64,000 bases of DNA, taken from positions 62,001 to 126,000 of the forward strand of contig NZ_SNAQ03000004.1 of assembly GCF_004375085.3 (NCBI RefSeq). Direction: 5' to 3'. Made by a program: the position numbers and the translations under genes. The notes beneath the pieces are model-generated. The model saw only the letters and a program-made list of their open reading frames with translations. It had not been told where the DNA came from and did no database searches. Below, piece by piece: positions 1 through 64,000 of the stretch. Source of the DNA: Lewinella sp. W8 (GTDB lineage Bacteria; Bacteroidota; Bacteroidia; Chitinophagales; Saprospiraceae). Position 1 is the stretch's first letter. Every line of letters starts with the position of its first letter.

Positions 1-40
1 CCACAAAACCCCATATCTGAATACCGGAGTAGGTCTGCTC

Positions 41-77
41 AGTAGGCTCACGACATACCGTGGGCCTACTGTTTTTG
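41..77 (+). terminator. Rho-independent terminator
   Basis: A 12-bp stem (AGTAGGCTCACG paired with CGTGGGCCTACT, one wobble pair) with a 6-nt loop is followed by TGTTTTT. It probably ends a plus-strand gene that lies left of the window, and it separates that gene from the convergent phosphatase gene. Confidence 0.7.
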
Positions 78-133
78 GGGTTTGCGATATCAAAATGCTG
101 CATCTTGTGCAGAATGGAGTAAAGTTTGCCTCC

Positions 134-616
134 TCAATTTCCGGTCAACCGGTCAACGATCCGGTCCGCAGCCCGGGCGATCAACTCATAGACACCCGCG
201 AAACCGGAATCATCCCAGTAGGGGTCAAAGACGTCCGGTCCGTCGGAATCTTCCAGTCCGGCGAACTCCAGAAACAGGTGAATTTTTTGTCGCTGGGCGT
301 CGTTTTGGGCCAGGGCCTTCAGGTCCCGCAGGTTGTTGCGGTCCATGGCCAGGATGAGGTCGTACTGTTTCAGGTCGTGTACGCTGACCTGATGGGCCCG
401 TTGCTGGCTGATGTCCAGGCCGTGGGCGGCCGCTACCGCCTGACTGCGGGGGTCCGGCGGGTTACCGACGTGCCAGCCTCCGGTTCCCCCGGAGGAAATG
501 GTGAGGTCGATGTCTTTGCGCTGGGCGGCGTTGCGCAGGAGCCCCTCGGCCAGGGGGCTACGACAAATGTTGCCCAGACATACCAATAAAATGCTAAAGG
601 GTGTAGTGATGGTCAT
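134..616 (-). CDS. Low molecular weight protein-tyrosine-phosphatase
   Basis: A 160-residue cytoplasmic phosphatase, the usual length for the LMW-PTP family, which removes phosphate from phosphotyrosine by a cysteinyl-phosphate intermediate. The P-loop CLGNICRS gives the C-X5-R motif with C13 and R19, and the general acid is D131 in DPYW near the C-terminus; both are intact. The gene is transcribed alone and is divergent from the sigma-54 gene, with about 200 bp between them. In other bacteria such enzymes often sit in capsule or exopolysaccharide loci with a BY-kinase, but none is present here, so the substrate cannot be told. The ATG start gives an N-terminus that runs directly into the first beta strand. 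Confidence 0.93.
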   Translation of the reverse strand: MTITTPFSILLVCLGNICRSPLAEGLLRNAAQRKDIDLTISSGGTGGWHVGNPPDPRSQAVAAAHGLDISQQRAHQVSVHDLKQYDLILAMDRNNLRDLKALAQNDAQRQKIHLFLEFAGLEDSDGPDVFDPYWDDSGFAGVYELIARAADRIVDRLTGN

Positions 617-815
617 GGGGGAAAAATTGTAAAGCTCAGGGGGAAAATCTGATGGGTACTATCTACTACCGATAGGATGACGTACTAATATACGATTTGT
701 CGCCCTGCTCTGAAGAAAAATCGTTTCTTTTGGGTACAAGTGCCTTACTCTTTCTCCCCGCCCGAACCAAATGGGAAGGGAGATTGTAAGGTTTGGTGAA
801 ATTCATTTACAACCC

Positions 816-2309
816 ATGCTCGGCCAGTCGCTAAAACAAACGCAGCAGCAGACGCTCAGTCCCCGGCAAATTCAGCTGATGCAGCTGATGCAGCTGCCCG
901 TGATGGAGTTGGAACAGCGAATCAAGGAAGAACTGGAGAGCAACCCCACGCTGGAAGAGGCCCGTCCCGAAGACCTCCCCTCCGAACGGGGAGAATCCGA
1001 GAACGACGGCGGCAGCGAGGACAAGTTCGACATGGAAGAAGACTACTTCCGGCAGTACCTCGAAGATGATCCCGGCAGCTATCAGAACTCCGGCAGCAGT
1101 GAGGACGACTACGAGGCTCCGGGGAGCTACACCGCCGATGAGTCCACCTTCTTTGAGCACCTGGAGGCCCAACTGGCCAACCTCGAATTCAATACCCCCG
1201 TCGAGCGGCTCATTGCCCGGCAGATCATCGGTAACCTCGACGACGACGGTTACTTACAGCGGACGCCCAGCGCCATTGCCGACGATCTGCTGATCAACCA
1301 TCACCTCGACGTCACGACCAAGCAGGTCCTGGAAGTGCTCACCATCGTGCAGGAGCTGGAACCCGCGGGCCTGGCGGCCCGCGACCTGCGGGAATGCCTC
1401 CTGCTGCAACTGAACCAGAAGGTGGACAACGGCGAAGACCTCGACGACATGGCCTTCGCCGACCTGGTGCTCGCCCAGCGCATCATCCGTGATCACTTCG
1501 AGTCCTTTTCCAAAAAGCACTACGACAAGCTGCGGGACCGCCTTGGGGTGGACGAAGACGAACTCCGGGATGCCCTCGGGGAAATCCTCCGCCTGAACCC
1601 CAAGCCCGCCAGCGGGTTGACGGGCGCGGCCGGCGGCCGCGCCGCCCGGGTCGTAGTGCCCGACTTTCTGCTCACCGAGCAGGAAGGCGAATTCCGCCTG
1701 ACGCTTACCGCCCGCAACGCCCCGGACCTGAAGATCAACGACCACTACCAGGAGATGCTGGCCGAATACCGCCGCAAGCAGAAAGAGGCCGGCAAGCTCA
1801 GCGTGGCCCAGAAGCAGGCGGCGGGTTTCATCCGGCAAAATATCGAATCCGCCAACTGGTTCATCGAGGCCATTCAGCAGCGGCAACAGACCCTCTACAG
1901 CGTCATGCACGCCATCCTCCGCTACCAGGAGGCCTTCTTCCGCACCGGCGACCTGAAGGCGCTCCGCCCCATGATCCTCAAGGACATCGCCGCCGTCACG
2001 GAACTGGACATCAGCACCATCAGCCGGGTGGTCAATTCCAAATTCATCCAGACCGATTTCGGCACTCACTCCCTGCGGGAATTCTTCAGCGAAGGGATGA
2101 CCAACCAGGAAGGCGAGGAAGTCAGCACCACCCAAATCAAGAATGTACTGCGCGAAATCATCGAGAACGAAGACAAGCGCAAACCCCTGGCGGACGGTAA
2201 ACTCCAAAAGGCGCTTGCCGAGGCAGGCTATGACATCGCCCGCCGCACCGTGGCCAAATACCGTGAGCAACTGGGGCTACCCGTTGCCCGGCTACGAAAA
2301 GTGCTTTAA
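816..2309 (+). CDS. rpoN: RNA polymerase sigma-54 factor RpoN
   Basis: Sigma-54, which binds core RNA polymerase and directs it to -24/-12 promoters that need an AAA+ activator. The glutamine- and leucine-rich N-terminal activator region starts with MLGQSLKQTQQQ. It is followed by a strongly acidic linker, the core-binding domain, and a C-terminal DNA-binding domain that ends with the RpoN box ARRTVAKYRE and 13 further residues. An in-frame ATG 45 bp upstream (771) would add 15 residues, but the family normally begins just before the LSPRQIQLM helix, so 816 is preferred. No enhancer-binding activator gene is in the window. The gene stands alone, 151 bp before the acetyltransferase gene. Confidence 0.96.
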   Translation: MLGQSLKQTQQQTLSPRQIQLMQLMQLPVMELEQRIKEELESNPTLEEARPEDLPSERGESENDGGSEDKFDMEEDYFRQYLEDDPGSYQNSGSSEDDYEAPGSYTADESTFFEHLEAQLANLEFNTPVERLIARQIIGNLDDDGYLQRTPSAIADDLLINHHLDVTTKQVLEVLTIVQELEPAGLAARDLRECLLLQLNQKVDNGEDLDDMAFADLVLAQRIIRDHFESFSKKHYDKLRDRLGVDEDELRDALGEILRLNPKPASGLTGAAGGRAARVVVPDFLLTEQEGEFRLTLTARNAPDLKINDHYQEMLAEYRRKQKEAGKLSVAQKQAAGFIRQNIESANWFIEAIQQRQQTLYSVMHAILRYQEAFFRTGDLKALRPMILKDIAAVTELDISTISRVVNSKFIQTDFGTHSLREFFSEGMTNQEGEEVSTTQIKNVLREIIENEDKRKPLADGKLQKALAEAGYDIARRTVAKYREQLGLPVARLRKVL

Positions 2310-2460
2310 GGCACAAGAATGAGCTAAGCCTGGTCGTTCCTCCCACCTGCGGGAAAGCGCCGGCGACGGTAAGAAGTCCGTGAGGTTTGCATGGTTAACC
2401 CAAAAAACCCTTTCTTACCCCTCCGGAAACCCATTGTTCCTCTCTTTAGACCCTCCTTCC

Positions 2461-2751
2461 ATGGCCGATTACACCGACCAAGTCATCAATAACACCGAAG
2501 ATTTTCAGTTCGAATACCACAGTGGTTCCCTGGTTTCCAAGCTGGAATACCGCCTGGGTAAATCGCGCATCGCGCTCGTCCACACGGAGGTTCCGGAAGA
2601 ACTGGCGGGGCAGGGCATCGGGAGCTCCCTGGTGGAAGCGGCCATGAAGTACGCCAAGGAAAAGCAACTGAAGGTGCTCGTTTACTGCCCCTTTGCCGCC
2701 GGCTACCTGGAGCGCCACCCCGAATGGAACGACTACGTTAGCAACATTTAG
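2461..2751 (+). CDS. GNAT-like N-acetyltransferase (COG2388 type)
   Basis: A 96-residue single-domain protein of the short GNAT family related to yeast and E. coli YidJ/Yjdj-type proteins. It has the acetyl-CoA loop VPEELAGQGIGSSLV (the (R/Q)GxG signature), then a helix and VLVYCPFAAGYLERHPE, a typical family ending. The ATG at 2461 is preferred to the in-frame ATG at 2380 because the first 27 residues of the longer reading frame have no family-like character. The stop codon TAG shares its last base with the GTG start of the following glycosyltransferase, so the two are probably translationally coupled. The substrate is unknown. Confidence 0.88.
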   Translation: MADYTDQVINNTEDFQFEYHSGSLVSKLEYRLGKSRIALVHTEVPEELAGQGIGSSLVEAAMKYAKEKQLKVLVYCPFAAGYLERHPEWNDYVSNI

Positions 2752-3881
2752 TGGCCCTCTTCCTGCTCGTCACCCTGGTCCAGTTGCTGGCCTGGGGACT
2801 TATCCTGCGCCCAGCTTTCCGGCCACCGTCTTCCCCCGGCTCCGCAGTCAATCCACCTCCCGTCAGCATCATCGTTTGCTTCCGCAACGAGGCGCAGCAC
2901 CTGGAGGCCTGCCTGTCGGCCATCCTCCGGCAGGCCCACCCGGATTTTGAGATCCTTGCCGTAGACGATAATTCCACCGACGATTCGGCGGCCATCGTCC
3001 GGCGACTGGCGCGGGCGGACGCCCGGCTCCGTTACCTCCCCGCCGGCCCCACCCGACCGGGTAAGAAGGACGCCCTCAGCCGGGGCATCCGGGCCGCCAG
3101 GCACGAGCGGGTGCTGCTGACCGACGCGGACTGCCTTCCCGCCACCGACCAGTGGGCCACCCACATGGCCGGTGCCCTCGGCGAAACCACCGAACTGGCC
3201 CTGGGCGTTTCCCTCTACCGCAAGACCGGGGGCGGCCTTCTCCATCACTGGCAGACGTTTGAGTCCGTTTACGTGGCCCTGCAGTACCTGGGCTTTGCCC
3301 GGATGGGCGTGCCCTACATGGGGGTGGGGCGGAACCTGGCCTACCGCAAGTCGCTCTTCGAGCGGGCCGGCGGCTTTGCCCGCCACGCTGACCTCCCCGG
3401 CGGCGACGACGACCTGCTCGTTAATCAGATGGCGCGGGCGGATCGTACCGCCACCGTCACCGATGCTTCCGCCTGGACGTGGAGTCTCCCTAAGACCAGC
3501 TGGCGCGCCTACTGGCGACAAAAACGACGGCACCAGTCGGCCGGGCACCGCTACCGGCCGGAGCACCAGCTCCTGCTCACCCTCCTCGGCCTTAGCCACG
3601 GTCTCTTCTTTCTGCTCGGGCTCTGGGGGCTCTTTTCCAGCTGGTGGCTCGTGGCGCTGGCGGCCTATTTTTTGCGCCTGCCCCTCGTCCTGACGGCCGT
3701 ACAAAGTCCGTTTCATGGAAAGACGGAGCAACCATTTATTGGCGAGCCCCCCGGCAGAGCACGAGGGCGCAAGCGCGCAGGTGCCACGTCCGTGGGTAGG
3801 GCCATGGTTTTTGATGTACTCCTGGCCCCTCACTACCTGGTGATGACCGTACTGGGGATGCTGCCGGCAAGGGAGTGGTGA
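2751..3881 (+). CDS. Membrane glycosyltransferase, family 2
   Basis: A 376-residue GT-A fold transferase with an N-terminal membrane helix (residues 2-20) and two or three C-terminal helices. Visible motifs are PVSIIVCFRNE (about 38-48), VDDNSTDDS, the metal and nucleotide-sugar motif TDADCLP (about 120), GGDDD, and QKRRHQSAGHRY in place of the usual Q-x-x-RW. It probably transfers a sugar to a lipid or cell-surface acceptor at the inner membrane. The GTG start overlaps the stop of the acetyltransferase. Near the C-terminus, residues about 334-347 (GRARGRKRAGATS) are encoded by a copy of a repeat that is otherwise intergenic (see 3752-3791); the frame stays open through it and the last membrane segment follows. 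Confidence 0.88.
   Translation: MALFLLVTLVQLLAWGLILRPAFRPPSSPGSAVNPPPVSIIVCFRNEAQHLEACLSAILRQAHPDFEILAVDDNSTDDSAAIVRRLARADARLRYLPAGPTRPGKKDALSRGIRAARHERVLLTDADCLPATDQWATHMAGALGETTELALGVSLYRKTGGGLLHHWQTFESVYVALQYLGFARMGVPYMGVGRNLAYRKSLFERAGGFARHADLPGGDDDLLVNQMARADRTATVTDASAWTWSLPKTSWRAYWRQKRRHQSAGHRYRPEHQLLLTLLGLSHGLFFLLGLWGLFSSWWLVALAAYFLRLPLVLTAVQSPFHGKTEQPFIGEPPGRARGRKRAGATSVGRAMVFDVLLAPHYLVMTVLGMLPAREW
3752..3791 (+). repeat. Dispersed repeat copy inside the glycosyltransferase gene
   Basis: About 38 bp beginning CCGGCAGAGCACGAGGGCGC and ending GCGCAGGTGCC. The same 20-bp left part and right part recur at 8672-8710 in an intergenic space, with only the loop changed (AA versus GATC). The element can fold by its ends (CCGGCA with TGCCGG in the intergenic copy). 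Here it is read in frame as an arginine-rich stretch of the glycosyltransferase. Confidence 0.7.
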
Positions 3882-3930
3882 ATGGTCGTCGTCTCGGGAG
3901 CGTCAATGCCCGCCCCAACAAGGAAGTTTC

Positions 3931-4064
3931 CGTAGCGATGGCTTTAGCCGCTAACGTAAGCCTTTCGCCGGATAAATCCGGCGCTACTGAAACTAGAGTG
4001 TTTTCTCGAAGGTCGGCCGACCAGCCAGTCCTCGGCTTTGCCGGGACGCCTGGGCGGACGACCG
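3931..4064 (+). repeat. Composite two-part hairpin repeat, copy A
   Basis: The first part (3931-3991) runs from CGTAGCGATGGCTTTAGCC to GGCGCTACTGAA and contains the hairpin GCCGGAT-AA-ATCCGGC. A spacer of about 19 bp follows, then a second part (4011-4064) that starts with the palindrome GGTCGGCCGACC and ends CGCCTGGGCGGACGACC. The whole composite recurs in the opposite orientation at 24745-24883, and the second part alone recurs at 25607-25652. The hairpin in the other copy reads GCCGAAT-AG-ATTCGGC, a compensated change. It lies in the 380-bp space between the glycosyltransferase and the lipoprotein genes. Confidence 0.8.
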
Positions 4065-4065
4065 G

Positions 4066-4258
4066 ATGATGTTCTTCCTTCTTTATTCTTCCGTCTTCCT
4101 TCTATGTTCTCCTCAGCCTTAGCCTTGACGACCGGCTTGCGGAGCAAGCCTTCTCCTTCGCCTCCGTCTTCATTCTTCCTTCTCCTCCGCCTTCCCCAGT
4201 GCAACCACCAAACCCCTTCGCCGTCCTTTAAGGAGAACAAACCCACCAACCTAAACGC
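4066..4258. repeat. Polypyrimidine tract with hairpin repeat
   Basis: The rest of this intergenic space is a pyrimidine-rich run of CTTCCTTC-like words. It contains GACGACC followed by the hairpin GGCTTGC-GGA-GCAAGCC at 4134-4150. The hairpin and its GACGACC flank recur inverted at 24536-24560, and GCAAGCCGGTCGT recurs at 5899-5911. No open reading frame here looks real. Confidence 0.5.
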
Positions 4259-4261
4259 TAC

Positions 4262-4918
4262 ATGAACCGCTTTTCCCTATTCACCCTGCTCGGATTGCTG
4301 CTGCTTAGTTGGACCGCCTGCGTCGATAACGAAACCTTCGTCGGCTCCGACACCTTCGTCACCGAAACCCGGAGCGTGGACGCTTTTTCGGGCGTGCGCA
4401 TCAGCGACGGCACCATCGCCACCATCACCTTCGGCGCGGAGCAGGATCTTGCCCTTACCGTCAACGACAACATCGCAGACCGCGTCCTGACCGAGGTCAG
4501 GAACGGCGTGCTGGAAGTCGGCCTCCGCAACGGTAACTACCGTAATATTGAGGTCAGCGTAGACATCGTCATCCCCAACCTGGATTTCCTGCGGGTAACC
4601 GACGGTGCCGACGCCACCGCCACCGGCTTTGATGCCCTGACGGACCTGCGCCTGGAAGTACACGACGGCGGAGACGTAACGCTGGCGGGCACCGCCGAGA
4701 CGCTGGACATCGTCTGTTCGGATGCCGGTGACATCAATGCCTTCGACCTGATGGCCACCCGTTGCGAAGTGCGCATCAGCGACGGGGCGGACGTCAGCGT
4801 TTCGGTTTCAGACCTACTAACCGGCCGGGTTTCTGACGGCGGCGATCTGTTTTTCCGCGGCCAGCCGGAACTGGACGTAACCACTACCGACGGCGGCCGC
4901 ATCACGGACGCCAACTAA
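4262..4918 (+). CDS. Head-GIN (DUF2807) domain lipoprotein
   Basis: A 218-residue predicted lipoprotein. The signal peptide ends in the lipobox SWTAC with the lipidated cysteine at C20. The rest is a single right-handed beta-solenoid-like DUF2807 domain of the kind called putative auto-transporter adhesin head GIN, with the typical pattern FSGVRISDGTIATITFG and repeated short strands holding DGGDVTLAG, SDAGDINAF and SDGADVSVSVSD. These proteins are common in Bacteroidota envelopes and their function is not established. The gene stands alone between repeat-filled spacers; the ATG lies after a weak AAGGAG about 25 bp upstream. Confidence 0.88.
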   Translation: MNRFSLFTLLGLLLLSWTACVDNETFVGSDTFVTETRSVDAFSGVRISDGTIATITFGAEQDLALTVNDNIADRVLTEVRNGVLEVGLRNGNYRNIEVSVDIVIPNLDFLRVTDGADATATGFDALTDLRLEVHDGGDVTLAGTAETLDIVCSDAGDINAFDLMATRCEVRISDGADVSVSVSDLLTGRVSDGGDLFFRGQPELDVTTTDGGRITDAN

Positions 4919-5171
4919 GGAGGCCCTTCAAACTACTCCTGTATTTAAACTCCGGTATAGTTTCGCGCCGGGCCGGATTATCTCTGGTCCGGTGCATCTT
5001 TTTGGGCCAGAACGCATTTCTACCGGTAACCTCCTGCGGTAAAATGCGCTTCCTCCTCTCCTAACCCCTTCCGACTGGTTGTCAGGCCGGGCGGGCTCCC
5101 CATACCGGAGGAACCAAAGCGGCCATTTCCCCGCAGAAGACCACAAAAGAACCCATTTATCTCCGAGCCTT

Positions 5172-5372
5172 ATGCGTGACACCCTCATTTTACTGCTGAT
5201 CCTGATCATTGCCTTCGCCATCTACTGGCCCATCATGCGCATCGCCCGCCGGGATCTCGCCGAGCGCAACCAGGCCGGATTAGGGAACGGTGTAGTTTAC
5301 GCCATTTTGTTACTCCCCCTCTTTGGGCCCATCATCTATCTCCTGCTCCGCAACCGCTTTCGGGTCAAGTAG
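5172..5372 (+). CDS. Small two-helix membrane protein (PLDc_N-like)
   Basis: A 66-residue protein with one membrane helix at residues 4-21 (TLILLLILIIAFAIYWPIM), a charged loop (RIARRDLAERNQ) and a second helix (YAILLLPLFGPIIYLLL) that ends in a basic tail. The second half resembles the PLDc_N domain of small Bacteroidota membrane proteins (the LLPLFGPIIYLLLR signature). The ATG at 5172 is chosen over 5079 because the upstream 31 codons look non-coding and the first helix starts right after this methionine. Function unknown. Confidence 0.72.
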   Translation: MRDTLILLLILIIAFAIYWPIMRIARRDLAERNQAGLGNGVVYAILLLPLFGPIIYLLLRNRFRVK

Positions 5373-5395
5373 GCACGGCTCTTTGCCGATTACCC

Positions 5396-5460
5396 GGCAC
5401 CCGCGCTACGTCGCAATTGAATCAATTCGACGATCCCGACGAGTTACGAATCTCGGGACC
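5396..5460 (+). repeat. GATCCCGACGAG hairpin element, copy 1
   Basis: A 65-bp element running from GGCACCCGCGCTACGTCGC through CAATTGAATCAATTCGAC to a hairpin, GATCCCGACGAG paired with CTCGGGACC. Almost the same 64 bp is found inverted at 16476-16539 inside the nqr operon. Shorter or variant copies lie at 24357-24477, 32071-32130 and 47000-47105. It starts about 20 bp after the stop of the small membrane protein. Confidence 0.8.
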
Positions 5461-5500
5461 GACGGCTAAGGCTAAGGCTAAGGAAATCAATCCAGACCCG

Positions 5501-5607
5501 GCTTGCTCTAGGTAGCAACATAAACTTTTCATTTTTCACCCCATGAAGGAGTTCCAGCTCCCGCCCGATGTTACGGCATCTAAAGCTCCTTCGTCATGGT
5601 AAAAAAT
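5501..5607 (+). repeat. 107-bp direct repeat, left copy
   Basis: Starts GCTTGCTCTAGGTAGCAACA, continues with ACTTTTCATTTTTCACCCC and CCGCCCGATGTTACG, and ends near GGTAAAAAATAA. It matches the block at 5744-5850 with about a dozen substitutions, offset 243 bp. No reading frame is conserved across both copies, so it does not look like a duplicated gene. The sequence between the copies has GCTTGTTGCACGCTTCGAGG, similar to GCTTGTATCGTGGACGCTTC at 12759. Confidence 0.75.
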
Positions 5608-5743
5608 AAAGCCGGCGGGGACCCTCAAAGGAGCAACGCGCTGCGCTTGTTGCACGCTTCGAGGTCCCAAGCGAACGCACCCAAAACCGGTCGAGGCGTT
5701 CCACGCCGAGCCATTCCCGTAGCAGAACATCTTTCCGGAAAGG

Positions 5744-5850
5744 GCTTGCTCTAGATTGCAACATAGACTTTTCATTTTTCACCCCATGAAGGAGATCCAA
5801 CTACCGCCCGATGTTACGAAATCTAGAGCTTCTTCACCGGTAAAAAAACT
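5744..5850 (+). repeat. 107-bp direct repeat, right copy
   Basis: Second copy of the block at 5501-5607, beginning GCTTGCTCTAGATTGCAACA. Just after it an AT-rich stretch and GCAAGCCGGTCGT lead to the end of the convergent glycosylase gene. The 578-bp space 5373-5950 holds only this repeat pair, the hairpin element and a GCTAAG triplet run (about 5466-5483). Confidence 0.75.
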
Positions 5851-5950
5851 TCGCAACACGATGCTATCATTATGAAAAATCAATGTGCTTACCTACCGCA
5901 AGCCGGTCGTTACATTTTTTGGAGAGTCACTAAAGAAAAAGAGCACTTCA

Positions 5951-6637
5951 CTATTTCCCCGCCAAAGCCCGGTGGGTGGCTCCCACGAAATTGTCGAGGT
6001 AATCGTCCAGCTGCTTGCGCTTGTACTGCATGACGTAGCGCGGATGGGCCAGCGGAATCACTTCCCCGAACCAGCCGTGTTCCTCGTTGAGGGCCCGCAA
6101 AAATTTATAATTCTTGCCCTCCCCAAGGCAGAGCCCAAACTCCCGCCGCGACCCGAAACCCAGTTGGGTGTTCAGGTTGTCAACGATGTGGGGCAAGACG
6201 GCCCGCTCCAGTTTTTTGCTGTCGTAGTAATTGTAGTTTTTCCCGTCCCGGGTGAAGCCTAAGGGGCACACCGACGTGATGTAAAAATCCTCGTAAAAGG
6301 CTTCGGGACCACCGACTGCATTGATCCAGCGATAGATGAAATCGGCGGAGAGCTCCGCCCGGGAGGTGAAGGGGTGTTCGATGCCGCAATCTTCCCGCAG
6401 CTTTTTGGGACCGGTGAAGGGCACCCCCGTCACCCCGGCGCCAAAGCGCCCGGGATTGATGCCCAGCACGAAGATGCGTTCCCGCTCGTCCGAGAAGTAT
6501 TTATCGTAGAAGGCCGTCATCGCCGCCTGGGTCTCCGGCGCTCCGAAGGGGTAGATCAGGTCCACCCCGGCCGGCAGCTTCCAGTCGGGCTGCAGGTAGC
6601 GGAAGTGGAAATCCAGTACGCGTTCAGCAAAGGTCAT
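5951..6637 (-). CDS. Uracil-DNA glycosylase superfamily protein, SMUG2 type (DUF4918)
   Basis: A 228-residue protein of the uracil-DNA glycosylase superfamily group called SMUG2/DUF4918, common in Bacteroidota. The catalytic-loop region reads FVLGINPGRFGAGVTGVPFT (motif 1, GINPG), and the DNA-intercalation/motif 2 region reads IPLAHPRYVMQY with the conserved HP. It probably excises uracil or an oxidised pyrimidine from DNA. The start lies 11 bp after the stop of der, so both are probably on one transcript. The family assignment is secure at superfamily level; the lesion it removes is inferred. Confidence 0.85.
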   Translation of the reverse strand: MTFAERVLDFHFRYLQPDWKLPAGVDLIYPFGAPETQAAMTAFYDKYFSDERERIFVLGINPGRFGAGVTGVPFTGPKKLREDCGIEHPFTSRAELSADFIYRWINAVGGPEAFYEDFYITSVCPLGFTRDGKNYNYYDSKKLERAVLPHIVDNLNTQLGFGSRREFGLCLGEGKNYKFLRALNEEHGWFGEVIPLAHPRYVMQYKRKQLDDYLDNFVGATHRALAGK

Positions 6638-6648
6638 CGGAGCTCACC

Positions 6649-7950
6649 CTATTTTTGGCGGAAGAAAATGGAAATGGGCACTCCGGTGAAGTCAAAATGC
6701 TCCCGGATCTGGTTCTCCAGGTAGTTTTTGTAGCTCTCCTTGACGTGCTGCGGGTGGTTGCAGTAAAAGGCGAAGGCGGGATAGGCAATCGGCAGCTGGG
6801 TCACGTACTTGATCTTGATCTCGCGCCCCCGGTAGCTTGGCGGACGGTAGCGCTCCATCGACTTCTGCAGCACCTCGTTGAGACGGGAAGTGGGAATGCG
6901 GCGGGTGCGGTTTTCGTACACCCGCAGGGCTTCGTCCACCGTCTTCATGATCCGTTGTTTCTCCGTCACGCTCATGAAGACGACCGGCAGGTCGCTGAAG
7001 GGCGCGAACCGCTTCCGCACCTTTTCCTCGTAGTCGCGGGCCGTATTGGTCTCCTTGTCCTGCACCAGGTCCCACTTGTTGATCGCAATGACGATGCCCT
7101 TGTTGCGCTTCTGGGCGATGCGGAAGATGGCCAGGTCCTGGGATTCCACACCGTCCGTAGCGTCAATCAGCAGTACGCAAACGTCGGCCTTTTCGATGGC
7201 ACGGATGGCCCGCATCACGGAGTAAAATTCCAGGTTCTCGTAGACCTTATTCTTCTTGCGGATGCCCGCGGTATCGATCAGGTTGAATTCCTTACCGAAC
7301 TTGTTGTAGTAGCTATTGATGCTGTCGCGGGTGGTGCCGGCGATGTCGGTCACGATGTTGCGCTCCTCTCCGAGGAGGGCGTTGACGAAGCTCGATTTCC
7401 CGGCGTTTGGCTGGCCGACGATCGCAAACTGAGGAATGGACGATTCCTCCTCCTCGTGGTTTTGCACGTGCTCCACCACGGCGTCCAGCAGGTCTCCGGT
7501 ACCGGAGCCGGTCACGGAGCTGAGGAAGAAGGTTTCCTCAAAACCGAGGGACCAAAATTCGTTGGCCTCCAGCTGCCGCTGGTGGTTATCCACCTTATTG
7601 ACGGCCAGCACGACGGGCTTTTTCGTTTTGCGGAGCATGCGCGCGACCTGCTCGTCGAGGTCGGTCAGGCCGGTAGAGACGTCCACCATAAACAGGATCA
7701 CCGTCGCCTCGTCGATGGCGATCTCCACCTGGTCGCGGATGGCGGCCTCGAAGACGTCGTCGCTGTTGCGGACGAACCCGCCGGTATCCACCACCGCAAA
7801 TTCTTTGCCGTTCCAGTTGGACTGACCGTACTGCCGGTCGCGGGTCACCCCGCTCATATCGTCCACGATACTCTGCTTCTCGCCGATCAGTCGGTTGAAG
7901 AGCGTCGATTTGCCTACGTTGGGCCGGCCTACAATGGCAACAATATCCAT
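6649..7950 (-). CDS. der: Ribosome biogenesis GTPase Der (EngA)
   Basis: A 433-residue double-GTPase needed for 50S subunit maturation. Two tandem G domains are visible: G1 GRPNVGKS and DTGG in the first, NKVD near residue 118, then GQPNAGKS, DTAG and NKWD in the second. A C-terminal KH-like domain ends the protein with PISIFFRQK. Length is as expected for the family. The start codon is followed upstream by an array of degenerate 8-bp repeats (7967-8030) that takes the place where a promoter would be expected. It precedes the SMUG2-type glycosylase gene by 11 bp. Confidence 0.98.
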   Translation of the reverse strand: MDIVAIVGRPNVGKSTLFNRLIGEKQSIVDDMSGVTRDRQYGQSNWNGKEFAVVDTGGFVRNSDDVFEAAIRDQVEIAIDEATVILFMVDVSTGLTDLDEQVARMLRKTKKPVVLAVNKVDNHQRQLEANEFWSLGFEETFFLSSVTGSGTGDLLDAVVEHVQNHEEEESSIPQFAIVGQPNAGKSSFVNALLGEERNIVTDIAGTTRDSINSYYNKFGKEFNLIDTAGIRKKNKVYENLEFYSVMRAIRAIEKADVCVLLIDATDGVESQDLAIFRIAQKRNKGIVIAINKWDLVQDKETNTARDYEEKVRKRFAPFSDLPVVFMSVTEKQRIMKTVDEALRVYENRTRRIPTSRLNEVLQKSMERYRPPSYRGREIKIKYVTQLPIAYPAFAFYCNHPQHVKESYKNYLENQIREHFDFTGVPISIFFRQK

Positions 7951-7966
7951 AAGGTCTGTGGTACTG

Positions 7967-8030
7967 GTTCTTTAGACTATTGGTTCGTTAGACGGTTGGT
8001 CTGTTAGACTGTTGGTCCGTTAGTCTTTTA
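7967..8030 (+). repeat. Degenerate octamer array 1 (8 units)
   Basis: Eight head-to-tail 8-bp units with the form G-T/A-Y-N-N-T-T-R, for example GTTCGTTA, GACGGTTG, GTCTGTTA, GACTGTTG, GTCCGTTA and GTCTTTTA. It begins 16 bp upstream of the der start codon. Arrays with the same unit lie at 11757-11875 and 30371-30489. The remaining 200 bp up to 8235 show no other clear feature. Confidence 0.85.
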
Positions 8031-8235
8031 GAGCTTGTTTGGGCGGTCTGCTTTTTGGTAAAAGGAGGTCCGTCTTATGTAACCCGTAGCTGGCCGCAAA
8101 GTTAGCTTTATCCGGGATAAGCTACGGGCCGACTGAATAAATCAATCGAAATCGGAGCCTGGCCAGGAAGGTCGAGACGCTCCGCATCGAGGGGCAAAGA
8201 AGGCTCGACGTGAAACGTCTCGACCATGGCCAGGT

Positions 8236-8592
8236 TTACCAGAACAGGGTCAGGTACGCCTTCCGGAGGCGCTCCCCGAGGCCGGGTTCGACGACCGGAG
8301 TTTTGGGGACTGCGGCAAGGGTGACGGATTCCGGTGCCGGCGTCTCTTCCTTCAGACCCTCGGGGCCGAAGTACTGGAGTTCCAGCTCGCGCCGGGCGTC
8401 TTCCAGCTGCAGCTTGATCCGGTCTTCGTTGGCGGCCTTCCACTGCGCCAGCATGCTTTCCCGCTGCGCGTGGGTGCCCATGAAGACGAACTGGCGGTAT
8501 TCCCGTTCGTAGTACTGGCGCAGGTAGTATTCCCGCAGCGCCAGATCCTTGTCGAATTGCTCCCGGAGGTTGCGGTATTCTTGCTTGGTCAT
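8236..8592 (-). CDS. Hypothetical protein, helical
   Basis: 118 residues and not recognised. The first 75 residues are very rich in Glu, Arg, Gln and Tyr (REYYLRQYYEREYRQF, then RIKLQLEDARRELELQYFG) and should form an alpha-helical coiled coil. A proline-rich linker (EETPAPESV) and a short C-terminal helix RLRKAYLTLFW follow. There is no signal peptide or membrane segment. It lies upstream of der on the same strand but is separated from it by 285 bp with the octamer array, so co-transcription is uncertain. Codon use matches the neighbours, which supports a real gene. Confidence 0.6.
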   Translation of the reverse strand: MTKQEYRNLREQFDKDLALREYYLRQYYEREYRQFVFMGTHAQRESMLAQWKAANEDRIKLQLEDARRELELQYFGPEGLKEETPAPESVTLAAVPKTPVVEPGLGERLRKAYLTLFW

Positions 8593-8670
8593 TGCGGAAT
8601 GATTGGGTTAGGAAATAGGTGCTGGGCCAATAATGCCTTCCCAACGGGTAAAAGTTCCTTTGGTGTGATC

Positions 8671-8710
8671 ACCGGCAGAGCACGAGGGCGCGATCGCGCA
8701 GGTGCCGGGT
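8671..8710 (+). repeat. Dispersed repeat, intergenic copy
   Basis: Begins CCGGCAGAGCACGAGGGCGC, has the loop GATC, and ends GCGCAGGTGCCGG; the outer CCGGCA/TGCCGG ends and the GGGCGC/GCGC inner parts can pair. It shares nearly all of its sequence with 3752-3791 in the glycosyltransferase gene. It lies in the space between two divergent hypothetical genes. Confidence 0.7.
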
Positions 8711-8770
8711 TGGTCCTGAAGGCCGTAGTAATGCGTACGTTCCAAACTTTCGGCCCCTTACCTTTGCCGC

Positions 8771-9316
8771 ATGCCCTCCCTACTCCGCACCGAGATTGAC
8801 CGGGCCGGGGAAAAACAACCGGTCCCAAAGTTTGCTCAGCGCCCGCTGCGCTGGCGGGCGTTTCTGGAGGCCTCCCCCTACGCCAACCCCCTGCAGGACC
8901 TCATCGGCCGCTGGACCGATCGGATGGACAAAACCACCCCCTCCCAAAAGCAGTACAAACACATCGGGCAACTGGACTTCACCGACTCCCAGCTGATCAT
9001 CATGGACCGCAGCGGCGGTAAGCCGCTGCGGCGCTTCGGCTACGGGGAGATGCGCGACCTCAAAATCTACGCCGTCCTCGACGGCTGGCCCGCCGCCGGC
9101 CCCCGGCAGTCGACCATCCTCTTCACTTACGGCGGGCGGGAGTTCAAATACGGTTTTCAGTATCACCAACGATCTCTCAAGACCGTATGTGAACACCTGC
9201 TGGAATACGGCGTCCCCTTCAAGGAATTCCTGCAGGGCTCCCGGGTGCACCTGGGGCAATCGCTGTCCTACCAGGAAATTCAGGAGGTGAAGAAACAGTA
9301 CGGGGTTAAGTGGTAG
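8771..9316 (+). CDS. Hypothetical protein
   Basis: 181 residues, not recognised. There is no signal peptide or membrane helix. The middle part (residues 70-140) alternates short strands, as in LDFTDSQLIIMDRSGG, LKIYAVLDGW and STILFTYGGREFKYGFQY, and suggests a PH-like or small beta-barrel domain. The end, SLSYQEIQEVKKQYGVKW, looks like a short helix. It lies 18 bp before the SUKH-family gene on the same strand and may be co-transcribed with it, although base composition changes sharply between the two. Confidence 0.65.
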   Translation: MPSLLRTEIDRAGEKQPVPKFAQRPLRWRAFLEASPYANPLQDLIGRWTDRMDKTTPSQKQYKHIGQLDFTDSQLIIMDRSGGKPLRRFGYGEMRDLKIYAVLDGWPAAGPRQSTILFTYGGREFKYGFQYHQRSLKTVCEHLLEYGVPFKEFLQGSRVHLGQSLSYQEIQEVKKQYGVKW

Positions 9317-9334
9317 CAGAAAAACGACCAGCCC

Positions 9335-9736
9335 ATGAATGCTGAAAGTATTGCCCGGATAGAACGCCAGCTTGGGATTACCCTCCCACAATTTTACGTT
9401 GATACCATGCTCAATTATCCGTTTCCCGTTGCTCCATCAATTGAGGTACTGAGCTTGACTTACGGGGAGGAAGCAATTATCAATGCCAATAAATATACCA
9501 AGCCAGGTTCTGCTAGGTTTTACATTGGATCTGACGGTGGTGAGCACAGGTATTTCATCAAACTCAATGGCGAGGAGACTGTCTACATTTATGATCTCGA
9601 AGGATCAGAGGATCACATGAGTGTACTAGCAACTACTTGGGATTCCTTTATCAGTGGTCCGTGGGAAACGGAAAAGGAATTGCCCCAGGATGAAAGGAAA
9701 CCTAACGGTAAGAGATGGTGGCAGTTCTGGAAGTAG
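9335..9736 (+). CDS. SMI1/KNR4 (SUKH) family protein
   Basis: 133 residues with a SUKH fold: the N-terminal helix-turn IARIERQLGITLPQFYVDTML is the family hallmark, followed by IEVLSLTYGEEAIINAN and the strand pattern RFYIGSDGGEHRYFIKL. It ends with KRWWQFWK, a tail seen in many Bacteroidota SUKH proteins. Members often act as immunity proteins for contact-dependent or T6SS toxins, but no toxin gene is next to it. The gene is visibly more AT-rich than its neighbours, which suggests transfer. It could also be a non-immunity SUKH protein. Confidence 0.75.
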   Translation: MNAESIARIERQLGITLPQFYVDTMLNYPFPVAPSIEVLSLTYGEEAIINANKYTKPGSARFYIGSDGGEHRYFIKLNGEETVYIYDLEGSEDHMSVLATTWDSFISGPWETEKELPQDERKPNGKRWWQFWK

Positions 9737-9879
9737 CTAATTACGGTTTAGTAGAATCAGCGATTCATATCCTAAAACCCTCGAAAGCTATTAGGAAAAA
9801 TTCGTGGCAAAAAAACGCATTGCGTTTTGAAAGCCCCTCTCCTCCGGAGAGGGCTTGGGGAGAGGGTAAAAACACCCCG

Positions 9880-9977
9880 GTCGGCGGACGAACCTGCTCG
9901 TGCCTCGCGTTTCGGCCGACGACCATTCAGTCCTTCATTCATTCAATCCTTCATTCATTCAATCCCTCAATCCTTCC
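9880..9977 (+). repeat. Repeat fragment plus CATTCAATCCTT-type tandem words
   Basis: CTCGTGCCTCGCGTTTCGG followed by CCGACGACC (9899-9926) recurs with one change at 25015-25042. It runs directly into a period-4 series of CATT, CAAT and CCTT words (9927-9977). Similar word runs lie at 16545-16625, 26277-26347 and, as the complement, at 24481-24520 and 25408-25440. Confidence 0.6.
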
Positions 9978-10433
9978 CTACCGAGCCGCTAACCACTGCC
10001 GGAGCAGCATGCGACAACTGCGTTCGCTGGCACCTGCGTCAATCGCCAACTGCATGTCCGCGATGGCCTGTTCCATGACTTCGTTGGCCCAGTTGCCCGA
10101 GGCGCAGGGGCAGTCTTCTACCTCATGGACCGCCGAGTTATAGAAGCGGATGGAAGTACAGACCGGACTGATCAATTGCTGGCGGCATTTGGCCACGATA
10201 CGCCGGGCCGGGCGGGCCGAAAAGGAGCCCACCGGGTAGTGGAGGTGATGGGCGGGAAGCTGTTCGTGGCTCAGGCTGGCGCTGCCGTCGCCGTAGATGC
10301 GCAGCTGCCAGCCCGTAGTGTTGGCCACCTCCGCGTAGTCGAGTTCCGCCAGCACGATGCGGGGACTCGTGTTGCCACAAGCCGAAAGCAAAATCCAGCC
10401 AGCTACGAGAAAGCGGAAGGGTGAAGACGACAT
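9978..10433 (-). CDS. Hypothetical lipoprotein
   Basis: 151 residues with a lipoprotein signal peptide (lipobox LLSAC, lipidated C19). The mature part is not recognised. It contains a strand-rich first half (IVLAELDYAEVANTTGWQLRIYGDGSASLSH) and cysteines at about 83, 92, 109 and 111 (VCTS, DCPCASG) that could form disulfides or bind metal. The gene is monocistronic and divergent from the M16 peptidase gene, with only 27 bp between the start codons, so their promoters must overlap or lie inside the coding sequences. Envelope localisation is inferred from the lipobox. Confidence 0.7.
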   Translation of the reverse strand: MSSSPFRFLVAGWILLSACGNTSPRIVLAELDYAEVANTTGWQLRIYGDGSASLSHEQLPAHHLHYPVGSFSARPARRIVAKCRQQLISPVCTSIRFYNSAVHEVEDCPCASGNWANEVMEQAIADMQLAIDAGASERSCRMLLRQWLAAR

Positions 10434-10460
10434 AGTGGGAGGCTTGCGGCAACTAATCAG

Positions 10461-11756
10461 ATGCCATCCGGGTTTCCTTTGGCGGGCATCCCCTATAAAA
10501 TCCTAATTTTCTTGATTTCCTACGATACTTACATCCTTGACAATGGCCTTCGCGTGGTGCTGCACCACGACCCGAAACGCACGGCCGTAGCCGTCAACGT
10601 GCTCTATAAGGTAGGGAGTCGCAACGACCCGCCAGAGCGTACGGGATTCGCCCATTTGTTTGAGCACCTCATGTTTGCCGGTTCGGCCAACGTGCCAAAT
10701 TTTGACGATGCCCTCCAGCTGGCGGGCGGCGAAAACAACGCCGTCACGGGTTCCGATCACACCCTTTACTACGACATCCTACCGGCGGCCAATATGGAAA
10801 CCGCCCTCTGGCTGGAAAGCGACCGGATGCGGCAGCTGAACTTCAGCGAGCAGTCCCTGGCCGTGCAGAAAAAAGTGGTCGTTGAGGAGTTTAAGGAGAC
10901 CTGTCTGGAAGAACCCTACGGTGACCTCTACCACCACCTGAACGATCTCGTTTACACCGTCCACCCCTACCGCTGGCCAGTCATCGGGGAGCGGTTTGAG
11001 CACATCGAACAGGCGACCCTGGAAGACGTAAAGGACTTCTACTACCGCTACTACCGCCCGGACAACGCCGTGCTGAGCATCGCCGGCGGCTTCGACCCCA
11101 AAAGTATTCGGGAACGGATCGATTTCTGGTTCGGAGATATTCCCCGCACGGACGGCAGCCACGACCGTCCGCCCCTCCCGGAAGAACCGCCGCAGCTGAG
11201 CCCACGCAAGAAAACCGTGGTGGCGGACGTCCCCAGTCCGGTCATTTACCTCAATTACCGCACCCCGGGAAGGCTCCACCCCGACTTCCCGGCCATCGAT
11301 ATCCTGAGCTTCCTGCTGGGCAGCGGGCGCTCCTCCCTACTCTACCGCCGCCTGATGCGCGACAGCGAACTCTTCGCCGAAGTAAGCTGCGGGCTGACGG
11401 ACAACCTCGACTCCGGGGGGATCCTGATCGACGCCCGACCGGCCGAAGACGTCGACTACCGGGAGGCGCGCCAGGCACTTTTCGACGTCGTAGACGAAAT
11501 GGTGGAACGGGGTATATCCAAAAAAGAACTGACCAAGGTGATTAACCGTCTGGAGCACCACAACCACTTCAAGACCATCAGCGTCAACAACCGCGCGGGG
11601 GAGCTGGCCTTTTACGCCGCCTTGGGTCAGCCGGAACTGATCAACACCGAGCTGGACCGCTACCTTTCCCTCACCGTGGAAGACATTAACCGGGTGATCA
11701 AAAAATACCTGCGGCCGGAAGGACGGAGTGAGGTGGAGTATTTGTGTGAAGACTGA
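10461..11756 (+). CDS. M16 family zinc metallopeptidase
   Basis: A 431-residue insulinase-type peptidase of the single-chain mitochondrial-processing-peptidase-like kind. The zinc motif H-x-x-E-H is intact in FAHLFEHLMFAGS, the distal glutamate lies in the helix VVVEEFKE, and R/Y substrate residues are expected near the C-terminal M16C domain. There is no clear signal peptide: residues 5-18 are hydrophobic but short. The TTG at 10512 would start the protein at MISYDTYILDNGLRVVLH, which matches the usual family N-terminus better than the ATG at 10461. The stop codon is directly followed by an octamer array. Confidence 0.9.
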   Translation: MPSGFPLAGIPYKILIFLISYDTYILDNGLRVVLHHDPKRTAVAVNVLYKVGSRNDPPERTGFAHLFEHLMFAGSANVPNFDDALQLAGGENNAVTGSDHTLYYDILPAANMETALWLESDRMRQLNFSEQSLAVQKKVVVEEFKETCLEEPYGDLYHHLNDLVYTVHPYRWPVIGERFEHIEQATLEDVKDFYYRYYRPDNAVLSIAGGFDPKSIRERIDFWFGDIPRTDGSHDRPPLPEEPPQLSPRKKTVVADVPSPVIYLNYRTPGRLHPDFPAIDILSFLLGSGRSSLLYRRLMRDSELFAEVSCGLTDNLDSGGILIDARPAEDVDYREARQALFDVVDEMVERGISKKELTKVINRLEHHNHFKTISVNNRAGELAFYAALGQPELINTELDRYLSLTVEDINRVIKKYLRPEGRSEVEYLCED

Positions 11757-11875
11757 GTTGGTCTGTTAGTTCGTTAGTTCGTTAGTTCGTTAGTCTTTTG
11801 GTCTGTTGGTCTGTTAGTTCGTTGGTCTTTTGGTCTGTTGGTCTGTTAGTTCGTTGGTCTTTTGGTCAGTTAGTG
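11757..11875 (+). repeat. Degenerate octamer array 2 (about 15 units)
   Basis: Starts at the base after the TGA stop of the M16 peptidase. Units are GT-C/T-T/C-G/T-TT-A/G: GTCTGTTA, GTTCGTTA (three in a row), GTCTTTTG, GTCTGTTG and so on. A four-unit (32-bp) super-repeat is seen twice near the end. The same unit occurs in arrays at 7967 and 30371. Confidence 0.9.
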
Positions 11876-11905
11876 TGGGAGGGGGTGCACTTGTATGAAG
11901 GCCAG

Positions 11906-12697
11906 TTAGGCTCCGGTATATTTCATCATGGCTTTTCCTACGGGCAGGATTTCCAGGCCCGGCATCTTCACCAATCTGCCGAGGAGGTCGTCCAGATAAT
12001 CCGCCGTCATGGGTCCCCAGCCTTCTTCGTCCAGGCCGTGAACGTTCAGGATGAGCCATCCGCCCGGGGCGTTGAGGAACTCCTGCACGGTAGTTTCCAC
12101 CCAGGCATCAATGTTATCCGGTCCGTTGGCCGCACACACCAGGTAGTGGTCGGTTTCTTTGCCGGGCATCGGTTCCGTGTAGAGCTGTTGGTAGCGCATC
12201 CGGGAACGAACGGCCAAAACCCGTTCCAGCAAAAATTCTTCCAGGGCCGGCGTGGAGGCATTGAAGGGGAAGTTGAAGACCGCTTCCTCGTTGCGGTAAC
12301 CCCGAAGGTGCTCTTCGAAGTAGTCCAGGCACTTCATGATCAGCTTCTGGGCCTTGCGGGGTTTCTGCTTGGCGAGGTTCAGGTGTTTCCAGCTGTGCGG
12401 CATGATCTCGTGCCCCCGCTTTTTGAGGTCGTTCCAGTCGTCAAAGCTCCCCATCAGTTCCGGCCGAATCCACTCATCTACTTGTTTGAAGGAGGGCAGA
12501 TGCCCCGAAGCGATAACGTTCAGGCAGGCCCGTAAGCCGTGCCCCTCGTGAATGTCCGCCGCCCGGTGGAATGATTTGCGGAAGCCATCATCAAAACTCA
12601 GACTGAGTAAATGCGTGGGGGCTGCGGGGGCAAACCCACTGGCGCCCAGCGCCAGGGTGCCGAGGCCGGCCGTTTTCAGGAATACTCTTCGATCCAT
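11906..12697 (-). CDS. Tat-exported polysaccharide deacetylase-like protein
   Basis: 263 residues. The N-terminus MDRRVFLKTAGLGTLALGASG is a twin-arginine signal (RRVFLK) for export of a folded protein. The NodB-like fold is supported by motif 1 LSFDDGF (D36, D37) and motif 2 MPHSWKHL (H-S-x-x-H) which bind the metal in carbohydrate esterase family 4. Motif 3 and the later histidine (ILNVHGLDEEGWG) are recognisable. It probably removes acetyl groups from an extracellular polysaccharide, but some family members with a divergent core are not catalytic. It is monocistronic and lies between an octamer array and the nqr operon terminator. Confidence 0.83.
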   Translation of the reverse strand: MDRRVFLKTAGLGTLALGASGFAPAAPTHLLSLSFDDGFRKSFHRAADIHEGHGLRACLNVIASGHLPSFKQVDEWIRPELMGSFDDWNDLKKRGHEIMPHSWKHLNLAKQKPRKAQKLIMKCLDYFEEHLRGYRNEEAVFNFPFNASTPALEEFLLERVLAVRSRMRYQQLYTEPMPGKETDHYLVCAANGPDNIDAWVETTVQEFLNAPGGWLILNVHGLDEEGWGPMTADYLDDLLGRLVKMPGLEILPVGKAMMKYTGA

Positions 12698-12875
12698 GGG
12701 TAGGTAGATTTTAAGTAGTTAGCGCTTGACCCAAAGGACCAATAACCAAGCGCCAAGCGCTTGTATCGTGGACGCTTCGAGGACCCAAACAACCTTATGG
12801 ATTGACCTCAGGGCCTCCTCGCATCATGGTCTACCCTAAAAATACGCCATGGTTACACTTCCCGCCCGAAACACG

Positions 12876-12905
12876 AAGCCCCGACCGCAAACGCGATCGG
12901 GGCTT
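12876..12905 (-). terminator. Terminator of the nqr operon
   Basis: On the minus strand a 9-bp GC-rich stem (AAGCCCCGA with TCGGGGCTT, extended by a CG pair) lies 24 bp after the nqrF stop and is followed by CGTGTTT. The T-run is poor, so it may be a weak or bidirectional terminator. Confidence 0.6.
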
Positions 12906-12928
12906 TGGTATTCGTGGCCGGCTTCGGA

Positions 12929-14197
12929 TTAGCTTCCGAAGTCGTCAAAGGCAATGTTTTCTTCGGGTACGCCGAGTTCGTCCAGCATGTTCTGCACGGC
13001 CTGCAGCATCAGCGGAGGTCCGCAGAGGTAGTATTCAATTTCCTCTGGCTCGGGGTGATCCTTGAGGTAGTTGTCGAGTACTGCCTGGTGGATGAAGCCG
13101 GTCATGCCGTCCCAATTGTCTTCTTCCAGGGGCTCACTCAGGGCGATGTGGTAGCTGAAGTTCGGGAATTCCTCCTCGATCTTACGGAAGTGATCCGTGT
13201 AGAAGAGTTCCGCCTTGGAGCGGCCACCGTACCAGTAGCTCACCTTACGGTCCGTCTTCATGGTGTGGAAGAGGTGGAAGATGTGGCTACGCAGCGGGGC
13301 CATACCGGCACCACCACCAATGTAGACCATCTCCTTGTCGGTGGGCTTGATGAAGAACTCACCGTAGGGACCGGAGATCGTTACCTTATCACCGGGCGTC
13401 TGGTCGAAGACGTAGCTGGAACAAACACCGGGGTTGACGTCCATCCATCCTCCTTTCTTACGGTCGAAGGGAGGCGTAGCGATCCGGATGTTCAGCATGA
13501 TGATGTTACCCTCGGCCGGGTGGTTGGCCATGGAGTAGGCGCGGAACTGCTCCTCGTCGTTTTTCATCTTGAGCTCCCACATATTGAACTGATCCCAGGC
13601 GGGCTGGAATTTGTCCATCTTGTCGTGGTGCTCGGGGTGAGCGTCGATGTTGAAGTTCTTGAAGTCCACCTCAATCTTGGGCACGTCGATCTGGATGTAA
13701 CCGCCAGATTCGAAGTCCAGGGTTTCTCCTTCCGGAAGCTCCACGACGAACTCCTTGATGAAGGTCGCTACGTTGTAGTTTGACTTTACGGTACAATCCC
13801 ACTTCTTGATTCCGAAGATTTCTTCGGGGATCTGGATTTCCATGTCCTGACGCACCTTCACCTGGCAGGCCAGACGCTTGTGCTCGGCTACTTCCCGGCG
13901 CGTAAGGTGATTGAGCTCCGTGGGCAGTACGTCACCGCCACCGGCGGTGATGTGACATTCACACATCGCACAGGTACCACCACCACCACAGGCGGAGGGC
14001 AGGAATACACTCTTGTCGGAAAGGGCGGAAAGCAGTGAGGCTCCGGGCTGAACCATCAGGGGGTTCTCGGAGTCACCGTTCACGATGATTTTCACCTCGC
14101 CCTGGGGCACAAGTCGCTTGCGGGCCACCAGCAACATCGTGATGAGCGCCAGCACGACAATGGTAAAGACCACAACCGCTGCAATAATGGTAGTCAT
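12929..14197 (-). CDS. nqrF: Na+-translocating NADH:quinone reductase subunit F
   Basis: A 422-residue electron-input subunit. It has one N-terminal membrane helix (residues 3-25), a ferredoxin-like [2Fe-2S] domain with [12 protein letters not shown] and a fourth cysteine in RLACQVKV, an FAD-binding domain with RAYSMANHP, and an NADH-binding domain with [13 protein letters not shown] and [10 protein letters not shown]; the protein ends IAFDDFGS. It oxidises NADH and passes electrons to the other subunits, driving sodium export across the inner membrane. It is the last gene of nqrABCDEF, 83 bp after nqrE. Confidence 0.97.
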
Positions 14198-14280
14198 GAG
14201 GGTCTGTTTTTATGTATAAGCCGGTTTTCATACCGGCGGTTTATTGTTTTGTGTCATTTTCCGGCCACGGGCCGGAAATC

Positions 14281-14892
14281 TTATTCTCCGGTGCCGCTCC
14301 AGCCCGCAAATACGGCGGGATCGATACCCGTGAGGCTCAGGAAGGCCACGCCCATCAGTCCGGTAAGCAGGAAGGCCATACCAAGGCCGCGCAGGGCGGG
14401 AGGAACGTTGCTGTAGCGAATCCGCTCCCGGATGGCGGCAATGGCGATGATGGCCAGGAACCAACCGAAACCACCACCGAGACCGAAGGCAATGGATTCT
14501 CCGAGGTCATACTCCCGGGTAACCATGAAGAGGCTACCCCCGAGGATGGCGCAGTTTACCGTGATCAGGGGAAGGAAGATACCCAGCGCGGCGTAGAGGC
14601 CGGGACTGAATTTCTCCACCACCATTTCCACCAACTGTACGGTAGAAGCAATTACGGCAATGAAGATGATGAACCGCAGGAATTCCAGCTCGAAGCTTAC
14701 CAGCAGGTACTCGTTAATGAGCCAGTTGATCGGCATCGTGATGCCGAGTACGAAGATGACCGCCATGCCCAGACCAAAAGCCGTGGAAAGGGTCTTGGAA
14801 ACCGCCAGGTAGGAACACATCCCGAGGAAGTAAGCCAGCACCATGTTTTCAATGAAGGCCGACTTGATGAAGATATTAATGTACTCGCCCAT
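14281..14892 (-). CDS. nqrE: Na+-translocating NADH:quinone reductase subunit E
   Basis: 203 residues with six predicted membrane helices, homologous to NqrD and to RnfA. The N-terminal helix holds SAFIENMVLAYFLGMCSYLAVSK and a later helix INCAILGG-like VNCAILGGSLFMV; the conserved cysteines in these helices (about C26 and C120 positions) coordinate the intramembrane iron centre shared with NqrD. It lies 43 bp after nqrD. Confidence 0.97.
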   Translation of the reverse strand: MGEYINIFIKSAFIENMVLAYFLGMCSYLAVSKTLSTAFGLGMAVIFVLGITMPINWLINEYLLVSFELEFLRFIIFIAVIASTVQLVEMVVEKFSPGLYAALGIFLPLITVNCAILGGSLFMVTREYDLGESIAFGLGGGFGWFLAIIAIAAIRERIRYSNVPPALRGLGMAFLLTGLMGVAFLSLTGIDPAVFAGWSGTGE

Positions 14893-14935
14893 GGGGGAGG
14901 AATTTTTTAAGTTGAGAAAGGACTAATCGGTCGGT

Positions 14936-15676
<741 letters not shown>

Positions 15677-15713
15677 GATTTGCTATAATTATCGCCGGGC
15701 GGTGGCGGGCTTT

Positions 15714-16454
15714 TTATTTGAGGTTCATTCCGGAGGCCTTATCGATATCCTGGAGGAAAGGCTCGTAGGCTTTAAGACCGGTGTACAACATTTTCGTTAC
15801 GCCGTCGGCGGTAACCGTGGCGCCGCTCAGGCCGTCCACTTCGTGCTCGGGGTTCCGGGCGCCTCCCTTGCGGACAACGATGGACACAAAGTCTCCGGCG
15901 TCGTCGTAGATTTTCCGACCCTCGAACTGGTTTTTCCAGCTCTGGTTATCCTTGATTTCGGCACCCAGACCGGGGGTTTCACCGGCGTGGTCAAAGCTTA
16001 CCCCGGCAACCGTATTCAGGTCGTCCTCCAGGGCGATGTTGCCCCAGATGGCGTCCCACAGTCCGTTGCCCCGCACACTCATGATGTAGTAGTTGCTGCC
16101 GTCGAGGTTGACGGTGTAGAGGGGGTAAAGACGATCGGCTTCGTCCTTCTTCTTCTCCTGTTCCATGTCCACCTCAATGGCCATGGTCCCTTCAATGATC
16201 TCGCCCTCGGCGTTGATCACGGTCTGTTCCACCTGGTTGTCGAACAGTTCCAGTACGGCTTCATCGGAGAGGGCATCGACGTCCTGCCCGGCCTCGGCCA
16301 TGGGGGTGGCGATGGCGGCCAGGATCTGACGCTTGTTGAAGATATCTTCGTTGCGGGCAGCAACGTCCGCCGTCAGGGTTTTAAATCCGGCAAGCACGAG
16401 GGCCACGACGACCGTCATGATCAATCCGAAAGTATAGATGTATTTCGTACTCAT
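15714..16454 (-). CDS. nqrC: Na+-translocating NADH:quinone reductase subunit C
   Basis: 246 residues with one N-terminal membrane helix (residues 7-25) and a periplasmic FMN-binding domain. The covalent flavin site is in DGLSGATVTADG, where the threonine after SGA carries FMN by a phosphoester bond added by ApbE. No apbE gene is in the window. It is separated from nqrB by 329 bp of repeats and a hairpin, which is unusual, since these genes are usually nearly contiguous. Confidence 0.97.
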   Translation of the reverse strand: MSTKYIYTFGLIMTVVVALVLAGFKTLTADVAARNEDIFNKRQILAAIATPMAEAGQDVDALSDEAVLELFDNQVEQTVINAEGEIIEGTMAIEVDMEQEKKKDEADRLYPLYTVNLDGSNYYIMSVRGNGLWDAIWGNIALEDDLNTVAGVSFDHAGETPGLGAEIKDNQSWKNQFEGRKIYDDAGDFVSIVVRKGGARNPEHEVDGLSGATVTADGVTKMLYTGLKAYEPFLQDIDKASGMNLK

Positions 16455-16475
16455 AATTGGCTTGAATTGGGCGAC

Positions 16476-16539
16476 GGTCCCGAGTTCCGCAACTCGTCGG
16501 GATCGTCGAATTAAATCAATTGCGACGAAGCGCGGGTGC
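16476..16539 (-). repeat. GATCCCGACGAG hairpin element inside the nqr operon, copy 2
   Basis: On the plus strand it reads GGTCCCGAGTT-CCGC-AACTC-GTC-GGGATC, a 6+5 bp stem with a 3-nt bulge, followed by GTCGAATTAAATCAATTGCG and CGCGGGTGC. It is the inverted, near-identical counterpart of 5396-5460. A run of CATT/GAAT words follows (16545-16625), then a decayed relative starting GGCACCTGCGCGCCGTCGC at 16632. Confidence 0.8.
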
Positions 16540-16727
16540 AGTGATTATGGATTGAAGGAGCGAATTATTGAAGGATCGAATTATTCAGTCATTCCATCCT
16601 TCAGACATTCAATCATTCATTCCTTGTTAACCTGGCACCTGCGCGCCGTCGCATGCTCTTGATTGCCTTGATCCCGATGAACTTTAATGGGTTCGTAGAA
16701 TCGTGGCCTTATAAAACAAGAAAGCGC

Positions 16728-16781
16728 GGGAAAGTGTCCATTGTCGGGCCACGTTTGGCCGACCGCTGGCGGACAATTCCC
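16728..16781 (-). promoter_or_regulatory. Long hairpin directly after the nqrB stop codon
   Basis: On the minus strand, 2 bp after the nqrB TAA, GGGAA/TTCCC, TGTCC/GGACA and GGCC pairs build a nested stem of about 50 nt, and TTTCTTGTTTT follows. It could be an intra-operonic terminator or attenuator, or an mRNA-stabilising 3' end that lowers expression of nqrC-F relative to nqrA-B. Confidence 0.55.
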
Positions 16782-16783
16782 TT

Positions 16784-18145
16784 TTATACGTTGGAGGGAC
16801 TAACGATTTCGGGGTTTTCGATCCGCTTCGTGATCAGCTCGTCGCGCTGCTTGGCCATGGCGGCCGTGCGCTTTACGCGCCGCTTGACGTTGGCCTGGTA
16901 GACGTAGTGGTCGATCAGCGGAGCGAAAGTGTTCATGAGCAGGATGGAAAGCATCCAGCCCTCGGGGTAAGCCGGGTTAAGCACCCGGATAATGATTCCG
17001 ATGAAGGCGATCAGGAAACCGTAGATCCACTTTCCGGTCGGCGTATCGGCGCTGGAAACCGGGTCGGTGGCCATGAAGGTGATCGCAAACAGGAAGCTAC
17101 CCATGATCATCTGCCGCAACGGGTGGATGGCCATGAACTGGAAAATTCCGGGAGTGTCGTCCGTCAGTACCGGCGGCGCGATGGCGTTCAGCATCAGGGC
17201 GCCGACCATGAAGCCGATGAGTCCACCCACGATGACGCGGTAGTCGGCAATGCGGGTGACCATCAGGAAGATCATCCCGATGATGATCAGGGGAGCGCTG
17301 GATTCGCCGATGGAACCGGGGATGTTACCCCAGAAAATCTGGCTCTCGGTGTAGTACTGGGTGACGGCGTCCCAGCCGCCCTTGGCCGCCAGGCCGAGGG
17401 GCGTGGCGCCCGTCCATCCGTCGGCAACGGCCATGCCGCCTTCCCCGAAGGTGCTCCAGCCGAGGCCGGAGAAGATCCAGTCAAAGAAGCCGTGGGCCCA
17501 ACCGTAGGTAGCACCGTAGAATTCCGTTCCTTCCTTCACGATTCCCGCTACCCATACCTCGTCACCGGAGATGGTGGTCGGGTAAGCGAAGAAGATGAAG
17601 ACCCGCGCCAGCAGGGCGACGTTCCAGATGTTCATCCCCGTTCCACCGAAGGCTTCCTTACCCAGGACTACGGCAAAGATGATGCTTACCGCCAGCCAGA
17701 CCAGGGGAATATCGGGGGGCATGATCAGGGGGATCAGGGCACCGGAAACGAGGAAGCCTTCCTCGACCGAGTGGCCCTTGCGGGCCGCGTAGATGAATTC
17801 AATGCCCAGACCAACGACGTGGGTAACCACGAAGATGGGCAGGATCTGAATCAGACCGTAGATGATCTTGAGGTGAAAGCCTTCCAGAAAACCGTTGTAC
17901 TGCCCCAGCGCGACAAAGTGCTGGTGGCCGATGTTCCAGGTGCCGAAAACGTAGAGGAGCTGCAGCGCCAGTACAACGTGTACCATGAGCCGCTTGAGGT
18001 CCATCCCGTCCGTGATGTGCACACCTCCTTTGGTTACCGTATCGGGTTGGAAGAGGAAGGTGTAGAAAGCGTCGTAGGTCGTGTGGGCCAGCTTGTTGCT
18101 GTGGTCCGGTTCGAACTTTTTGACGAAATCGTGTAGTGCTTTCAT
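16784..18145 (-). CDS. nqrB: Na+-translocating NADH:quinone reductase subunit B
   Basis: A 453-residue membrane subunit with about ten helices that forms the sodium channel and carries riboflavin and a covalent FMN. The FMN attachment site is in DGWTGATPLGLAA (the threonine of GATPL). Other family segments are GFLVSGALIPLIMPP, FGGTGMNIWNVALLARVF and FMATDPVSSADTPTGKWIYG. The N-terminus MKALHDFVKKFEPDH is cytoplasmic. It lies 53 bp after nqrA. Length is somewhat above the usual 410-415, mostly in loops before the FMN site. Confidence 0.97.
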   Translation of the reverse strand: MKALHDFVKKFEPDHSNKLAHTTYDAFYTFLFQPDTVTKGGVHITDGMDLKRLMVHVVLALQLLYVFGTWNIGHQHFVALGQYNGFLEGFHLKIIYGLIQILPIFVVTHVVGLGIEFIYAARKGHSVEEGFLVSGALIPLIMPPDIPLVWLAVSIIFAVVLGKEAFGGTGMNIWNVALLARVFIFFAYPTTISGDEVWVAGIVKEGTEFYGATYGWAHGFFDWIFSGLGWSTFGEGGMAVADGWTGATPLGLAAKGGWDAVTQYYTESQIFWGNIPGSIGESSAPLIIIGMIFLMVTRIADYRVIVGGLIGFMVGALMLNAIAPPVLTDDTPGIFQFMAIHPLRQMIMGSFLFAITFMATDPVSSADTPTGKWIYGFLIAFIGIIIRVLNPAYPEGWMLSILLMNTFAPLIDHYVYQANVKRRVKRTAAMAKQRDELITKRIENPEIVSPSNV

Positions 18146-18198
18146 ATTGCTATTCTAGCTGAAGCTTCCGGGAAGCGGAAGCTGGTTCTTTAGATAGT

Positions 18199-19818
18199 TT
18201 ACCCCTGCTCGCGCATGGTGTTAAGTCCCTCGCGGAGGATTTGCTGAAGCGGTTGCTTGGACACGCAGGCGAATTCCGCCAGCGCTACGTCCTCTTCTAC
18301 CAGTTCGTAGATACCGAGTCCCTCCATGCTTTCAAAGTCGTTGACCATGATGGACTTCATCAGCTGCTGGGTGTAAATGTCCATGGGCATCACCTGCTCG
18401 TAGTCGTTGTTGACCACGAAGGCACGCTTCTCCCCGTGGGTATTGGTCGTGGCCTCGAACTTGCTCAGGGTCGGGATGGTGGGAGAGATGGAAGCCCGGG
18501 GCTTCAGGGGCAGGAGCCAGCCGAAAATTTCGGCTTCGTTGCCTTCTTCCAGCACCGTCACCTGGCTCCGGTAGAATTCCAGGAAGCCTTCACTACCCTT
18601 CTGGGTGCCGGTGAGGACGTCCCCGCTCAGGATGCGAACGTTGTCCGTCAGGCTGTCGTCCTGCAGCAGTTCCCCCAGGTTGGCACCGGCGTGGGTGCGC
18701 ACGTGGCGGGGCTGGCTGAGGGGCGCGCCGCTGAGGGCGATCACCCGCTCGGTGGAGTACCGACCGTTCTTGAAGAGTTCCCCCAGGAGGAGGACACCGT
18801 TGACGTCCACGGTCCAGACCGTGTTTTCACCGGGTCCGGCGGGGTGAATGTGGTGAATCTGTACGCCGACGTTCCCGGCGGGGTGGGCGCCACGGAAGTA
18901 GCGCTTTTCGGCGTTGGCCACGGCGGAGAAGGCCGTGGGGGCGGGCTCACGGCCGTCAAGGCCGAGGTACACCAGACCGTCCGTCAGGCGGTTCAGAACG
19001 TCGATACCGGTCTGGAATTCTTCCTCGCGGCCGGCGATGGACAGCTTCAGGTCGGCGGCCAGGGGCGCCGTGCTGAAGGTAGAGACGAAAATATCGCGGG
19101 GTACAACGTCGGGATCGGCCACCACGTTGTAGGGACGCTGACGGAATACCGGCCAGGCGCCGCTGTCCAGGAGGAAGTCGACCAGGTCCGCGCGGCTGGC
19201 GTCGGCGGCGGGCAGGTCGTACTTGCGACTGGTCTGCTCCTTGTCGGCCAGGATAACCACCTCGGCGATGGAGCGCTTGAGGCCGCGGTTGATCGCAATG
19301 ACCTCGCCACTCACGGGAGCCGCAAACTTGATGCGGTTCAGTTTCTTGTCGAAGAAGATGACGTCTCCGGCCTTCACCGCATCACCAACCTCTACTTCCA
19401 TCTTGGGGATGGGCATGAGGCCGTAGTAGTCGGGTGGGTTCACCGCAAAGCGCGTCACGTTGAGCGTGTCATCCACGGATCCGGCGGGCTCGCCTTCCAG
19501 GGGGATGTCGTAGCCCTTCTTCAGGGTAACGACGTGCTCGTTCTCCAGGTAGTCGGCCTTTTTGGCGGAAAACAAATCGCTGAGACGGGGGAAAAGTCCC
19601 ATGTTGGTTTCATCCGTATCGATGCCTTTAGCCTTTGACTCAATCACCATGAAGTTGTCCGCTACGCTGACAATCATGAAGAAAAAGATCAAAAGGGCAA
19701 GAGCAGTGATACCGTAGAACACCAGGTTGCTACCACCGACGTCAGCTTGTGATTGAAGCGTAATGGCGGCCAGCATCAGCAAGGACAGGAGGCCTGCCGG
19801 TCTTTGGAAAGATTTCAT
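18199..19818 (-). CDS. nqrA: Na+-translocating NADH:quinone reductase subunit A with N-terminal membrane anchor
   Basis: 539 residues. From about residue 95 (HVVTLKKGYDIPLEGEP) to the end it is a full-length NqrA of about 445 residues, normally a soluble cytoplasmic subunit. It is preceded by 94 additional residues: a signal-peptide-like stretch (about 8-24), a strong membrane helix (about 32-54, VFYGITALALLIFFFMIVSV) and a hydrophilic linker. An internal ATG at 19602 could give a 467-residue form, but the only clear promoter lies upstream of 19818 and the extension is well-formed coding sequence. So the subunit is probably tethered to the membrane. It is the first gene of the operon. Confidence 0.95.
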   Translation of the reverse strand: MKSFQRPAGLLSLLMLAAITLQSQADVGGSNLVFYGITALALLIFFFMIVSVADNFMVIESKAKGIDTDETNMGLFPRLSDLFSAKKADYLENEHVVTLKKGYDIPLEGEPAGSVDDTLNVTRFAVNPPDYYGLMPIPKMEVEVGDAVKAGDVIFFDKKLNRIKFAAPVSGEVIAINRGLKRSIAEVVILADKEQTSRKYDLPAADASRADLVDFLLDSGAWPVFRQRPYNVVADPDVVPRDIFVSTFSTAPLAADLKLSIAGREEEFQTGIDVLNRLTDGLVYLGLDGREPAPTAFSAVANAEKRYFRGAHPAGNVGVQIHHIHPAGPGENTVWTVDVNGVLLLGELFKNGRYSTERVIALSGAPLSQPRHVRTHAGANLGELLQDDSLTDNVRILSGDVLTGTQKGSEGFLEFYRSQVTVLEEGNEAEIFGWLLPLKPRASISPTIPTLSKFEATTNTHGEKRAFVVNNDYEQVMPMDIYTQQLMKSIMVNDFESMEGLGIYELVEEDVALAEFACVSKQPLQQILREGLNTMREQG

Positions 19819-19916
19819 ACGCGGGCTTGCGTTATCAACATTGAGGTTGACCTTCTAAAGGTCGAAAAACGTACTGAGGTTCACAGCCGTCAGGATGTGG
19901 TCTCAGAATAATGCCG

Positions 19917-19947
19917 CAAAATTACGGAAATTAAATAATCAACCCAA
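19917..19947 (-). promoter_or_regulatory. Bacteroidota-type promoter of nqrA
   Basis: On the minus strand TTG (19945-19947), 20 nt, then TAATTTTG (19917-19924), matching the TTG/TAnnTTTG consensus of the primary Bacteroidota sigma factor. The start site would be about 90 nt before the nqrA ATG, giving a moderately long leader. Spacing is the same as for recA. Confidence 0.65.
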
Positions 19948-19992
19948 GGAAGATAAGGATAGATAAAGCTCAGGATTTTATTTAGACCGATT

Positions 19993-21486
19993 CTAATTTA
20001 ACGCGGCCTCACGGGCCTTCGTTAGTTTGACCAGCTTGCAGGCTCCCGATTGGTAAATCTCCTTCACTTCAAAGCGGTCAAAAAGGTATTCCCAGGTTTC
20101 TGAAGAACAAATAACTACCCTTTCATCCACCTTAAACACACCTGCTTCCCGGGTAGTAGCGACTACCGGCGGACTCAGACTTTTGATGGATTTAATGGCG
20201 ATTTCATTCCCGGCGGTCTCCGCGTAGAAGCGGGCGTTGGGGTTGTAGTTCCTGATGGATATCGTAAAGGGCGGCTCAACCATTGGGTCTCGGATGAAAT
20301 CTCTGAAGGGAGCTTTTCGCAAGGGGGTTTCAACGTGTTCCCGAGGGTCCAGTACCCGATCAATGATCAGTACCATTGGAAAAATCAGGAATCCCGCCAG
20401 AAAAGTTACTGTCACCACTCGTCCGGATGCTCCTTTAAAATGCCGGCGAATCATCTGAGCAACTTCAAAAAGCAACATCCCGACCAAAAGACTGAAGAAG
20501 GGTAAGGTTGGCCCCTGGTACCAGTATAGTTTGGTGGCAGCTACCGACACCACCAGAAGGGAAACTACACCCGCCAAAGCGGACAACAAAGTCACCTCTC
20601 GCAATTTTTTGGTGAATAACCCGATTGCGATGGCGGGAAGAAGCAATGGATACAGATGACCCGCAGCCCGATCAAACAGTAAGCTCTGAAAATAAAAATA
20701 CCACGGTTGTTGGTGCCCCTCCGTCGCCTCTGAGAAACGCCCCCCGAGTTCGTTGCCCCGCACCAGTTCGAAGTAACCCTGGTCAATGTTATTTCGCATG
20801 AAGTAGTAGGACAGCACCCCGAGGATGGCCAGGCCAAAGCCCAGGTAGACCCACGGCCGCAGGAGCTGCTGGCGCCCTTCCGGCAGGAGGAGCATCCATA
20901 GTCCGATGGCGGGCAAGACGAAGCCCCCGGCGACGCCCTTGGTCCACCCCGCCAGCAACACGCCCAGGGCCGCCACGCCCAGCCAGCGGAGGTCGTTGGT
21001 TTTGATCCAGCGGTAGCTACCCATAACCTGTAAAAACAGGAAGAGCAGCAGCAGGGCGTCGAAGTCGCCGGACCGGGCACCGTGGTTACCCATGAACTGC
21101 CAGTTACTGAGCAGCACCAGCGAAGCCAGGGCACCGATGTAGGGGCTGCCCCAGTCGCGGGCGGTCCACCAGATCATGAGTACACACAAACTCAGTGTAG
21201 CCAGCGCGGCGGGCAGGCGAACCGGCAATTCGCCCGGTCCCAGAATTTTTATCCAGAAGGCCTGGCACCAGACCAGGAGGGGGGGCTTGGTGCCCCAGTG
21301 GTCGGGTTCGCCGGCGTAGGTCGGCACCAGCAGGTGGCTTTCTCCCCGCGCCATTTCCAGGGCGTTTACGCCCCGGCGCGCCTCGTCATAGATTTCCAGC
21401 TGATGATCGTCCAGGTGGGCAAAAAGCACGAACCCGGCGTAGGCCAGCGTGAGGATGAGCAGCGTTTTCTGGAGGCTGATAGCCAT
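19993..21486 (-). CDS. Membrane glycosyltransferase, GT39/ArnT-like
   Basis: 497 residues with about 11-12 membrane helices, of the dolichyl-phosphate-mannose transferase/ArnT superfamily. The first periplasmic loop holds the catalytic acid pair in IYDEARRGVNALEM and the motif HWGTKPPLLVWCQA, both diagnostic. The C-terminal 110 residues form a soluble periplasmic domain. It probably transfers a sugar from a polyprenyl-phosphate donor to a lipid or protein on the outer face of the inner membrane. It starts 12 bp after the HD gene stop; the two are probably co-transcribed. Donor and acceptor cannot be told from the sequence. Confidence 0.88.
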   Translation of the reverse strand: MAISLQKTLLILTLAYAGFVLFAHLDDHQLEIYDEARRGVNALEMARGESHLLVPTYAGEPDHWGTKPPLLVWCQAFWIKILGPGELPVRLPAALATLSLCVLMIWWTARDWGSPYIGALASLVLLSNWQFMGNHGARSGDFDALLLLFLFLQVMGSYRWIKTNDLRWLGVAALGVLLAGWTKGVAGGFVLPAIGLWMLLLPEGRQQLLRPWVYLGFGLAILGVLSYYFMRNNIDQGYFELVRGNELGGRFSEATEGHQQPWYFYFQSLLFDRAAGHLYPLLLPAIAIGLFTKKLREVTLLSALAGVVSLLVVSVAATKLYWYQGPTLPFFSLLVGMLLFEVAQMIRRHFKGASGRVVTVTFLAGFLIFPMVLIIDRVLDPREHVETPLRKAPFRDFIRDPMVEPPFTISIRNYNPNARFYAETAGNEIAIKSIKSLSPPVVATTREAGVFKVDERVVICSSETWEYLFDRFEVKEIYQSGACKLVKLTKAREAALN

Positions 21487-21498
21487 GCCGTAAAGATA

Positions 21499-22089
21499 TC
21501 AATTGCACCAGGACTGGCGGTCGGCAATCTCCACAATCTCAATGTCGGTCATCGTTTTTTCGAACCAGTTGAGGGGAGCCGGGTTTTTGTCTCCCGTGCA
21601 GGTATCGCACTTAAAGAAGAGGTAGTACAGCTGCCAGTAGTCCCCCATCCGCCGGCGCAGCTCGTTCAGCCGTTCCGCGCTTTCCTGCGGCCGGTCGTAC
21701 AAATGCGCCAGTCGCCAACAGTAATAGGCTTCGTCGTGTAGTTCCACGAGGTTGAGTAGCCACTCATCGTCCAGGTAGCGTTCCAGAAATTTCCGGGCGT
21801 AGACGGCGTGGTGCTTGGTCCAGTCCCGGGGGTTGCCCTTGTCTTCAATGTGCTTAAAGGTGTCGTGCACCCAGCTTACGATCCGGAGGTGGCGGCGCTC
21901 GTCGCAGGAAATGTCCATGCGGTCAATGTTTTCGTTGACCTCCAGGATGTGCCGCCAGATCGTTCCCTCCGGATGCCCGTAGCGGGGCAATCCCCACACC
22001 AGCCCACGACAAAATTCCTCATCCTCCAGGAAAGCGGCTTCCAGGGGAGTCTCCGGTTGCAGAATGTCGTGTAAGTCTTGGGGGGTCAA
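21499..22089 (-). CDS. HD-domain metal-dependent phosphohydrolase-like protein
   Basis: 196 residues with an HD-type helical domain: the first histidine in EGTIWRHILEVNEN (about H47), the HD pair in RIVSWVHDTFKH (about 75-76), and later histidines in TKHHAVYARKFL and LVELHDEAYYCW. This order fits a binuclear metal site, as in nucleotidases and phosphodiesterases. The C-terminus has CDTC, a possible extra metal pair. It is the first gene of a two-gene unit with the GT39-like gene. The substrate is unknown. Confidence 0.8.
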   Translation of the reverse strand: MTPQDLHDILQPETPLEAAFLEDEEFCRGLVWGLPRYGHPEGTIWRHILEVNENIDRMDISCDERRHLRIVSWVHDTFKHIEDKGNPRDWTKHHAVYARKFLERYLDDEWLLNLVELHDEAYYCWRLAHLYDRPQESAERLNELRRRMGDYWQLYYLFFKCDTCTGDKNPAPLNWFEKTMTDIEIVEIADRQSWCN

Positions 22090-22441
22090 TGCTCCGGTAT
22101 ATCAGGGAATCAGTGATCAGGATAACGTACGGGATCGGCAGCCGCTGCTGCCGCTTGCCGGGTGGTAAACGCTGACAAAATTACGTTAGTTGTGCAAAAT
22201 ACCGTCACCGGGCCGCAATCGAGGTCATTATTACGGTGGCTAATGGGGACGAAAGCGAACGGATGGTTCGCGGTAAGGTAGCCCGGGAATGGGGTGCTTT
22301 CTTCTGCGCCGGACCGGAACCTCATTATCCCTCCTGCCATCCGGATACAACCCCGTTACGATTGTCACGTTGTTCATATGTTGCAGCGGTTGCTGGTTGC
22401 TTCCGCACAACGGAAGTTCGCCCGACCGCATCCTTATTATA

Positions 22442-23596
22442 ATGTCTATGCAGCCATTTTATCGCTTACTGCTTGCGGCCCTGCTCGGTGGCCTGCTGGC
22501 CGCCGGAGCCACCGTCCTGCTGCTGGAGCAGCGGCTCGGCGGGGCCATCGGCCTCCTGCCGGACGATGCTCCCCGCCCAAAACTGGTTAACCTGGCTCCC
22601 GGAGCGGGACAGCTCCGGCATTACCCGGAACCCGTGGACCTGCGCTCCGCCGCCCGTCTGGCCACCAAAACCGTCGTCCACATTACGGCCCGGGCGGACG
22701 GTGACGGTCGGGAAACGGTCAAGGCCCTCTTCGGTCGCCAACGGCGGGATGCGGACCTCTCCGGCGGGGAAGGCTCCGGCGTCATTTACACCTCCAACGG
22801 GTACATCGTGACCAATTACCACGTCGTTGCCGGGGCCAACCAGATCACCGTGACCACCACCGACCGGCGGCGGTACCCCGCCAGCCTGATCGGCGAAGAC
22901 CCCAAATCCGACCTGGCCGTCCTCAAGATTGAAGGAGACAACTTCCCCTATTTACCCCTGGCGGACAGCGACGCCGTTGAACCCGGGGCCTGGGTACTGG
23001 CCGTCGGCAACCCCCTCGGCCTGACCAGCACGGTAACGGCGGGCATCATCAGCGCCAAGGGGCGCAACCTGAGTCTGCTACCCGACCTGGACGCCATCGA
23101 AAGTTTCCTGCAAACGGATGCGGCCGTCAACCCCGGTAATTCCGGCGGCCCGCTGGTGACCGCCGAGGGAAAACTCGTCGGTATCAATACCGCCATCGCT
23201 TCCCAGACCGGACGCTTCCAGGGCTACAGCTTCGCCATTCCGGTGAACCTCGTGCAACGGATCGCCGACGACATCATCGAATTTGGCGCCTACCGCCGGG
23301 CCTACCTCGGCGTGGAAATTTCCACCCTCACTCCGGCCGACATTCGCCGGATGCGCCTCAAAAACCAGACGCAGGGCGTACTGATCGATGCTATCTTTGC
23401 GGGCGGCTCCGCCGAAGCCGCCGGACTACAGGTCGGCGACCTGGTCGTTAAAGTAGACGACCGTCAGGTCAATGATTTACCCGAAATGACCGAGATTATC
23501 GGTCTGGCAAAAGTTGGGGATCAGTTAAAGGTGACGGTCATCCGGGACAATACCCCCCGGGAGATCGTTGTCACGATGCTTCCTTTCCAAGAATAA
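22442..23596 (+). CDS. DegP/HtrA-like S1C serine protease
   Basis: A 384-residue periplasmic protease with an N-terminal signal anchor (residues 8-28), a trypsin-like domain with the triad H127 (TNYHVVAG), D157 (KSDLAVLKI) and S234 (NPGNSGGPL), and a single PDZ domain (about 285-380, with YLGVEI and [16 protein letters not shown]). One PDZ makes it more like DegS or Bacteroidota HtrA than two-PDZ DegP. The open frame reaches back to 22289, but residues before 22442 lack a signal sequence and look non-coding. lptB follows after 10 bp, so envelope quality control and lipopolysaccharide export may be co-expressed. Confidence 0.92.
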
Positions 23597-23606
23597 ACCA
23601 TCCACC

Positions 23607-24347
23607 ATGCGCCTCCGCAGCGAAGAGCTCATCAAAAAATACGGTAGTCGAACGGTAGTCAAGGGCGTCTCCCTGCACGTAGACCGGGGAGAGATCGTCG
23701 GACTGCTCGGCCCCAACGGGGCCGGAAAAACCACCACCTTCTACATGACGGTAGGCTTCATCAAGCCCAACGAAGGACAGGTTTTTCTGGACAACGAAGA
23801 CATCACCCAACTGCCGATGTACAAACGGGCGCAGCTCGGCATCGGCTACCTGCCCCAGGAAGCTTCCGTATTCCGCAAATTGAGCGTCGAGGATAACATC
23901 TCCGCGGTGCTCGAAATGACCGACCTCTCCAAAGCCGAACAGCGAGATAAGCTCGAAAGCCTCATCGATGAATTCAGCCTGCACAAGGTGCGCAAAAGTC
24001 ACGGCGACACCCTCTCCGGCGGGGAACGCCGGCGGACGGAAATCGCCCGGGCCCTCGCCACGGACCCCAAATTCATCCTGCTCGACGAACCCTTCGCGGG
24101 CATCGACCCCATTGCGGTGGAGGACATCCAGTACATTGTGGCCAAACTCAAAACCAAGAACATCGGCATCCTGATCACGGACCACAACGTACAGGAAACC
24201 CTCTCCATCACCGACCGGGCCTACCTGATGTTCGAGGGCAACATCCTCAAGGCGGGCACCGCCGAAGAACTCGCCGCCGACGAGATGGTCCGAAAAGTAT
24301 ACCTGGGCAAAAACTTCGAGCTACGGCGGAAGGTGATTGAGCTGTAG
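23607..24347 (+). CDS. lptB: Lipopolysaccharide export ABC transporter ATPase LptB
   Basis: A 246-residue ABC ATPase which powers extraction of LPS from the inner membrane with LptF, LptG and LptC. Walker A is [11 protein letters not shown], the Q-loop [17 protein letters not shown] is typical of LptB, the signature is LSGGERRR, Walker [13 protein letters not shown], and the H-loop is ITDHNV. The ATG at 23607 is chosen over 23568 because the protein then begins [15 protein letters not shown] like its relatives, 10 bp after the protease stop. The other lpt genes are not in the window. Confidence 0.95.
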
Positions 24348-24356
24348 CGGGGCAAC

Positions 24357-24477
24357 GGCCCCGAGTTTCGTAACCCTCGTCGGGATCGCTAATTATTAAA
24401 AGAATGCAGCGGCCCCGAGTTCCGTTCAGCTCGTCGGGATCGTTGATTTTTAAGAAAATGCAACGACGTGCGGGTGC
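24357..24477 (-). repeat. GATCCCGACGAG hairpin element, tandem copy pair 3
   Basis: Two head-to-tail units: GGCCCCGAG...CTCGTCGGGATC followed by an AT-rich segment and GAATGCAGC (24358-24410), then the same with GTTGATTTTTAAG and AAATGCAACG and the GTGCGGGTGC end (24411-24477). They start 10 bp after the lptB stop and may act as its terminator, although no strong T-run follows. GA/TT word runs fill 24478-24530. Confidence 0.75.
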
Positions 24478-24535
24478 AATGATTAAGGACGGAAGGAGAG
24501 AATGATTGAAGGATTGAATATTTCGGTCAGGAAAA

Positions 24536-24560
24536 GGCTTGCTCCCGCAAGCCGGTCGTC
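24536..24560 (-). repeat. GGCTTGC/GCAAGCC hairpin repeat
   Basis: GGCTTGC-TCCC-GCAAGCC then GGTCGTC. The complement of the sequence at 4127-4150 apart from one loop base. Confidence 0.6.
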
Positions 24561-24590
24561 GGGTAGAATCCAGGATAAAGGGCTGTGACT

Positions 24591-24730
24591 GAGGCTGAGG
24601 AAAAATAATCGGATGGTGGAAAATTGGGGTAAGAAAAGGACCCTTTGTTTCCAGAAAAATACGTTCATCGGATGCCTCCCGAGCGCAGCGAGGGGTCATC
24701 CGATGCATCGATTCAGTGGAGAGGATTAGG
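24591..24730 (+). repeat. 140-bp duplicated block, left copy
   Basis: From GAGGCTGAGGAAAAATAATC through GGACCCTTTGTTTCCAGAAA to GTGGAGAGGATTAGG. It includes the hairpin CATCGGATG...CATCCGATG around CCTCCCGAGCGCAGCGAGGG. It matches 25469-25608 at about nine positions in ten, same orientation. Confidence 0.85.
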
Positions 24731-24744
24731 GAGGCTGAGGATTA

Positions 24745-24883
24745 GGTCGTCCGCCCAGGCGTGACGCAGGAGCTGACTGGTCGGCCGACCGGAATTGAGG
24801 TTTTCGTAAAGGACTCTGATGATTCCGTAGCGCCGAATCTATTCGGCAAAAAGATTGAGTCAACGGCTAAAGCCATCGCTACT
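24745..24883 (-). repeat. Composite two-part hairpin repeat, copy B
   Basis: The complement of this segment has the same order as 3931-4064: AGTAGCGATGGCTTTAGCC, hairpin GCCGAAT-AG-ATTCGGC, GGCGCTACGGAA, a spacer of about 32 bp, then GGTCGGCCGACC...CGCCTGGGCGGACGACC. The second part matches 25607-25652 with one mismatch but in inverted orientation. Confidence 0.8.
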
Positions 24884-25090
24884 GAAATGAACTGGTAATT
24901 AACCGTTCATGTACAGGGATTCGGAGCAGTTCGCGGTGTTCGACGGCTACGAAGAGCTCCAGTACTCTGACTCTTCCCTTCAATTTCCTAACCCGGGCGG
25001 CAGACTCCCCCCCACTCGTGCCTCGCATTTCGGCCGACGACCGTTTCAACCTCCGGTTCCTCTCGTTCTTCAAGTTAGGTTGGAAGCTCC

Positions 25091-25372
25091 TCACCAAACT
25101 GAAATCACGTCGGCGATTAATCCAAATACCAGTAATCCGAGGATGCGTAGATACCCGGCCCTAATACCTTCCTTTCCCAAGAAGACACGCAGGCCAACCC
25201 AAAACCCGAGAATGCCCACTGAAACGAGCAGGTAGAGTGCCCAGTCCGGGTACATGAAAACGTAGATCATGTCAGTGTAGTTATAGAAGTACCATAACTG
25301 AACATATTGCCACACCCAAAGGAGGGACAACAGCATCTGAAGGCCGCCATGTAGTTTAGGACTCAGGAGCAA
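25091..25372 (-). CDS. Hypothetical small membrane protein in repeat island
   Basis: A 93-residue open frame with three predicted membrane helices (LLSLLWVWQYVQLWYF, ALYLLVSVGILGFWVGLRVF and GYLRILGLLVFGLIADVISVW). The aromatic-rich, helical character is that of a real membrane protein, and a second ATG at 25336 would start at the first helix. It is the only credible gene in the 2-kb repeat island and its base composition is AT-richer than the window average. It may be an intact small gene or the remains of a longer one. No family recognised. Confidence 0.5.
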   Translation of the reverse strand: MLLSPKLHGGLQMLLSLLWVWQYVQLWYFYNYTDMIYVFMYPDWALYLLVSVGILGFWVGLRVFLGKEGIRAGYLRILGLLVFGLIADVISVW

Positions 25373-25468
25373 TGATTTCCTTTTTGGGCGCGGGGCGCAG
25401 GTGCAATGATTAAGGAGAGAATGATTGAAGGATTGAATATTTCAGTCATGCTGTCCAATTATTTTGGC

Positions 25469-25608
25469 GAGGCTGAGGAAAGATAATCGGGCGGTAGAAA
25501 GTTGGGGTAAGAAAAGGACCCTTTGTTTCCAGAAAAATGCGTTCATCGGATGCCTCCCGAGCGCAGCGAGGGGGCATCCGATGCATCGATTCAGTGGAGA
25601 AGATTAGG
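25469..25608 (+). repeat. 140-bp duplicated block, right copy
   Basis: Second copy of 24591-24730, with the hairpin now fully paired at its base (CATCGGATGCC with GGCATCCGATG). It leads straight into the palindrome GGTCGGCCGACC at 25607. Confidence 0.85.
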
Positions 25609-25652
25609 TCGGCCGACCAGTCAGCTCCTGCGTCACGCCTGGGCGGGCGACC
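25607..25652 (+). repeat. Composite repeat, second part only (copy C)
   Basis: GGTCGGCCGACC, then AGTCAGCTCCTGCGTCACG and CCTGGGCGGGCGACC. It equals the second part of copies A and B; the first part with the GCTTTAGCC hairpin is missing here. Confidence 0.8.
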
Positions 25653-25707
25653 GGAAATCTGTCCAGCGATTTCGTCGTAATCGCGCTCGTTCGTAAGGGT
25701 GATCCGT

Positions 25708-26194
25708 AGCGTCAAGGCATGTGTGGGTTAGCGCAAAGTTGTAACCCTTACAATGGCGTAGAGTTACGGCCGTTCTATGCTTTGTAATCTGTGCCCCACG
25801 AATATCTTTTTTCACCTTTAGGTTTGTGGCCAGTAGTCTGACAGACTACAGACTGATCTTGACTCCCAATTAAGGAAATATCAAATAATTGGAGGCAGGT
25901 GGTGTTTCCTTTCCCCGAAAGGAAACCGAATCAGCCTGGGATAACTAAAGGACCTTCCGCGAAAGAATGTGGCCAATCGATCTTGTACAATCCTTCCTAC
26001 TTTGATGGAGTGGTCGCCTTTCGGGGAAAGGCGACACCAGGCATTTACCCCTAGGGTGGATGATTTCGACTTTCAGGTGATTATGATTTTCAAGAAGCAC
26101 AGGACTTAGAGAATTTGGACTTAATTATTACAGAATAAGCCATAGTTTCTGGAAGGGGTATAACCCTATGCCATCCCACACATGCCTTGACGCT
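25708..26194. mobile_element. Candidate non-autonomous element with 20-bp perfect inverted repeats
   Basis: AGCGTCAAGGCATGTGTGGG at 25708-25727 is the exact complement of 26175-26194, and weaker inverted similarity continues inward. Nested inside, two 23-nt perfect hairpins lie as inverted copies: GTTTCCTTTC-CCC-GAAAGGAAAC (25904-25926) and GTCGCCTTTC-GGG-GAAAGGCGAC (26013-26035). No reading frame of note is inside. It resembles a miniature inverted-repeat element; no target duplication is obvious and no transposase is in the window. Confidence 0.55.
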
Positions 26195-26205
26195 GCGGTA
26201 AAACC

Positions 26206-26260
26206 CGCTCCTCGTCGCTGCTGGCCGCAGCTCGCTTTGCTCGACAGCGCCGAGGAGCGC
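26206..26260. repeat. GC-rich hairpin
   Basis: CGCTCCTCG pairs with CGAGGAGCG, extended by CGCTG/CAGCG around a 26-nt centre. It is followed by CATTCAATCCCTCC words up to 26347 and then the end of the convergent carrier gene. Confidence 0.5.
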
Positions 26261-26349
26261 TACTTCCTGCTTCGACCATTCAATCCCTCCATCATTCAAT
26301 CCCTCCGCCATTCATTCCTTCAATCCTTCACTAATTCCATCCTTCCCCC

Positions 26350-27741
26350 TCAACTATACCCCACCGCCACGGCCAGCATCAGCCCCAGCCAGGCCCAGAC
26401 CAGGATGATGCCCGTCAGGGGCAGCGCGAAGCGCAGCCAGCGGTCGAAGGGTACCCGGCAGAGCGACAGCATCGCAATGAGGCCACCCAGGGAGGGGTTG
26501 AACAGGTTGGTTACCCCGTCTCCGACCTGAAAGGCGAGGATGGAAATCTGCCGGGAGAGCCCGAGGGCTTCCCCGAGGGGGATCATCACCGGAAGGGTGG
26601 CCAGGGCCTGGCCGCTGCCGGAGGGAATGAGCAGGTTCAGGCCGCTTTGTCCGATGGACATCCCGATGGCCGACGCGTAGCTCGGTAGTCCGCGGAGGGC
26701 TTCGGCCATGCCGAAGCTGATGGTATCCTGAATTTGCCCCTGCTCCATGAGCACCTTCACCGTGGCGGCCATACCGATGATGAAGGTAGCCGGCGCCATC
26801 TGGGCCACGGCACCCATCCCGGCGGCGGTCACCTCGCGGCCCGTCAGGCCGCTGGTCAGCGCACAGACGACCATCACGATGAGGAACACCGCCGAAATAT
26901 CGTTGATGAACCAGTGGTAGGTAAACACTCCGTAGAGCACCCAGCCCAAACCCGCCAGAAACACCCCCAACAGCCACCAGTTACGGCCAGACAGCCGATA
27001 TTCCTCCAGCGGTTTGGAGAGCTTCATGCCGGACTGATCCAGGCCCCGCCCGATGCCGGATGCCGGGTCGGCCTGAAGTCGTCGGTAATAACGTAGATTA
27101 TACAGGGCCGTGATGGTCAGGGCCCCGAAGCAGAGGATGGTCCGCAGCCACCAGCCGCTGAACAGCGGCAATTCGGCGATGTCGTGCCCGATGCCCACGG
27201 TGTAGGGATTGATGGGCGAAAGGCCGAAGGCTACGGTCATGCCCCCCACGCTCACCCCGGCGGCCAGTACCAGGTCTCCGCCCAGCGCCAGCACCACGAC
27301 GGCGGCAATGGGGATGGTGGCGATATTGTTCTCGTAGCCCACCATGATCCCCAGAATTCCGTACACGAAGGTCAGCAGCACCAGCAGCCATTCGGCGTGC
27401 CGGTCGCCCAGTTTATGCACCAGGCGGCCCACCGCATTTTCAATGGTGTGGGTTTTTTCCAGGATGGAAAACATCAGCGCACTGGCCAGACAAATGAAGA
27501 TCACCGGCGTGGCCACCTTGTACCCCTCCGGAAAGGCCCGGAATAAATTAAAAAAGCTGATGGGGGTGGAGGGGACCTCGGAAAAACTTCCCGGCACCAC
27601 GCGCATCCGGCCGTTCACCTCTACCCTCTCGTAGTGGCCGGCGGGTAGGAGATAGGTCATGATCGCCACGGCGACCACGATCAGGAAAAGCATGATGAGG
27701 GGCGAAGGAATACGGGCGTACCAGGCTTTCTTTTCGGACAC
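26350..27741 (-). CDS. YfcC-family (DcuC superfamily) membrane carrier
   Basis: A 463-residue carrier with about 12 membrane helices. The family signatures are the N-terminal helix followed by LLPAGHYERV, the hairpin motif AFGLSPINPYTVGIGHDIAELP, and the second hairpin GQSGLNLLIPSGSGQALATLPVMIPL. YfcC proteins are predicted to move C4-dicarboxylates or basic amino acids; the substrate is not established. It starts 42 bp after the GCS2-CBS gene on the same strand, so the carrier may supply or export a substrate or product of that enzyme. Confidence 0.85.
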   Translation of the reverse strand: MSEKKAWYARIPSPLIMLFLIVVAVAIMTYLLPAGHYERVEVNGRMRVVPGSFSEVPSTPISFFNLFRAFPEGYKVATPVIFICLASALMFSILEKTHTIENAVGRLVHKLGDRHAEWLLVLLTFVYGILGIMVGYENNIATIPIAAVVVLALGGDLVLAAGVSVGGMTVAFGLSPINPYTVGIGHDIAELPLFSGWWLRTILCFGALTITALYNLRYYRRLQADPASGIGRGLDQSGMKLSKPLEEYRLSGRNWWLLGVFLAGLGWVLYGVFTYHWFINDISAVFLIVMVVCALTSGLTGREVTAAGMGAVAQMAPATFIIGMAATVKVLMEQGQIQDTISFGMAEALRGLPSYASAIGMSIGQSGLNLLIPSGSGQALATLPVMIPLGEALGLSRQISILAFQVGDGVTNLFNPSLGGLIAMLSLCRVPFDRWLRFALPLTGIILVWAWLGLMLAVAVGYS

Positions 27742-27783
27742 GGACTTTTGGGTAGTGGGTTATCGAGGTCCGCTAAAGTACGT

Positions 27784-29709
27784 CTATTTCAGTCGCTCAA
27801 TCAGTCGGCCGGATACCCGCAGGAAGTCCATCTCCGTGATGATCCCCACCAGCTCATCGTTCTTCACGACCGGAAGGCATCCGATTTTGTTGGAGCGCAT
27901 CACGTGCATGGCCTCCTTGATGGTGGTGTGCGGAGTGATCGTTTTCGGATCCTTGATCATCAAATCCTTTACGGAGACGTACTTGGATTCCGGGCTATTG
28001 GCCCGGTCTCTGCGGATGTAGTAGCGCAGCAATTTCCGGGTGGTGATGAGGCCCACCAGATGCCCCTTGTCATTTTCAACGGGCAGGTAGCGGAGTTTGC
28101 GCCAATCCATGACGTCGCCCACCAGTTCCAGCAGGTCGTTTTCGTACACGGTAAAGAGGTCGGTCTCCATGAATTCCTCGACCCGGAGGCCCACCGGCCG
28201 GTAATTTTTCAAATCAACGGCCTTCGGCAGGGGCCAGGAATGTACGGGTTTGGCCGACATTTGGTTCTGGATCATCGCCGAGGTGATGATGGTCACGCTT
28301 TCGTCCTGGTTCACCTCATTCGAAAGCTCGGTAAAGGATTGCAATAACCATCTGGCACCAGTTCGCTTGGCCGTAGCGCGTTCTTCAATGACGCCGAGGT
28401 AACGGTCAATGTCTTCCGCGTCGATGCCGCGGCTTTTCAGTCCGCTTCTGGCCAGGGGCAACAGTTCCTCCAGAATGAGTTCGCAGCAACTCACCTTGCG
28501 GTTATTGAACCAGGTAAAGTTGGTGTCGATGCCAAATTTAGCCGCCTTGACGAAGTTATCTTTGGCGTCGGCAAAGCTCATGTGCTCCCGAACGTCGCGG
28601 TATTCGTGGGCCATGCCCATCATGGTACCCAACCAGAAGGCCGCGTTGGAGATCTGGTCAAGCACGGTCGGACCGGCCGGCAACACCCGGTTTTCGATCC
28701 GCAGGTGAGGCATCCCGTTGCTGCTGATGCCGTAGCAGGGGCGGTTCCAGCGGTAGACCGTTCCGTTATGGATTTGCAGGGCCTTGAGTTTAGGCACCTT
28801 CCGCTGGCCCACCATGGCCATGCTGTCTTCTTCCACCGCCGTACCCAGCAGTACCCGGAATCGGGCAATGTCTTCCTTGTAAATTTCCATGATGCTCTCA
28901 TCCAGCCAGTTGGTACCGAAGCTGACCCGTGGCTCGGGTTGCCGCATATGGTCCTGGGTGGCCCGCACGTCAAGCGCTTGCTGAAAGAGGGCGATCCGAC
29001 TTTCGTGCCACAACCGCTTTCCGAAAACCAGCGGACTGTTGGCCGAAATGGCCAGAATGGGTGCCGCAATGGCCTGAGCGATGTTATACAGGGGGGCAAA
29101 AGTGTCCGGCGTCACCTGAAGGTGCACCTGATAACTGGTGTTGCAGGCCTCCATCAGCGGACTGTCGTGCCGGATGAACAGCTCGTCAATGCCCTGCAGG
29201 CGCAGCTCAAAGCCCCGGTCATTCTTTAGTTGGGCGGTAATGGCTTCAATCAGGGCCAGGTAACGGGGCTTGGGGGTTAGGTTTACGATGTCGAGGTCGA
29301 ACTTACGCAGGGTCGGCAGGATACCGGTAAGCACCACCTGGGCACTACTGCTTTTTGCCGCCGCCGCCACCAGTTTCAGCTGTTCCCGGTTCTCGGCTTC
29401 CATAATACTCAGGGCCTTCCCGGTGAATTCTTGCGGAGAGAGATTGCACTCCAGGTTAAACCTGGCAATTTCGGTGGTGGCCCAGTTGTAATCCTTCAGC
29501 CGCTTGAGCACATTCATATTTTTGGGCGTGGGCTTCAGGGTCTTCTTATCGACCAGGCACATCTCCTGCTCCGCGCCAATGCGAATGGTGTCGGTTTCAA
29601 ACCAATCATTTTTCAGCATGTGGTCCAGCGCCTGAACGTCTTGCAACAAACTACGGGTAAAATTCGCGCGATCCGCTTCCGTTGGAATGTTTACTTTTTC
29701 TTCTCCCAT
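27784..29709 (-). CDS. Glutamate-cysteine ligase family 2 (GCS2) protein fused to CBS domains
   Basis: 641 residues. Residues 1 to about 480 form a carboxylate-amine ligase domain of the GCS2/YbdK type (GAEQEMCLVD metal-binding start, FNLECNLSP, ACNTSYQVHLQV, RIENRVLPAGP). Residues about 510-641 hold two CBS motifs (MDWRKLRYLPVENDKGHLVGLIT and MRSNKIGCLPVVKNDELVGIITEMDFL), which normally bind adenine nucleotides and regulate the partner domain. It probably makes a gamma-glutamyl amide, perhaps glutamylcysteine, under energy control. It is the first gene of a unit with the carrier. Confidence 0.85.
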   Translation of the reverse strand: MGEEKVNIPTEADRANFTRSLLQDVQALDHMLKNDWFETDTIRIGAEQEMCLVDKKTLKPTPKNMNVLKRLKDYNWATTEIARFNLECNLSPQEFTGKALSIMEAENREQLKLVAAAAKSSSAQVVLTGILPTLRKFDLDIVNLTPKPRYLALIEAITAQLKNDRGFELRLQGIDELFIRHDSPLMEACNTSYQVHLQVTPDTFAPLYNIAQAIAAPILAISANSPLVFGKRLWHESRIALFQQALDVRATQDHMRQPEPRVSFGTNWLDESIMEIYKEDIARFRVLLGTAVEEDSMAMVGQRKVPKLKALQIHNGTVYRWNRPCYGISSNGMPHLRIENRVLPAGPTVLDQISNAAFWLGTMMGMAHEYRDVREHMSFADAKDNFVKAAKFGIDTNFTWFNNRKVSCCELILEELLPLARSGLKSRGIDAEDIDRYLGVIEERATAKRTGARWLLQSFTELSNEVNQDESVTIITSAMIQNQMSAKPVHSWPLPKAVDLKNYRPVGLRVEEFMETDLFTVYENDLLELVGDVMDWRKLRYLPVENDKGHLVGLITTRKLLRYYIRRDRANSPESKYVSVKDLMIKDPKTITPHTTIKEAMHVMRSNKIGCLPVVKNDELVGIITEMDFLRVSGRLIERLK

Positions 29710-29788
29710 AATGCGTGTGATACTCTCGGTGGATTAGCAGTGCACTAAATGTACAAGATTCCATCAGTATGAACGCACGAACACCCCG

Positions 29789-29831
29789 CAGAAAAAAAGA
29801 AGCCCCCTCCGAATTCATTTCGCAGGGGGCT
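29789..29831 (-). terminator. Terminator after yqeY
   Basis: On the minus strand AGCCCCCT pairs with AGGGGGCT around a 15-nt loop, followed directly by TCTTTTTTTC. It lies 24 bp past the yqeY stop and isolates it from the GCS2-CBS gene. Confidence 0.85.
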
Positions 29832-29854
29832 AAGTTATGGATGTTTGTGGGGGA

Positions 29855-30301
29855 TTATCCCAGTTTCTGCTTAACCATGGCAGCGATGGTTTTTCCATCG
29901 GCCCGGCCGGCGGCCTCCTTATTGGCCATCCCCATCACTTTACCCATATCCCGCATGGAACTGGCACCGGTCTTGGCGATCACGCCATCGACCAAAGCCC
30001 CCAGCTCCTCCTCGCTGAGTTGCTGGGGCAGGTAGCGGCTGATCACCTCGATCTCCTCCCGCTCCGTCTGCGCCAGATCCTCCCGGTTCTGCTTCGTGTA
30101 GATATCCAGGCTATCCTGACGGCTCTTCACCAGTTTCTGCAACAGGGCAATTTCCCCCGCCTCGTCCAGCACCGTGCCGGATCCATCCGTCTTCTGCAGG
30201 AGTAGGGCACTCTTAATGGCACGGATGCCCCGCAGACTGGTTTTGTCCTTGGCCTTCATGGCCGTCTTCATATCCGTAGTGATGCGCTCTTCTAGCGTCA
30301 T
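29855..30301 (-). CDS. GatB/YqeY domain protein
   Basis: A 148-residue all-helical protein equal to the tail domain of aspartyl/glutamyl-tRNA amidotransferase subunit B. Typical segments are MTLEERITTDMKTAMKAKDK, LRGIRAIKSALLLQK, and the C-terminal MGKVMGMANKEAAGRADGKTI, where the family has MGKVMG and GRADG. Its separate role is not established; linkage to tRNA-dependent processes is assumed. It is monocistronic with a strong terminator, preceded by an octamer array and the his genes. Confidence 0.93.
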   Translation of the reverse strand: MTLEERITTDMKTAMKAKDKTSLRGIRAIKSALLLQKTDGSGTVLDEAGEIALLQKLVKSRQDSLDIYTKQNREDLAQTEREEIEVISRYLPQQLSEEELGALVDGVIAKTGASSMRDMGKVMGMANKEAAGRADGKTIAAMVKQKLG

Positions 30302-30370
30302 GGCGTATTGATTTATGTGTACTCAAACAACGTTTCCATCCCCATCCTTGGTTGCACCCCAACCACCCAA

Positions 30371-30489
30371 TGAACTAACCGACTAACGAACCAACAAACT
30401 AAAAGACCAACAAACTAAAAGACCAACAGACTAAAAGACTAACAGACTAACAGACTAAAAGACTAACGAACTAACAGACCAACAAACTA
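30371..30489 (-). repeat. Degenerate octamer array 3 (about 14 units)
   Basis: On the minus strand, starting in the TAG stop codon of hisIE, units GTTTGTTG, GTCTGTTA, GTTCGTTA, GTCTTTTA, GTCTGTTA continue in exact 8-bp phase for about 115 bp. The orientation relative to the gene and the place at the stop codon are the same as for array 2. Confidence 0.9.
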
Positions 30490-31095
30490 CTTATGCCTTC
30501 CCCGCAGCACTTCCCGCACGTCTTCCAGGGTATAGCCCTTTGCCGCCAGCAATACGATATAGTGGTACATTAAATCCGCAGCTTCCCCCAGGAACAGGTC
30601 CCGGTTATCGTCCTTGGCTTCGATGACCAGTTCCACCGCTTCTTCCCCCACCTTCTGGGCGACCTTATTGATGCCCCGGGCGAGTAGTTTACTGGTGTAG
30701 CTCTGCTCACTGGGATTATCCCGACGGTGCTGGATGGTCCGCTCCAGGTGGTCAAGGAAATCCCCCCGGTTATCTTCGCCCCAGCAGGTATCGTCTCCGG
30801 TATGGCAGGTAGGTCCGGCGGGGTTCGCCAGTATCAGCAGGCTATCCTGATCGCAATCGGGATGAACGCTGACGAGCTGGAGCACATTACCACTGCTTTC
30901 CCCTTTGGTCCACAGTCGCTGCTTACTCCGGCTGAAGAAAGTCACCAATCCTTTTTGCAGGGTCACGTCCAACGCTTCGCGGTTCATGTAGCCCTGCATC
31001 AGTACGGTACGCGTTTTAGCGTCCTGCACGATGGCGGGCAGTAAGCCGTTAGCGGCTTGGTCAAAGGCGAGTTGTTCGGGAGATAATTCGTTCAT
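30487..31095 (-). CDS. hisIE: Bifunctional phosphoribosyl-AMP cyclohydrolase/phosphoribosyl-ATP pyrophosphatase
   Basis: A 202-residue fusion for steps 2 and 3 of histidine synthesis. The HisI domain (1 to about 112) has the metal-site motifs VHPDCDQDSLL and PTCHTGDDTCWG; the HisE domain (about 118-202) has KVGEEAVELVIEAKDDNRDLFLGEAADLMYH-type helices. The fusion is usual in Bacteroidota. It lies 67 bp after hisF. The other his genes are not in the window, so this is either the end of a split pathway or a separate pair. Confidence 0.96.
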   Translation of the reverse strand: MNELSPEQLAFDQAANGLLPAIVQDAKTRTVLMQGYMNREALDVTLQKGLVTFFSRSKQRLWTKGESSGNVLQLVSVHPDCDQDSLLILANPAGPTCHTGDDTCWGEDNRGDFLDHLERTIQHRRDNPSEQSYTSKLLARGINKVAQKVGEEAVELVIEAKDDNRDLFLGEAADLMYHYIVLLAAKGYTLEDVREVLRGRHK

Positions 31096-31162
31096 GATTT
31101 CTGGTTAGGGGCCGCAAAGGTAGCCTGGAAGATTTTGGGAAGAAAAATATCCCACGCTATAA

Positions 31163-31924
31163 TTAGGCTACTGGCCGTACCGGAATGTCGCGTGCGGCCA
31201 GATAGTCTTTGAGGTCTTTGATTTCGACTTCTCCGAAGTGGAAGATACTGGCCGCCAGTCCGGCGTCCGCCTTTCCGGCCGTAAACACCTCGGCAAAATG
31301 CTCCTTGTTTCCCGCACCACCGCTGGCGATGACGGGGATATCCAGCAACTCACTCATTTTGGCCAGAGCATCGTTAGCGAAGCCGGCCTTGGTGCCGTCG
31401 TGGTCCATACTGGTAAACAGGATTTCTCCGGCACCCCGCTCCTGCGCTTCCCTCGCCCAGTCGTAGAGTTTGTATTCCGTAGGAATGCGGCCGCCGTTCA
31501 GGTGGACGTACCATTCCCCGTCCACCTCCTTGGCGTCAATGGCCACCACCACGAATTGATTGCCAAAAGCGTAGGCCAGCTCATCGATCAATTCCGGCCG
31601 ACGGACCGCCGCCGAGTTGATGCTCACCTTATCCGCACCGGCGTTGAGCAGCACGTCCACGTCGGCCAGTTCCCGAATGCCCCCACCGATGGTGAAGGGT
31701 ATGTTCAGGTGACGCGCAATGTCCCGCGCCAGTTCGGCCAGGGTCCGGCGGCGCTCGTGGGTCGCGGTGATGTCCAGGAACACCAGCTCGTCCGCACCGG
31801 CCTGACTGTATTTTGCCCCCAGTTCCACCGGATCCCCGGCGTCGCGAAGGTTGACAAAGTTGACGCCCTTGACGGTACGACCGTCCTTGATGTCCAAACA
31901 GGGAATAATTCGTTTAGCAAGCAT
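31163..31924 (-). CDS. hisF: Imidazole glycerol phosphate synthase cyclase subunit HisF
   Basis: A 253-residue TIM barrel which joins PRFAR with ammonia from HisH to give imidazole glycerol phosphate and AICAR. Catalytic aspartates are in [14 protein letters not shown] (D11) and [11 protein letters not shown] (about D130); phosphate sites are in IGGGI and ASGGAG. Length is standard. It is the first gene of the hisF-hisIE pair; hisH is not adjacent on this side. Confidence 0.97.
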
Positions 31925-32426
31925 AACGGGAAGTGTAAAGCGGAAACAACAACCGTACGGACCGAGGGTTTTCTCCTCCGACCTTTTTTCCCGGTTGGAG
32001 CGCAGTCACTAAGCGGGGATCTGGGGGTGGTAAAATCCACTGTTCCGATCAGGGATCATACTTGGGCAACGGCCCCGAGTTCCACAAAGCTCGTCGGGAC
32101 CCTTGATTTCTAAGGAAATGCAACGGCGTGTGCAGCGAAGCGGAATACTCGGCTCAGCCGGTACTTGTGCGACTAGCCTTGGGCAACGGCGTGCAGGTGC
32201 AGCGGAGGTCGGTAAGAGCAATGTATCCGGTTCATCCCGCAAGCGCAAGATTGTGCCCCGGTGGAAGGACGAAATTTTAGGGTCATTTTTAGGCCCTAAC
32301 CCTCCTCATCTCCCGTCACTGGCCGCAAAACGGCACTTTTCAAACAAAAACAATAACCATATTGATTATAAATTAGCCTTTATCTGCATAAAGTGGAAAA
32401 TATTTTGTTTTTTTATTGACATCTTG
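31925..32426. other. Intergenic space before recA with repeat fragments
   Basis: Holds one GATCCCGACGAG-type hairpin variant (32071-32130: GGCCCCGAGTTCC...GCTCGTCGGGACC, then AAATGCAACGGCGTG), a second GCAACGGCGTGCAGGTGC copy of its end at 32183-32202, and an AT-rich tract (32330-32426) leading to the recA promoter. The repeat at 32071 is the most decayed member of the hairpin family, with a GGGACC in place of GGGATC. No gene is seen. Confidence 0.6.
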
Positions 32427-32457
32427 TTGCCCCGCAATGCAAATCTGTTTATATTTG
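32427..32457 (+). promoter_or_regulatory. Bacteroidota-type promoter of recA
   Basis: TTG (32427-32429), 20 nt, TATATTTG (32450-32457), an exact TAnnTTTG match, about 44 bp before the recA ATG, with an AT-rich tract upstream. The leader just before the ATG is A-rich (CAGCAGAAAA) without a Shine-Dalgarno sequence. No LexA palindrome was recognised. Confidence 0.75.
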
Positions 32458-32500
32458 TGACATAGCAAAACAAAAGCAGTTTCTTCAAAACAGCAGAAAA

Positions 32501-33580
32501 ATGGCAGATAATAAAGACACCGCCGCAAAACTGAAGGCGCTACAAATGACGATTGATCGTCTGGACAAGGCCTACGGGAAAGGCACCATTATGCGCCTCG
32601 GCGAGAGTCAAACGGCCAACGTTGAAGCCATCCCCACCGGATCCCTTGGCCTGGACGTAGCCCTCGGCATCGGCGGCCTCCCAAAAGGAAGGATCATTGA
32701 GATTTATGGTCCGGAATCCTCCGGTAAAACGACCCTGGCCATCCACGCCATTGCCGAATGCCAGAAACGGGGCGGTATCGCCGCCATCGTGGATGCGGAA
32801 CACGCCTTCGACCGTTTCTACGCCCAGAGCCTAGGAGTAGACACCGACAATCTCCTGATCAGCCAGCCCGACAATGGTGAGCAGGCCCTGGAAATTGCCG
32901 AGAACCTCATCCGCTCCGGCGCCATCGACATTCTCGTTGTGGACTCCGTTGCCGCACTCGTGCCCCGCGCAGAGATCGAAGGTGAAATGGGTGACAGCAA
33001 AATGGGTCTTCAGGCACGCCTCATGTCCCAGGCCATGCGGAAGCTGACCGGCACCATCGGCAAAACCGGTTGTTGCTGTGTATTCATCAACCAGCTTCGG
33101 GAAAAAATCGGCGTTATGTTCGGTAATCCCGAAACCACCACCGGTGGTAACGCCCTGAAGTTCTATGCTTCCATGCGCCTTGACATCCGTCGCTCCGGTG
33201 CCGCCATCAAGGACAAGGAGGGCAACGTGATCGGAAATCACGTCAAGGTGAAGGTGGCCAAAAACAAGCTGGCGCCCCCCTTCCGGATTGCCGAATTCGA
33301 CATCATGTACGGCGAGGGCATCTCCAAAACGGGAGAGATCGTTGACCTCGGAGTAGACCAGGACATCATCAAGAAATCTGGCGCCTGGTACGCCTACGGC
33401 GACGCTAAAATCGCCCAGGGCCGGGAAGCCGCCAAGCAGTTCATGCTGGACAACCCCGAGGTGGCCGAAGAAATTGAAAACAAGATCAAGGCCCGCCTGA
33501 TGGGACTAGAAGAGGAACCCGCCCCGGCCGAAAGCAACGGGAAGGGCTCCGCCAAGGATGCCCAGAAGGTAGAAGCCTGA
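32501..33580 (+). CDS. recA: Recombinase RecA
   Basis: A 359-residue recombinase that forms ATP-dependent filaments on single-stranded DNA for homologous recombination and the SOS response. Walker A is GPESSGKTT, the catalytic glutamate lies in VDAEHAFD, Walker B is [10 protein letters not shown], and the L2 loop [18 protein letters not shown] is intact. The C-terminal tail is acidic ([11 protein letters not shown]). The gene is monocistronic with its own promoter and terminator. Confidence 0.99.
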
Positions 33581-33600
33581 GGGTAACCAGAGACTAAACC

Positions 33601-33637
33601 AAAAGCGCTTGCTCCCGATGGGGGGTAAGCGCTTTTT
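33601..33637 (+). terminator. Terminator after recA
   Basis: AAAAGCGCTT pairs with AAGCGCTTTTTT around CCC/GGG inner pairs, 20 bp after the recA stop. The A and T tracts on both sides let it work in both directions, so it may also end the convergent oxidoreductase gene. Confidence 0.85.
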
Positions 33638-33659
33638 TGATTGGGGGCCACACCCAAGC

Positions 33660-34529
33660 CTACCCTTCTCTCCTCGCCAGGTATTGGTGAATGGCGGAGA
33701 AGTCAAGGCGCCCCAGCCCCTCTTTGTCGGCCGCCGCAAACATTTCCTTCGCCAGATTCGCCATAAAGACGGGTTGCTTCGCACCGTAGGCCGTAACACT
33801 CGCCAGATGAAGGTCCTTCAACATCCATTCCAGCGGGAACTGCACCTCGTAGTTCTCCTGCCGAATCATCTCCGCCTTAAACTTCGTGAAGGGAGCGGAG
33901 ACCACCAATCCCGGAAGCACGTCGAGCAAAAACTCCCTGGCTAACCCCAGTCGCTCCCCCAGCAATACGGCCTCCGAGAAAATGATCATCGACTGGGCCA
34001 GCATAATGTTGACCAGCATCTTGAAGGAAGCCCCTTTTCCAACCTCCCCGAAGGGAATCACCTTCGCGCCCATGGTATCGAGGTAGGGGCGCATGGGGAC
34101 AATTGCTTCCTCCGTGGCGCCCACAAAAAAAGCTAGTTGTGCGCCCTCCGCCTGAGGTTTACTGCCCGCTACCGGAGCATCAAAAAATTGAACCCCGAAA
34201 GCTTTGGCCTCCGCGGCCGCTTTCCGACTAAAGCCAGGATTTACCGTCGTGCAATCTACCCACAGGGAACCGGAGTGCATTTTTGACAACGCCCCGTCGG
34301 CCCCAAAGAAACATTCCGCCACCACTTCCGGAGTAGACAACATGGAAAAAACCAGGTCTGCCTCCCCTACCGCCTCGGCAAGGGATGCTGCGACGGTGGC
34401 TCCCCGAGACTTCAGGGGAGTAGCGGCGGAAAGCGTCCGGTTCCAGACGACTACCTCAGCGTCACTTTTCGTTAGGTTTGCGGCCATGCGGGAACCCATG
34501 ATCCCGAGGCCGATAAAGGCAATCTTCAT
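33660..34529 (-). CDS. NAD(P)-dependent beta-hydroxyacid dehydrogenase (HIBADH/GLYR family)
   Basis: 289 residues. The Rossmann motif is at the N-terminus (IAFIGLGIMGSRMAANL), the substrate-binding motif is FDAPVAGSKPQAEGAQLAFFVG, and the catalytic lysine lies in GKGASFKMLVNIM (K near 170). The WNRT after beta-2 favours NADP(H), as in glyoxylate/succinic semialdehyde reductases. It probably reduces a small aldehyde or 2-oxoacid. It is monocistronic and tail-to-tail with recA. Confidence 0.9.
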   Translation of the reverse strand: MKIAFIGLGIMGSRMAANLTKSDAEVVVWNRTLSAATPLKSRGATVAASLAEAVGEADLVFSMLSTPEVVAECFFGADGALSKMHSGSLWVDCTTVNPGFSRKAAAEAKAFGVQFFDAPVAGSKPQAEGAQLAFFVGATEEAIVPMRPYLDTMGAKVIPFGEVGKGASFKMLVNIMLAQSMIIFSEAVLLGERLGLAREFLLDVLPGLVVSAPFTKFKAEMIRQENYEVQFPLEWMLKDLHLASVTAYGAKQPVFMANLAKEMFAAADKEGLGRLDFSAIHQYLARREG

Positions 34530-34606
34530 CGTACGTTTATTTTAGTTTCGACAAAGAAATGGCCCACCCTCACGGGAAACTAGCACAAATCAACCAGGGG
34601 TATCAC

Positions 34607-35494
34607 TCATGCATCAAAATCGGTAAACTGCTCTCCCCGGCGGTGTAGCATATACTGCTTTGGGGATAAGCCCGTCATCTTACGGAACTCCCGGATGAAG
34701 TAGGAAATGTTGTCGTACCCCACCGCGTAGGACAATTCCGTAACGCTTAAGTCCCTTTGATCCAACATCATCTTGGCGGTCCGTAGCCGCTGCTTACGCA
34801 ACCACTTGTTCGGGGTAGTGCCAAAGTATTCGCGGAAATCCCGACGAAAACTGCTCGGAGACCTTCCCGTAAGGTAAGCGTAGTCTTCCACCTTGAGGGG
34901 CTTCTGGTAGTTGTGCTCCATGAAGGTCTTCAGGTTTCTCCGCTTCGGCAGCGTAAGCCGAAAGAGGAATTCTACGAAGGCACGTTCGCCCCCCGCCGGA
35001 GCGATCAGGTGCATCAACTCCTGTAGCTTCAGCGGCAACAACTCCTTCCCGAGGGAACCTTCGCCGTAAACCTTAAGGGTTGCCTCTGCGAAGTGTTTGA
35101 TCGCTTCCGACTGCCGGATTTTGAGATGGTCGGGTGCAGAAGCCCGACTGACCTCCGCCACCCTCACTCCGGCGAGAAAGCGATGTATTACTTCTTCATC
35201 AAAGTAGAAAAGCAGGCTCCGAAAACGACCATCCTTTGCCCTTAAATCGGTGACGTAGTATACGCCACGGGGAAGCACTACCATCTCTCCCGTCCGAACG
35301 GTAATCACTGCATCATCGTAAGTCCTGATGGTTTGCTCGCCCGCCAAAACCATACTGACCACGTGGTTGGCGACGTAGGCCTCCCGGCCGATCACGTCTT
35401 CAGCAAGTGATTTATGCAGCACGCAATTATTTCCGTCCCGCAGGAGTACGCGGACGTCATCACTTTGAAACAGACGTTGGGGAATGAGCATCAT
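34607..35494 (-). CDS. AraC-family transcriptional regulator
   Basis: 295 residues. The N-terminal half is a cupin-like sensor domain (GEQTIRTYDDAVITVRTGEMVVLPRG). The C-terminal 100 residues hold the two helix-turn-helix units, with VEDYAYLTGRSPSSFRRDFREYFGTTPNKWLRKQRL and LSVTELSYAVGYDNISYFIREFRKMTGLSPKQY, the AraC hallmark. The effector and targets are unknown; the nearest possible target is the oxidoreductase gene 77 bp downstream on the same strand. It is divergent from mnmG. Confidence 0.92.
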   Translation of the reverse strand: MMLIPQRLFQSDDVRVLLRDGNNCVLHKSLAEDVIGREAYVANHVVSMVLAGEQTIRTYDDAVITVRTGEMVVLPRGVYYVTDLRAKDGRFRSLLFYFDEEVIHRFLAGVRVAEVSRASAPDHLKIRQSEAIKHFAEATLKVYGEGSLGKELLPLKLQELMHLIAPAGGERAFVEFLFRLTLPKRRNLKTFMEHNYQKPLKVEDYAYLTGRSPSSFRRDFREYFGTTPNKWLRKQRLRTAKMMLDQRDLSVTELSYAVGYDNISYFIREFRKMTGLSPKQYMLHRRGEQFTDFDA

Positions 35495-35759
35495 ACGGGG
35501 AAGGTAAGGGGCATTTTACACGGAAATAGTCGAAAACGACCGGGGATATAACATTTCCACCACGCTTACTGTGCATCCGCCAGTCAACGTGGTCGGTCCA
35601 AGATTCTGATCCTGCCTAAGCCGGATACCCGTGAGCTGAAAATGGCCTGATTTTCCGTAAGCCGCACGCTAAATACCCGCAAGAAGGAAATGGCAGTCCC
35701 CTGATACGCTGACGGATTTCCCCAACGCTTGTTCCCAGGTTTCAAAAAAATTAATCCCG

Positions 35760-35767
35760 TAACTTTG
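35760..35767 (+). promoter_or_regulatory. Possible -7 element of mnmG
   Basis: TAACTTTG followed by CGGCCCC, a good TAnnTTTG match about 95 bp before the preferred mnmG start. No TTG lies at the expected 19-21 nt upstream, so the call is weak. The rest of the 367-bp space 35495-35861 shows only an AT-rich stretch that could serve the divergent AraC gene. Confidence 0.4.
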
Positions 35768-35861
35768 CGGCCCCTGAATGCGTTAGTTAAACTCATTGAT
35801 CCTGAACCTGATCCGATTTCACGGGATGGTTTTCCGGGTTATTTTTTTAAGTCCTTTCGTT

Positions 35862-37727
35862 ATGTTTCCTACTTACGATGTGATCGTTGTTGGTGCCGGC
35901 CACGCCGGATGTGAGGCAGCCATTGCGGCCGCTAACCTGGGAGCAAAAGTTATGCTCGCCACCATGAATATGCAGACCATCGCTCAGATGAGCTGCAACC
36001 CCGCCATGGGCGGCGTCGGTAAGGGACAGATCGTACGTGAGATTGACGCCCTTGGGGGATACTCTGGAATCGTGACCGACGAAACCATGGTCCAGTTCCG
36101 GTTGCTCAACAAGAGTAAAGGTCCCGCCATGTGGAGCCCGCGGGCGCAAAGTGACCGCATGGCCTTCGCCCTCAACTGGCGGGCCAAGCTGGAAGCCCAC
36201 CCCAACGTTGATTTCTGGCAGGAAATGATTACCGGTGTAATCATCAAGGACGGTCGGGCGGCGGGTGTGTACACCGGCCTGGGCCTGGAAATCCCCGCGA
36301 AGGCCGTCGTGCTCACCAACGGAACTTTCCTGAACGGGAAAATTCACATCGGTGAAAAGCAATTTGGTGGTGGCCGGGCCGGAGAACGCGCGGCCGGAGG
36401 ACTGACCGAACAGCTCGTTGCACTCGGCTTCGAGAGCGGCCGCATGAAAACGGGTACGCCGGCACGCCTTGACGGGCGTACCCTCGACTACAGCAAAATG
36501 GAGATCCAGCACGGTGACGACGATCCCGGGCGGTTCAGCTATACCGAAACCCCGGCCCTGGAAAACCAGCTGCCTTGTTACATCACCTACACCAGTCAGG
36601 ACGTTCACGACACCCTGAAGGAGGGCTTTGACCGGAGCCCAATGTTTAACGGTAGAATTCGTGGCCTCGGGCCACGCTACTGCCCCAGCATCGAGGACAA
36701 GATCGACCGATTCGCCGGCCGTGACCGTCACCAGTTGTTCGTGGAACCGGAAGGCCGCGACACCTGCGAGATTTACGTCAATGGCTTCAGTTCTTCCCTT
36801 CCGGAAGACGTACAGTATAAGGCGCTCCGAAAAATTGCGGGTTTCGAGAACATGAAAATGTTCCGCCCGGGCTACGCCATCGAGTACGACTTCTTCCCTC
36901 CAACCCAGCTGGCTGCCACCCTGGAGACCCGCCTGGTGCCCAGGCTTTTCTTCGCCGGGCAGATCAACGGCACGACCGGTTACGAGGAGGCGGGATGCCA
37001 GGGTATGATGGCCGGCTTCAACGCGGCCCTTGCCGTGCAGGAACGGGAACCCTTCGTACTGAAGCGTAGCGAAGCCTACATCGGGGTGCTCATCGATGAC
37101 CTTATCAACAAGGGCACGAAGGAACCCTACCGGATGTTCACCAGCCGGGCAGAATACCGCATCCTCCTCCGGCAGGATGACGCGGATCTACGCCTCAGCC
37201 CCCTGGCCCAAAAACTTGGGGTGCACGGCATGGAAGCCCGGATGGAAAGGGTAGAAGAAAAGCAAGCGGGCGTCAGCGCCATTCGGCGGGCACTAGCCAA
37301 TTACAGCGTTAGCCCGGACCAGCTGAATGGTTTCCTGGAAAGCATCGGTTCCGCCGCCCTGAAGCAAGGCGTGAAGCTGGACTCCGTAATCACCCGTCCC
37401 GGTGTTTCCCTGTCGGGACTCGCCGCGGCCCTACCGGATTTTGCCGCCCTGCTGGCCGATCACGACGCCGAAACCCAAAACCTGGCGGAGGTCACGGCCA
37501 AGTACGAAGGTTACATCGAAAGAGAAAAGGCGGCGGTTGAAAAAATGAACCGCCTGGAAGGGATTCGCCTCGGCGCCGATTTCGACTACTCCCAACTGAC
37601 CAGCCTCAGCAAAGAAGCGCGGCAGAAGCTTAATGAGCTACAACCGAGGACCATCGGGCAGGCCAGCCGGATAAGTGGCGTAAGCCCCGCAGACGTCAGT
37701 GTGCTGCTCGTCCACCTCGGGAGATAA
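35862..37727 (+). CDS. mnmG: tRNA uridine-5-carboxymethylaminomethyl modification enzyme MnmG (GidA)
   Basis: 621 residues, the usual length. With MnmE it installs carboxymethylaminomethyl groups on the wobble uridine of several tRNAs. The FAD site is at the N-terminus (VIVVGAGHAGCEAA); GidA signatures are CNPAMGGVGKGQ and GQINGTTGYEEAGCQG, and the C-terminal helical domain ends RISGVSPADVSVLLVHLGR. The ATG at 35862 is preferred to 35796, since the protein then begins MFPTYDVIVVGAG like the family. mnmE is not in the window. Confidence 0.96.
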   Translation: MFPTYDVIVVGAGHAGCEAAIAAANLGAKVMLATMNMQTIAQMSCNPAMGGVGKGQIVREIDALGGYSGIVTDETMVQFRLLNKSKGPAMWSPRAQSDRMAFALNWRAKLEAHPNVDFWQEMITGVIIKDGRAAGVYTGLGLEIPAKAVVLTNGTFLNGKIHIGEKQFGGGRAGERAAGGLTEQLVALGFESGRMKTGTPARLDGRTLDYSKMEIQHGDDDPGRFSYTETPALENQLPCYITYTSQDVHDTLKEGFDRSPMFNGRIRGLGPRYCPSIEDKIDRFAGRDRHQLFVEPEGRDTCEIYVNGFSSSLPEDVQYKALRKIAGFENMKMFRPGYAIEYDFFPPTQLAATLETRLVPRLFFAGQINGTTGYEEAGCQGMMAGFNAALAVQEREPFVLKRSEAYIGVLIDDLINKGTKEPYRMFTSRAEYRILLRQDDADLRLSPLAQKLGVHGMEARMERVEEKQAGVSAIRRALANYSVSPDQLNGFLESIGSAALKQGVKLDSVITRPGVSLSGLAAALPDFAALLADHDAETQNLAEVTAKYEGYIEREKAAVEKMNRLEGIRLGADFDYSQLTSLSKEARQKLNELQPRTIGQASRISGVSPADVSVLLVHLGR

Positions 37728-38071
37728 TTGTTTTTTGCTAATCTGTCCAATTTGAGGGCTTGTTGTCCCGATTGTGGTGGCTGTTAAGGCTGAACCCCTA
37801 GTAAAACCTAGGCTTGTCTATGGTTTGTCTATACTCTTTTTCAAAATGTCTAGGGTAGGTCTATTGGTATTCCGGCCAAGATTAACGACATTTGAGAATG
37901 TAATTAGAGAGAGACTTTACACTTTGAACAACACATTAATTTCCATCAACAACACTAACGCTTATTAACTCTAGTTCCCCGCACACGGGAACCTAGAATT
38001 CTTTGTTTTTATTCTGAGAAGAGTTCTACAACTTTAGTTTCGAAGACTATGAACAACATCATTTTCCAAGG
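37728..38071. other. AT-rich non-coding space with a hairpin
   Basis: This space is clearly more AT-rich than its surroundings. At 37971-37996 CTAGTTCCC and GGGAACCTAG form a hairpin followed by AATTCTTTGTTTTTATTC, a terminator-like arrangement. Only weak short frames are present (for example a 64-codon frame at 37774). A small RNA between mnmG and the terminator at 38072 is possible but no known family is recognised. Confidence 0.4.
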
Positions 38072-38103
38072 ACCCGCAAGCTCCGCTTGCGGGTTTTCTT
38101 TTT
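38072..38103 (+). terminator. Strong Rho-independent terminator
   Basis: A perfect 10-bp stem (ACCCGCAAGC/GCTTGCGGGT) with a 3-nt loop, followed by TTTCTTTTTT. It lies 345 bp after the mnmG stop, far for an mnmG terminator, so something may be transcribed in the space between. Confidence 0.85.
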
Positions 38104-38181
38104 TACGCTGAGGGTCGCCCCAACGGCAGCGCGCGAGGACTCCGCTTCGTTCCACCCGTAAACCCCAACCTTAGTTTAATT

Positions 38182-39939
38182 TTAAAAGGACTGGACGAAT
38201 TCCATTAGATCGTCCCCCTTTGGGATGCCGAGCTTTTTCTTCAACCGATACTTTGCGGTGAGTACGCTCTGGGGGGTGATGTTCATCAACCTCGCGACTT
38301 CCTTATTGGCCAAGTTCATTTTCAGGTAGGCCAGCAACCGGAGATCGTTATTGCTAACCTTATAGTGCTGGATGATTCGGGAGAAAAAGTTCGGGTGAAC
38401 CATCTCAAAGTGCTTTTTGAAGTCTTTCCAGTCGCTGTCCATTTCCATGCTCTGGTCAATCTTCCGGACAATGGCCTGAAGGTCCTTCAACTCCCCATTT
38501 CGTTGTTGTTTTTTGGTCAGAGCAAGGATCTCCTCCCGCAAACCGGCCAGCACCTGATTCTTCTGTCGCAAATAGGTAGTGTTGGAACTTAGCGTACGGG
38601 CCATGTATTCCAGTTTCTCCACATTTTGCTGCGCCTTGAGCTCGGCAACCTCTACTTCCGCGGCCTTCTTTTGTTCCAGTAGGGCAATTTTATGGTAGGA
38701 CTTGTACTGGGATTGCCGGTAGTACAATAAGCCCCCAAAAATCATCAGCAGGGCGGACACAATCCCCAGGGTGATCACTTCCTTTTGCCTGCGGTTTACT
38801 GTCTGTAGCAAGGAAATTTGTTCCTCCCGCTTACGCACTTCGTACTGTGCCATTACGCCCAACTGAGCGATTTCCCGCTCGTTGTAGTACAGGCTATCCT
38901 CGAAAATCGTGTGCAGGCTATCGTAATGCCAGGCTTGTGGATGGTTGCCTTCGGCCCGGGCGAGGTCGCGCTGTAGTTGGTAATAAACCGTCCAGCTATC
39001 CAAATCTTCAAGTTCAGCCATCAGGGGAGCCATGGACAACAGCGATTCCCGGGCCTGATCGACCTGCCCCAACGCCAATTCCGCCTTGGTGGCCATACCG
39101 ATCAGAGAAGACAAGGTATAGGGATCTCCCGACCAAACCAGTGGAAGGGCTTCCTCCACCAGAGAGATTACCTGCTCGTAATTCTTCAGGGCATAGTGGA
39201 CCTCCGCCAGATTATAGATCGCCAGGGGAAGGTGATGGGGAAAATCCTCCCCCAACTCTTTTTTGCGGTATGGGTCAACGGCCCGTTGGTTCAGCAATAG
39301 GGCGCTATCCAACTTATCATCATGAAGGTGTATAGTTCCCAGTAAGTACTGAACAACCCCGTAATCATAGCTGACGGTATCCGGAAAAGTAAGAGCACTG
39401 TTGAAATAACGCTTCGCTTCGTCCCAGTTTTGCATTTCCTGATACAGGCAGCCTAAGGTGTAGATCGATTCAAAACGGGCGTAGGGTGTGTCCAGCACTT
39501 TGGATAAACTATCAAGATAAAGCCCGTATTCCAGCGCCAGGTCATACTCTTGAGTGTAGACTACGGCATCAAACAAGCCAAGCGTACTGTTAAAACAGAT
39601 TTTCGGCGTACTGTACTCCTTGAGGATTTTCATCCCCTCCAGATGGTAGGGTACGGCTTCGGAGAACTTACCGAGGTAATTGTAGTAAAAGCCTACGTCA
39701 GACAATAGACTCCCGTGCATTTCGTGAAAGCCCAGTTGCTCCGCTTCTGCGGCGCCCTGTTTCAGTTCTTCGATGGTTACGACCCGATAATCTTCGATAA
39801 AGATTGCCTCCAGCAGCTTATACTTTTTCTCCCCTTCGGCCACGGCATAGGCCCGCTGCAGGCTGTCCAGATTCCCCGCAAGGAGGAAGGAAGCAGGCAG
39901 GAACGCAACGAGGAGAACCACTAACTGCAGTCGAAACAT
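38182..39939 (-). CDS. TPR-repeat membrane protein with LuxR-type helix-turn-helix
   Basis: 585 residues: a signal peptide (MFRLQLVVLLVAFLPASFLLAG), about eight tetratricopeptide-like helical repeats in a presumably periplasmic part, a membrane helix near residue 395 (VITLGIVSALLMIFGGLLYY), a coiled coil (KIALLEQKKAAEVEVAELKAQQ) and a C-terminal LuxR/GerE-like DNA-binding domain (LRLLAYLKMNLANKEVARLMNITPQSVLTAKYRLKKKLG). Such one-protein regulators are common in Bacteroidota. The ATG at 39939 is preferred because the 58 upstream residues lack a signal peptide. Targets unknown; it follows the small membrane gene at 40181 on the same strand. Confidence 0.85.
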   Translation of the reverse strand: MFRLQLVVLLVAFLPASFLLAGNLDSLQRAYAVAEGEKKYKLLEAIFIEDYRVVTIEELKQGAAEAEQLGFHEMHGSLLSDVGFYYNYLGKFSEAVPYHLEGMKILKEYSTPKICFNSTLGLFDAVVYTQEYDLALEYGLYLDSLSKVLDTPYARFESIYTLGCLYQEMQNWDEAKRYFNSALTFPDTVSYDYGVVQYLLGTIHLHDDKLDSALLLNQRAVDPYRKKELGEDFPHHLPLAIYNLAEVHYALKNYEQVISLVEEALPLVWSGDPYTLSSLIGMATKAELALGQVDQARESLLSMAPLMAELEDLDSWTVYYQLQRDLARAEGNHPQAWHYDSLHTIFEDSLYYNEREIAQLGVMAQYEVRKREEQISLLQTVNRRQKEVITLGIVSALLMIFGGLLYYRQSQYKSYHKIALLEQKKAAEVEVAELKAQQNVEKLEYMARTLSSNTTYLRQKNQVLAGLREEILALTKKQQRNGELKDLQAIVRKIDQSMEMDSDWKDFKKHFEMVHPNFFSRIIQHYKVSNNDLRLLAYLKMNLANKEVARLMNITPQSVLTAKYRLKKKLGIPKGDDLMEFVQSF

Positions 39940-40180
39940 TAAATCAATTGCTATCTGAGGGATTACCACCGCCACTTTTCGTGGGCGATTAAAAAACATG
40001 CTTACGCTAAAGAGTTGAGTGTCTACGGAATAAATGTAGTACAATTTCCTGGCATGTACTTTCCCGCAACGGAAAATGCCCGGCGAAGCCCGATTCTTTG
40101 CCACCCCCAACAACCTGGCACCTGCCTCCGGCCAAAGGCCACTTCAGCTAACTCCAGCAGATGGTTTAAAGCGTCCGGGA

Positions 40181-40492
40181 TTACTCAAACCGGTACCACA
40201 TGAGAATGCCCCCGAACAGGGTGATCAGCGCCAGCAGCACCGTAGTCATGGAGATACTGCGCCTCAGGTTGTTGCTGAAATCGCGGATGGCGCTTTCCTG
40301 GTCGGGATAACTGGGGATAATTTCCTCCTCAATTTTCCGACTACTGAAAATTTGCCCCGCCGTGAATTCTACCCGGTTCCTGACCAACACCCGGTAGGCC
40401 TTCAGGACCTTTGCCCGAAAGTAGAGATTGACGAACAGCATGCCCACGAAGAGGATGGCCACGATTGACAAGAGAAGAATGCGCATGTCCAA
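40181..40492 (-). CDS. Small two-helix membrane protein
   Basis: 103 residues with an N-terminal membrane helix (MRILLLSIVAILFVGMLFVNLYF), a basic and then mixed-charge loop of about 50 residues, and a C-terminal helix (ISMTTVLLALITLFGGILMWY). No family recognised. The loop is likely cytoplasmic. It stands between the terminator of the giant gene and the TPR-HTH gene, and the 240-bp space on its 3' side holds only a GGCACCTGCCTCCGGCC repeat-end fragment (40119). Confidence 0.65.
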   Translation of the reverse strand: MDMRILLLSIVAILFVGMLFVNLYFRAKVLKAYRVLVRNRVEFTAGQIFSSRKIEEEIIPSYPDQESAIRDFSNNLRRSISMTTVLLALITLFGGILMWYRFE

Positions 40493-40520
40493 TAAAGGAT
40501 TCAGTCCCGGGAATAGTTGA

Positions 40521-40553
40521 AAACGGGGCCAGAGATGTCCTCTGGCCCCGTTT
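40521..40553 (-). terminator. Terminator of the giant repeat-protein gene
   Basis: AAACGGGGCCAGAG pairs perfectly with CTCTGGCCCCGTTT around a 5-nt loop; on the minus strand TTTTC follows. It lies 26 bp after the stop of the 2030-codon gene. Confidence 0.85.
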
Positions 40554-40578
40554 CACCAATCCTTATTTACGCCTGTAT

Positions 40579-43500
40579 TTACCGCTTCATGAACCGCACG
40601 GAACGGATGCCCTGCTCCGTCTGGAACTGGGCAAAGTACATGCCGGCGGGGAGGGTGCTGATGTCCAGGCGAAGCTGCGCGGAAGTCGTACCTCCGGGCA
40701 GTGGCTGTACGTCGTAGGAACGTCCGTTAAGGTCGCGAACCGACACCGTACCCCGGGGCAGTGGCAGGTCGCTTTCGAGCGTGAGCATGACCTCTCCTCC
40801 GGAAACGGGGTTGGGGTAAGCCGTCAGGGAGACGGAACTTCTCACGTCATCCTGGAGGTGATCCTGGAAGACGCCGCCCCCGATTTCCATCATTTCCGCA
40901 CGGGTGACGGTTACGAAGTTGTCGCTGAGCGCAAAGCAACCGTCGGTAAGGACGGTGTCGTCGGCGTCATCGCCAACCATGGCCGTCACGTTTCCGGTGT
41001 AGGCCAGTCCCCACACCCGGCAAACGCCGGGGCCGGCGGGACCGAAGTCTACCGTTCCGTCGGCGGAAGTGCCCAGGATCACGTTTTCCTCATCGGTGAC
41101 CACGTAGAGATACTCATCGTCCATGCTGGCCGTAGAGATGAAGGACAGCACGGCCGTAGGTTCTTCCCCACTCCGGTCAATTTCCACGGTTACCTCCGTC
41201 ATTCCATCCTCGGTGGTGACCATACCGCCGTCGGGGTCGGATTTGGTGACCGTGATGAAGTTGCTGGAGATAGCGTAACACTCCGTACTCAGGAAGGCCG
41301 TTTCAATGTTCTGCCCGAAGGAGATGGTCGGTTGTCCGGTGATGTTGGTGCCGTAAATCCGGTAAGTTCCCGCGGGGAAGGCCGTGAAGGGAATGATTCC
41401 GCTGGGCAGGTTCGCCACCAGTACGCCGCCGTTTTCGTCGGTAACGACGTAACGGTAATTGGCCGCCGAAACACTGGCTTCCACCAGCACAATCGGATTA
41501 TTGCCGGCGGGAATACAGAAGCTAAGCGTATCACTGTCGGCCCCTACCACACTCAGGCTACCCGCCGTAATGCTTCCTCCCTGACGGACGGTCAGGAAGT
41601 CGGAGGTCAATTCATAACAGTTATCGGCCAGGGCCACCACCGCCGCATCGTCACCCACCTGAGCGATGATGTTTCCGGTGTAGGAGAGTCCCCAGACGCG
41701 ATAGTCGCCTTCCGGAAGGCTGCCGAGGTCCACCTCATTGGGGTCCGTAGCGATCAGCTGGATGATGTTGTTTTCGTCGGTAACCAGAATGGCGTAACCC
41801 GCCACGCTGGTGCTGGTGGTCGCCACCGCGATGGTGCCGTCGCCGTCAACGGAGCAGGACACGTTGGTGGGTGGTACGTCCACGAAGCTGATTTCTCCCG
41901 CTTCGGGGTTATCGTTAAAGATGGTCACGAAATTGGAAACGCTCACGCAGCCCGTGGCCAACTGGCTGAACAGGATGGAGGTTCCCGGACCGGCCAGGAG
42001 GTCTCCGGTGTAGCTGATAGCATAGACTCTCAGTTCCATCAGGGGAAGCGGACCAAAGTCAAAGGAAGCGCTGTCCATGACGTTCAGAATCACGTCGGTC
42101 GCCGTGGCGATCACGTAGACGTAGTTCGTATCCTGTACGACGCTGTTGGAGAAGAAGGAGACGAAGCCGTCTTCGAGGTTGTCGGGGCAGAGGTAAACCT
42201 CAGTCGCCCCGTTCTCCGCGGTGATTTCGCCACCATCCACCTGCGTCACGTTGATGGTGATGGACGTATCGCTGAGTTCAAAGCAGCTGGTCGCCAAATC
42301 TTCGTTGAAGATGTCCTGCCCGGGGATGATGCTCAGATCTCCCGTGTAGGCCAGACCGTAAACTTCGTAGGTGCCGGAAAGGGCGTTGTTGAAGTCAAAG
42401 GAGTTCCCCTCAATCGGCTGCAACGCAAAGCCCTCCTGGGTAATGAGGTAAACGTAGTTCTGGGAAGGCGAGGTGGTGGTAAACACCAGTTCATCGGCTT
42501 CGTCGTCTCCTGAACAAACGTCAATAACGTTGGTGCCATCGTCGAGGCTCACGCTACCACCCACGGGAATTTCCCGAATGACGGTCACGAAGTTCTCACT
42601 GAGGGAGAAACAGCCCGTGGCCAGCTGGGCCGTGGAGGCCGTGTCGCCGACCAGGGCCAGCGGATCACCGGCGAAGGCCAGTCCCCACACCCGGCAGACG
42701 CCCACGCCCGCACCCTCAAAATCGAAGGAGTCGTCGGCGGGGAAATCGAGAATGACGTTATTCTCGTCCGTGATGACGTAGGTGTAGCTGGGGCCGGTAG
42801 CGCCCTCACTGCGGAAGCGCAATACGTCCGCCACTCCGTCACCCGGACAGGTAGCCGTTTGCGTGGCGCCATTGTTCAGGCTGACCGTGCCGCCCATCAC
42901 TTCTTCCCGAATCACGGTCACGAAGTTATCGCTGAGGTCGAAGCAGCCGGTGGCCAGGTCAACCGCCGTGGCATCGTCTCCGGGGCCGGCCGTCAGGGTG
43001 CCCTGGTAGGACAAGCCCCAGATGCGGCAACGGCCTTCGACGGCTTCGTCGAAATTGAACGTGTTCTCTTCGGATACGGTCAGGATGATGTTCTCGGAGG
43101 TCGTCACTACGTAAATGAAGCGGGCCCCCACCGCATCGGTAGAAACTACTTCCACCAGATCCGGCACGCCGTCCATGGGGCAAACGGTAATTTCGTTCGT
43201 CCCGTCCGCCAGGCTTACTTCACCGCCGTCGGGAATTTCTTTGACGACCGTAACGAAGTTCTCGGACAGGGCCGCACACTCCGTGGCCAGTTGGTCGACG
43301 CCGGCCACGTCACCCGGGTTGGCCGAGATCAGTCCGTTGTAGCCCAGTCCCCATACGCGGCAGACGCCTTCGGGGAAGGTTTCGAAGTTGATCCGGTCGG
43401 TGAAGGCCACCTGGATCAGGACATTATTCGTATCCGTCACGATGTAGTTGAAGCGCTCCAGGCTGGTGCCCGTAGAGTCAAAAAACAGCGGATCGGGAAT

Positions 43501-46500
43501 CAGGTCGCCGGGGCAGATCAGGGCCTCCAGGCCACCGTCTTCCAGACTGATGGGACCCGTGGTCGCCTCAATGCGGTCTACGGTAACGAAATTGTCGGAC
43601 AGGGCCGCACACTCCGTGGCCAGCTGTACCTCGTTGATGTTGTCGCCCTCGTTGAGGAGGACATCTCCCGAGTAGCTGAGGCCGTAGACGCGGCAGAGGC
43701 CAACGGGGGCGTCTTCAAAGTCGATGGTGCCGCTGGCGGGCAGGCTGATCACCACGCCGTTTTCGTCCGTGATGATGAAGGCAAACTCATTCGTTGCCGT
43801 AGCGCCGGTGGACACGAACGTCAGGATGTCCGCGATCCCGTCACCGGGACACAGGGTCGTAGCGGTCGCGCCGCTTTCCAGACGCACCGTACCTCCGGTA
43901 GGTTCTTCCCGGCGGACGGTCACGAAATTATCACTGAGGGCAAAGCAACCGGTGGCCAGCGGGGTGCCGGCCGCGTTGTCGCCAACTTCCGCCAGCAGCT
44001 CGCCTTCGTAGGCCAGGCCCCATACGCGGCACACGCCGACTCCGGCACCTTCAAAGTCAATGGTGCCGTCCGTGGAAACGTCCAGAATGTTGTTCTCCGC
44101 GTCGGTGATTACGAAGATGAAGTTGGTCGCGTCCGCTCCGGTGCTGACGAAGTCATACACGTCGGCTACGCCATCACCCGGACAGGTGAACAGTTCGGTT
44201 TCTCCGTCGACGGTAGCCACCGTTCCTCCGGCGGGTACCGCCCGGACTACGGTGACGAAGTTATCGCTGAGGGCAAAGCAATCGTCGGCCAGATCAACTT
44301 CGCCGGCATTGTCGCCCGGAGCAAAGATGAGGCTGCCCTGGTAGGTCAGAGCCCAGATGCGGGAAACGCCAACGCCCAGGGACTCCAGGTCGAAGCTGGG
44401 CGTATTGGAGAAGTCTTGAATGATGTTGTTCTCATCGGTCAGGAGGTAGACCAACTCGCCACCACTGTTGCCGGTAGCCACCACCTCAATTACGTCGGCA
44501 TTACCGTCGCCGGGGCAGGTGCGTACTTCAGTTTCTCCGTCCACCGTGGCGATGGTACCACCGCGGGGGATTTCCCGCACCACGGTTACGAAGTTGGAGC
44601 TGAGGGAGAAGCAGTCGTCGGCCAGCGCCAGGGAGGTGATCAGGCCACCGGGGCTGAAGATCAGGTTGCCCTGGTAGGTGAGGTTCCAGATGCGGCAGGT
44701 GCCTTCGGGAGCGCCGTCCAGATCGATCATGGGGCTCTCCGAAGAGTCGAGAATCAGGTTATTGTCGTCGGTGATCACGAAAATCTGATCACCTCCGGAA
44801 GCGCCGTCCACGACGACTTCCACGATGTCGGCGTTGCCGTCGCCGGGACAGATGAGGACTTCGTCTTCACCGTCTACCGTAGCCACCGTGCCGCCCACGG
44901 GGGTGATGCGCTCAACGGCAATGAAGTTGTCACTGAGGGCAAAACAATCGTCGGCCAGGTCAACTTCTCCGGCATTATCGCCCTCGCTTACGGTGAGGTT
45001 ACCCTGGTAGGTCAGGGCCCAGATGCGGCAGTTGCCAACGGGAGAATCGTCGAGGTCAAAGGTTGCCGATTCGGAAATCGTCAGCACCACGTTGTTTTCG
45101 TCGGTGACCAGGTAGACCACCTCGCCGCCGACGGAGCCGGTCAGTACGGCCTCTACGATGTCGGCATTGTTGTCGCCCGGGCAGACCCGCACGGAGGTTT
45201 CCCCGTCAGCCGTAGCCACCGTGCCCCCCACGGGAACGATGCGCACCACGGTAACGAAGTTGTCACTCAGGGCGAAGCAGTTGTCGGACAGGTCCGTCGT
45301 GGCGGCGTTGTCGCCGATTTCGAAGGTGAGGTTACCCTGGTAAGAAAGGGTCCAGATGCGGCAGGTGCCCTCGGGGGCGCCGTCGAGGTCAAAGCTGGGT
45401 TCTTCGGAGAAGCCGAGAATATTGTTGTTGTCGTCGGTCAGCAGGTAGACCAGGTCGCCGCCCGTCGCGCCGGTGGCCACTACGTCCACGATGTCGGCGT
45501 TGCCGTCACCGGGGCAGGTCAGGACTTCCGTTTCTCCGTCCACGGTGGCGATGGTGCCCCCCTCAGGGATTTCCCGGCGGACCTCCACGAAGTTGGAGGA
45601 GAGCGCAAAACAGCTGGTGGCCAGTACCGCACCGGAGACGGGTTCTCCGATGGTGGCGGTAAGTTCTCCTTCGTAGGAGACGGCCCAGACGCGGCAGATG
45701 CCGACCGGAGCCTCGTTGAAGTCCTCGCTGTTGCCGGTGGGCAGACCGATGATCACGTTGGCCTCATCGGTGATGATGTAGCCGCTGTTCGATCCGACGT
45801 TGCCGGTGGTCATGAAGCTGACGACGTCGGGAATATCATCGTTGGGGCACACCCGCACGATGGATTCTCCTTCGGTAGTCGACACCGTACCGCCCTTGAT
45901 CTCCAGGCGGGTTACGGTGATAAAGTTGGGGGAAAGGCCGCCGCCGCAGGTGCCGAGACCGACGAGTGCGGAAACGTTATCACCGATGGTGACGGGTAGG
46001 TCGCCCTCGTAGCCAAAGGCGTAGATGCGGCAAACGCCCGCGCCGGCACCGTCGAAGTCAATCGCGCCGGTGTCGTTGAGGTCCAGGATTACCCCGGCTT
46101 CGTCGGTAACGACGAAGGCGGTATTCGTGCTCGTCGTCGTGGAGGTCACGTTGACGATGTCCGGCTCCCCGTCGCCGGGGCACACCGTAATTTCTTCTTC
46201 ACCGGTGTCGGTGGCGATGGTCGCCTCCCCGGTTTGTCCGTTATTGACGCTGACGAAATTGGTCGTCAGGCCAAAACAGGGAGTGGATAAGGTGGCGGTA
46301 GAGAAAACGTCCCCTACGTCGGCCGTGATCCTTCCGTAGGTAGAAAAGGCGTAGACCCGGAGTTGGCCGGGAGGGAGCAGATCAAAGTTGATCCGGTTGC
46401 TGAAGTCAATGGAGAGGATGATGTCGTTGGCGTCCACGACGACGTAGGCGAACGCCTGGCGGAAGGGGACAACCTGAAACCGGATGCGGTCCATGACCTC

Positions 46501-46671
46501 ATCGTCGGTACAAGTGGCGATTTCTGTTTCACCAGTAAACGCAACGCTGATCTCGGAATCATCCTGGCAGGAACGGGTGCCGGTGGAGGAGGGAGTTTGA
46601 GCAAGAGCAGTTTGGGTCGTCAGAGCAAAAAAAACAGAAAGCAATAGGCCGGAGTAAAAGTGCTTCAGCAT
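40579..46671 (-). CDS. Giant secreted protein with 17 tandem repeats and T9SS sorting domain
   Basis: 2030 residues. A signal peptide (cleavage after TALAQ, about residue 25) is followed by 17 tandem repeats of about 111 residues, each of the form GGTVATVDGE-T-CPGDGNADIV...TDENNVIL...FDLDGAPEGTCRIWGLSYQGNL...GDNA...L-CFALSDNFVTV. Most repeats hold three cysteines (CPGDG, G-CR-W and the CFALS position). The last 85 residues are a type A T9SS sorting domain (AYPNPVSGGEVMLTL, ISTLPAGMYFAQ, end RFMKR). The DNA of repeats 4-8 is the most similar. The protein is probably exported through the T9SS and attached to the surface, as an adhesin or matrix protein; the function is inferred. It is monocistronic, divergent from the CHU_C protein. 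Confidence 0.9.
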   Translation of the reverse strand: MLKHFYSGLLLSVFFALTTQTALAQTPSSTGTRSCQDDSEISVAFTGETEIATCTDDEVMDRIRFQVVPFRQAFAYVVVDANDIILSIDFSNRINFDLLPPGQLRVYAFSTYGRITADVGDVFSTATLSTPCFGLTTNFVSVNNGQTGEATIATDTGEEEITVCPGDGEPDIVNVTSTTTSTNTAFVVTDEAGVILDLNDTGAIDFDGAGAGVCRIYAFGYEGDLPVTIGDNVSALVGLGTCGGGLSPNFITVTRLEIKGGTVSTTEGESIVRVCPNDDIPDVVSFMTTGNVGSNSGYIITDEANVIIGLPTGNSEDFNEAPVGICRVWAVSYEGELTATIGEPVSGAVLATSCFALSSNFVEVRREIPEGGTIATVDGETEVLTCPGDGNADIVDVVATGATGGDLVYLLTDDNNNILGFSEEPSFDLDGAPEGTCRIWTLSYQGNLTFEIGDNAATTDLSDNCFALSDNFVTVVRIVPVGGTVATADGETSVRVCPGDNNADIVEAVLTGSVGGEVVYLVTDENNVVLTISESATFDLDDSPVGNCRIWALTYQGNLTVSEGDNAGEVDLADDCFALSDNFIAVERITPVGGTVATVDGEDEVLICPGDGNADIVEVVVDGASGGDQIFVITDDNNLILDSSESPMIDLDGAPEGTCRIWNLTYQGNLIFSPGGLITSLALADDCFSLSSNFVTVVREIPRGGTIATVDGETEVRTCPGDGNADVIEVVATGNSGGELVYLLTDENNIIQDFSNTPSFDLESLGVGVSRIWALTYQGSLIFAPGDNAGEVDLADDCFALSDNFVTVVRAVPAGGTVATVDGETELFTCPGDGVADVYDFVSTGADATNFIFVITDAENNILDVSTDGTIDFEGAGVGVCRVWGLAYEGELLAEVGDNAAGTPLATGCFALSDNFVTVRREEPTGGTVRLESGATATTLCPGDGIADILTFVSTGATATNEFAFIITDENGVVISLPASGTIDFEDAPVGLCRVYGLSYSGDVLLNEGDNINEVQLATECAALSDNFVTVDRIEATTGPISLEDGGLEALICPGDLIPDPLFFDSTGTSLERFNYIVTDTNNVLIQVAFTDRINFETFPEGVCRVWGLGYNGLISANPGDVAGVDQLATECAALSENFVTVVKEIPDGGEVSLADGTNEITVCPMDGVPDLVEVVSTDAVGARFIYVVTTSENIILTVSEENTFNFDEAVEGRCRIWGLSYQGTLTAGPGDDATAVDLATGCFDLSDNFVTVIREEVMGGTVSLNNGATQTATCPGDGVADVLRFRSEGATGPSYTYVITDENNVILDFPADDSFDFEGAGVGVCRVWGLAFAGDPLALVGDTASTAQLATGCFSLSENFVTVIREIPVGGSVSLDDGTNVIDVCSGDDEADELVFTTTSPSQNYVYLITQEGFALQPIEGNSFDFNNALSGTYEVYGLAYTGDLSIIPGQDIFNEDLATSCFELSDTSITINVTQVDGGEITAENGATEVYLCPDNLEDGFVSFFSNSVVQDTNYVYVIATATDVILNVMDSASFDFGPLPLMELRVYAISYTGDLLAGPGTSILFSQLATGCVSVSNFVTIFNDNPEAGEISFVDVPPTNVSCSVDGDGTIAVATTSTSVAGYAILVTDENNIIQLIATDPNEVDLGSLPEGDYRVWGLSYTGNIIAQVGDDAAVVALADNCYELTSDFLTVRQGGSITAGSLSVVGADSDTLSFCIPAGNNPIVLVEASVSAANYRYVVTDENGGVLVANLPSGIIPFTAFPAGTYRIYGTNITGQPTISFGQNIETAFLSTECYAISSNFITVTKSDPDGGMVTTEDGMTEVTVEIDRSGEEPTAVLSFISTASMDDEYLYVVTDEENVILGTSADGTVDFGPAGPGVCRVWGLAYTGNVTAMVGDDADDTVLTDGCFALSDNFVTVTRAEMMEIGGGVFQDHLQDDVRSSVSLTAYPNPVSGGEVMLTLESDLPLPRGTVSVRDLNGRSYDVQPLPGGTTSAQLRLDISTLPAGMYFAQFQTEQGIRSVRFMKR

Positions 46672-46985
46672 AGAACAGGTTTTGAGAAAATGATCCAGCG
46701 TGATCGAGAAGAAGGCACGCGCGTGAGATTATTCCGTAAATTTAGTCAATTGCCTCCGATCACAATAAAATTTATATGTTCACCATTGAGATGAATGTAT
46801 TTTTGCCCAAGATTTAACCTTCATTCTCCCTTTTTTCCCGTTTTCTGGCCGCTCGACGGCTGCATTTTTTGTTCTCCGGCGGGTAAAAACATTTTTTTGG
46901 CGAGGTCGCAGGTGCAAAAATTTTTGGTTGGGCCACGTAGAGACCGGGTTTTTCTGCTCTCCACACGGCCCTCACCAACGTCCCC

Positions 46986-47105
46986 GGCACCCGCACGCCG
47001 CTGCATTTTTTAAAAATCAGCGATCCCGACGAGGATTACGGAACTCGGGACCGCTGCATTTTTTAAAAATCAGCGATCCCGACGAGGGTTACGGAACTCG
47101 GGACC
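46986..47105 (+). repeat. GATCCCGACGAG hairpin element, tandem pair 5
   Basis: GGCACCCGCACGCC at 46986, then two 53-bp units (47000-47052, 47053-47105), each GCTGCATTTTTTAAAAATC then GATCCCGACGAGG-TTACGGAACTCGGGACC. The units differ at one base only, which indicates very recent duplication or correction. They lie in the 538-bp space between two divergent secreted-protein genes, downstream of AT-rich sequence (46700-46810) that probably holds the promoter of the giant gene. Confidence 0.85.
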
Positions 47106-47209
47106 CTCGCCCCGCCCCCGCACCTAAACCACCCCCTTAATTTTTACGAATTCCCGCTTTTTTTCTCCCTGAATTATCCTGAACGAGTGCCCCTTTCCCA
47201 AAAACGATA

Positions 47210-49879
47210 GTGCTTTCGATGCGTTGGATGTTGTTCACATTGCTGGTATTCCCCCTCCTGGTTACCGCCCAAACCGACTCCCCTACCCTGGAACTGGACG
47301 CCGACCTGACCGCCGAGGAGCTGGTCCGGGACGTCTTTGCGTCCGGTAACTGCGAAACGATCTTCAACATTCAGCCCATCGGCAGCAATCCGGACGGGAT
47401 CGGCTTCTTTAGCGGGCCCTCCAATATTGTGGGCTTCGACCGTGGCATCATCCTGTCTACGGGCGACATCCGGGATGCCGCCGGACCGAACTCCGCCACG
47501 AATATATCCACCCAGCTCCAGGGGCGGCAGGACGATCCCGACCTGAGCCTGGCCTCCACCGGCAACATCTTCGACCCCAGCGGGATCGAGTTCGACTTCA
47601 TTCCTCTGCAACCCACGGTAACCTTCCGCTACGTTTTCGCCTCCGAAGAGTACTGCGAATTCGTCAACGATCCCTTCAACGACATTTTCGGTTTCTTCAT
47701 CAGCGGCCCGGGCATCAACGGCCCCTTCAGCAACGGAGCCATCAACCTGGCCCTCGTGCCGGGCACCAACCAGCCCGTCAGCATCAACAACGTCAACTTC
47801 AGCCGCAACGCTTCCTTTTACCTGGACAATGAGTCGCCCTCCGTCCGGGACGTCGCGGGCTGTGGCGGCAATTCCGAGCCGGGGCCCCGCTTCGCCACGA
47901 TCGAATACGACGGGCAGACGGTGATCCTGACGGCCACCATCAACCTGCAAACCTGCGCCACCTACCACATTCGCCTCGTGGTTGGTGACGTGCAGGACCC
48001 CGACCTGGATTCCGCCGTATTTCTCGAAGCCGGGAGTTTTGACCTGGGTGGCAGCGTCAGCCTGGAGGGAGAAAGCCCCGATTCCAGCGCCCTGATTGTT
48101 TATGAGGGTTGTGCCCCTACTACCCTGCGCGTGCAGCGGGGGGAAGACAGCAATCCGGATCTGGACCAAACGATCGCCTACCGCGTCGGCAGCACCTCCG
48201 TGGCCGTCTCCGGCGATGACTTCACGGCCGGCACCGGGCAGGTGACCATCCCGGCGGGACAGAATTTTGCCGAAATATCGGTCTCCGCGCGAGCCGACGG
48301 GACCGTCGAGGGCCCCGAGAGCCTCTGGCTGGTGCTGGACATCCCCTGCGCCTGCTACACCGACTCCATTGAACTCGTCATCACCGAGCCGGAGCCCCTG
48401 GTGGTGGGGCTGGACGAGGCCTACTTCTGCCCGGATCAGAACGTGCGCCTGCAACCCGCCGTCACCGGCGGCGTGCCGCCGCTGCGCTATAACTGGAGTT
48501 TCGGCAGTACGGAAACGTCCCCCGAACTGACGCCTCCCCTACCCAACTCGATCCGGCTGGACGTGACGGACGCCTGCGGGCAGAACGTCACCCGGACCAT
48601 CCCCACCTTCAGCAGTGCGCCCCCCGAGCTGACCCTCCCCCCGCAGGACCTGACTGCCTGCCGTAACGAGCCGCAGTCCATCACCCTGGACCTGGTGGGC
48701 AACGGCAACATCGAGGTCACCTACCAGTTGAACAACGGCCCGATCGAGACCCAGTCCTTTGCCGGCGCCGGGCGGCGCACCTGGCCCATCACCCGGGGCG
48801 GCAACTACCGCATCATTTCCGTGCAGGACGGCGCCTGCCGGACGCCCGTCAACGAAGTCATCCGGGCCGATTTCTACGAACCCACCATCAACCCCCGGCT
48901 CACCAACCCCAGCTGCGCCGACACGGAAGATGGTCGCATCGAAGTCACCCACCTGCCCACGGAGGGGCCCTACACCTATTCCTGGACCGGGGTCAGCCCG
49001 GACAGCTTACTGGCCACCGACCTGGCTGCGGGCACCTATTCCCTCCGCGTTACGGATGGGCTGGGGTGTTTTGACGAACGCGAACTGGAACTCCGGGCGC
49101 CCGATCCACTCATGGGGGTAGCGATCAACTGCCTTGAGATTCGTCGGCCGCCGCTCCGGCTCACGGCGGCCGGCGGCCGGCCGCCTTACGAGTACAGCAT
49201 CAACGGCCAGGATTACTGGCCCGCCGAGGACTTCGACCGGCTGCAGGACGGTGCCTACTACCGGCTCCGCATCCGGGACGCCGCGGGCTGCGAGTTCGAA
49301 CAGCCCGACTTCTTTTATCCCCGGGCGAGCCCGCGCTCCGCACGCCTGCCGACCTTCATTCCCCAGGAAGTGGCCGGCTCCGTGGAGGTGGTGCCGGATT
49401 ACCTCGTCCCTACGGACCAGATTGCCGCCTACCGCTGGCACCCCGCCGAATATTTTGACTGCGCCAGCTGTCCGCAGCCGGTGCTGGCCGCTCCGCGTAG
49501 CCAGCCCATCAGTCTGGCCATTGACGATATATATGGTTGTACGGACAGTCTCGTCACCTTCGTAGCCGTAGACGGGCGGGTGCCCCTGTACGTACCCACG
49601 GCATTTTCTCCGAACGGCGACGGGAAAAACGATTTCGTGTCCGTCTTCGCCAACGACCAACAGGTAGCCACCATCCTGTCCTTTCAGGTGTTCTCCCGTT
49701 GGGGGCAACTGCTCTGGGAAGACTACAACTTCCTGCCAAACATCACCCAGCGCGGCTGGGACGGATTTCTCAACGGCCAGCGTGCGCCCGTGTCGGCCTA
49801 CGTGTGGGTGGCCACCTACGAGCTGACGACTGGCGAACGACAGGAGGCCTCGGGTACCGTGGTCCTGATGGCCGACTGA
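47210..49879 (+). CDS. Choice-of-anchor L domain protein with gliding-motility/T9SS type B C-terminus
   Basis: 889 residues. After a signal peptide (ending LLVTAQ) comes a choice-of-anchor L domain (about 45-285: FASGNCETIFNIQPIGSNPDG, GIILSTGDIRDAAGPN, FRYVFASEEYCEFVN, TATINLQTCATYHIRLVVGD). A Calx-beta-like region, Ig-like/SprB-like repeats (NPSCADTEDGRIEV, YTYSWTG) and a C-terminal CHU_C domain follow (YVPTAFSPNGDGKNDFV, RWGQLLWEDYN, GWDG, APVSAYVWVATYE, GTVVLMAD). CHU_C marks secretion by the type IX system and surface attachment. Three ATGs (47210, 47219, 47228) could start it. It is likely a surface adhesin or biofilm protein. Confidence 0.9.
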   Translation: MLSMRWMLFTLLVFPLLVTAQTDSPTLELDADLTAEELVRDVFASGNCETIFNIQPIGSNPDGIGFFSGPSNIVGFDRGIILSTGDIRDAAGPNSATNISTQLQGRQDDPDLSLASTGNIFDPSGIEFDFIPLQPTVTFRYVFASEEYCEFVNDPFNDIFGFFISGPGINGPFSNGAINLALVPGTNQPVSINNVNFSRNASFYLDNESPSVRDVAGCGGNSEPGPRFATIEYDGQTVILTATINLQTCATYHIRLVVGDVQDPDLDSAVFLEAGSFDLGGSVSLEGESPDSSALIVYEGCAPTTLRVQRGEDSNPDLDQTIAYRVGSTSVAVSGDDFTAGTGQVTIPAGQNFAEISVSARADGTVEGPESLWLVLDIPCACYTDSIELVITEPEPLVVGLDEAYFCPDQNVRLQPAVTGGVPPLRYNWSFGSTETSPELTPPLPNSIRLDVTDACGQNVTRTIPTFSSAPPELTLPPQDLTACRNEPQSITLDLVGNGNIEVTYQLNNGPIETQSFAGAGRRTWPITRGGNYRIISVQDGACRTPVNEVIRADFYEPTINPRLTNPSCADTEDGRIEVTHLPTEGPYTYSWTGVSPDSLLATDLAAGTYSLRVTDGLGCFDERELELRAPDPLMGVAINCLEIRRPPLRLTAAGGRPPYEYSINGQDYWPAEDFDRLQDGAYYRLRIRDAAGCEFEQPDFFYPRASPRSARLPTFIPQEVAGSVEVVPDYLVPTDQIAAYRWHPAEYFDCASCPQPVLAAPRSQPISLAIDDIYGCTDSLVTFVAVDGRVPLYVPTAFSPNGDGKNDFVSVFANDQQVATILSFQVFSRWGQLLWEDYNFLPNITQRGWDGFLNGQRAPVSAYVWVATYELTTGERQEASGTVVLMAD

Positions 49880-49999
49880 GTTAGCCCGGGCACCCTTCAT
49901 CCGTCGTTGTCCGTCATCCTTCCGTCGAAGTTTGGGTCGGCCGTGCATCCGGGCACGTCTTTATTTGTTACCTTGACCTAGCTAACGGAATAAGCAAAA

Positions 50000-50821
50000 A
50001 TGACACAGAAAAAATTTATGACCCTGGGCATTTTCGGGTTCATTATCCTGATTGCCCTGATCATCTTCAGCAACGCCACCTTCGTAACCATCGACGCCGG
50101 TGAACGGGGCGTGCTCTTCTACCGCTTCGGTGGTGGCCTAGACAAGGAGAATATCTACCAGCCCGGCTTCCACATCGTTGCCCCCTGGAACACCATGTAC
50201 GTCTACGAGGTACGGGAGCAACAACTAGAGGAAGAAATGGAGGTGCTCTCCAGCAACGGCCTGAACATTAAGGTGGACGTCACCGCCCGTATCCGGCCGA
50301 ACTACGGCCAGATCGGCGAGATTCACGAGACCTTCGGCCGGGATTACATGACGCGGCTCATCCGCCCGGAAGTCCGGTCCAGCGTCCGTCAGGTCATCGG
50401 TAAGTTTACGCCCGAAGAGTTGTACTCCACCAAGCGCGACGAGGTACAGACCCTCATCACGGAAGACCTGTCCAGCAAGCTGAGCGAAAACTTCATCGAC
50501 CTGCGGGCCATCCTGATCCGCGACATCGAACTGCCGGACAAAGTCCGGATGGCCATCGAAGAGAAACTGGAGGCCGAGCAGTCGGCGCTGAAGTACGAGT
50601 ACATTCTTCAGCGGGAGACCCAGGAAGCCGAGCGTCGCCTCATCGAGGCGCAGGCCAAGGCGGACGCCAACCGCATCCTGAATGCCTCCCTTTCGGACAA
50701 GATTCTGCAGGATAAGGGCATTGAAGCCACCCTCGAACTGGCGCAGTCGCCCAATTCCAAGGTCATCGTCGTCGGCGGTGAAGGCGGGGGACTTCCCCTC
50801 ATCCTGGGCGGCGGCAACTAG
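50000..50821 (+). CDS. Prohibitin/SPFH (Band 7) domain membrane protein
   Basis: 273 residues: an N-terminal membrane helix (LGIFGFIILIALIIFSNATFV), an SPFH domain (FVTIDAGERGVLFYRFGGG, YQPGFHIVAPWNT, SSNGLNIKVDVTARIRP, RSSVRQVIGKFTPEELYS), and a helical C-terminal part (EEKLEAEQSALKYEYILQRETQEAERRLIEAQAKADANRI in two helices) as in eukaryotic prohibitins. Such proteins make large ring or cage assemblies in the inner membrane and often control FtsH-type proteases. It is monocistronic. Confidence 0.93.
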   Translation: MTQKKFMTLGIFGFIILIALIIFSNATFVTIDAGERGVLFYRFGGGLDKENIYQPGFHIVAPWNTMYVYEVREQQLEEEMEVLSSNGLNIKVDVTARIRPNYGQIGEIHETFGRDYMTRLIRPEVRSSVRQVIGKFTPEELYSTKRDEVQTLITEDLSSKLSENFIDLRAILIRDIELPDKVRMAIEEKLEAEQSALKYEYILQRETQEAERRLIEAQAKADANRILNASLSDKILQDKGIEATLELAQSPNSKVIVVGGEGGGLPLILGGGN

Positions 50822-51278
50822 GCGGGAGAATGAATCTCGTTTGATCGGTGACCTAACCGCCATCAAACATCAACGCGATGCCTCCAGGATTTTGCGTTCA
50901 CCATACAGGGGGTCTATCCGGAATGATCGTGTAAAGTCTAGAGAGCGGTATCGGGGTAAACCCGGTACCGCTCTAGTGTTTTTAATGTTCCACGATGATT
51001 TTTCCCAGTGAAGACGAATTACTGAGGCTTGCGATTGCTTGTTGACCACTTCTTTAAGCCCTCTCTCTCAGTCCACGGCTGAGCCGGATCCTAGGAAATG
51101 GCATAGATCCCCCATTCAAGTATAGAAAACATTGATCGAGGGGAAAAGTAAACGCAACTCCACCTCTCTCCACGGCCGTTTTTGGCGGGAAACTAATATC
51201 TCAACAATGGCAACAGGCCCAAAATATAAACTGGTTGTCAAATACTTAAATGAGCCTCGATATGTTTTTCAGGGGCGG
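50822..51278. other. Intergenic space with terminator and AT-rich flank
   Basis: A terminator lies at 50942-50983 (listed separately). From about 51000 the sequence becomes AT-rich like the next gene and holds only a 33-codon frame (51207) that overlaps the end of the convergent gene and looks accidental. No repeat family of the window was recognised here. Confidence 0.4.
50942..50983 (+). terminator. Terminator after the prohibitin-like gene
   Basis: AGAGCGGTA pairs with TACCGCTCT, extended by GGG/CCC around a TAAA loop, followed by AGTGTTTTT. It lies 120 bp past the stop. Confidence 0.75.
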
Positions 51279-52115
51279 CTACTTAATAATGAATTTTCTT
51301 GCTATTAAGCCTCTGCCCTCCTTAATAAGTCTCAAAATATAATGCCCGCTACTGAAATTTCTAACATCAATTTCTCTTGTGTCTCCACTGTAGGAAGCTA
51401 GAACTTTTCCATTTAGATCGATAATTTGTATTGTATTTAAAGATTGATTATCGGGGTAATCGATACGTAACAAACCACCGGATGGATTAGGGAATACTTT
51501 TATATCTTCATCATTAATTGGTGCGTGAGTATTGGTCATGTAATCGGCGGATACGTCATCAAGAACAAACACTGAATAAGCCATCATTTCGGGAGACAGC
51601 CCAAAAACGTATCCATATGCTTCAAAATAGATATTAACCTTTTCGCTATCGCCAATGACTCCTGAATCAATAATTACTTCTCTTGATATAAGCGAATCCG
51701 AAGTATTTCGGATTGTATCGGTAAAGATCATACTCATATCTTCACTGGTAATGTTAACCAAACAATACCCCAACCCTGCCAAGCTATCACATTTAAACTT
51801 GTAGCGAATAGAGGATAAATTATCAGAGGATATTTCTTGGCTTATCGAACCAGAAATTAGAGCGTCAAAGGTACCTTGCTTGCTTTCAATAACAACTTGA
51901 CAATTAGCACTATCGAGGTTAAGTTTTTCAACCGAAACATTCTTAAATCCGCCAAAGATGTTATGATTTGTAGTTTTCCATCCAATTAAATCCAGGTAGG
52001 TTTCTGCGGTATCAATAATTACCCACTCATCAAAATTTCCATTTATAATTTGAGCATTGATGTTTAAGGCAAATAATAAGGTAGAAAGTGATAACAAGAC
52101 CTTACGAAAATCCAT
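51279..52115 (-). CDS. AT-rich T9SS type A sorting-domain protein
   Basis: 278 residues with a signal peptide (MDFRKVLLSLSTLLFALNINAQ), a jelly-roll-like middle part with sparse cysteines (NGNFDEWVIIDTAETYLDLIGW is a typical carbohydrate-binding-like start) and a C-terminal type A sorting domain (VFPNPSGGLLRIDY, IQIIDLNGKVLAS, FSSGHYILRLI, KFIIK). The gene is far more AT-rich than its neighbours and uses A/T-ending codons, which suggests acquisition from a low-GC Bacteroidota. An in-frame ATG at 52136 would add seven residues; 52115 places the signal peptide normally. The ligand is unknown. Confidence 0.85.
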   Translation of the reverse strand: MDFRKVLLSLSTLLFALNINAQIINGNFDEWVIIDTAETYLDLIGWKTTNHNIFGGFKNVSVEKLNLDSANCQVVIESKQGTFDALISGSISQEISSDNLSSIRYKFKCDSLAGLGYCLVNITSEDMSMIFTDTIRNTSDSLISREVIIDSGVIGDSEKVNIYFEAYGYVFGLSPEMMAYSVFVLDDVSADYMTNTHAPINDEDIKVFPNPSGGLLRIDYPDNQSLNTIQIIDLNGKVLASYSGDTREIDVRNFSSGHYILRLIKEGRGLIARKFIIK

Positions 52116-52234
52116 CCATGTATTCTGAAAATCCATATTTAATGTAATTTGTTGCTTTGTCTTTTATCCGTTAAAACAAACATGTAATCAGTTGTTTATC
52201 GGAAACACCGACGGGCCAGCGGGACCGTCTCCAC

Positions 52235-55200
52235 TTAATCCACCACCCGGTCTTCCCGCAGCATTTCCAGGTAGTAGTTGTAGATGAATTTTGGGGTCTT
52301 CTCGTATAGTTTGGCGTACATATCCAGGGCCTCCTGCTTGGCTTCCTTATCGAAGCCGCCGCTGATGCGGTAACGCCCCAGCAGGGCATCCGCGCGTTGC
52401 TCCAGGGTGATGTCTTCTTCGGAAAGTAGTTCCTCAATGATGTGAAGTGCATCTTCGATCTTGGCCGGATTGTGGGCCGCCAGGTAGCGCGCGTGCAGCA
52501 GGCGCGCGCCAAACAGCAGGTCCGGGTTTCCGAGCTCTTCGGCCAGCGCCAGAGCCTCGCTTTCCACGGCCCGCAGTTCTTCCAGTTGACCATCCGCCAG
52601 TAACACCCGGCCCTTTTCTTCCAGGCTGGAGGCCAGTACCAAACGATTATTGGTGCCCCGGGCGATCTCGATGGCCTGGTTGTAATTGCGCAGAGATACG
52701 TCGTGTTGCCCCTGCAGGTAGTAGATATCCCCCAGCGTATTGACGGCCTTGGCCACTCCCTTCCGGTAGCCCAGCTCGCGGCTGATCCGGAGACTGCGAT
52801 CCAGGTGCTGAATGGCCTTGGTGAAGTTGCCGACCACGCTGTTGATGTCACCGATTAGCCCTTCTACCACCGCAAGGCCCTGCCGGTCTCCCAGTTCCTG
52901 GCAAATTTCCAGGTCCCGCTCAAAATACTCCAGGGCAAGCTCGTAGTGGCTCTGGCGCTCGTAGACACTGCCCATACTCCCCAGGCCGATGGCCTGGAGG
53001 CGCTTATTGCCCAACTCTTCGGCCAGGGCCAGTCCCCGCCGGTGGTTTTCCATCGCCTTTTCGTAGCCACCGCTCTCGAAGTAAATAATCCCGAGGTTGG
53101 TGTACAGACTGGCCAGCCCCATGCTGTCGTGGTTGATCTCGTGGCGAGGAATTTGCTCTTCCACTACCCGAATGGCTTCGGCGTAGCGCCCGAGGTTCAT
53201 GTAGGTGAGCCCGAGGTGACTGATGGTTTCCGCCGCACTGGAGGTTCCCGCCTGGCTGAAGCCATCGTCTAGCGATTTTTGGTAGTAGGTGAGCGCCTTT
53301 TGGTAGTGGGCCGTTCGGAAGTACAGGTTACCCATGCTACTGTAGGACTTGGCCAGGCCGAAAATATCGTCTACCGACTCAAAGAGGCCCGCCGCCACGG
53401 TGAGGTAGTCCATGGCCTTCTCGTAGTCGCCCTTCAGCGTGTGGAGGCGCCCCAGGTGGTTGTTGGCCCGTCCCAGCAGGATGATGTCGCGGCTGGACTT
53501 GGCCAGATCCTGGGCCTGTTCGTAGGCTTCCTGGGCTTCTTCCCACCTGCCGACGATCTCCAGCACTTTCCCGCGATTGATGTGGGTATTGACGGTTACT
53601 TCCTGGTCCGACTGCTGACTGATCTTCTCGATGAGGCGCTCGTAGAGATCCAGCGCCTGCTGGTTCTGGTAATTGGCTCGGGCAAAATTGGCAGCTTTGC
53701 CCAGGTACTCAATCGTTTTATCCTTGTCTCCGGATTGCTCGTAGTGGAAAGCCAGATCGACGTACCGTTCCTCAATGCTTTCTCCGTAGAGCTTTTCGAT
53801 GGCGTGGGCAATCTGCTTGTGCAGTTGCTGGAGGCGGGTGGTGAGCTGCATGCCGTACACGGCTTCCCGCAACAGGCTGTGTCGGAAAATATAACGCAGT
53901 TCATTCATGGCGCTCCAGATCTGGCCGCGCTCGGCGGCGGCAATCTGTTCCCGCAGTAGTACCATGATCTCCTCCGTATCGTCGTAGCCCGACTCCTGCC
54001 GCATGACCTCCGACAGCACCGGCACTTCAAACTCCCGCCCGATGACCGCCGCGGCCTTCACGGTTTCCCGCACCATGTCCGAAAGCCGGTCAATTCTCGC
54101 CGTCAGGATGGACGTAATGCTGGTGGACAGCTTGATGCTTTCGTCACTGATGCTCAGTTCCCCCGACCGGTTCCTGACCAGGAGATCATTCTCCCGGAAG
54201 TACGCCAAAATCTGCTCCAGGTAGAAAGGATTGCTGTTGGTAGCGCTCAGCAGGGTTTCGAGGCAATCATCCGCGATGGTGTCTCCCAGGGTGGTTTCCG
54301 CCATCCGGCGCACCGCTTCCGTCGTGAGGGCCGTGATCTCCAGCGAAATCTCCTTGAGCCCCATTTGGCTCCGGGCAAACTCATTGATGAGCCGCGGTTG
54401 CTCTCCGTCGTCGTAGCGACGCGCCGTGGCGATGATCAGCAGGGGAAGGCTTTGGGTTCTGCGAATCAATTCCCGTACGACCATCACGCTATCTTCGTCG
54501 ATCCAGTGAATATCCTCCAGTTCCAGTACCGTGGGGGAGATCATGCACTCCGCAACGAGCAAATTAACGATCGCCGCCACGGTGTTCTGGTAACGGCCCT
54601 GAGCGTCCAGTTGGGTCCAGAGGGAGCCGGGTAAGGTGATACCCAGCAGGGCCGTCAGTACCGATTCCGTACGGTCGAGTTCCTGCAGAACGTCTTCAAC
54701 CTGTTCGTGGTCCGTACGACGCAAAGATTGTTTGATCTGGCTGAGGCGGAACTGAAATCGCCTCAGGTTCTGGGTACTTCCCAGGTCGATGCTCTGGCGG
54801 AACATGCGCCGCAGCAGGTATACGAAGGGATTGAAGGCCTTGCGCAGAATCTGGTCCGAACTTCCGAGCAGCCAGTTGATGGTTTGCCGTTCGTCTAGCT
54901 GCCGTTTTACCTCATGCGTCAGGCGGCTCTTACCGATTCCGGCTTCCCCCACGACGTAAATGATCCCCGCGCGGTCTCCGGAAAACAGCGGCGAAGCAAA
55001 TTTGACCATTTCCTCAATTTCCCGGTCACGGCCAATGAGGTCCCCACCATAGTTGGGTTTCCCCAGGGTTTGTCGTCTCCCGTTCAGGGTGAAGGTGGGC
55101 ACGGCGTCCGGTATCCCCTTGTACTGAATGTTACCCTTTAGCCGGAAGCGAAACTGGGCCGTCTTTGCCAGCTCGCCATCCACCAGAATTTCCTGCCAGT

Positions 55201-56302
55201 CAGCATTGCTCATGATGCGGGCCGCAAGGTTTACGTGGTTACCGACGCAGGCGTACTGCCGGCGTTCTTCCCCACCGATGAAGCCCGTATAGGCGGTCCC
55301 CACGGTCATCCCGATCCGGCAACGGAAGTTGGCGTCGCCGTCTTCCCGGAGCACATCCAGTTTCTCCTGGATGGTCAGGGCAAATTCCATCGCCCGGGCA
55401 GAGTTGTTTTCGTAAGAAACGGGAGCGCCGAAAAAGACCACCATCAGGGATCCTTTATCACCGTAGTCGACTTCCTTGAAGTACCCGCCAAAATCCTGCA
55501 CATGCTGCAGGATGATGGAAGCAAACCGATCTAATTCTTCGTGGGTATTTACCTGATCGAAGGAAATGAAGGTACTCACCACGGTACGGAACTCCCCGGG
55601 AAGGTCGTAGCGCAGGACGGCCGCCGGGAGGAACTGCTCTCCCATACCTTCGTTCTCCTCCCCCGTGAACTGCCGCTGAACCTGAACTTCTTTCGGGTCC
55701 AGCCGGGGGATGTCCGAAACCACGCGGTAGGCGGTATGTTTGACTTCTTCCAACACCATTCCCCGCCCTTCTAGCAGGGTGTGCATCAGTTCGTCAATCA
55801 GTATTTCCTGTTCGTCAGCCAGCATCTGACAATTGGCGGCACTGTTGATGGCTTCCCCCCGAAAGTAAAACGCCTTGAGTTCTTCCCCCACGATGCCGTA
55901 GTTCACGTTTCCGGCCGCCAGACCGGCCTTTACCGCAATGGAAAACTGATCGTCAAACTGCTGCTCCCGGTCTTTGAACAGGGCCCGGGCTTCGTCGGCG
56001 GTCCGCAACAGGTGGAGGGCGTGTTTACGGTTAATTTCCAGGGGGAAGATGGCCGTAAAGGCGTCGCCGGCAAAGTAGGGGATAAATCCCCCACGATCGT
56101 ACATCAAACCTACGAGTGGTTCGAATACCTCATTCAGAATCATGGAAAGCCTTTCGGCACCGCTCAGGCCCTGGTTCATCAGGGATTGAGTGAGTACCGT
56201 GAAGCCCGACAGGTCAATATTGAGCGTAAAGCCCTTAAGTGAACCCGACCATTTTTCGGATTCTACGCGCTGCTGAATGAATAAGGGAACTAGTGACTGC
56301 AA
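52235..56302 (-). CDS. Soluble-adenylyl-cyclase-like protein: two class III cyclase domains, AAA-type ATPase, TPR repeats
   Basis: 1355 residues. Cyclase-like domain C1 (about 24-170) has both metal aspartates (D30 in NIDLSGFT, D80 in FAGDAFTAIF), but the Asn-x3-Arg pair is changed (INSAAN). C2 (about 240-385) has D249, D282 and the intact Asn-x3-Arg in VNLAAR (N358, R362). The base-reading Lys position is not lysine in either domain. An ATPase domain follows with Walker A GEAGIGKS (452-459) and Walker B-like VLELEDIHWIDED. The last 500 residues are TPR repeats (about 12). The order matches animal sAC (ADCY10) and cyanobacterial or myxobacterial relatives. It may make a cyclic nucleotide at one C1-C2 site, or be a signalling ATPase with a lost cyclase. 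Confidence 0.88.
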   Translation of the reverse strand: MQSLVPLFIQQRVESEKWSGSLKGFTLNIDLSGFTVLTQSLMNQGLSGAERLSMILNEVFEPLVGLMYDRGGFIPYFAGDAFTAIFPLEINRKHALHLLRTADEARALFKDREQQFDDQFSIAVKAGLAAGNVNYGIVGEELKAFYFRGEAINSAANCQMLADEQEILIDELMHTLLEGRGMVLEEVKHTAYRVVSDIPRLDPKEVQVQRQFTGEENEGMGEQFLPAAVLRYDLPGEFRTVVSTFISFDQVNTHEELDRFASIILQHVQDFGGYFKEVDYGDKGSLMVVFFGAPVSYENNSARAMEFALTIQEKLDVLREDGDANFRCRIGMTVGTAYTGFIGGEERRQYACVGNHVNLAARIMSNADWQEILVDGELAKTAQFRFRLKGNIQYKGIPDAVPTFTLNGRRQTLGKPNYGGDLIGRDREIEEMVKFASPLFSGDRAGIIYVVGEAGIGKSRLTHEVKRQLDERQTINWLLGSSDQILRKAFNPFVYLLRRMFRQSIDLGSTQNLRRFQFRLSQIKQSLRRTDHEQVEDVLQELDRTESVLTALLGITLPGSLWTQLDAQGRYQNTVAAIVNLLVAECMISPTVLELEDIHWIDEDSVMVVRELIRRTQSLPLLIIATARRYDDGEQPRLINEFARSQMGLKEISLEITALTTEAVRRMAETTLGDTIADDCLETLLSATNSNPFYLEQILAYFRENDLLVRNRSGELSISDESIKLSTSITSILTARIDRLSDMVRETVKAAAVIGREFEVPVLSEVMRQESGYDDTEEIMVLLREQIAAAERGQIWSAMNELRYIFRHSLLREAVYGMQLTTRLQQLHKQIAHAIEKLYGESIEERYVDLAFHYEQSGDKDKTIEYLGKAANFARANYQNQQALDLYERLIEKISQQSDQEVTVNTHINRGKVLEIVGRWEEAQEAYEQAQDLAKSSRDIILLGRANNHLGRLHTLKGDYEKAMDYLTVAAGLFESVDDIFGLAKSYSSMGNLYFRTAHYQKALTYYQKSLDDGFSQAGTSSAAETISHLGLTYMNLGRYAEAIRVVEEQIPRHEINHDSMGLASLYTNLGIIYFESGGYEKAMENHRRGLALAEELGNKRLQAIGLGSMGSVYERQSHYELALEYFERDLEICQELGDRQGLAVVEGLIGDINSVVGNFTKAIQHLDRSLRISRELGYRKGVAKAVNTLGDIYYLQGQHDVSLRNYNQAIEIARGTNNRLVLASSLEEKGRVLLADGQLEELRAVESEALALAEELGNPDLLFGARLLHARYLAAHNPAKIEDALHIIEELLSEEDITLEQRADALLGRYRISGGFDKEAKQEALDMYAKLYEKTPKFIYNYYLEMLREDRVVD

Positions 56303-56467
56303 AGCGTCGGGAAGCTAAATTGAGGTGGCTAAAGATAGGATATGCACCCCTCTAAATTAGGGTTTTGGGCCTTGGCAAGTCGAAAAATGCTCAGAAACAT
56401 CCAGGCCGCAACCGCCAATGGGCGTATATCATGGCGGGGAAGATGATCCAATTCGGCGTTCCCTACC

Positions 56468-56502
56468 AAAAAAAGACGGCCACTTGCGTTCGCAAGTGGC
56501 CG
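56468..56502 (-). terminator. Strong Rho-independent terminator
   Basis: CGGCCACTTGCG pairs perfectly with CGCAAGTGGCCG over a 2-nt gap, and on the minus strand TCTTTTTTT follows. It lies 108 bp past the micro-ORF and about 360 bp past the anti-sigma gene stop. Confidence 0.85.
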
Positions 56503-56609
56503 AAGCGGGAAGATTTTTTTCGAAACTCAGACTAATTCTACAACGGGGTCAATTCAGAATAAATGGGTGTACTTCAGGATTTGGCCGTCTGATTATCCGA
56601 ATATTCCCC

Positions 56610-56702
56610 TTAATAGTAGCGAGCTCCATCTAGGATAGCGGAGGACAAACACAGTCCACCAGCAATTGCACAAGCTACCAGGAAGGCATACAAGATTGTC
56701 AT
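56610..56702 (-). CDS. Candidate 30-residue hydrophobic micro-protein
   Basis: An ATG-started frame encoding MTILYAFLVACAIAGGLCL followed by SSAILDGARYY. It has one membrane-like helix and a short polar end, the shape of bacterial single-helix membrane peptides. It is followed by the strong terminator at 56468-56502, which otherwise has no close upstream gene. There is no recognisable family or Shine-Dalgarno sequence, so it may be chance. Confidence 0.3.
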   Translation of the reverse strand: MTILYAFLVACAIAGGLCLSSAILDGARYY

Positions 56703-56858
56703 GTGGTACGTAGATTAAAAAGTGACAGTTGACGATCTTGTCCATGGGAAGGCCCTCAATGTACTGAAAGTCAATACACTTTTCCAAGGGCGTAAATAAT
56801 TTAGCCGAAAATTTATTCCAGCTTAACCTTTGGGGAGGTTCGCCCCGTGCGTTTGTCG

Positions 56859-57638
56859 CTACTCGTTGATGACGAATTGCGCCTCCGCCACCAGGTCCTC
56901 AGAGGGTACCGCCGGCAGCACCGGCTGGCCAATCGGCCAGTGAAAAACCCGCAACGTGTCGTTGCCCCCATCCAGTTCCAGGGGATACAATGTATGCTGC
57001 CCTTCGTGGGTGATTTCAAGCGCGGGAATGACTTCCCGTCCGCTGCCCATCACAATGAAATAAGCGTGTCCGTCGGCTGGGGGATTGAAATCCGACAGGT
57101 CAATCAACACGGTCTTTCGGTTGGGAAAGTGGTGCACCTGAAGGTGCCCGACCTTGGCGTCCTTCCGTAAGGTTTGTAGCGTAGCCCAGTCCAGTGCGCC
57201 TTCTTCCAAATGCTGGAGGGCAATCTGGTGAGTATTCTCGTCCTGGGCGTGGAGCGCGCGCTCTTTGACCAGTTCGCTATGATTAAGCTGGTTGGACCGA
57301 AACAGGTACCCCGACAGGAGTAATAAGAGAAAACAAGCCGCCGAAAGCGCGTACCGCCAGATGGTAAGCGTATGGTTCCGCTCGGTCATGGCCATGATCA
57401 CTTCGTGATCGAGGTTGTCGTACTCTTCCTGGTGGCGGGTCTTCCGCCCCCGGGCGGGAGGTAAGATGTTCTTGGCTTCCGCGTAGGCACTCATTTCTGC
57501 CTCCAGCCGGGCAATTTCCTGCTTGATGTGAGGGTGCTCCTCCGCCATTCTCATGATGAGATTGCTTTCGTCCCGGTCCGTAAGTCCGAGTACGTATTGC
57601 TCTAACAGTCCACTTCGTTTGAGTTCTTCGCTGCTCAT
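56859..57638 (-). CDS. Anti-sigma factor, RskA-like
   Basis: 259 residues. The cytoplasmic N-terminus (LLEQYVLGLTDRDESNLIMRMAEEHPHIKQEI) is the anti-sigma helical domain of the RskA type, without the zinc H-x3-C-x2-C motif. One membrane helix lies at about 93-113 (IWRYALSAACFLLLLLSGYLF), then a coiled segment, and the periplasmic RskA domain (LIDLSDFNPPADGHAYFIVMGSGREV, TLRVFHWPIGQPVLPAV). It would hold an ECF sigma factor until a signal is sensed, but no ECF gene is next to it; the gene upstream is fabH. An alternative is a sigma gene elsewhere. Confidence 0.8.
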   Translation of the reverse strand: MSSEELKRSGLLEQYVLGLTDRDESNLIMRMAEEHPHIKQEIARLEAEMSAYAEAKNILPPARGRKTRHQEEYDNLDHEVIMAMTERNHTLTIWRYALSAACFLLLLLSGYLFRSNQLNHSELVKERALHAQDENTHQIALQHLEEGALDWATLQTLRKDAKVGHLQVHHFPNRKTVLIDLSDFNPPADGHAYFIVMGSGREVIPALEITHEGQHTLYPLELDGGNDTLRVFHWPIGQPVLPAVPSEDLVAEAQFVINE

Positions 57639-57838
57639 TAGGGGTTAAGCCACTTTGAAGTCGTTGGTATTGGTCGAATCGCGGCATAGAACGCTGCGCT
57701 TCACTACTTATAACAAAGCAAGCACAAATTGTTCCCCTAAAAGCTCACTTTCGGCAGATTCTGTGAAAATCAGGCTATTCTACACCCCAAAGGAACGGAA
57801 TTCGGCCCATTTTCAACAATACTTACACGCGACAAATT

Positions 57839-58849
57839 TTATTTTCCTACCGCACTTCCGTCGTAGGCCCACTTCAGGTAAAGCGCCCCCCAGGTAAATC
57901 CTCCTCCGAAGGCCGTGAGGATAATATCATCACCCTTCTTAAGCTGGGATTCATAATCCCACAAACAAAGGGGAAGTGTCCCGGCGGTGGTGTTACCGTA
58001 CTTCTCAATGTTGATCATCACCTTGTCCAAAGGAAAGTCAACCATCTTGCTGATGGTCTGGATGATCCGGATGTTCGCCTGATGGGGAACCAGCCAATCC
58101 AGGCTATCGTTGTCCAGGCCGTTGCGGGCCATCACCTTTTGCACCACGTCCGTCATGCCGGTTACGGCCGCCTTAAAGACCGGCCGGCCGTTCTGGCGTA
58201 CGAAGTGCTCGCGGGCCATTACGGTGTCAACCGTGGCGGGCTTACGGGAGCCTCCCGCAACCAGGTACAGAAACTTTTCACCACTACCGTCTGCGTGGTG
58301 CTGGTAGTCAATGATCCCCGTGTCTTCGGTGGTGGGCTCCAGCATTACCGCTCCGCAGCCATCGCCGAAGATTACGCAGGTCGTCCGGTCCGTGTAATCA
58401 ATAATGGAAGACATCTTGTCTGCCCCAACTACGATTACCTTTTTGTGCTTTCCACCTTCAACCATCTTGGCCCCCACCGTCAGGGCGTACAAAAAGCCAC
58501 TACAGGCCGCGTTGACGTCAAAGCCGAAGGAGTTGGTCAGGCCCGCCTTGTAAGCAGCAATGTTTGCGGTGTCGGGAAAGATGGCATCTCCGGTGACCGT
58601 GGCACAGATCACTAACTCTACGTCTTCCGGAGCAGTATTGGTCTTTTTTAGCAGCCCCTTAATGGCTTCTGCTACCATGACGGAAGTACCCTGCTCCTCT
58701 CCCTTCAGGATGTGGCGGGTCTTGATTCCGGTTCTGGTCGTGATCCACTCATCGTTTGTGTCTACAATGGTGGCGAGTTCATCGTTGGTCAGGATATAAT
58801 CCGGCAGGTAGCCGAAAACCCCAGTGATGGCCGCGCGAACTTGGCTCAT
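57839..58849 (-). CDS. fabH: 3-oxoacyl-ACP synthase III (KAS III)
   Basis: 336 residues. It condenses acetyl-CoA (or another primer) with malonyl-ACP to start fatty acid synthesis. Catalytic Cys lies in VNAACSGFLYAL, His in VPHQANIRI and Asn in YGNTTAGTLPL, the complete KAS III triad; GGSRKP and TRTGIKTRHI also fit. The ATG at 58849 is preferred to 58906 because the protein then begins MSQVRAAITGVFGYLPDYIL, and a promoter-like TATCTTG (58876-58882) lies between the two starts. This copy is separated from other fab genes, so it may be one of several paralogues. Confidence 0.93.
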   Translation of the reverse strand: MSQVRAAITGVFGYLPDYILTNDELATIVDTNDEWITTRTGIKTRHILKGEEQGTSVMVAEAIKGLLKKTNTAPEDVELVICATVTGDAIFPDTANIAAYKAGLTNSFGFDVNAACSGFLYALTVGAKMVEGGKHKKVIVVGADKMSSIIDYTDRTTCVIFGDGCGAVMLEPTTEDTGIIDYQHHADGSGEKFLYLVAGGSRKPATVDTVMAREHFVRQNGRPVFKAAVTGMTDVVQKVMARNGLDNDSLDWLVPHQANIRIIQTISKMVDFPLDKVMINIEKYGNTTAGTLPLCLWDYESQLKKGDDIILTAFGGGFTWGALYLKWAYDGSAVGK

Positions 58850-59067
58850 TTTGGTATACTTTCTGTTAGGGCGCGCAAGATACACGTTCAGGAACTCCCT
58901 AAACAAAGGATTTACCCAACTTAATGCCGACGGCTAGCGTGGGATATTACCGGAACCGAACCGGAAAATCTGGTTAAATCTGACGACTAAAGCTCCACCT
59001 TCGGGCAACGTAACCACGAAATCCAGTCCCTCATATCCCCCAACCTCCACTGGCTAAGGGAGACGCA

Positions 59068-60639
59068 CTAGGCTGCGTCCTCCTTTGGTGGTTCAGGAGT
59101 ACCCAGCTCACTGAAGTCACTCAACAGCAGCAGGCCCAGGAAGGTAAGTAAGCCGTTGAAGGCGAGGATCAGGAAACCAAACTGAAAGCCCCGGAGTAAC
59201 TGCTCAGAATAAAAATCTACCAGCATGGAAATGATGGGGGCGGCCAGGCAGACCAACAGCAGGGCCGGCAGCTCGAAGTTTCCAATCCGTACCTGTTCCC
59301 GTACCCGGAGCCGGGTAAACAATCCGAAGGCAAAAAGCCCCAAAAGCGGGCCATAAGTGTATCCGGCAGCCTTGAACAGGCTGTTAATCACCGCCCGGTC
59401 ACCAATCAGGCTAAAGGCCATAATGACCGAAAACAACAAGACCGAAAACCCGACGTGTACCAGCAGTCGCTTGCGTCGATTATCTAAAGCCCGGGCAGCA
59501 TCTGCTTCACCGTCACCGGTCACTTCCTCTTCCCGCATCCCCAGAAAGTCAACGCAGAAGGAGGTAGTCAGGGCCGTCAGGGCGCTGTCGGCACTCGAGT
59601 AAGCCGCCGCGATCAGTCCGAGGACAAACACGATCCCCGCAGCGGGAGGAAGGTGCCGGAGAGCAACCGTGGGGTACAGCTGATCCGAAGCGGACGGAAT
59701 TTCCAGGCCCACGTTGGCCGCGTAGATGTACAGCAGCGCCCCCAGGGCCAGAAAGAGCAGATTGGCAAAAATCAGTACGATGCTGAAGGTCGCCATGTTC
59801 TTCTGGGCGTCGCGGAAGTTGGGCATGCTCAGGTTCTTCTGCATCATGTCCTGGTCCAGTCCCGTCATCACGATGGTAATCAGGGCACCACTCAGGAACT
59901 GCTTGAAGAAGTTATTGGGGTCCGTCCACCCTCCCTCAAAAAAGAACATTTGCCCGTACTCACTATTCTGAATCAGACTGACCATTCCGCTGAGGTCCGT
60001 TTCCAGGGCCTGCCCCACGTAATAGACCGTGAGTCCGGCCGCCAGCAGCATACAAACCGTTTGCAGGGCGTCGGTATAGACAATGGTTTTAATCCCTCCG
60101 TTAAAGGTATACAGCCAGATCAGCACAATGGCGCTGGCTACCGTCACGGCAAAGGGAATACCCAGTGGCCCGGTAACGAACTCCTGCAGGACGATGGCCA
60201 CCAGAAAGAGGCGAAAGGACGCCCCGATGGTCCGGGAAAGCAGAAAGTAAAAGGCGCCGACTTTGTAGGATTGTGGACCGATGCGCTCCCGCAGATACTC
60301 ATAAATACTCGTCAGCCCCAGTCGATAATAAAGGGGCAGTAACACGAGGGCGATGAACAGATAGCCCAGCAAGTAGCCCAAAACCACCTGCATGTAGCTA
60401 AACGCCTGGTTGACGCCTCCCGCCCCCACCGCTCCGGGAACACTGATGAAGGTCACCCCGGAAAGACTGGCCCCAATCATACCGATGGCCACCAGCGGCC
60501 ACGGCGACTTGCGACCCGCGAGGAAAAACGCGGCGTTATCGCTGTCGCGACGACTGGTGAAGTAAGAGACCAGAATGAGGACGGCAAAGTACCCCGCAAT
60601 GATCCCCAAAATGGCAATTGGACTAAGGGATGCGTTCAT
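59068..60639 (-). CDS. Sodium:solute symporter (SSS family)
   Basis: 523 residues with about 13 membrane helices of the LeuT-like SSS fold. Family signatures are GRKSPWPLVAIGMIGASLSGVTFISVPGAVG, GGIKTIVYTDALQ and, in helix 8, AAAYSSADSALTALTTSFCVDFLG, which holds the sodium-site serine/threonine residues. The Bacteroidota subgroup lacks a defined substrate; sugars, sialic acid or carboxylates are possible. It follows thioredoxin on the same strand by 105 bp. Confidence 0.9.
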   Translation of the reverse strand: MNASLSPIAILGIIAGYFAVLILVSYFTSRRDSDNAAFFLAGRKSPWPLVAIGMIGASLSGVTFISVPGAVGAGGVNQAFSYMQVVLGYLLGYLFIALVLLPLYYRLGLTSIYEYLRERIGPQSYKVGAFYFLLSRTIGASFRLFLVAIVLQEFVTGPLGIPFAVTVASAIVLIWLYTFNGGIKTIVYTDALQTVCMLLAAGLTVYYVGQALETDLSGMVSLIQNSEYGQMFFFEGGWTDPNNFFKQFLSGALITIVMTGLDQDMMQKNLSMPNFRDAQKNMATFSIVLIFANLLFLALGALLYIYAANVGLEIPSASDQLYPTVALRHLPPAAGIVFVLGLIAAAYSSADSALTALTTSFCVDFLGMREEEVTGDGEADAARALDNRRKRLLVHVGFSVLLFSVIMAFSLIGDRAVINSLFKAAGYTYGPLLGLFAFGLFTRLRVREQVRIGNFELPALLLVCLAAPIISMLVDFYSEQLLRGFQFGFLILAFNGLLTFLGLLLLSDFSELGTPEPPKEDAA

Positions 60640-60744
60640 ATAGACTGCCGCAATTTATGTAAGGAACGCGACTTGCAAAATTTTAGTCGCTTCATCACCA
60701 AAAAAATTGCGCCCGATCCAACATCCGGCAACTACCCTAAAGGC

Positions 60745-61059
60745 TTAGGCCCGAAGCTTGTCCAACTCTGCCTTCAGGGTGCCCAGGCTTTGCACACCCG
60801 CAGCCCGATACTTGAGTTCTCCGCGCTGAAAAATCATCGTGGTGGGCATCGCCGTAACGCCCAGTTTCTGACAGATGGCCTCGTTCTGATCGACGTCAAT
60901 TTTCACCAGTCGCAGATCGTCCCCTTCATCGCTTTTGAGTTGCTGCAGAATGGGAGAATAAGCGTGGCAGGGGCCGCACCAGGTAGCGAAAAAATCAATT
61001 AATACCGGCGTTTCCCCGTTGATCAGGTCGCGGAAGGAGGTTTGCTGTTTCTTGCTCAT
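60745..61059 (-). CDS. Thioredoxin
   Basis: 104 residues with the redox motif WCGPC in DFFATWCGPCHAYSPIL, the cis-proline in GVTAMPTTMIF and the KIDVDQNEAICQKLG strand-helix, all standard for thioredoxin. HAYSP in place of the usual KAIAP after the CxxC is the only oddity. The ATG at 61059 gives the normal N-terminus (an in-frame ATG at 61080 adds seven residues). It starts 30 bp after the SPOR lipoprotein gene, so the two are probably co-transcribed. Confidence 0.94.
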   Translation of the reverse strand: MSKKQQTSFRDLINGETPVLIDFFATWCGPCHAYSPILQQLKSDEGDDLRLVKIDVDQNEAICQKLGVTAMPTTMIFQRGELKYRAAGVQSLGTLKAELDKLRA

Positions 61060-61089
61060 GATTTTTCTCTGGAAAACCATTCGGGGGGC

Positions 61090-63072
61090 TCATAAGTTGA
61101 CCTGCCCCTCCCGACGGCCGTTCCGGTAGAGCACCGCAAAGGCGGAGGGGAATCCGCCGGCCCGAATCTTCCGCAGGGCGCTTTTGGCCGCTGATTCCGA
61201 GGGATAGTCCCCCACGGTAATGCGTTTGAGCGTACTGTTCGGAATGGCTTCGGCCCGAATGGCTCCGATCTTCCGAATGGGATCATACTTTGCGTCTTCC
61301 TCCCGAAAATTCCGTTGGGCGCTTACCTGAATCCGGTAGCTGAGGGGCAATACAGTTGGCGCGGGCGCAGGTGCCGGGGACGTGGGTTCAGGCGATGTGG
61401 TTGGGGATGTATTCGGAACGGAGGGCCGCACGGGCTGCTCGGGAACCGGGGGCGCAGGAATCTGGGAGGACCGCCGCAAGAAAACGGGCTGTCCGTACAG
61501 CGAGGAGCCCGTGGTGCTGGTCTCCACCGCGTATTCCACCCCCTGATAGCCCTCCCGGCGGATTTCCACCCGGTACCTGCGCCCGGGGCGCAGATCATAC
61601 GTGTACACCCCCGTGGGAAACACCCGCTTTTCCAGCAGCTGGGTCCGCCCGTCGGTTAACTCCAGTAAACTGACCTCCGCGCCCCCCAGTTCCATTCCGG
61701 TAGTGTTATCGTAAATGGTGGCCTTGAGCCGTGCGCGACCGGCCCGGAAGTTGAGGGAAAAAATATCGTTCTCCCGGGTGGATTCCTTACCCCCCGCGTA
61801 GGTCCGATTACTGTTCAGGTAACCAACGCCCGTGGTCTCGTCGATGGTGAGCCCCGCGTCATCCGCCGATGAATTGATGGGCTGCCCCGGGTTCTCCGGC
61901 TGGCTCCAGCGGGTGCCACTGCCGCGGGTAATAAAAACGTCCAGTCCGCCAAAACCCGGATGACCGTCACTCGAGAAATAGAGGGTTTGCTCCTCCACCG
62001 CATAGAAGGGACTGACTTCGTTACTGACCGTATTGACGACGGGCCCCAGATTCGTAGGTGGCGAAAAACCACCGACGTTGGTGTTCAATTGCCGGGAAGT
62101 CAGGTAAAGGTCCATACCTCCCCGCCCGCCTTCGCGGTCGCTGCTGAAGAACAAAAGCTCCCGACCATCCTCGAAGGTCACGTGGGGGAAGGCATTGTTT
62201 GCTCCGGCTAAATTGATGGGACTGGGCAGCGCTTCCGGTTGGGTCCAGTTACCGTTGGTGGTACGTTCCCCCCGGAAAATTTCGCAGCGGTTCGTAGCGT
62301 CTTCGCCCGTGAGGCCACTGCAGATGGTGAAGTAAAACACCCGCCCGTCGGGGCTGATGCTTCCCGTCCCGAATTCCCCTTCCGCAATCACCGGGAAACC
62401 CGGTGGCACGGTGGCCTTCGTCCACTGCCGGGCCTCGTACCGGCTCTGGTACAGGCGGCTCTGCCCACCAGCCGTACTGGTGAAGAACAGTTGATCGCCC
62501 GCCACGGCCACCGGACCGATCTCATCGGCTCCGGTATTGATCCCCCGGCCCGGCCGGTCAATGTCCACCGTCGCTGGCCGACCGATGCTTTCCTGCGCCA
62601 GTCGGATGCCCGCCAGTTCGTTTCGCACGATTTCGGAGACGATTGGCCGATCGGCTCCGTTGTAGGTTTCCAGGAAGAGGGCCAACTCCCGTTGGGCCGC
62701 TTCGTAGCGGCCGTCCTGCTTCAGCGCCCGCCCAAACTGCAGGCCCAGCAGCGGATAGTCATCGGCGTCCTTTTCCATGAACTGGAACGCTTCTGCCGCC
62801 TTCCGGTAATCCTTGACCTGGGTGAACAGTTCCGCCGCCCGGTAAAGGATGGCCTGGTTACGGGGCTTAAGGGAATAGGCGGAGCGGTAATATTCCGCAG
62901 CCACCCCAAAACGCCCGGCCTGCTCTTCCGCCTCCGCCTGCTGGATGAGCTGTTTGTAGGAAAGGGATTCCGCTTCGGGACCGGCAACGGACCGGGGGCC
63001 ACCACAGGCGGTAAGAAAGAAAACCGCCGATAACACCAGAATGCTTAAGGCTCGATTACGTAGGGTCAACAT
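61090..63072 (-). CDS. Lipoprotein with TPR, PD40 beta-propeller, carboxypeptidase-regulatory-like and SPOR domains
   Basis: 660 residues. The signal peptide ends at lipobox LTAC (C23). Next come TPR-like helices (about 35-160), WD40-like PD40 repeats (about 190-400: ELLFFSSDREGGRGGMDLY, QTLYFSSDGHPGFGGLDVF), a carboxypeptidase-regulatory-like beta domain (about 430-520, RLKATIYDNTTGMELGGAEVSLL), a proline-rich linker (TSPTTSPEPTSPAPAPAP) and a C-terminal SPOR domain (SYRIQVSAQRNF, ITVGDYPSESAAKSALRKI), which binds glycan strands lacking stem peptides. The layout is close to the PorE/OmpA-like proteins of T9SS and gliding systems, with SPOR in the place of OmpA, so an outer-membrane to peptidoglycan link is likely. 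Confidence 0.88.
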   Translation of the reverse strand: MLTLRNRALSILVLSAVFFLTACGGPRSVAGPEAESLSYKQLIQQAEAEEQAGRFGVAAEYYRSAYSLKPRNQAILYRAAELFTQVKDYRKAAEAFQFMEKDADDYPLLGLQFGRALKQDGRYEAAQRELALFLETYNGADRPIVSEIVRNELAGIRLAQESIGRPATVDIDRPGRGINTGADEIGPVAVAGDQLFFTSTAGGQSRLYQSRYEARQWTKATVPPGFPVIAEGEFGTGSISPDGRVFYFTICSGLTGEDATNRCEIFRGERTTNGNWTQPEALPSPINLAGANNAFPHVTFEDGRELLFFSSDREGGRGGMDLYLTSRQLNTNVGGFSPPTNLGPVVNTVSNEVSPFYAVEEQTLYFSSDGHPGFGGLDVFITRGSGTRWSQPENPGQPINSSADDAGLTIDETTGVGYLNSNRTYAGGKESTRENDIFSLNFRAGRARLKATIYDNTTGMELGGAEVSLLELTDGRTQLLEKRVFPTGVYTYDLRPGRRYRVEIRREGYQGVEYAVETSTTGSSLYGQPVFLRRSSQIPAPPVPEQPVRPSVPNTSPTTSPEPTSPAPAPAPTVLPLSYRIQVSAQRNFREEDAKYDPIRKIGAIRAEAIPNSTLKRITVGDYPSESAAKSALRKIRAGGFPSAFAVLYRNGRREGQVNL

Positions 63073-63198
63073 GCCGTGGGGTAAGTAGATACTGACGGAA
63101 AGTTACGTTCCCTCGGGGATTTCGGTATTACCGTGGGTCCCGCTCATGGTTTAACCCTGAACTTTATGGCCTGATCAGTATCCCCTTAACCAGCCGTT

Positions 63199-63996
63199 TC
63201 ATTGCCCATCTTTGGTAAAGACACCGGCCACCGTTTGCCAGACTACGGCATTGCCGCGCTCGTCCATGGGCTCCCTCACTTCCAGAGGGTCGACCCAATC
63301 TTCCAGCGTCCATCCCTGCTGGAGCAAGTGCTCCAGTAGTTTTACCGGCGGGTTCCAGTTGCGCCAGCCGTCGGGGGATAAAAAATTGAGCGGGGTAACC
63401 ATGATGAGTTTTCCGCCGGGGCGGAGCACCCGCCGCCACTCCGCCAGCCCGCGGGCGGGATTGGGCAGGCGGTCCAGCAGGAAGGTATTGATGACTACGT
63501 CGAGTGTTTCGTCGGCGAAGGGAAGATCCTGGCCCGAGGCCAGGGCAAAATGCAGATTAGTTACCTGCGGACCGCTCAACGAGGGGTTTTCCCAGCCATA
63601 CCGCGCCAAATGCGGCGTGAGCGTCACGCCCTTTTTCCAGTAGTCGTGGGCGTGCCGGAGCATCTGGTAGCTGAAGTCAAGTCCGTATACGTCCCACCCC
63701 GGTTTGCGTTGGGCGATTTCCGCCGCAATCCGCCCGAGGCTGCAGCCCACGTCCGTCAGGGCCGCCCGGTCCTGGTCCGGCAGCTGTCGCAGTACGTAAT
63801 CCAGTACCGGTTGAAAGGGGTAGTCTCCCCGAAGCTCGTCGGTCAGGTGAAGGGCCATCTGCCGACTCACCAGTTCATCGTAGCGTTCGTAAACGTCCGC
63901 CCGGTATTCGGCGGCGGTCTTGTTGTAGTACAGGGGTATGTCCCGGCGCCAGGAGATTGGTGCGGGAAGCAATTGACCCGAAGGAAGATCAGACAC
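63199..63996 (-). CDS. Class I SAM-dependent methyltransferase
   Basis: 265 residues as far as the window shows, with a GTG at 63996 as the first possible start; the real start may lie beyond the right edge. The Rossmann motif I is TDVGCSLGRIAAEIA, motif II YGLDFSYQMLRHA, motif post-I DLPFADETLDVVINTFLLDRL and the helix before EWRRVLRPGGKLIMVTP, as in UbiE/Methyltransf_11 proteins. The substrate is unknown. The N-terminal part (DIPLYYNKTAAEYRADVYERYDEL) is an accessory helix region. It is separated from the lipoprotein gene by 126 bp. Confidence 0.85.
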   Translation of the reverse strand: MSDLPSGQLLPAPISWRRDIPLYYNKTAAEYRADVYERYDELVSRQMALHLTDELRGDYPFQPVLDYVLRQLPDQDRAALTDVGCSLGRIAAEIAQRKPGWDVYGLDFSYQMLRHAHDYWKKGVTLTPHLARYGWENPSLSGPQVTNLHFALASGQDLPFADETLDVVINTFLLDRLPNPARGLAEWRRVLRPGGKLIMVTPLNFLSPDGWRNWNPPVKLLEHLLQQGWTLEDWVDPLEVREPMDERGNAVVWQTVAGVFTKDGQ

Positions 63997-64000
63997 GTTG

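What the first reader, a model, noticed from the sequence alone, without database searches (positions are those of the whole stretch)
11757..11875. Degenerate 8-bp tandem array starting exactly at a stop codon
Directly after the TGA of the M16 peptidase about 15 units in strict 8-bp phase follow the pattern GT-C/T-T/C-G/T-TT-A/G. Each variable position takes mostly two states, and units are mixed, not identical, with a 32-bp super-repeat. This is unlike a simple microsatellite and unlike CRISPR. Possible roles: a protein-binding array, a 3'-UTR regulatory element, or a slippage-grown element with constrained positions. The same unit is found at two unlinked loci.
Basis: seen in the sequence. 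Interest (0 to 1): 0.72.

Follow-up and report, generated by a model that had tools for sequence, protein, structure and literature searches.

The report
Polarised 8-bp repeat arrays at genes
The stretch is one of dozens of scattered 8-letter DNA repeat arrays in this bacterium that sit just outside genes and mostly point away from them; they are probably grown by DNA copying slips, and why they point one way is not known.

Summary
The array is real: 15 phased octamers at 11757-11876, 13 fitting KTTRGTYY, directly after the M16 stop; chance expectation 0. It is one of a dispersed family: 236 three-unit matches in the 6.18 Mb genome, 0 for the reversed pattern, nearly confined to one genus. Inside arrays TTRG hardly varies (2 off-grammar letters in 4 x 369 positions) while the other four positions do (91 in 4 x 369). 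Arrays avoid genes and are polarised: the GTT end is the one nearer its gene boundary in 92 of 104 arrays from three species, mostly within 25 nt of a stop or start. Other short repeats in the genus lean the same way (74 of 99; 27 of 35); a small outgroup sample does not (13 of 25). The same geometry is published for GGGNATC heptamers in Xanthomonas and Nostoc, discussed there as quadruplexes (PMC4692102); family A has no G-run of three. No family A array lies at the orthologous M16 (0 of 19) or hisIE-like (0 of 18) loci of congeners. Best reading: a slippage-grown octamer satellite held at gene edges, without gene-specific function. Start-side orientation fits G-poor leaders; stop-side polarity stays unexplained.

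The parts
11757..11876 (+). The array of the finding: 15 octamers KTTRGTYY, GTT-sense, between convergent genes
11781..11871 (+). 32-bp (four-unit) super-repeat inside the array, 2.8 copies, 96% matches
10461..11756 (+). M16 peptidase gene whose TGA stop (11754-11756) the array follows at 0 nt
11906..12697 (-). Convergent gene (polysaccharide deacetylase domain); its stop is 29 nt from the array's far end
30372..30483 (-). Second array, 14 units, starting 3 nt after a stop codon in the sense of that gene
30487..31095 (-). Gene with PRA-CH and PRA-PH domains (hisIE-like) that precedes the second array; stop TAG
7971..8026 (+). Third, looser array, 7 units; its GTT end faces a start codon 20 nt away, so it reads AAC-sense in that gene's leader
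6649..7950 (-). EngA-like GTPase gene downstream of the third array
9924..9976 (-). Related kind, other family (GGATTGAA-type octamer), 1-8 nt beyond the stop of the minus-strand ORF 9978-10433
26277..26345 (-). GGATTGAA-type octamer array just after the stop of the minus-strand gene 26350-27741
16551..16619 (.). Two facing GGATTGAA-type arrays between minus-strand genes

Best explanation
The array belongs to a dispersed, genus-restricted short tandem repeat (an octamer satellite of the 'long simple sequence repeat' kind) that grows and turns over by replication slippage in non-coding DNA and has no gene-specific function at the M16 gene. Shown: 8-bp phase with 16/24/32-bp higher-order repeats, a near-invariant TTRG core with freer remaining positions, near-absence from called genes, absence at two sets of orthologous loci, and polarity away from genes. 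Inferred: slippage as the growth process; that the core is kept because strand re-annealing needs it (or because something reads it); that start-side orientation is kept because leaders in this genus are G-poor. Not explained by composition in this genome: the polarity after stops. My guess there is that GU-rich nascent RNA, free of ribosomes once the stop is passed, favours R-loops and slippage in that orientation, or that the A/C-rich orientation after a stop is selected against.
For: Higher-order repeats of 16, 24 and 32 bp; units two or four apart are more alike (6.58, 6.55 of 8 positions) than units of random arrays (6.13) in G000. G007 has long pure TTTAGTCT arrays, two of them at contig ends. 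Species differ in the preferred unit but share the pattern. TRF arrays of period 7 and 8: 94 between genes, 0 inside called genes in 1.14 Mb of G000; 0 of 62 family A arrays inside genes in G000, 1 of 25 in G007, 1 of 28 in G002. No family A array at the orthologous loci of 19 (M16) and 18 (hisIE-like) congeners. Leaders G-poor in all seven congeners sampled, skew -0.28 to -0.41.
Against: Slippage was not observed; no same-species genomes were compared. Neighbouring units in G000 are no more alike (6.06) than random units (6.13). My first sign of mid-array homogenisation vanished when terminal units were dropped (off-grammar 13 of 72, 25 of 94, 15 of 72). The persistence of the same core across species with other unit preferences could mean recognition. 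The stop-side polarity needs an extra cause. Two of 9 G007 anchor genes with an orthologue in fetched DNA are also anchored in G000, against 3 of 49 other genes (small).
Confidence: 0.45

Rival explanations
1. A multivalent binding array: a protein reads the TTRG core every 8 nt, as RNA in UTRs or as DNA, and acts on mRNA ends, stability or transcription.
For: Core near-invariant, rest free; a heptamer family has the same design, AGG plus free letters; strict position at gene edges.
Against: Sense differs at starts and stops; orthologous loci have no array; RRM_1, the one candidate family tested, is in array-free congeners too; no binder is known.
Confidence: 0.2
2. Arms of intergenic hairpins: two facing arrays form a long stem that ends transcripts or insulates neighbouring genes; single arrays are remains.
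For: All 16 folded two-arm regions have z below -3. In G002 24 of 28 arrays run into a shared inner motif GCTRCCG, in several cases mirrored on the other side.
Against: Only 12 of 51 one-arm regions reach z below -3; array-free convergent regions of G000 do so in 48% of 56. The M16 array has no second arm.
Confidence: 0.15
3. Directional growth: units are added on the strand leaving the gene, as at a telomere, from a seed at the gene edge.
For: GTT strand runs away from genes at stops and starts; the stop codon is an in-phase TAG of a unit in 22 of 62 stop-side arrays.
Against: No gradient from anchored to far end: off-grammar 52 of 164 against 53 of 164, 13 of 72 against 15 of 72 without terminal units.
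Confidence: 0.05
4. A mobile inverted-repeat element (MITE- or REP-like) spread the arms, and polarity is the geometry of its two arms.
For: Inner motif shared among most G002 arrays; two G000 loci share an exact 19-nt spacer.
Against: Ends fit the gene boundaries on both sides at very different spacer lengths; most G000 arrays have one arm; no target duplications were looked for.
Confidence: 0.1

Closest known systems
GGGNATC / GGGGA(C/T)T heptamer repeats of Xanthomonas and Nostoc (Rehm et al. 2015, PMC4692102; abstract, passages and sections 15-16 read)
   Same: Dispersed intergenic short arrays of variable length; sense strand within 50 bp after stops, antisense strand within 50 bp before starts; some facing pairs; no function found.
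   Different: Family A is an octamer without a run of three G; arrays have a median of 8.5 units in G000 rather than a preference for four.
TAACTGA direct repeats of Beggiatoaceae, Cyanobacteria and a few Bacteroidetes (MacGregor 2015, PMC4679880; abstract and sections 3, 12, 24 read)
   Same: Intergenic short arrays close to starts; in one Bacteroidetes species a set after a stop lies in the reverse orientation, as here.
   Different: Heptamer, described as exact; similar heptamers rare there; mainly before starts.
Long simple sequence repeats, 5-11 nt units (Mrazek et al. 2007; known here only as described in PMC4679880 section 3) and cyanobacterial STRR sequences (recalled)
   Same: Unit length, non-coding bias, slippage as proposed origin.
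   Different: Fixed core with freer remaining positions, and polarity at gene edges.

Membership tests
Long simple sequence repeats (5-11 nt units) | Tandem units of 5-11 nt longer than chance | tested here: met
   8-nt unit; shuffles and reversed pattern give 0
Long simple sequence repeats (5-11 nt units) | Mostly outside coding DNA when the unit is not a multiple of three | tested here: met
   period 7 and 8: 94 intergenic, 0 in called genes
Long simple sequence repeats (5-11 nt units) | Copy number varies between strains by slippage | not testable with these tools
   no same-species genomes at hand
GGGNATC-type quadruplex repeats | Runs of three or more G in each unit | tested here: not met
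   KTTRGTYY in tandem has at most two G in a row; two-layer quadruplexes were not examined
GGGNATC-type quadruplex repeats | Sense strand after stops, antisense strand before starts | tested here: met
   92 of 104 arrays
TAACTGA repeats | Unit TAACTGA | tested here: not met
   unit is KTTRGTYY, 8 nt
CRISPR array | Repeats of about 20-40 bp with unique spacers | tested here: not met
   8-bp head-to-tail units without spacers
Rfam RNA family | Match at gathering score | tested here: not met
   0 matches in the window
Hairpin terminator | Stem formed with a second arm | tested here: inconclusive
   16 of 16 two-arm regions fold, 12 of 51 one-arm regions do; the M16 array has one arm

The most novel reading that the evidence does not exclude
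A gene-edge-anchored class of bacterial satellites: different 7-8-bp families in one genus share a design (fixed core of 3-4 nt, freer rest) and a polarity (G-richer strand leaving the gene). As the same polarity is published for quadruplex heptamers in other phyla, one process that does not need quadruplexes may set it, such as ribosome-free transcription past the stop or a factor that reads the core.
Probability: 0.25. Interest if true: 0.7.

Novelty: new variant of a known kind. Interest (0 to 1): 0.47.

Why it matters
The outward polarity of short intergenic repeats was reported for quadruplex-forming heptamers. Seeing it in a family without G-runs suggests that its cause lies elsewhere, and makes that testable. 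The contrast between a fixed core and freer positions separates two ideas, slippage that needs a core and a factor that reads a core, which core-mutated arrays could tell apart. It also warns against reading a function into a single array: the orthologous loci examined do without it.

Tried and rejected
CRISPR and known RNA families: not met. RRM_1 as partner family: one match in 20 of 21 genus members, with and without arrays, so uninformative. Composition as the whole cause of polarity: not enough for G000 stops, where isolated octamers split 13 to 15 and the 20 nt after stops are near neutral; but in G002 and G007 isolated octamers after stops do lean the same way (15 to 6, 8 to 1), which may be array remains or composition. 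Directional growth: no gradient. Hairpin as the general function: does not fit one-arm arrays. Shared sites between species: anchor genes with an orthologue in fetched DNA that are anchored there too, 0 of 5 (G002 to G000; other genes 1 of 24), 2 of 9 (G007 to G000; 3 of 49), 0 of 3 (G007 to G002; 2 of 6); too few to decide. Family-wide rule: 13 of 25 in four outgroup genera, a small sample of other repeats. Sequences shared by several contig ends beside arrays look like insertion-sequence ends, but this was not tested and the stretches were chosen around arrays.

Limits. Genes were called with my own dicodon script: starts are approximate, stops firm if the gene is right. Dropped before the polarity counts: 7 of 62 G000 arrays and 2 of 25 in G007 (no gene on one side), 1 of 25 in G007 and 1 of 28 in G002 (inside a called gene). 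Most G000 stretches were chosen around arrays; in the part that was not (the window and 420 kb of contig C11) 7 of 9 arrays are outward. The G002 and G007 stretches were chosen around exact matches; for G002 20 stretches, not all its matches. Family A arrays were found with the pattern itself, so arrays with another core would be missed. Among the 99 'non-A' arrays five are A-like by eye (two in G000, three in G007); without them 69 of 94 (p 6e-6). With a G/C skew of 0.7 or more the G000 count is 21 of 31. The period filter was wider than that.

Full report
At 11757-11876 (+) there are 15 octamers in strict phase, 13 fitting KTTRGTYY and the last two off by one letter, beginning at the base after the TGA of an M16 peptidase gene. 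TRF finds the 32-bp super-repeat. Three tandem units match 21 times in the window and in none of 100 dinucleotide-preserving shuffles. Two more arrays lie in the window: 30372-30483 (-), 3 nt after the stop of a gene with PRA-CH and PRA-PH domains, and 7971-8026 (+), 20 nt from the start of an EngA-like GTPase gene.

The family is dispersed and nearly genus-restricted. The genome (6.18 Mb, 91 contigs, unnamed) has 236 exact three-unit matches and none of the reversed pattern. One scan of named genomes with the M16 protein found two relatives, the nearer in Neolewinella antarctica at 69% identity, so the window is probably from that genus or close to it (inferred). Of 60 genomes searched, the own one included, 12 have matches, all among the 21 of the same genus. 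In a draw of 395 genomes of the phylum, with only one other genus member, 4 have a match: the own genome and three with one or two hits, about what the reversed control gives (hits in three genomes). In the fetched 1.14 Mb of G000 I scored 62 arrays of 4 to 19 units, median 8.5; one is made of a single unit type. The part not chosen around arrays (window and 420 kb of contig C11) holds 9.

Unit grammar. Among units between the first and last perfect unit of G000 arrays, off-grammar letters fall at positions 1 to 8 as 11, 1, 0, 1, 0, 20, 37, 23 of 369 each; K, R and Y count two letters as right. The scoring treats positions alike, but arrays were found with the pattern. With TRF-defined arrays T3 and G5 are invariant in 506 G000 units. 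In G002 the off-grammar letters are 0, 0, 0, 0, 0, 0, 4, 1 of 49; in G007, with more freedom at position 2, they are 0, 8, 1, 1, 0, 0, 0, 7 of 93. Preferred units differ: GTTAGTCT and GTTGGTCT in G000, TTTGGTTC in G002, TTTAGTCT in G007. A heptamer family in G000 has a similar design: A, G, G at 0.99, 0.97, 0.98 and a last position with 0.09 bits (18 arrays, 96 units, seeded with AGGATTN).

Polarity. For the 55 of 62 G000 arrays with a gene on both sides, the GTT end is nearer its boundary than the other end in 45, and lies within 25 nt in 44, against 8 for the other end. G007: 20 of 22, 16 against 1; G002: 27 of 27, 23 against 0. Pooled 92 of 104, p 2e-16. In the part of G000 not chosen around arrays it is 7 of 9. 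Of G000 arrays whose GTT end faces a stop, 39 of 40 lie within 25 nt. The eight G000 arrays with the other end within 25 nt all face a stop there; four lie between convergent genes, three are also within 14 nt of a start, and one, at C11:341591, is a plain exception. Other short tandem arrays, oriented by G over C, give 74 of 99 in the three species (p 8.5e-7; five of the 99 are A-like, 69 of 94 without them), and 27 of 35 in four further congeners (p 0.0019), but 13 of 25 in four outgroup genera.

Stops. TAG precedes 28 of 39 G000 stop-side arrays against 321 of 864 stops overall (p 1e-5). In 22 of 62 stop-side arrays of the three genomes the stop is itself the in-phase TAG of a unit (expected one in eight, p 3e-6); distances of 0 and 7 modulo 8 are raised too, 12 each. 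The M16 array is not of the in-phase kind: its stop is TGA and the first unit starts right after it.

Why polarised? Isolated octamers outside arrays, within 80 nt of a boundary, split 36 GTT-sense to 22 after stops and 18 to 41 before starts over three genomes. After stops this is 13 to 15 in G000, 15 to 6 in G002 and 8 to 1 in G007. The 20 nt before starts are G-poor in all seven congeners sampled (skew -0.28 to -0.41), while the 20 nt after stops are near neutral (0.00 to +0.11). So start-side orientation fits leader composition. In G000 stop-side orientation is not explained by composition; in G002 and G007 that control is less clean.

Growth. Signs of slippage are the 16-, 24- and 32-bp higher-order repeats, greater likeness of units two and four apart in G000 and long pure arrays in G007, two at contig ends. 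Against easy slippage, neighbouring units in G000 are no more alike than random ones (6.06 against 6.13). A first test suggested that array middles are most uniform; with two terminal units dropped at each end this vanished (off-grammar 13 of 72, 25 of 94, 15 of 72 over 29 arrays), so I do not use it. Neither test shows a gradient from the anchored to the far end. No family A array lies anywhere in the orthologous M16 loci of 19 congeners or the hisIE-like loci of 18; several of those gene ends carry other short or inverted repeats.

Two-arm forms. Where arrays face each other the region folds strongly: 16 of 16 with z below -3 among intergenic regions of 60-350 nt in three genomes. One-arm regions reach this in 12 of 51, and array-free convergent regions of G000 in 48% of 56. 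In G002 24 of 28 arrays run into a shared inner motif GCTRCCG within 20 nt. The M16 array has no second arm.

Precedent. Rehm et al. 2015 (PMC4692102; abstract, passages, sections 15 and 16 read) reported the same geometry for G-rich heptamers in Xanthomonas and Nostoc, showed quadruplex formation in vitro and found no regulatory role. MacGregor 2015 (PMC4679880; abstract and sections 3, 12, 24 read) reported TAACTGA repeats, mainly just before starts, and in one Bacteroidetes species a set after a stop in the reverse orientation. The paper searches made (listings only) showed no report of this octamer; 'lewinella' with 'tandem repeats' gave no paper in the library. Other libraries and subscription journals were not searched.

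Verdict. A new variant of a known kind: an octamer satellite with a fixed core, kept at gene edges with a polarity that does not need G-runs. A function of the array at the M16 gene is not supported; the stop-side polarity is the part worth pursuing.

Noticed in passing
window 16479, 24352-24465, 46998-47105 (partial motif also at 5431): A dispersed intergenic element of about 53 bp (CCCGAGTTYCGNAA ... CTCGTCGGGATCG). Six places with the first motif in the fetched G000 DNA, all intergenic, four of them in the window; twelve with the second, eleven intergenic, six in the window.
   Followed up: partly
window 24348-26349: About 2 kb without a called gene that holds two near-copies of a block, each with CCCGAGCGCAGCGAGG (24678 and 25556).
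   Followed up: no
window 44194-45570: A 333-bp tandem repeat, 4.1 copies at 67% matches, inside the long minus-strand ORF 40579-46671.
   Followed up: no
G000 C11:150090-150300 and L086:2109-2242: Two array-bearing intergenic regions share an exact 19-nt spacer, which suggests copying between loci.
   Followed up: partly
L072, L080, L081 and L082, L083, L086, L092 (contig ends of G000): Two sequences recur at contig ends a short way beyond family A arrays; they look like insertion-sequence ends, not tested, and the stretches were chosen around arrays.
   Followed up: no
L130 (G014), L097 and L124 (G005), L126 (G015): Orthologous gene ends in congeners carry other short tandem or inverted repeats instead of family A.
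   Followed up: partly
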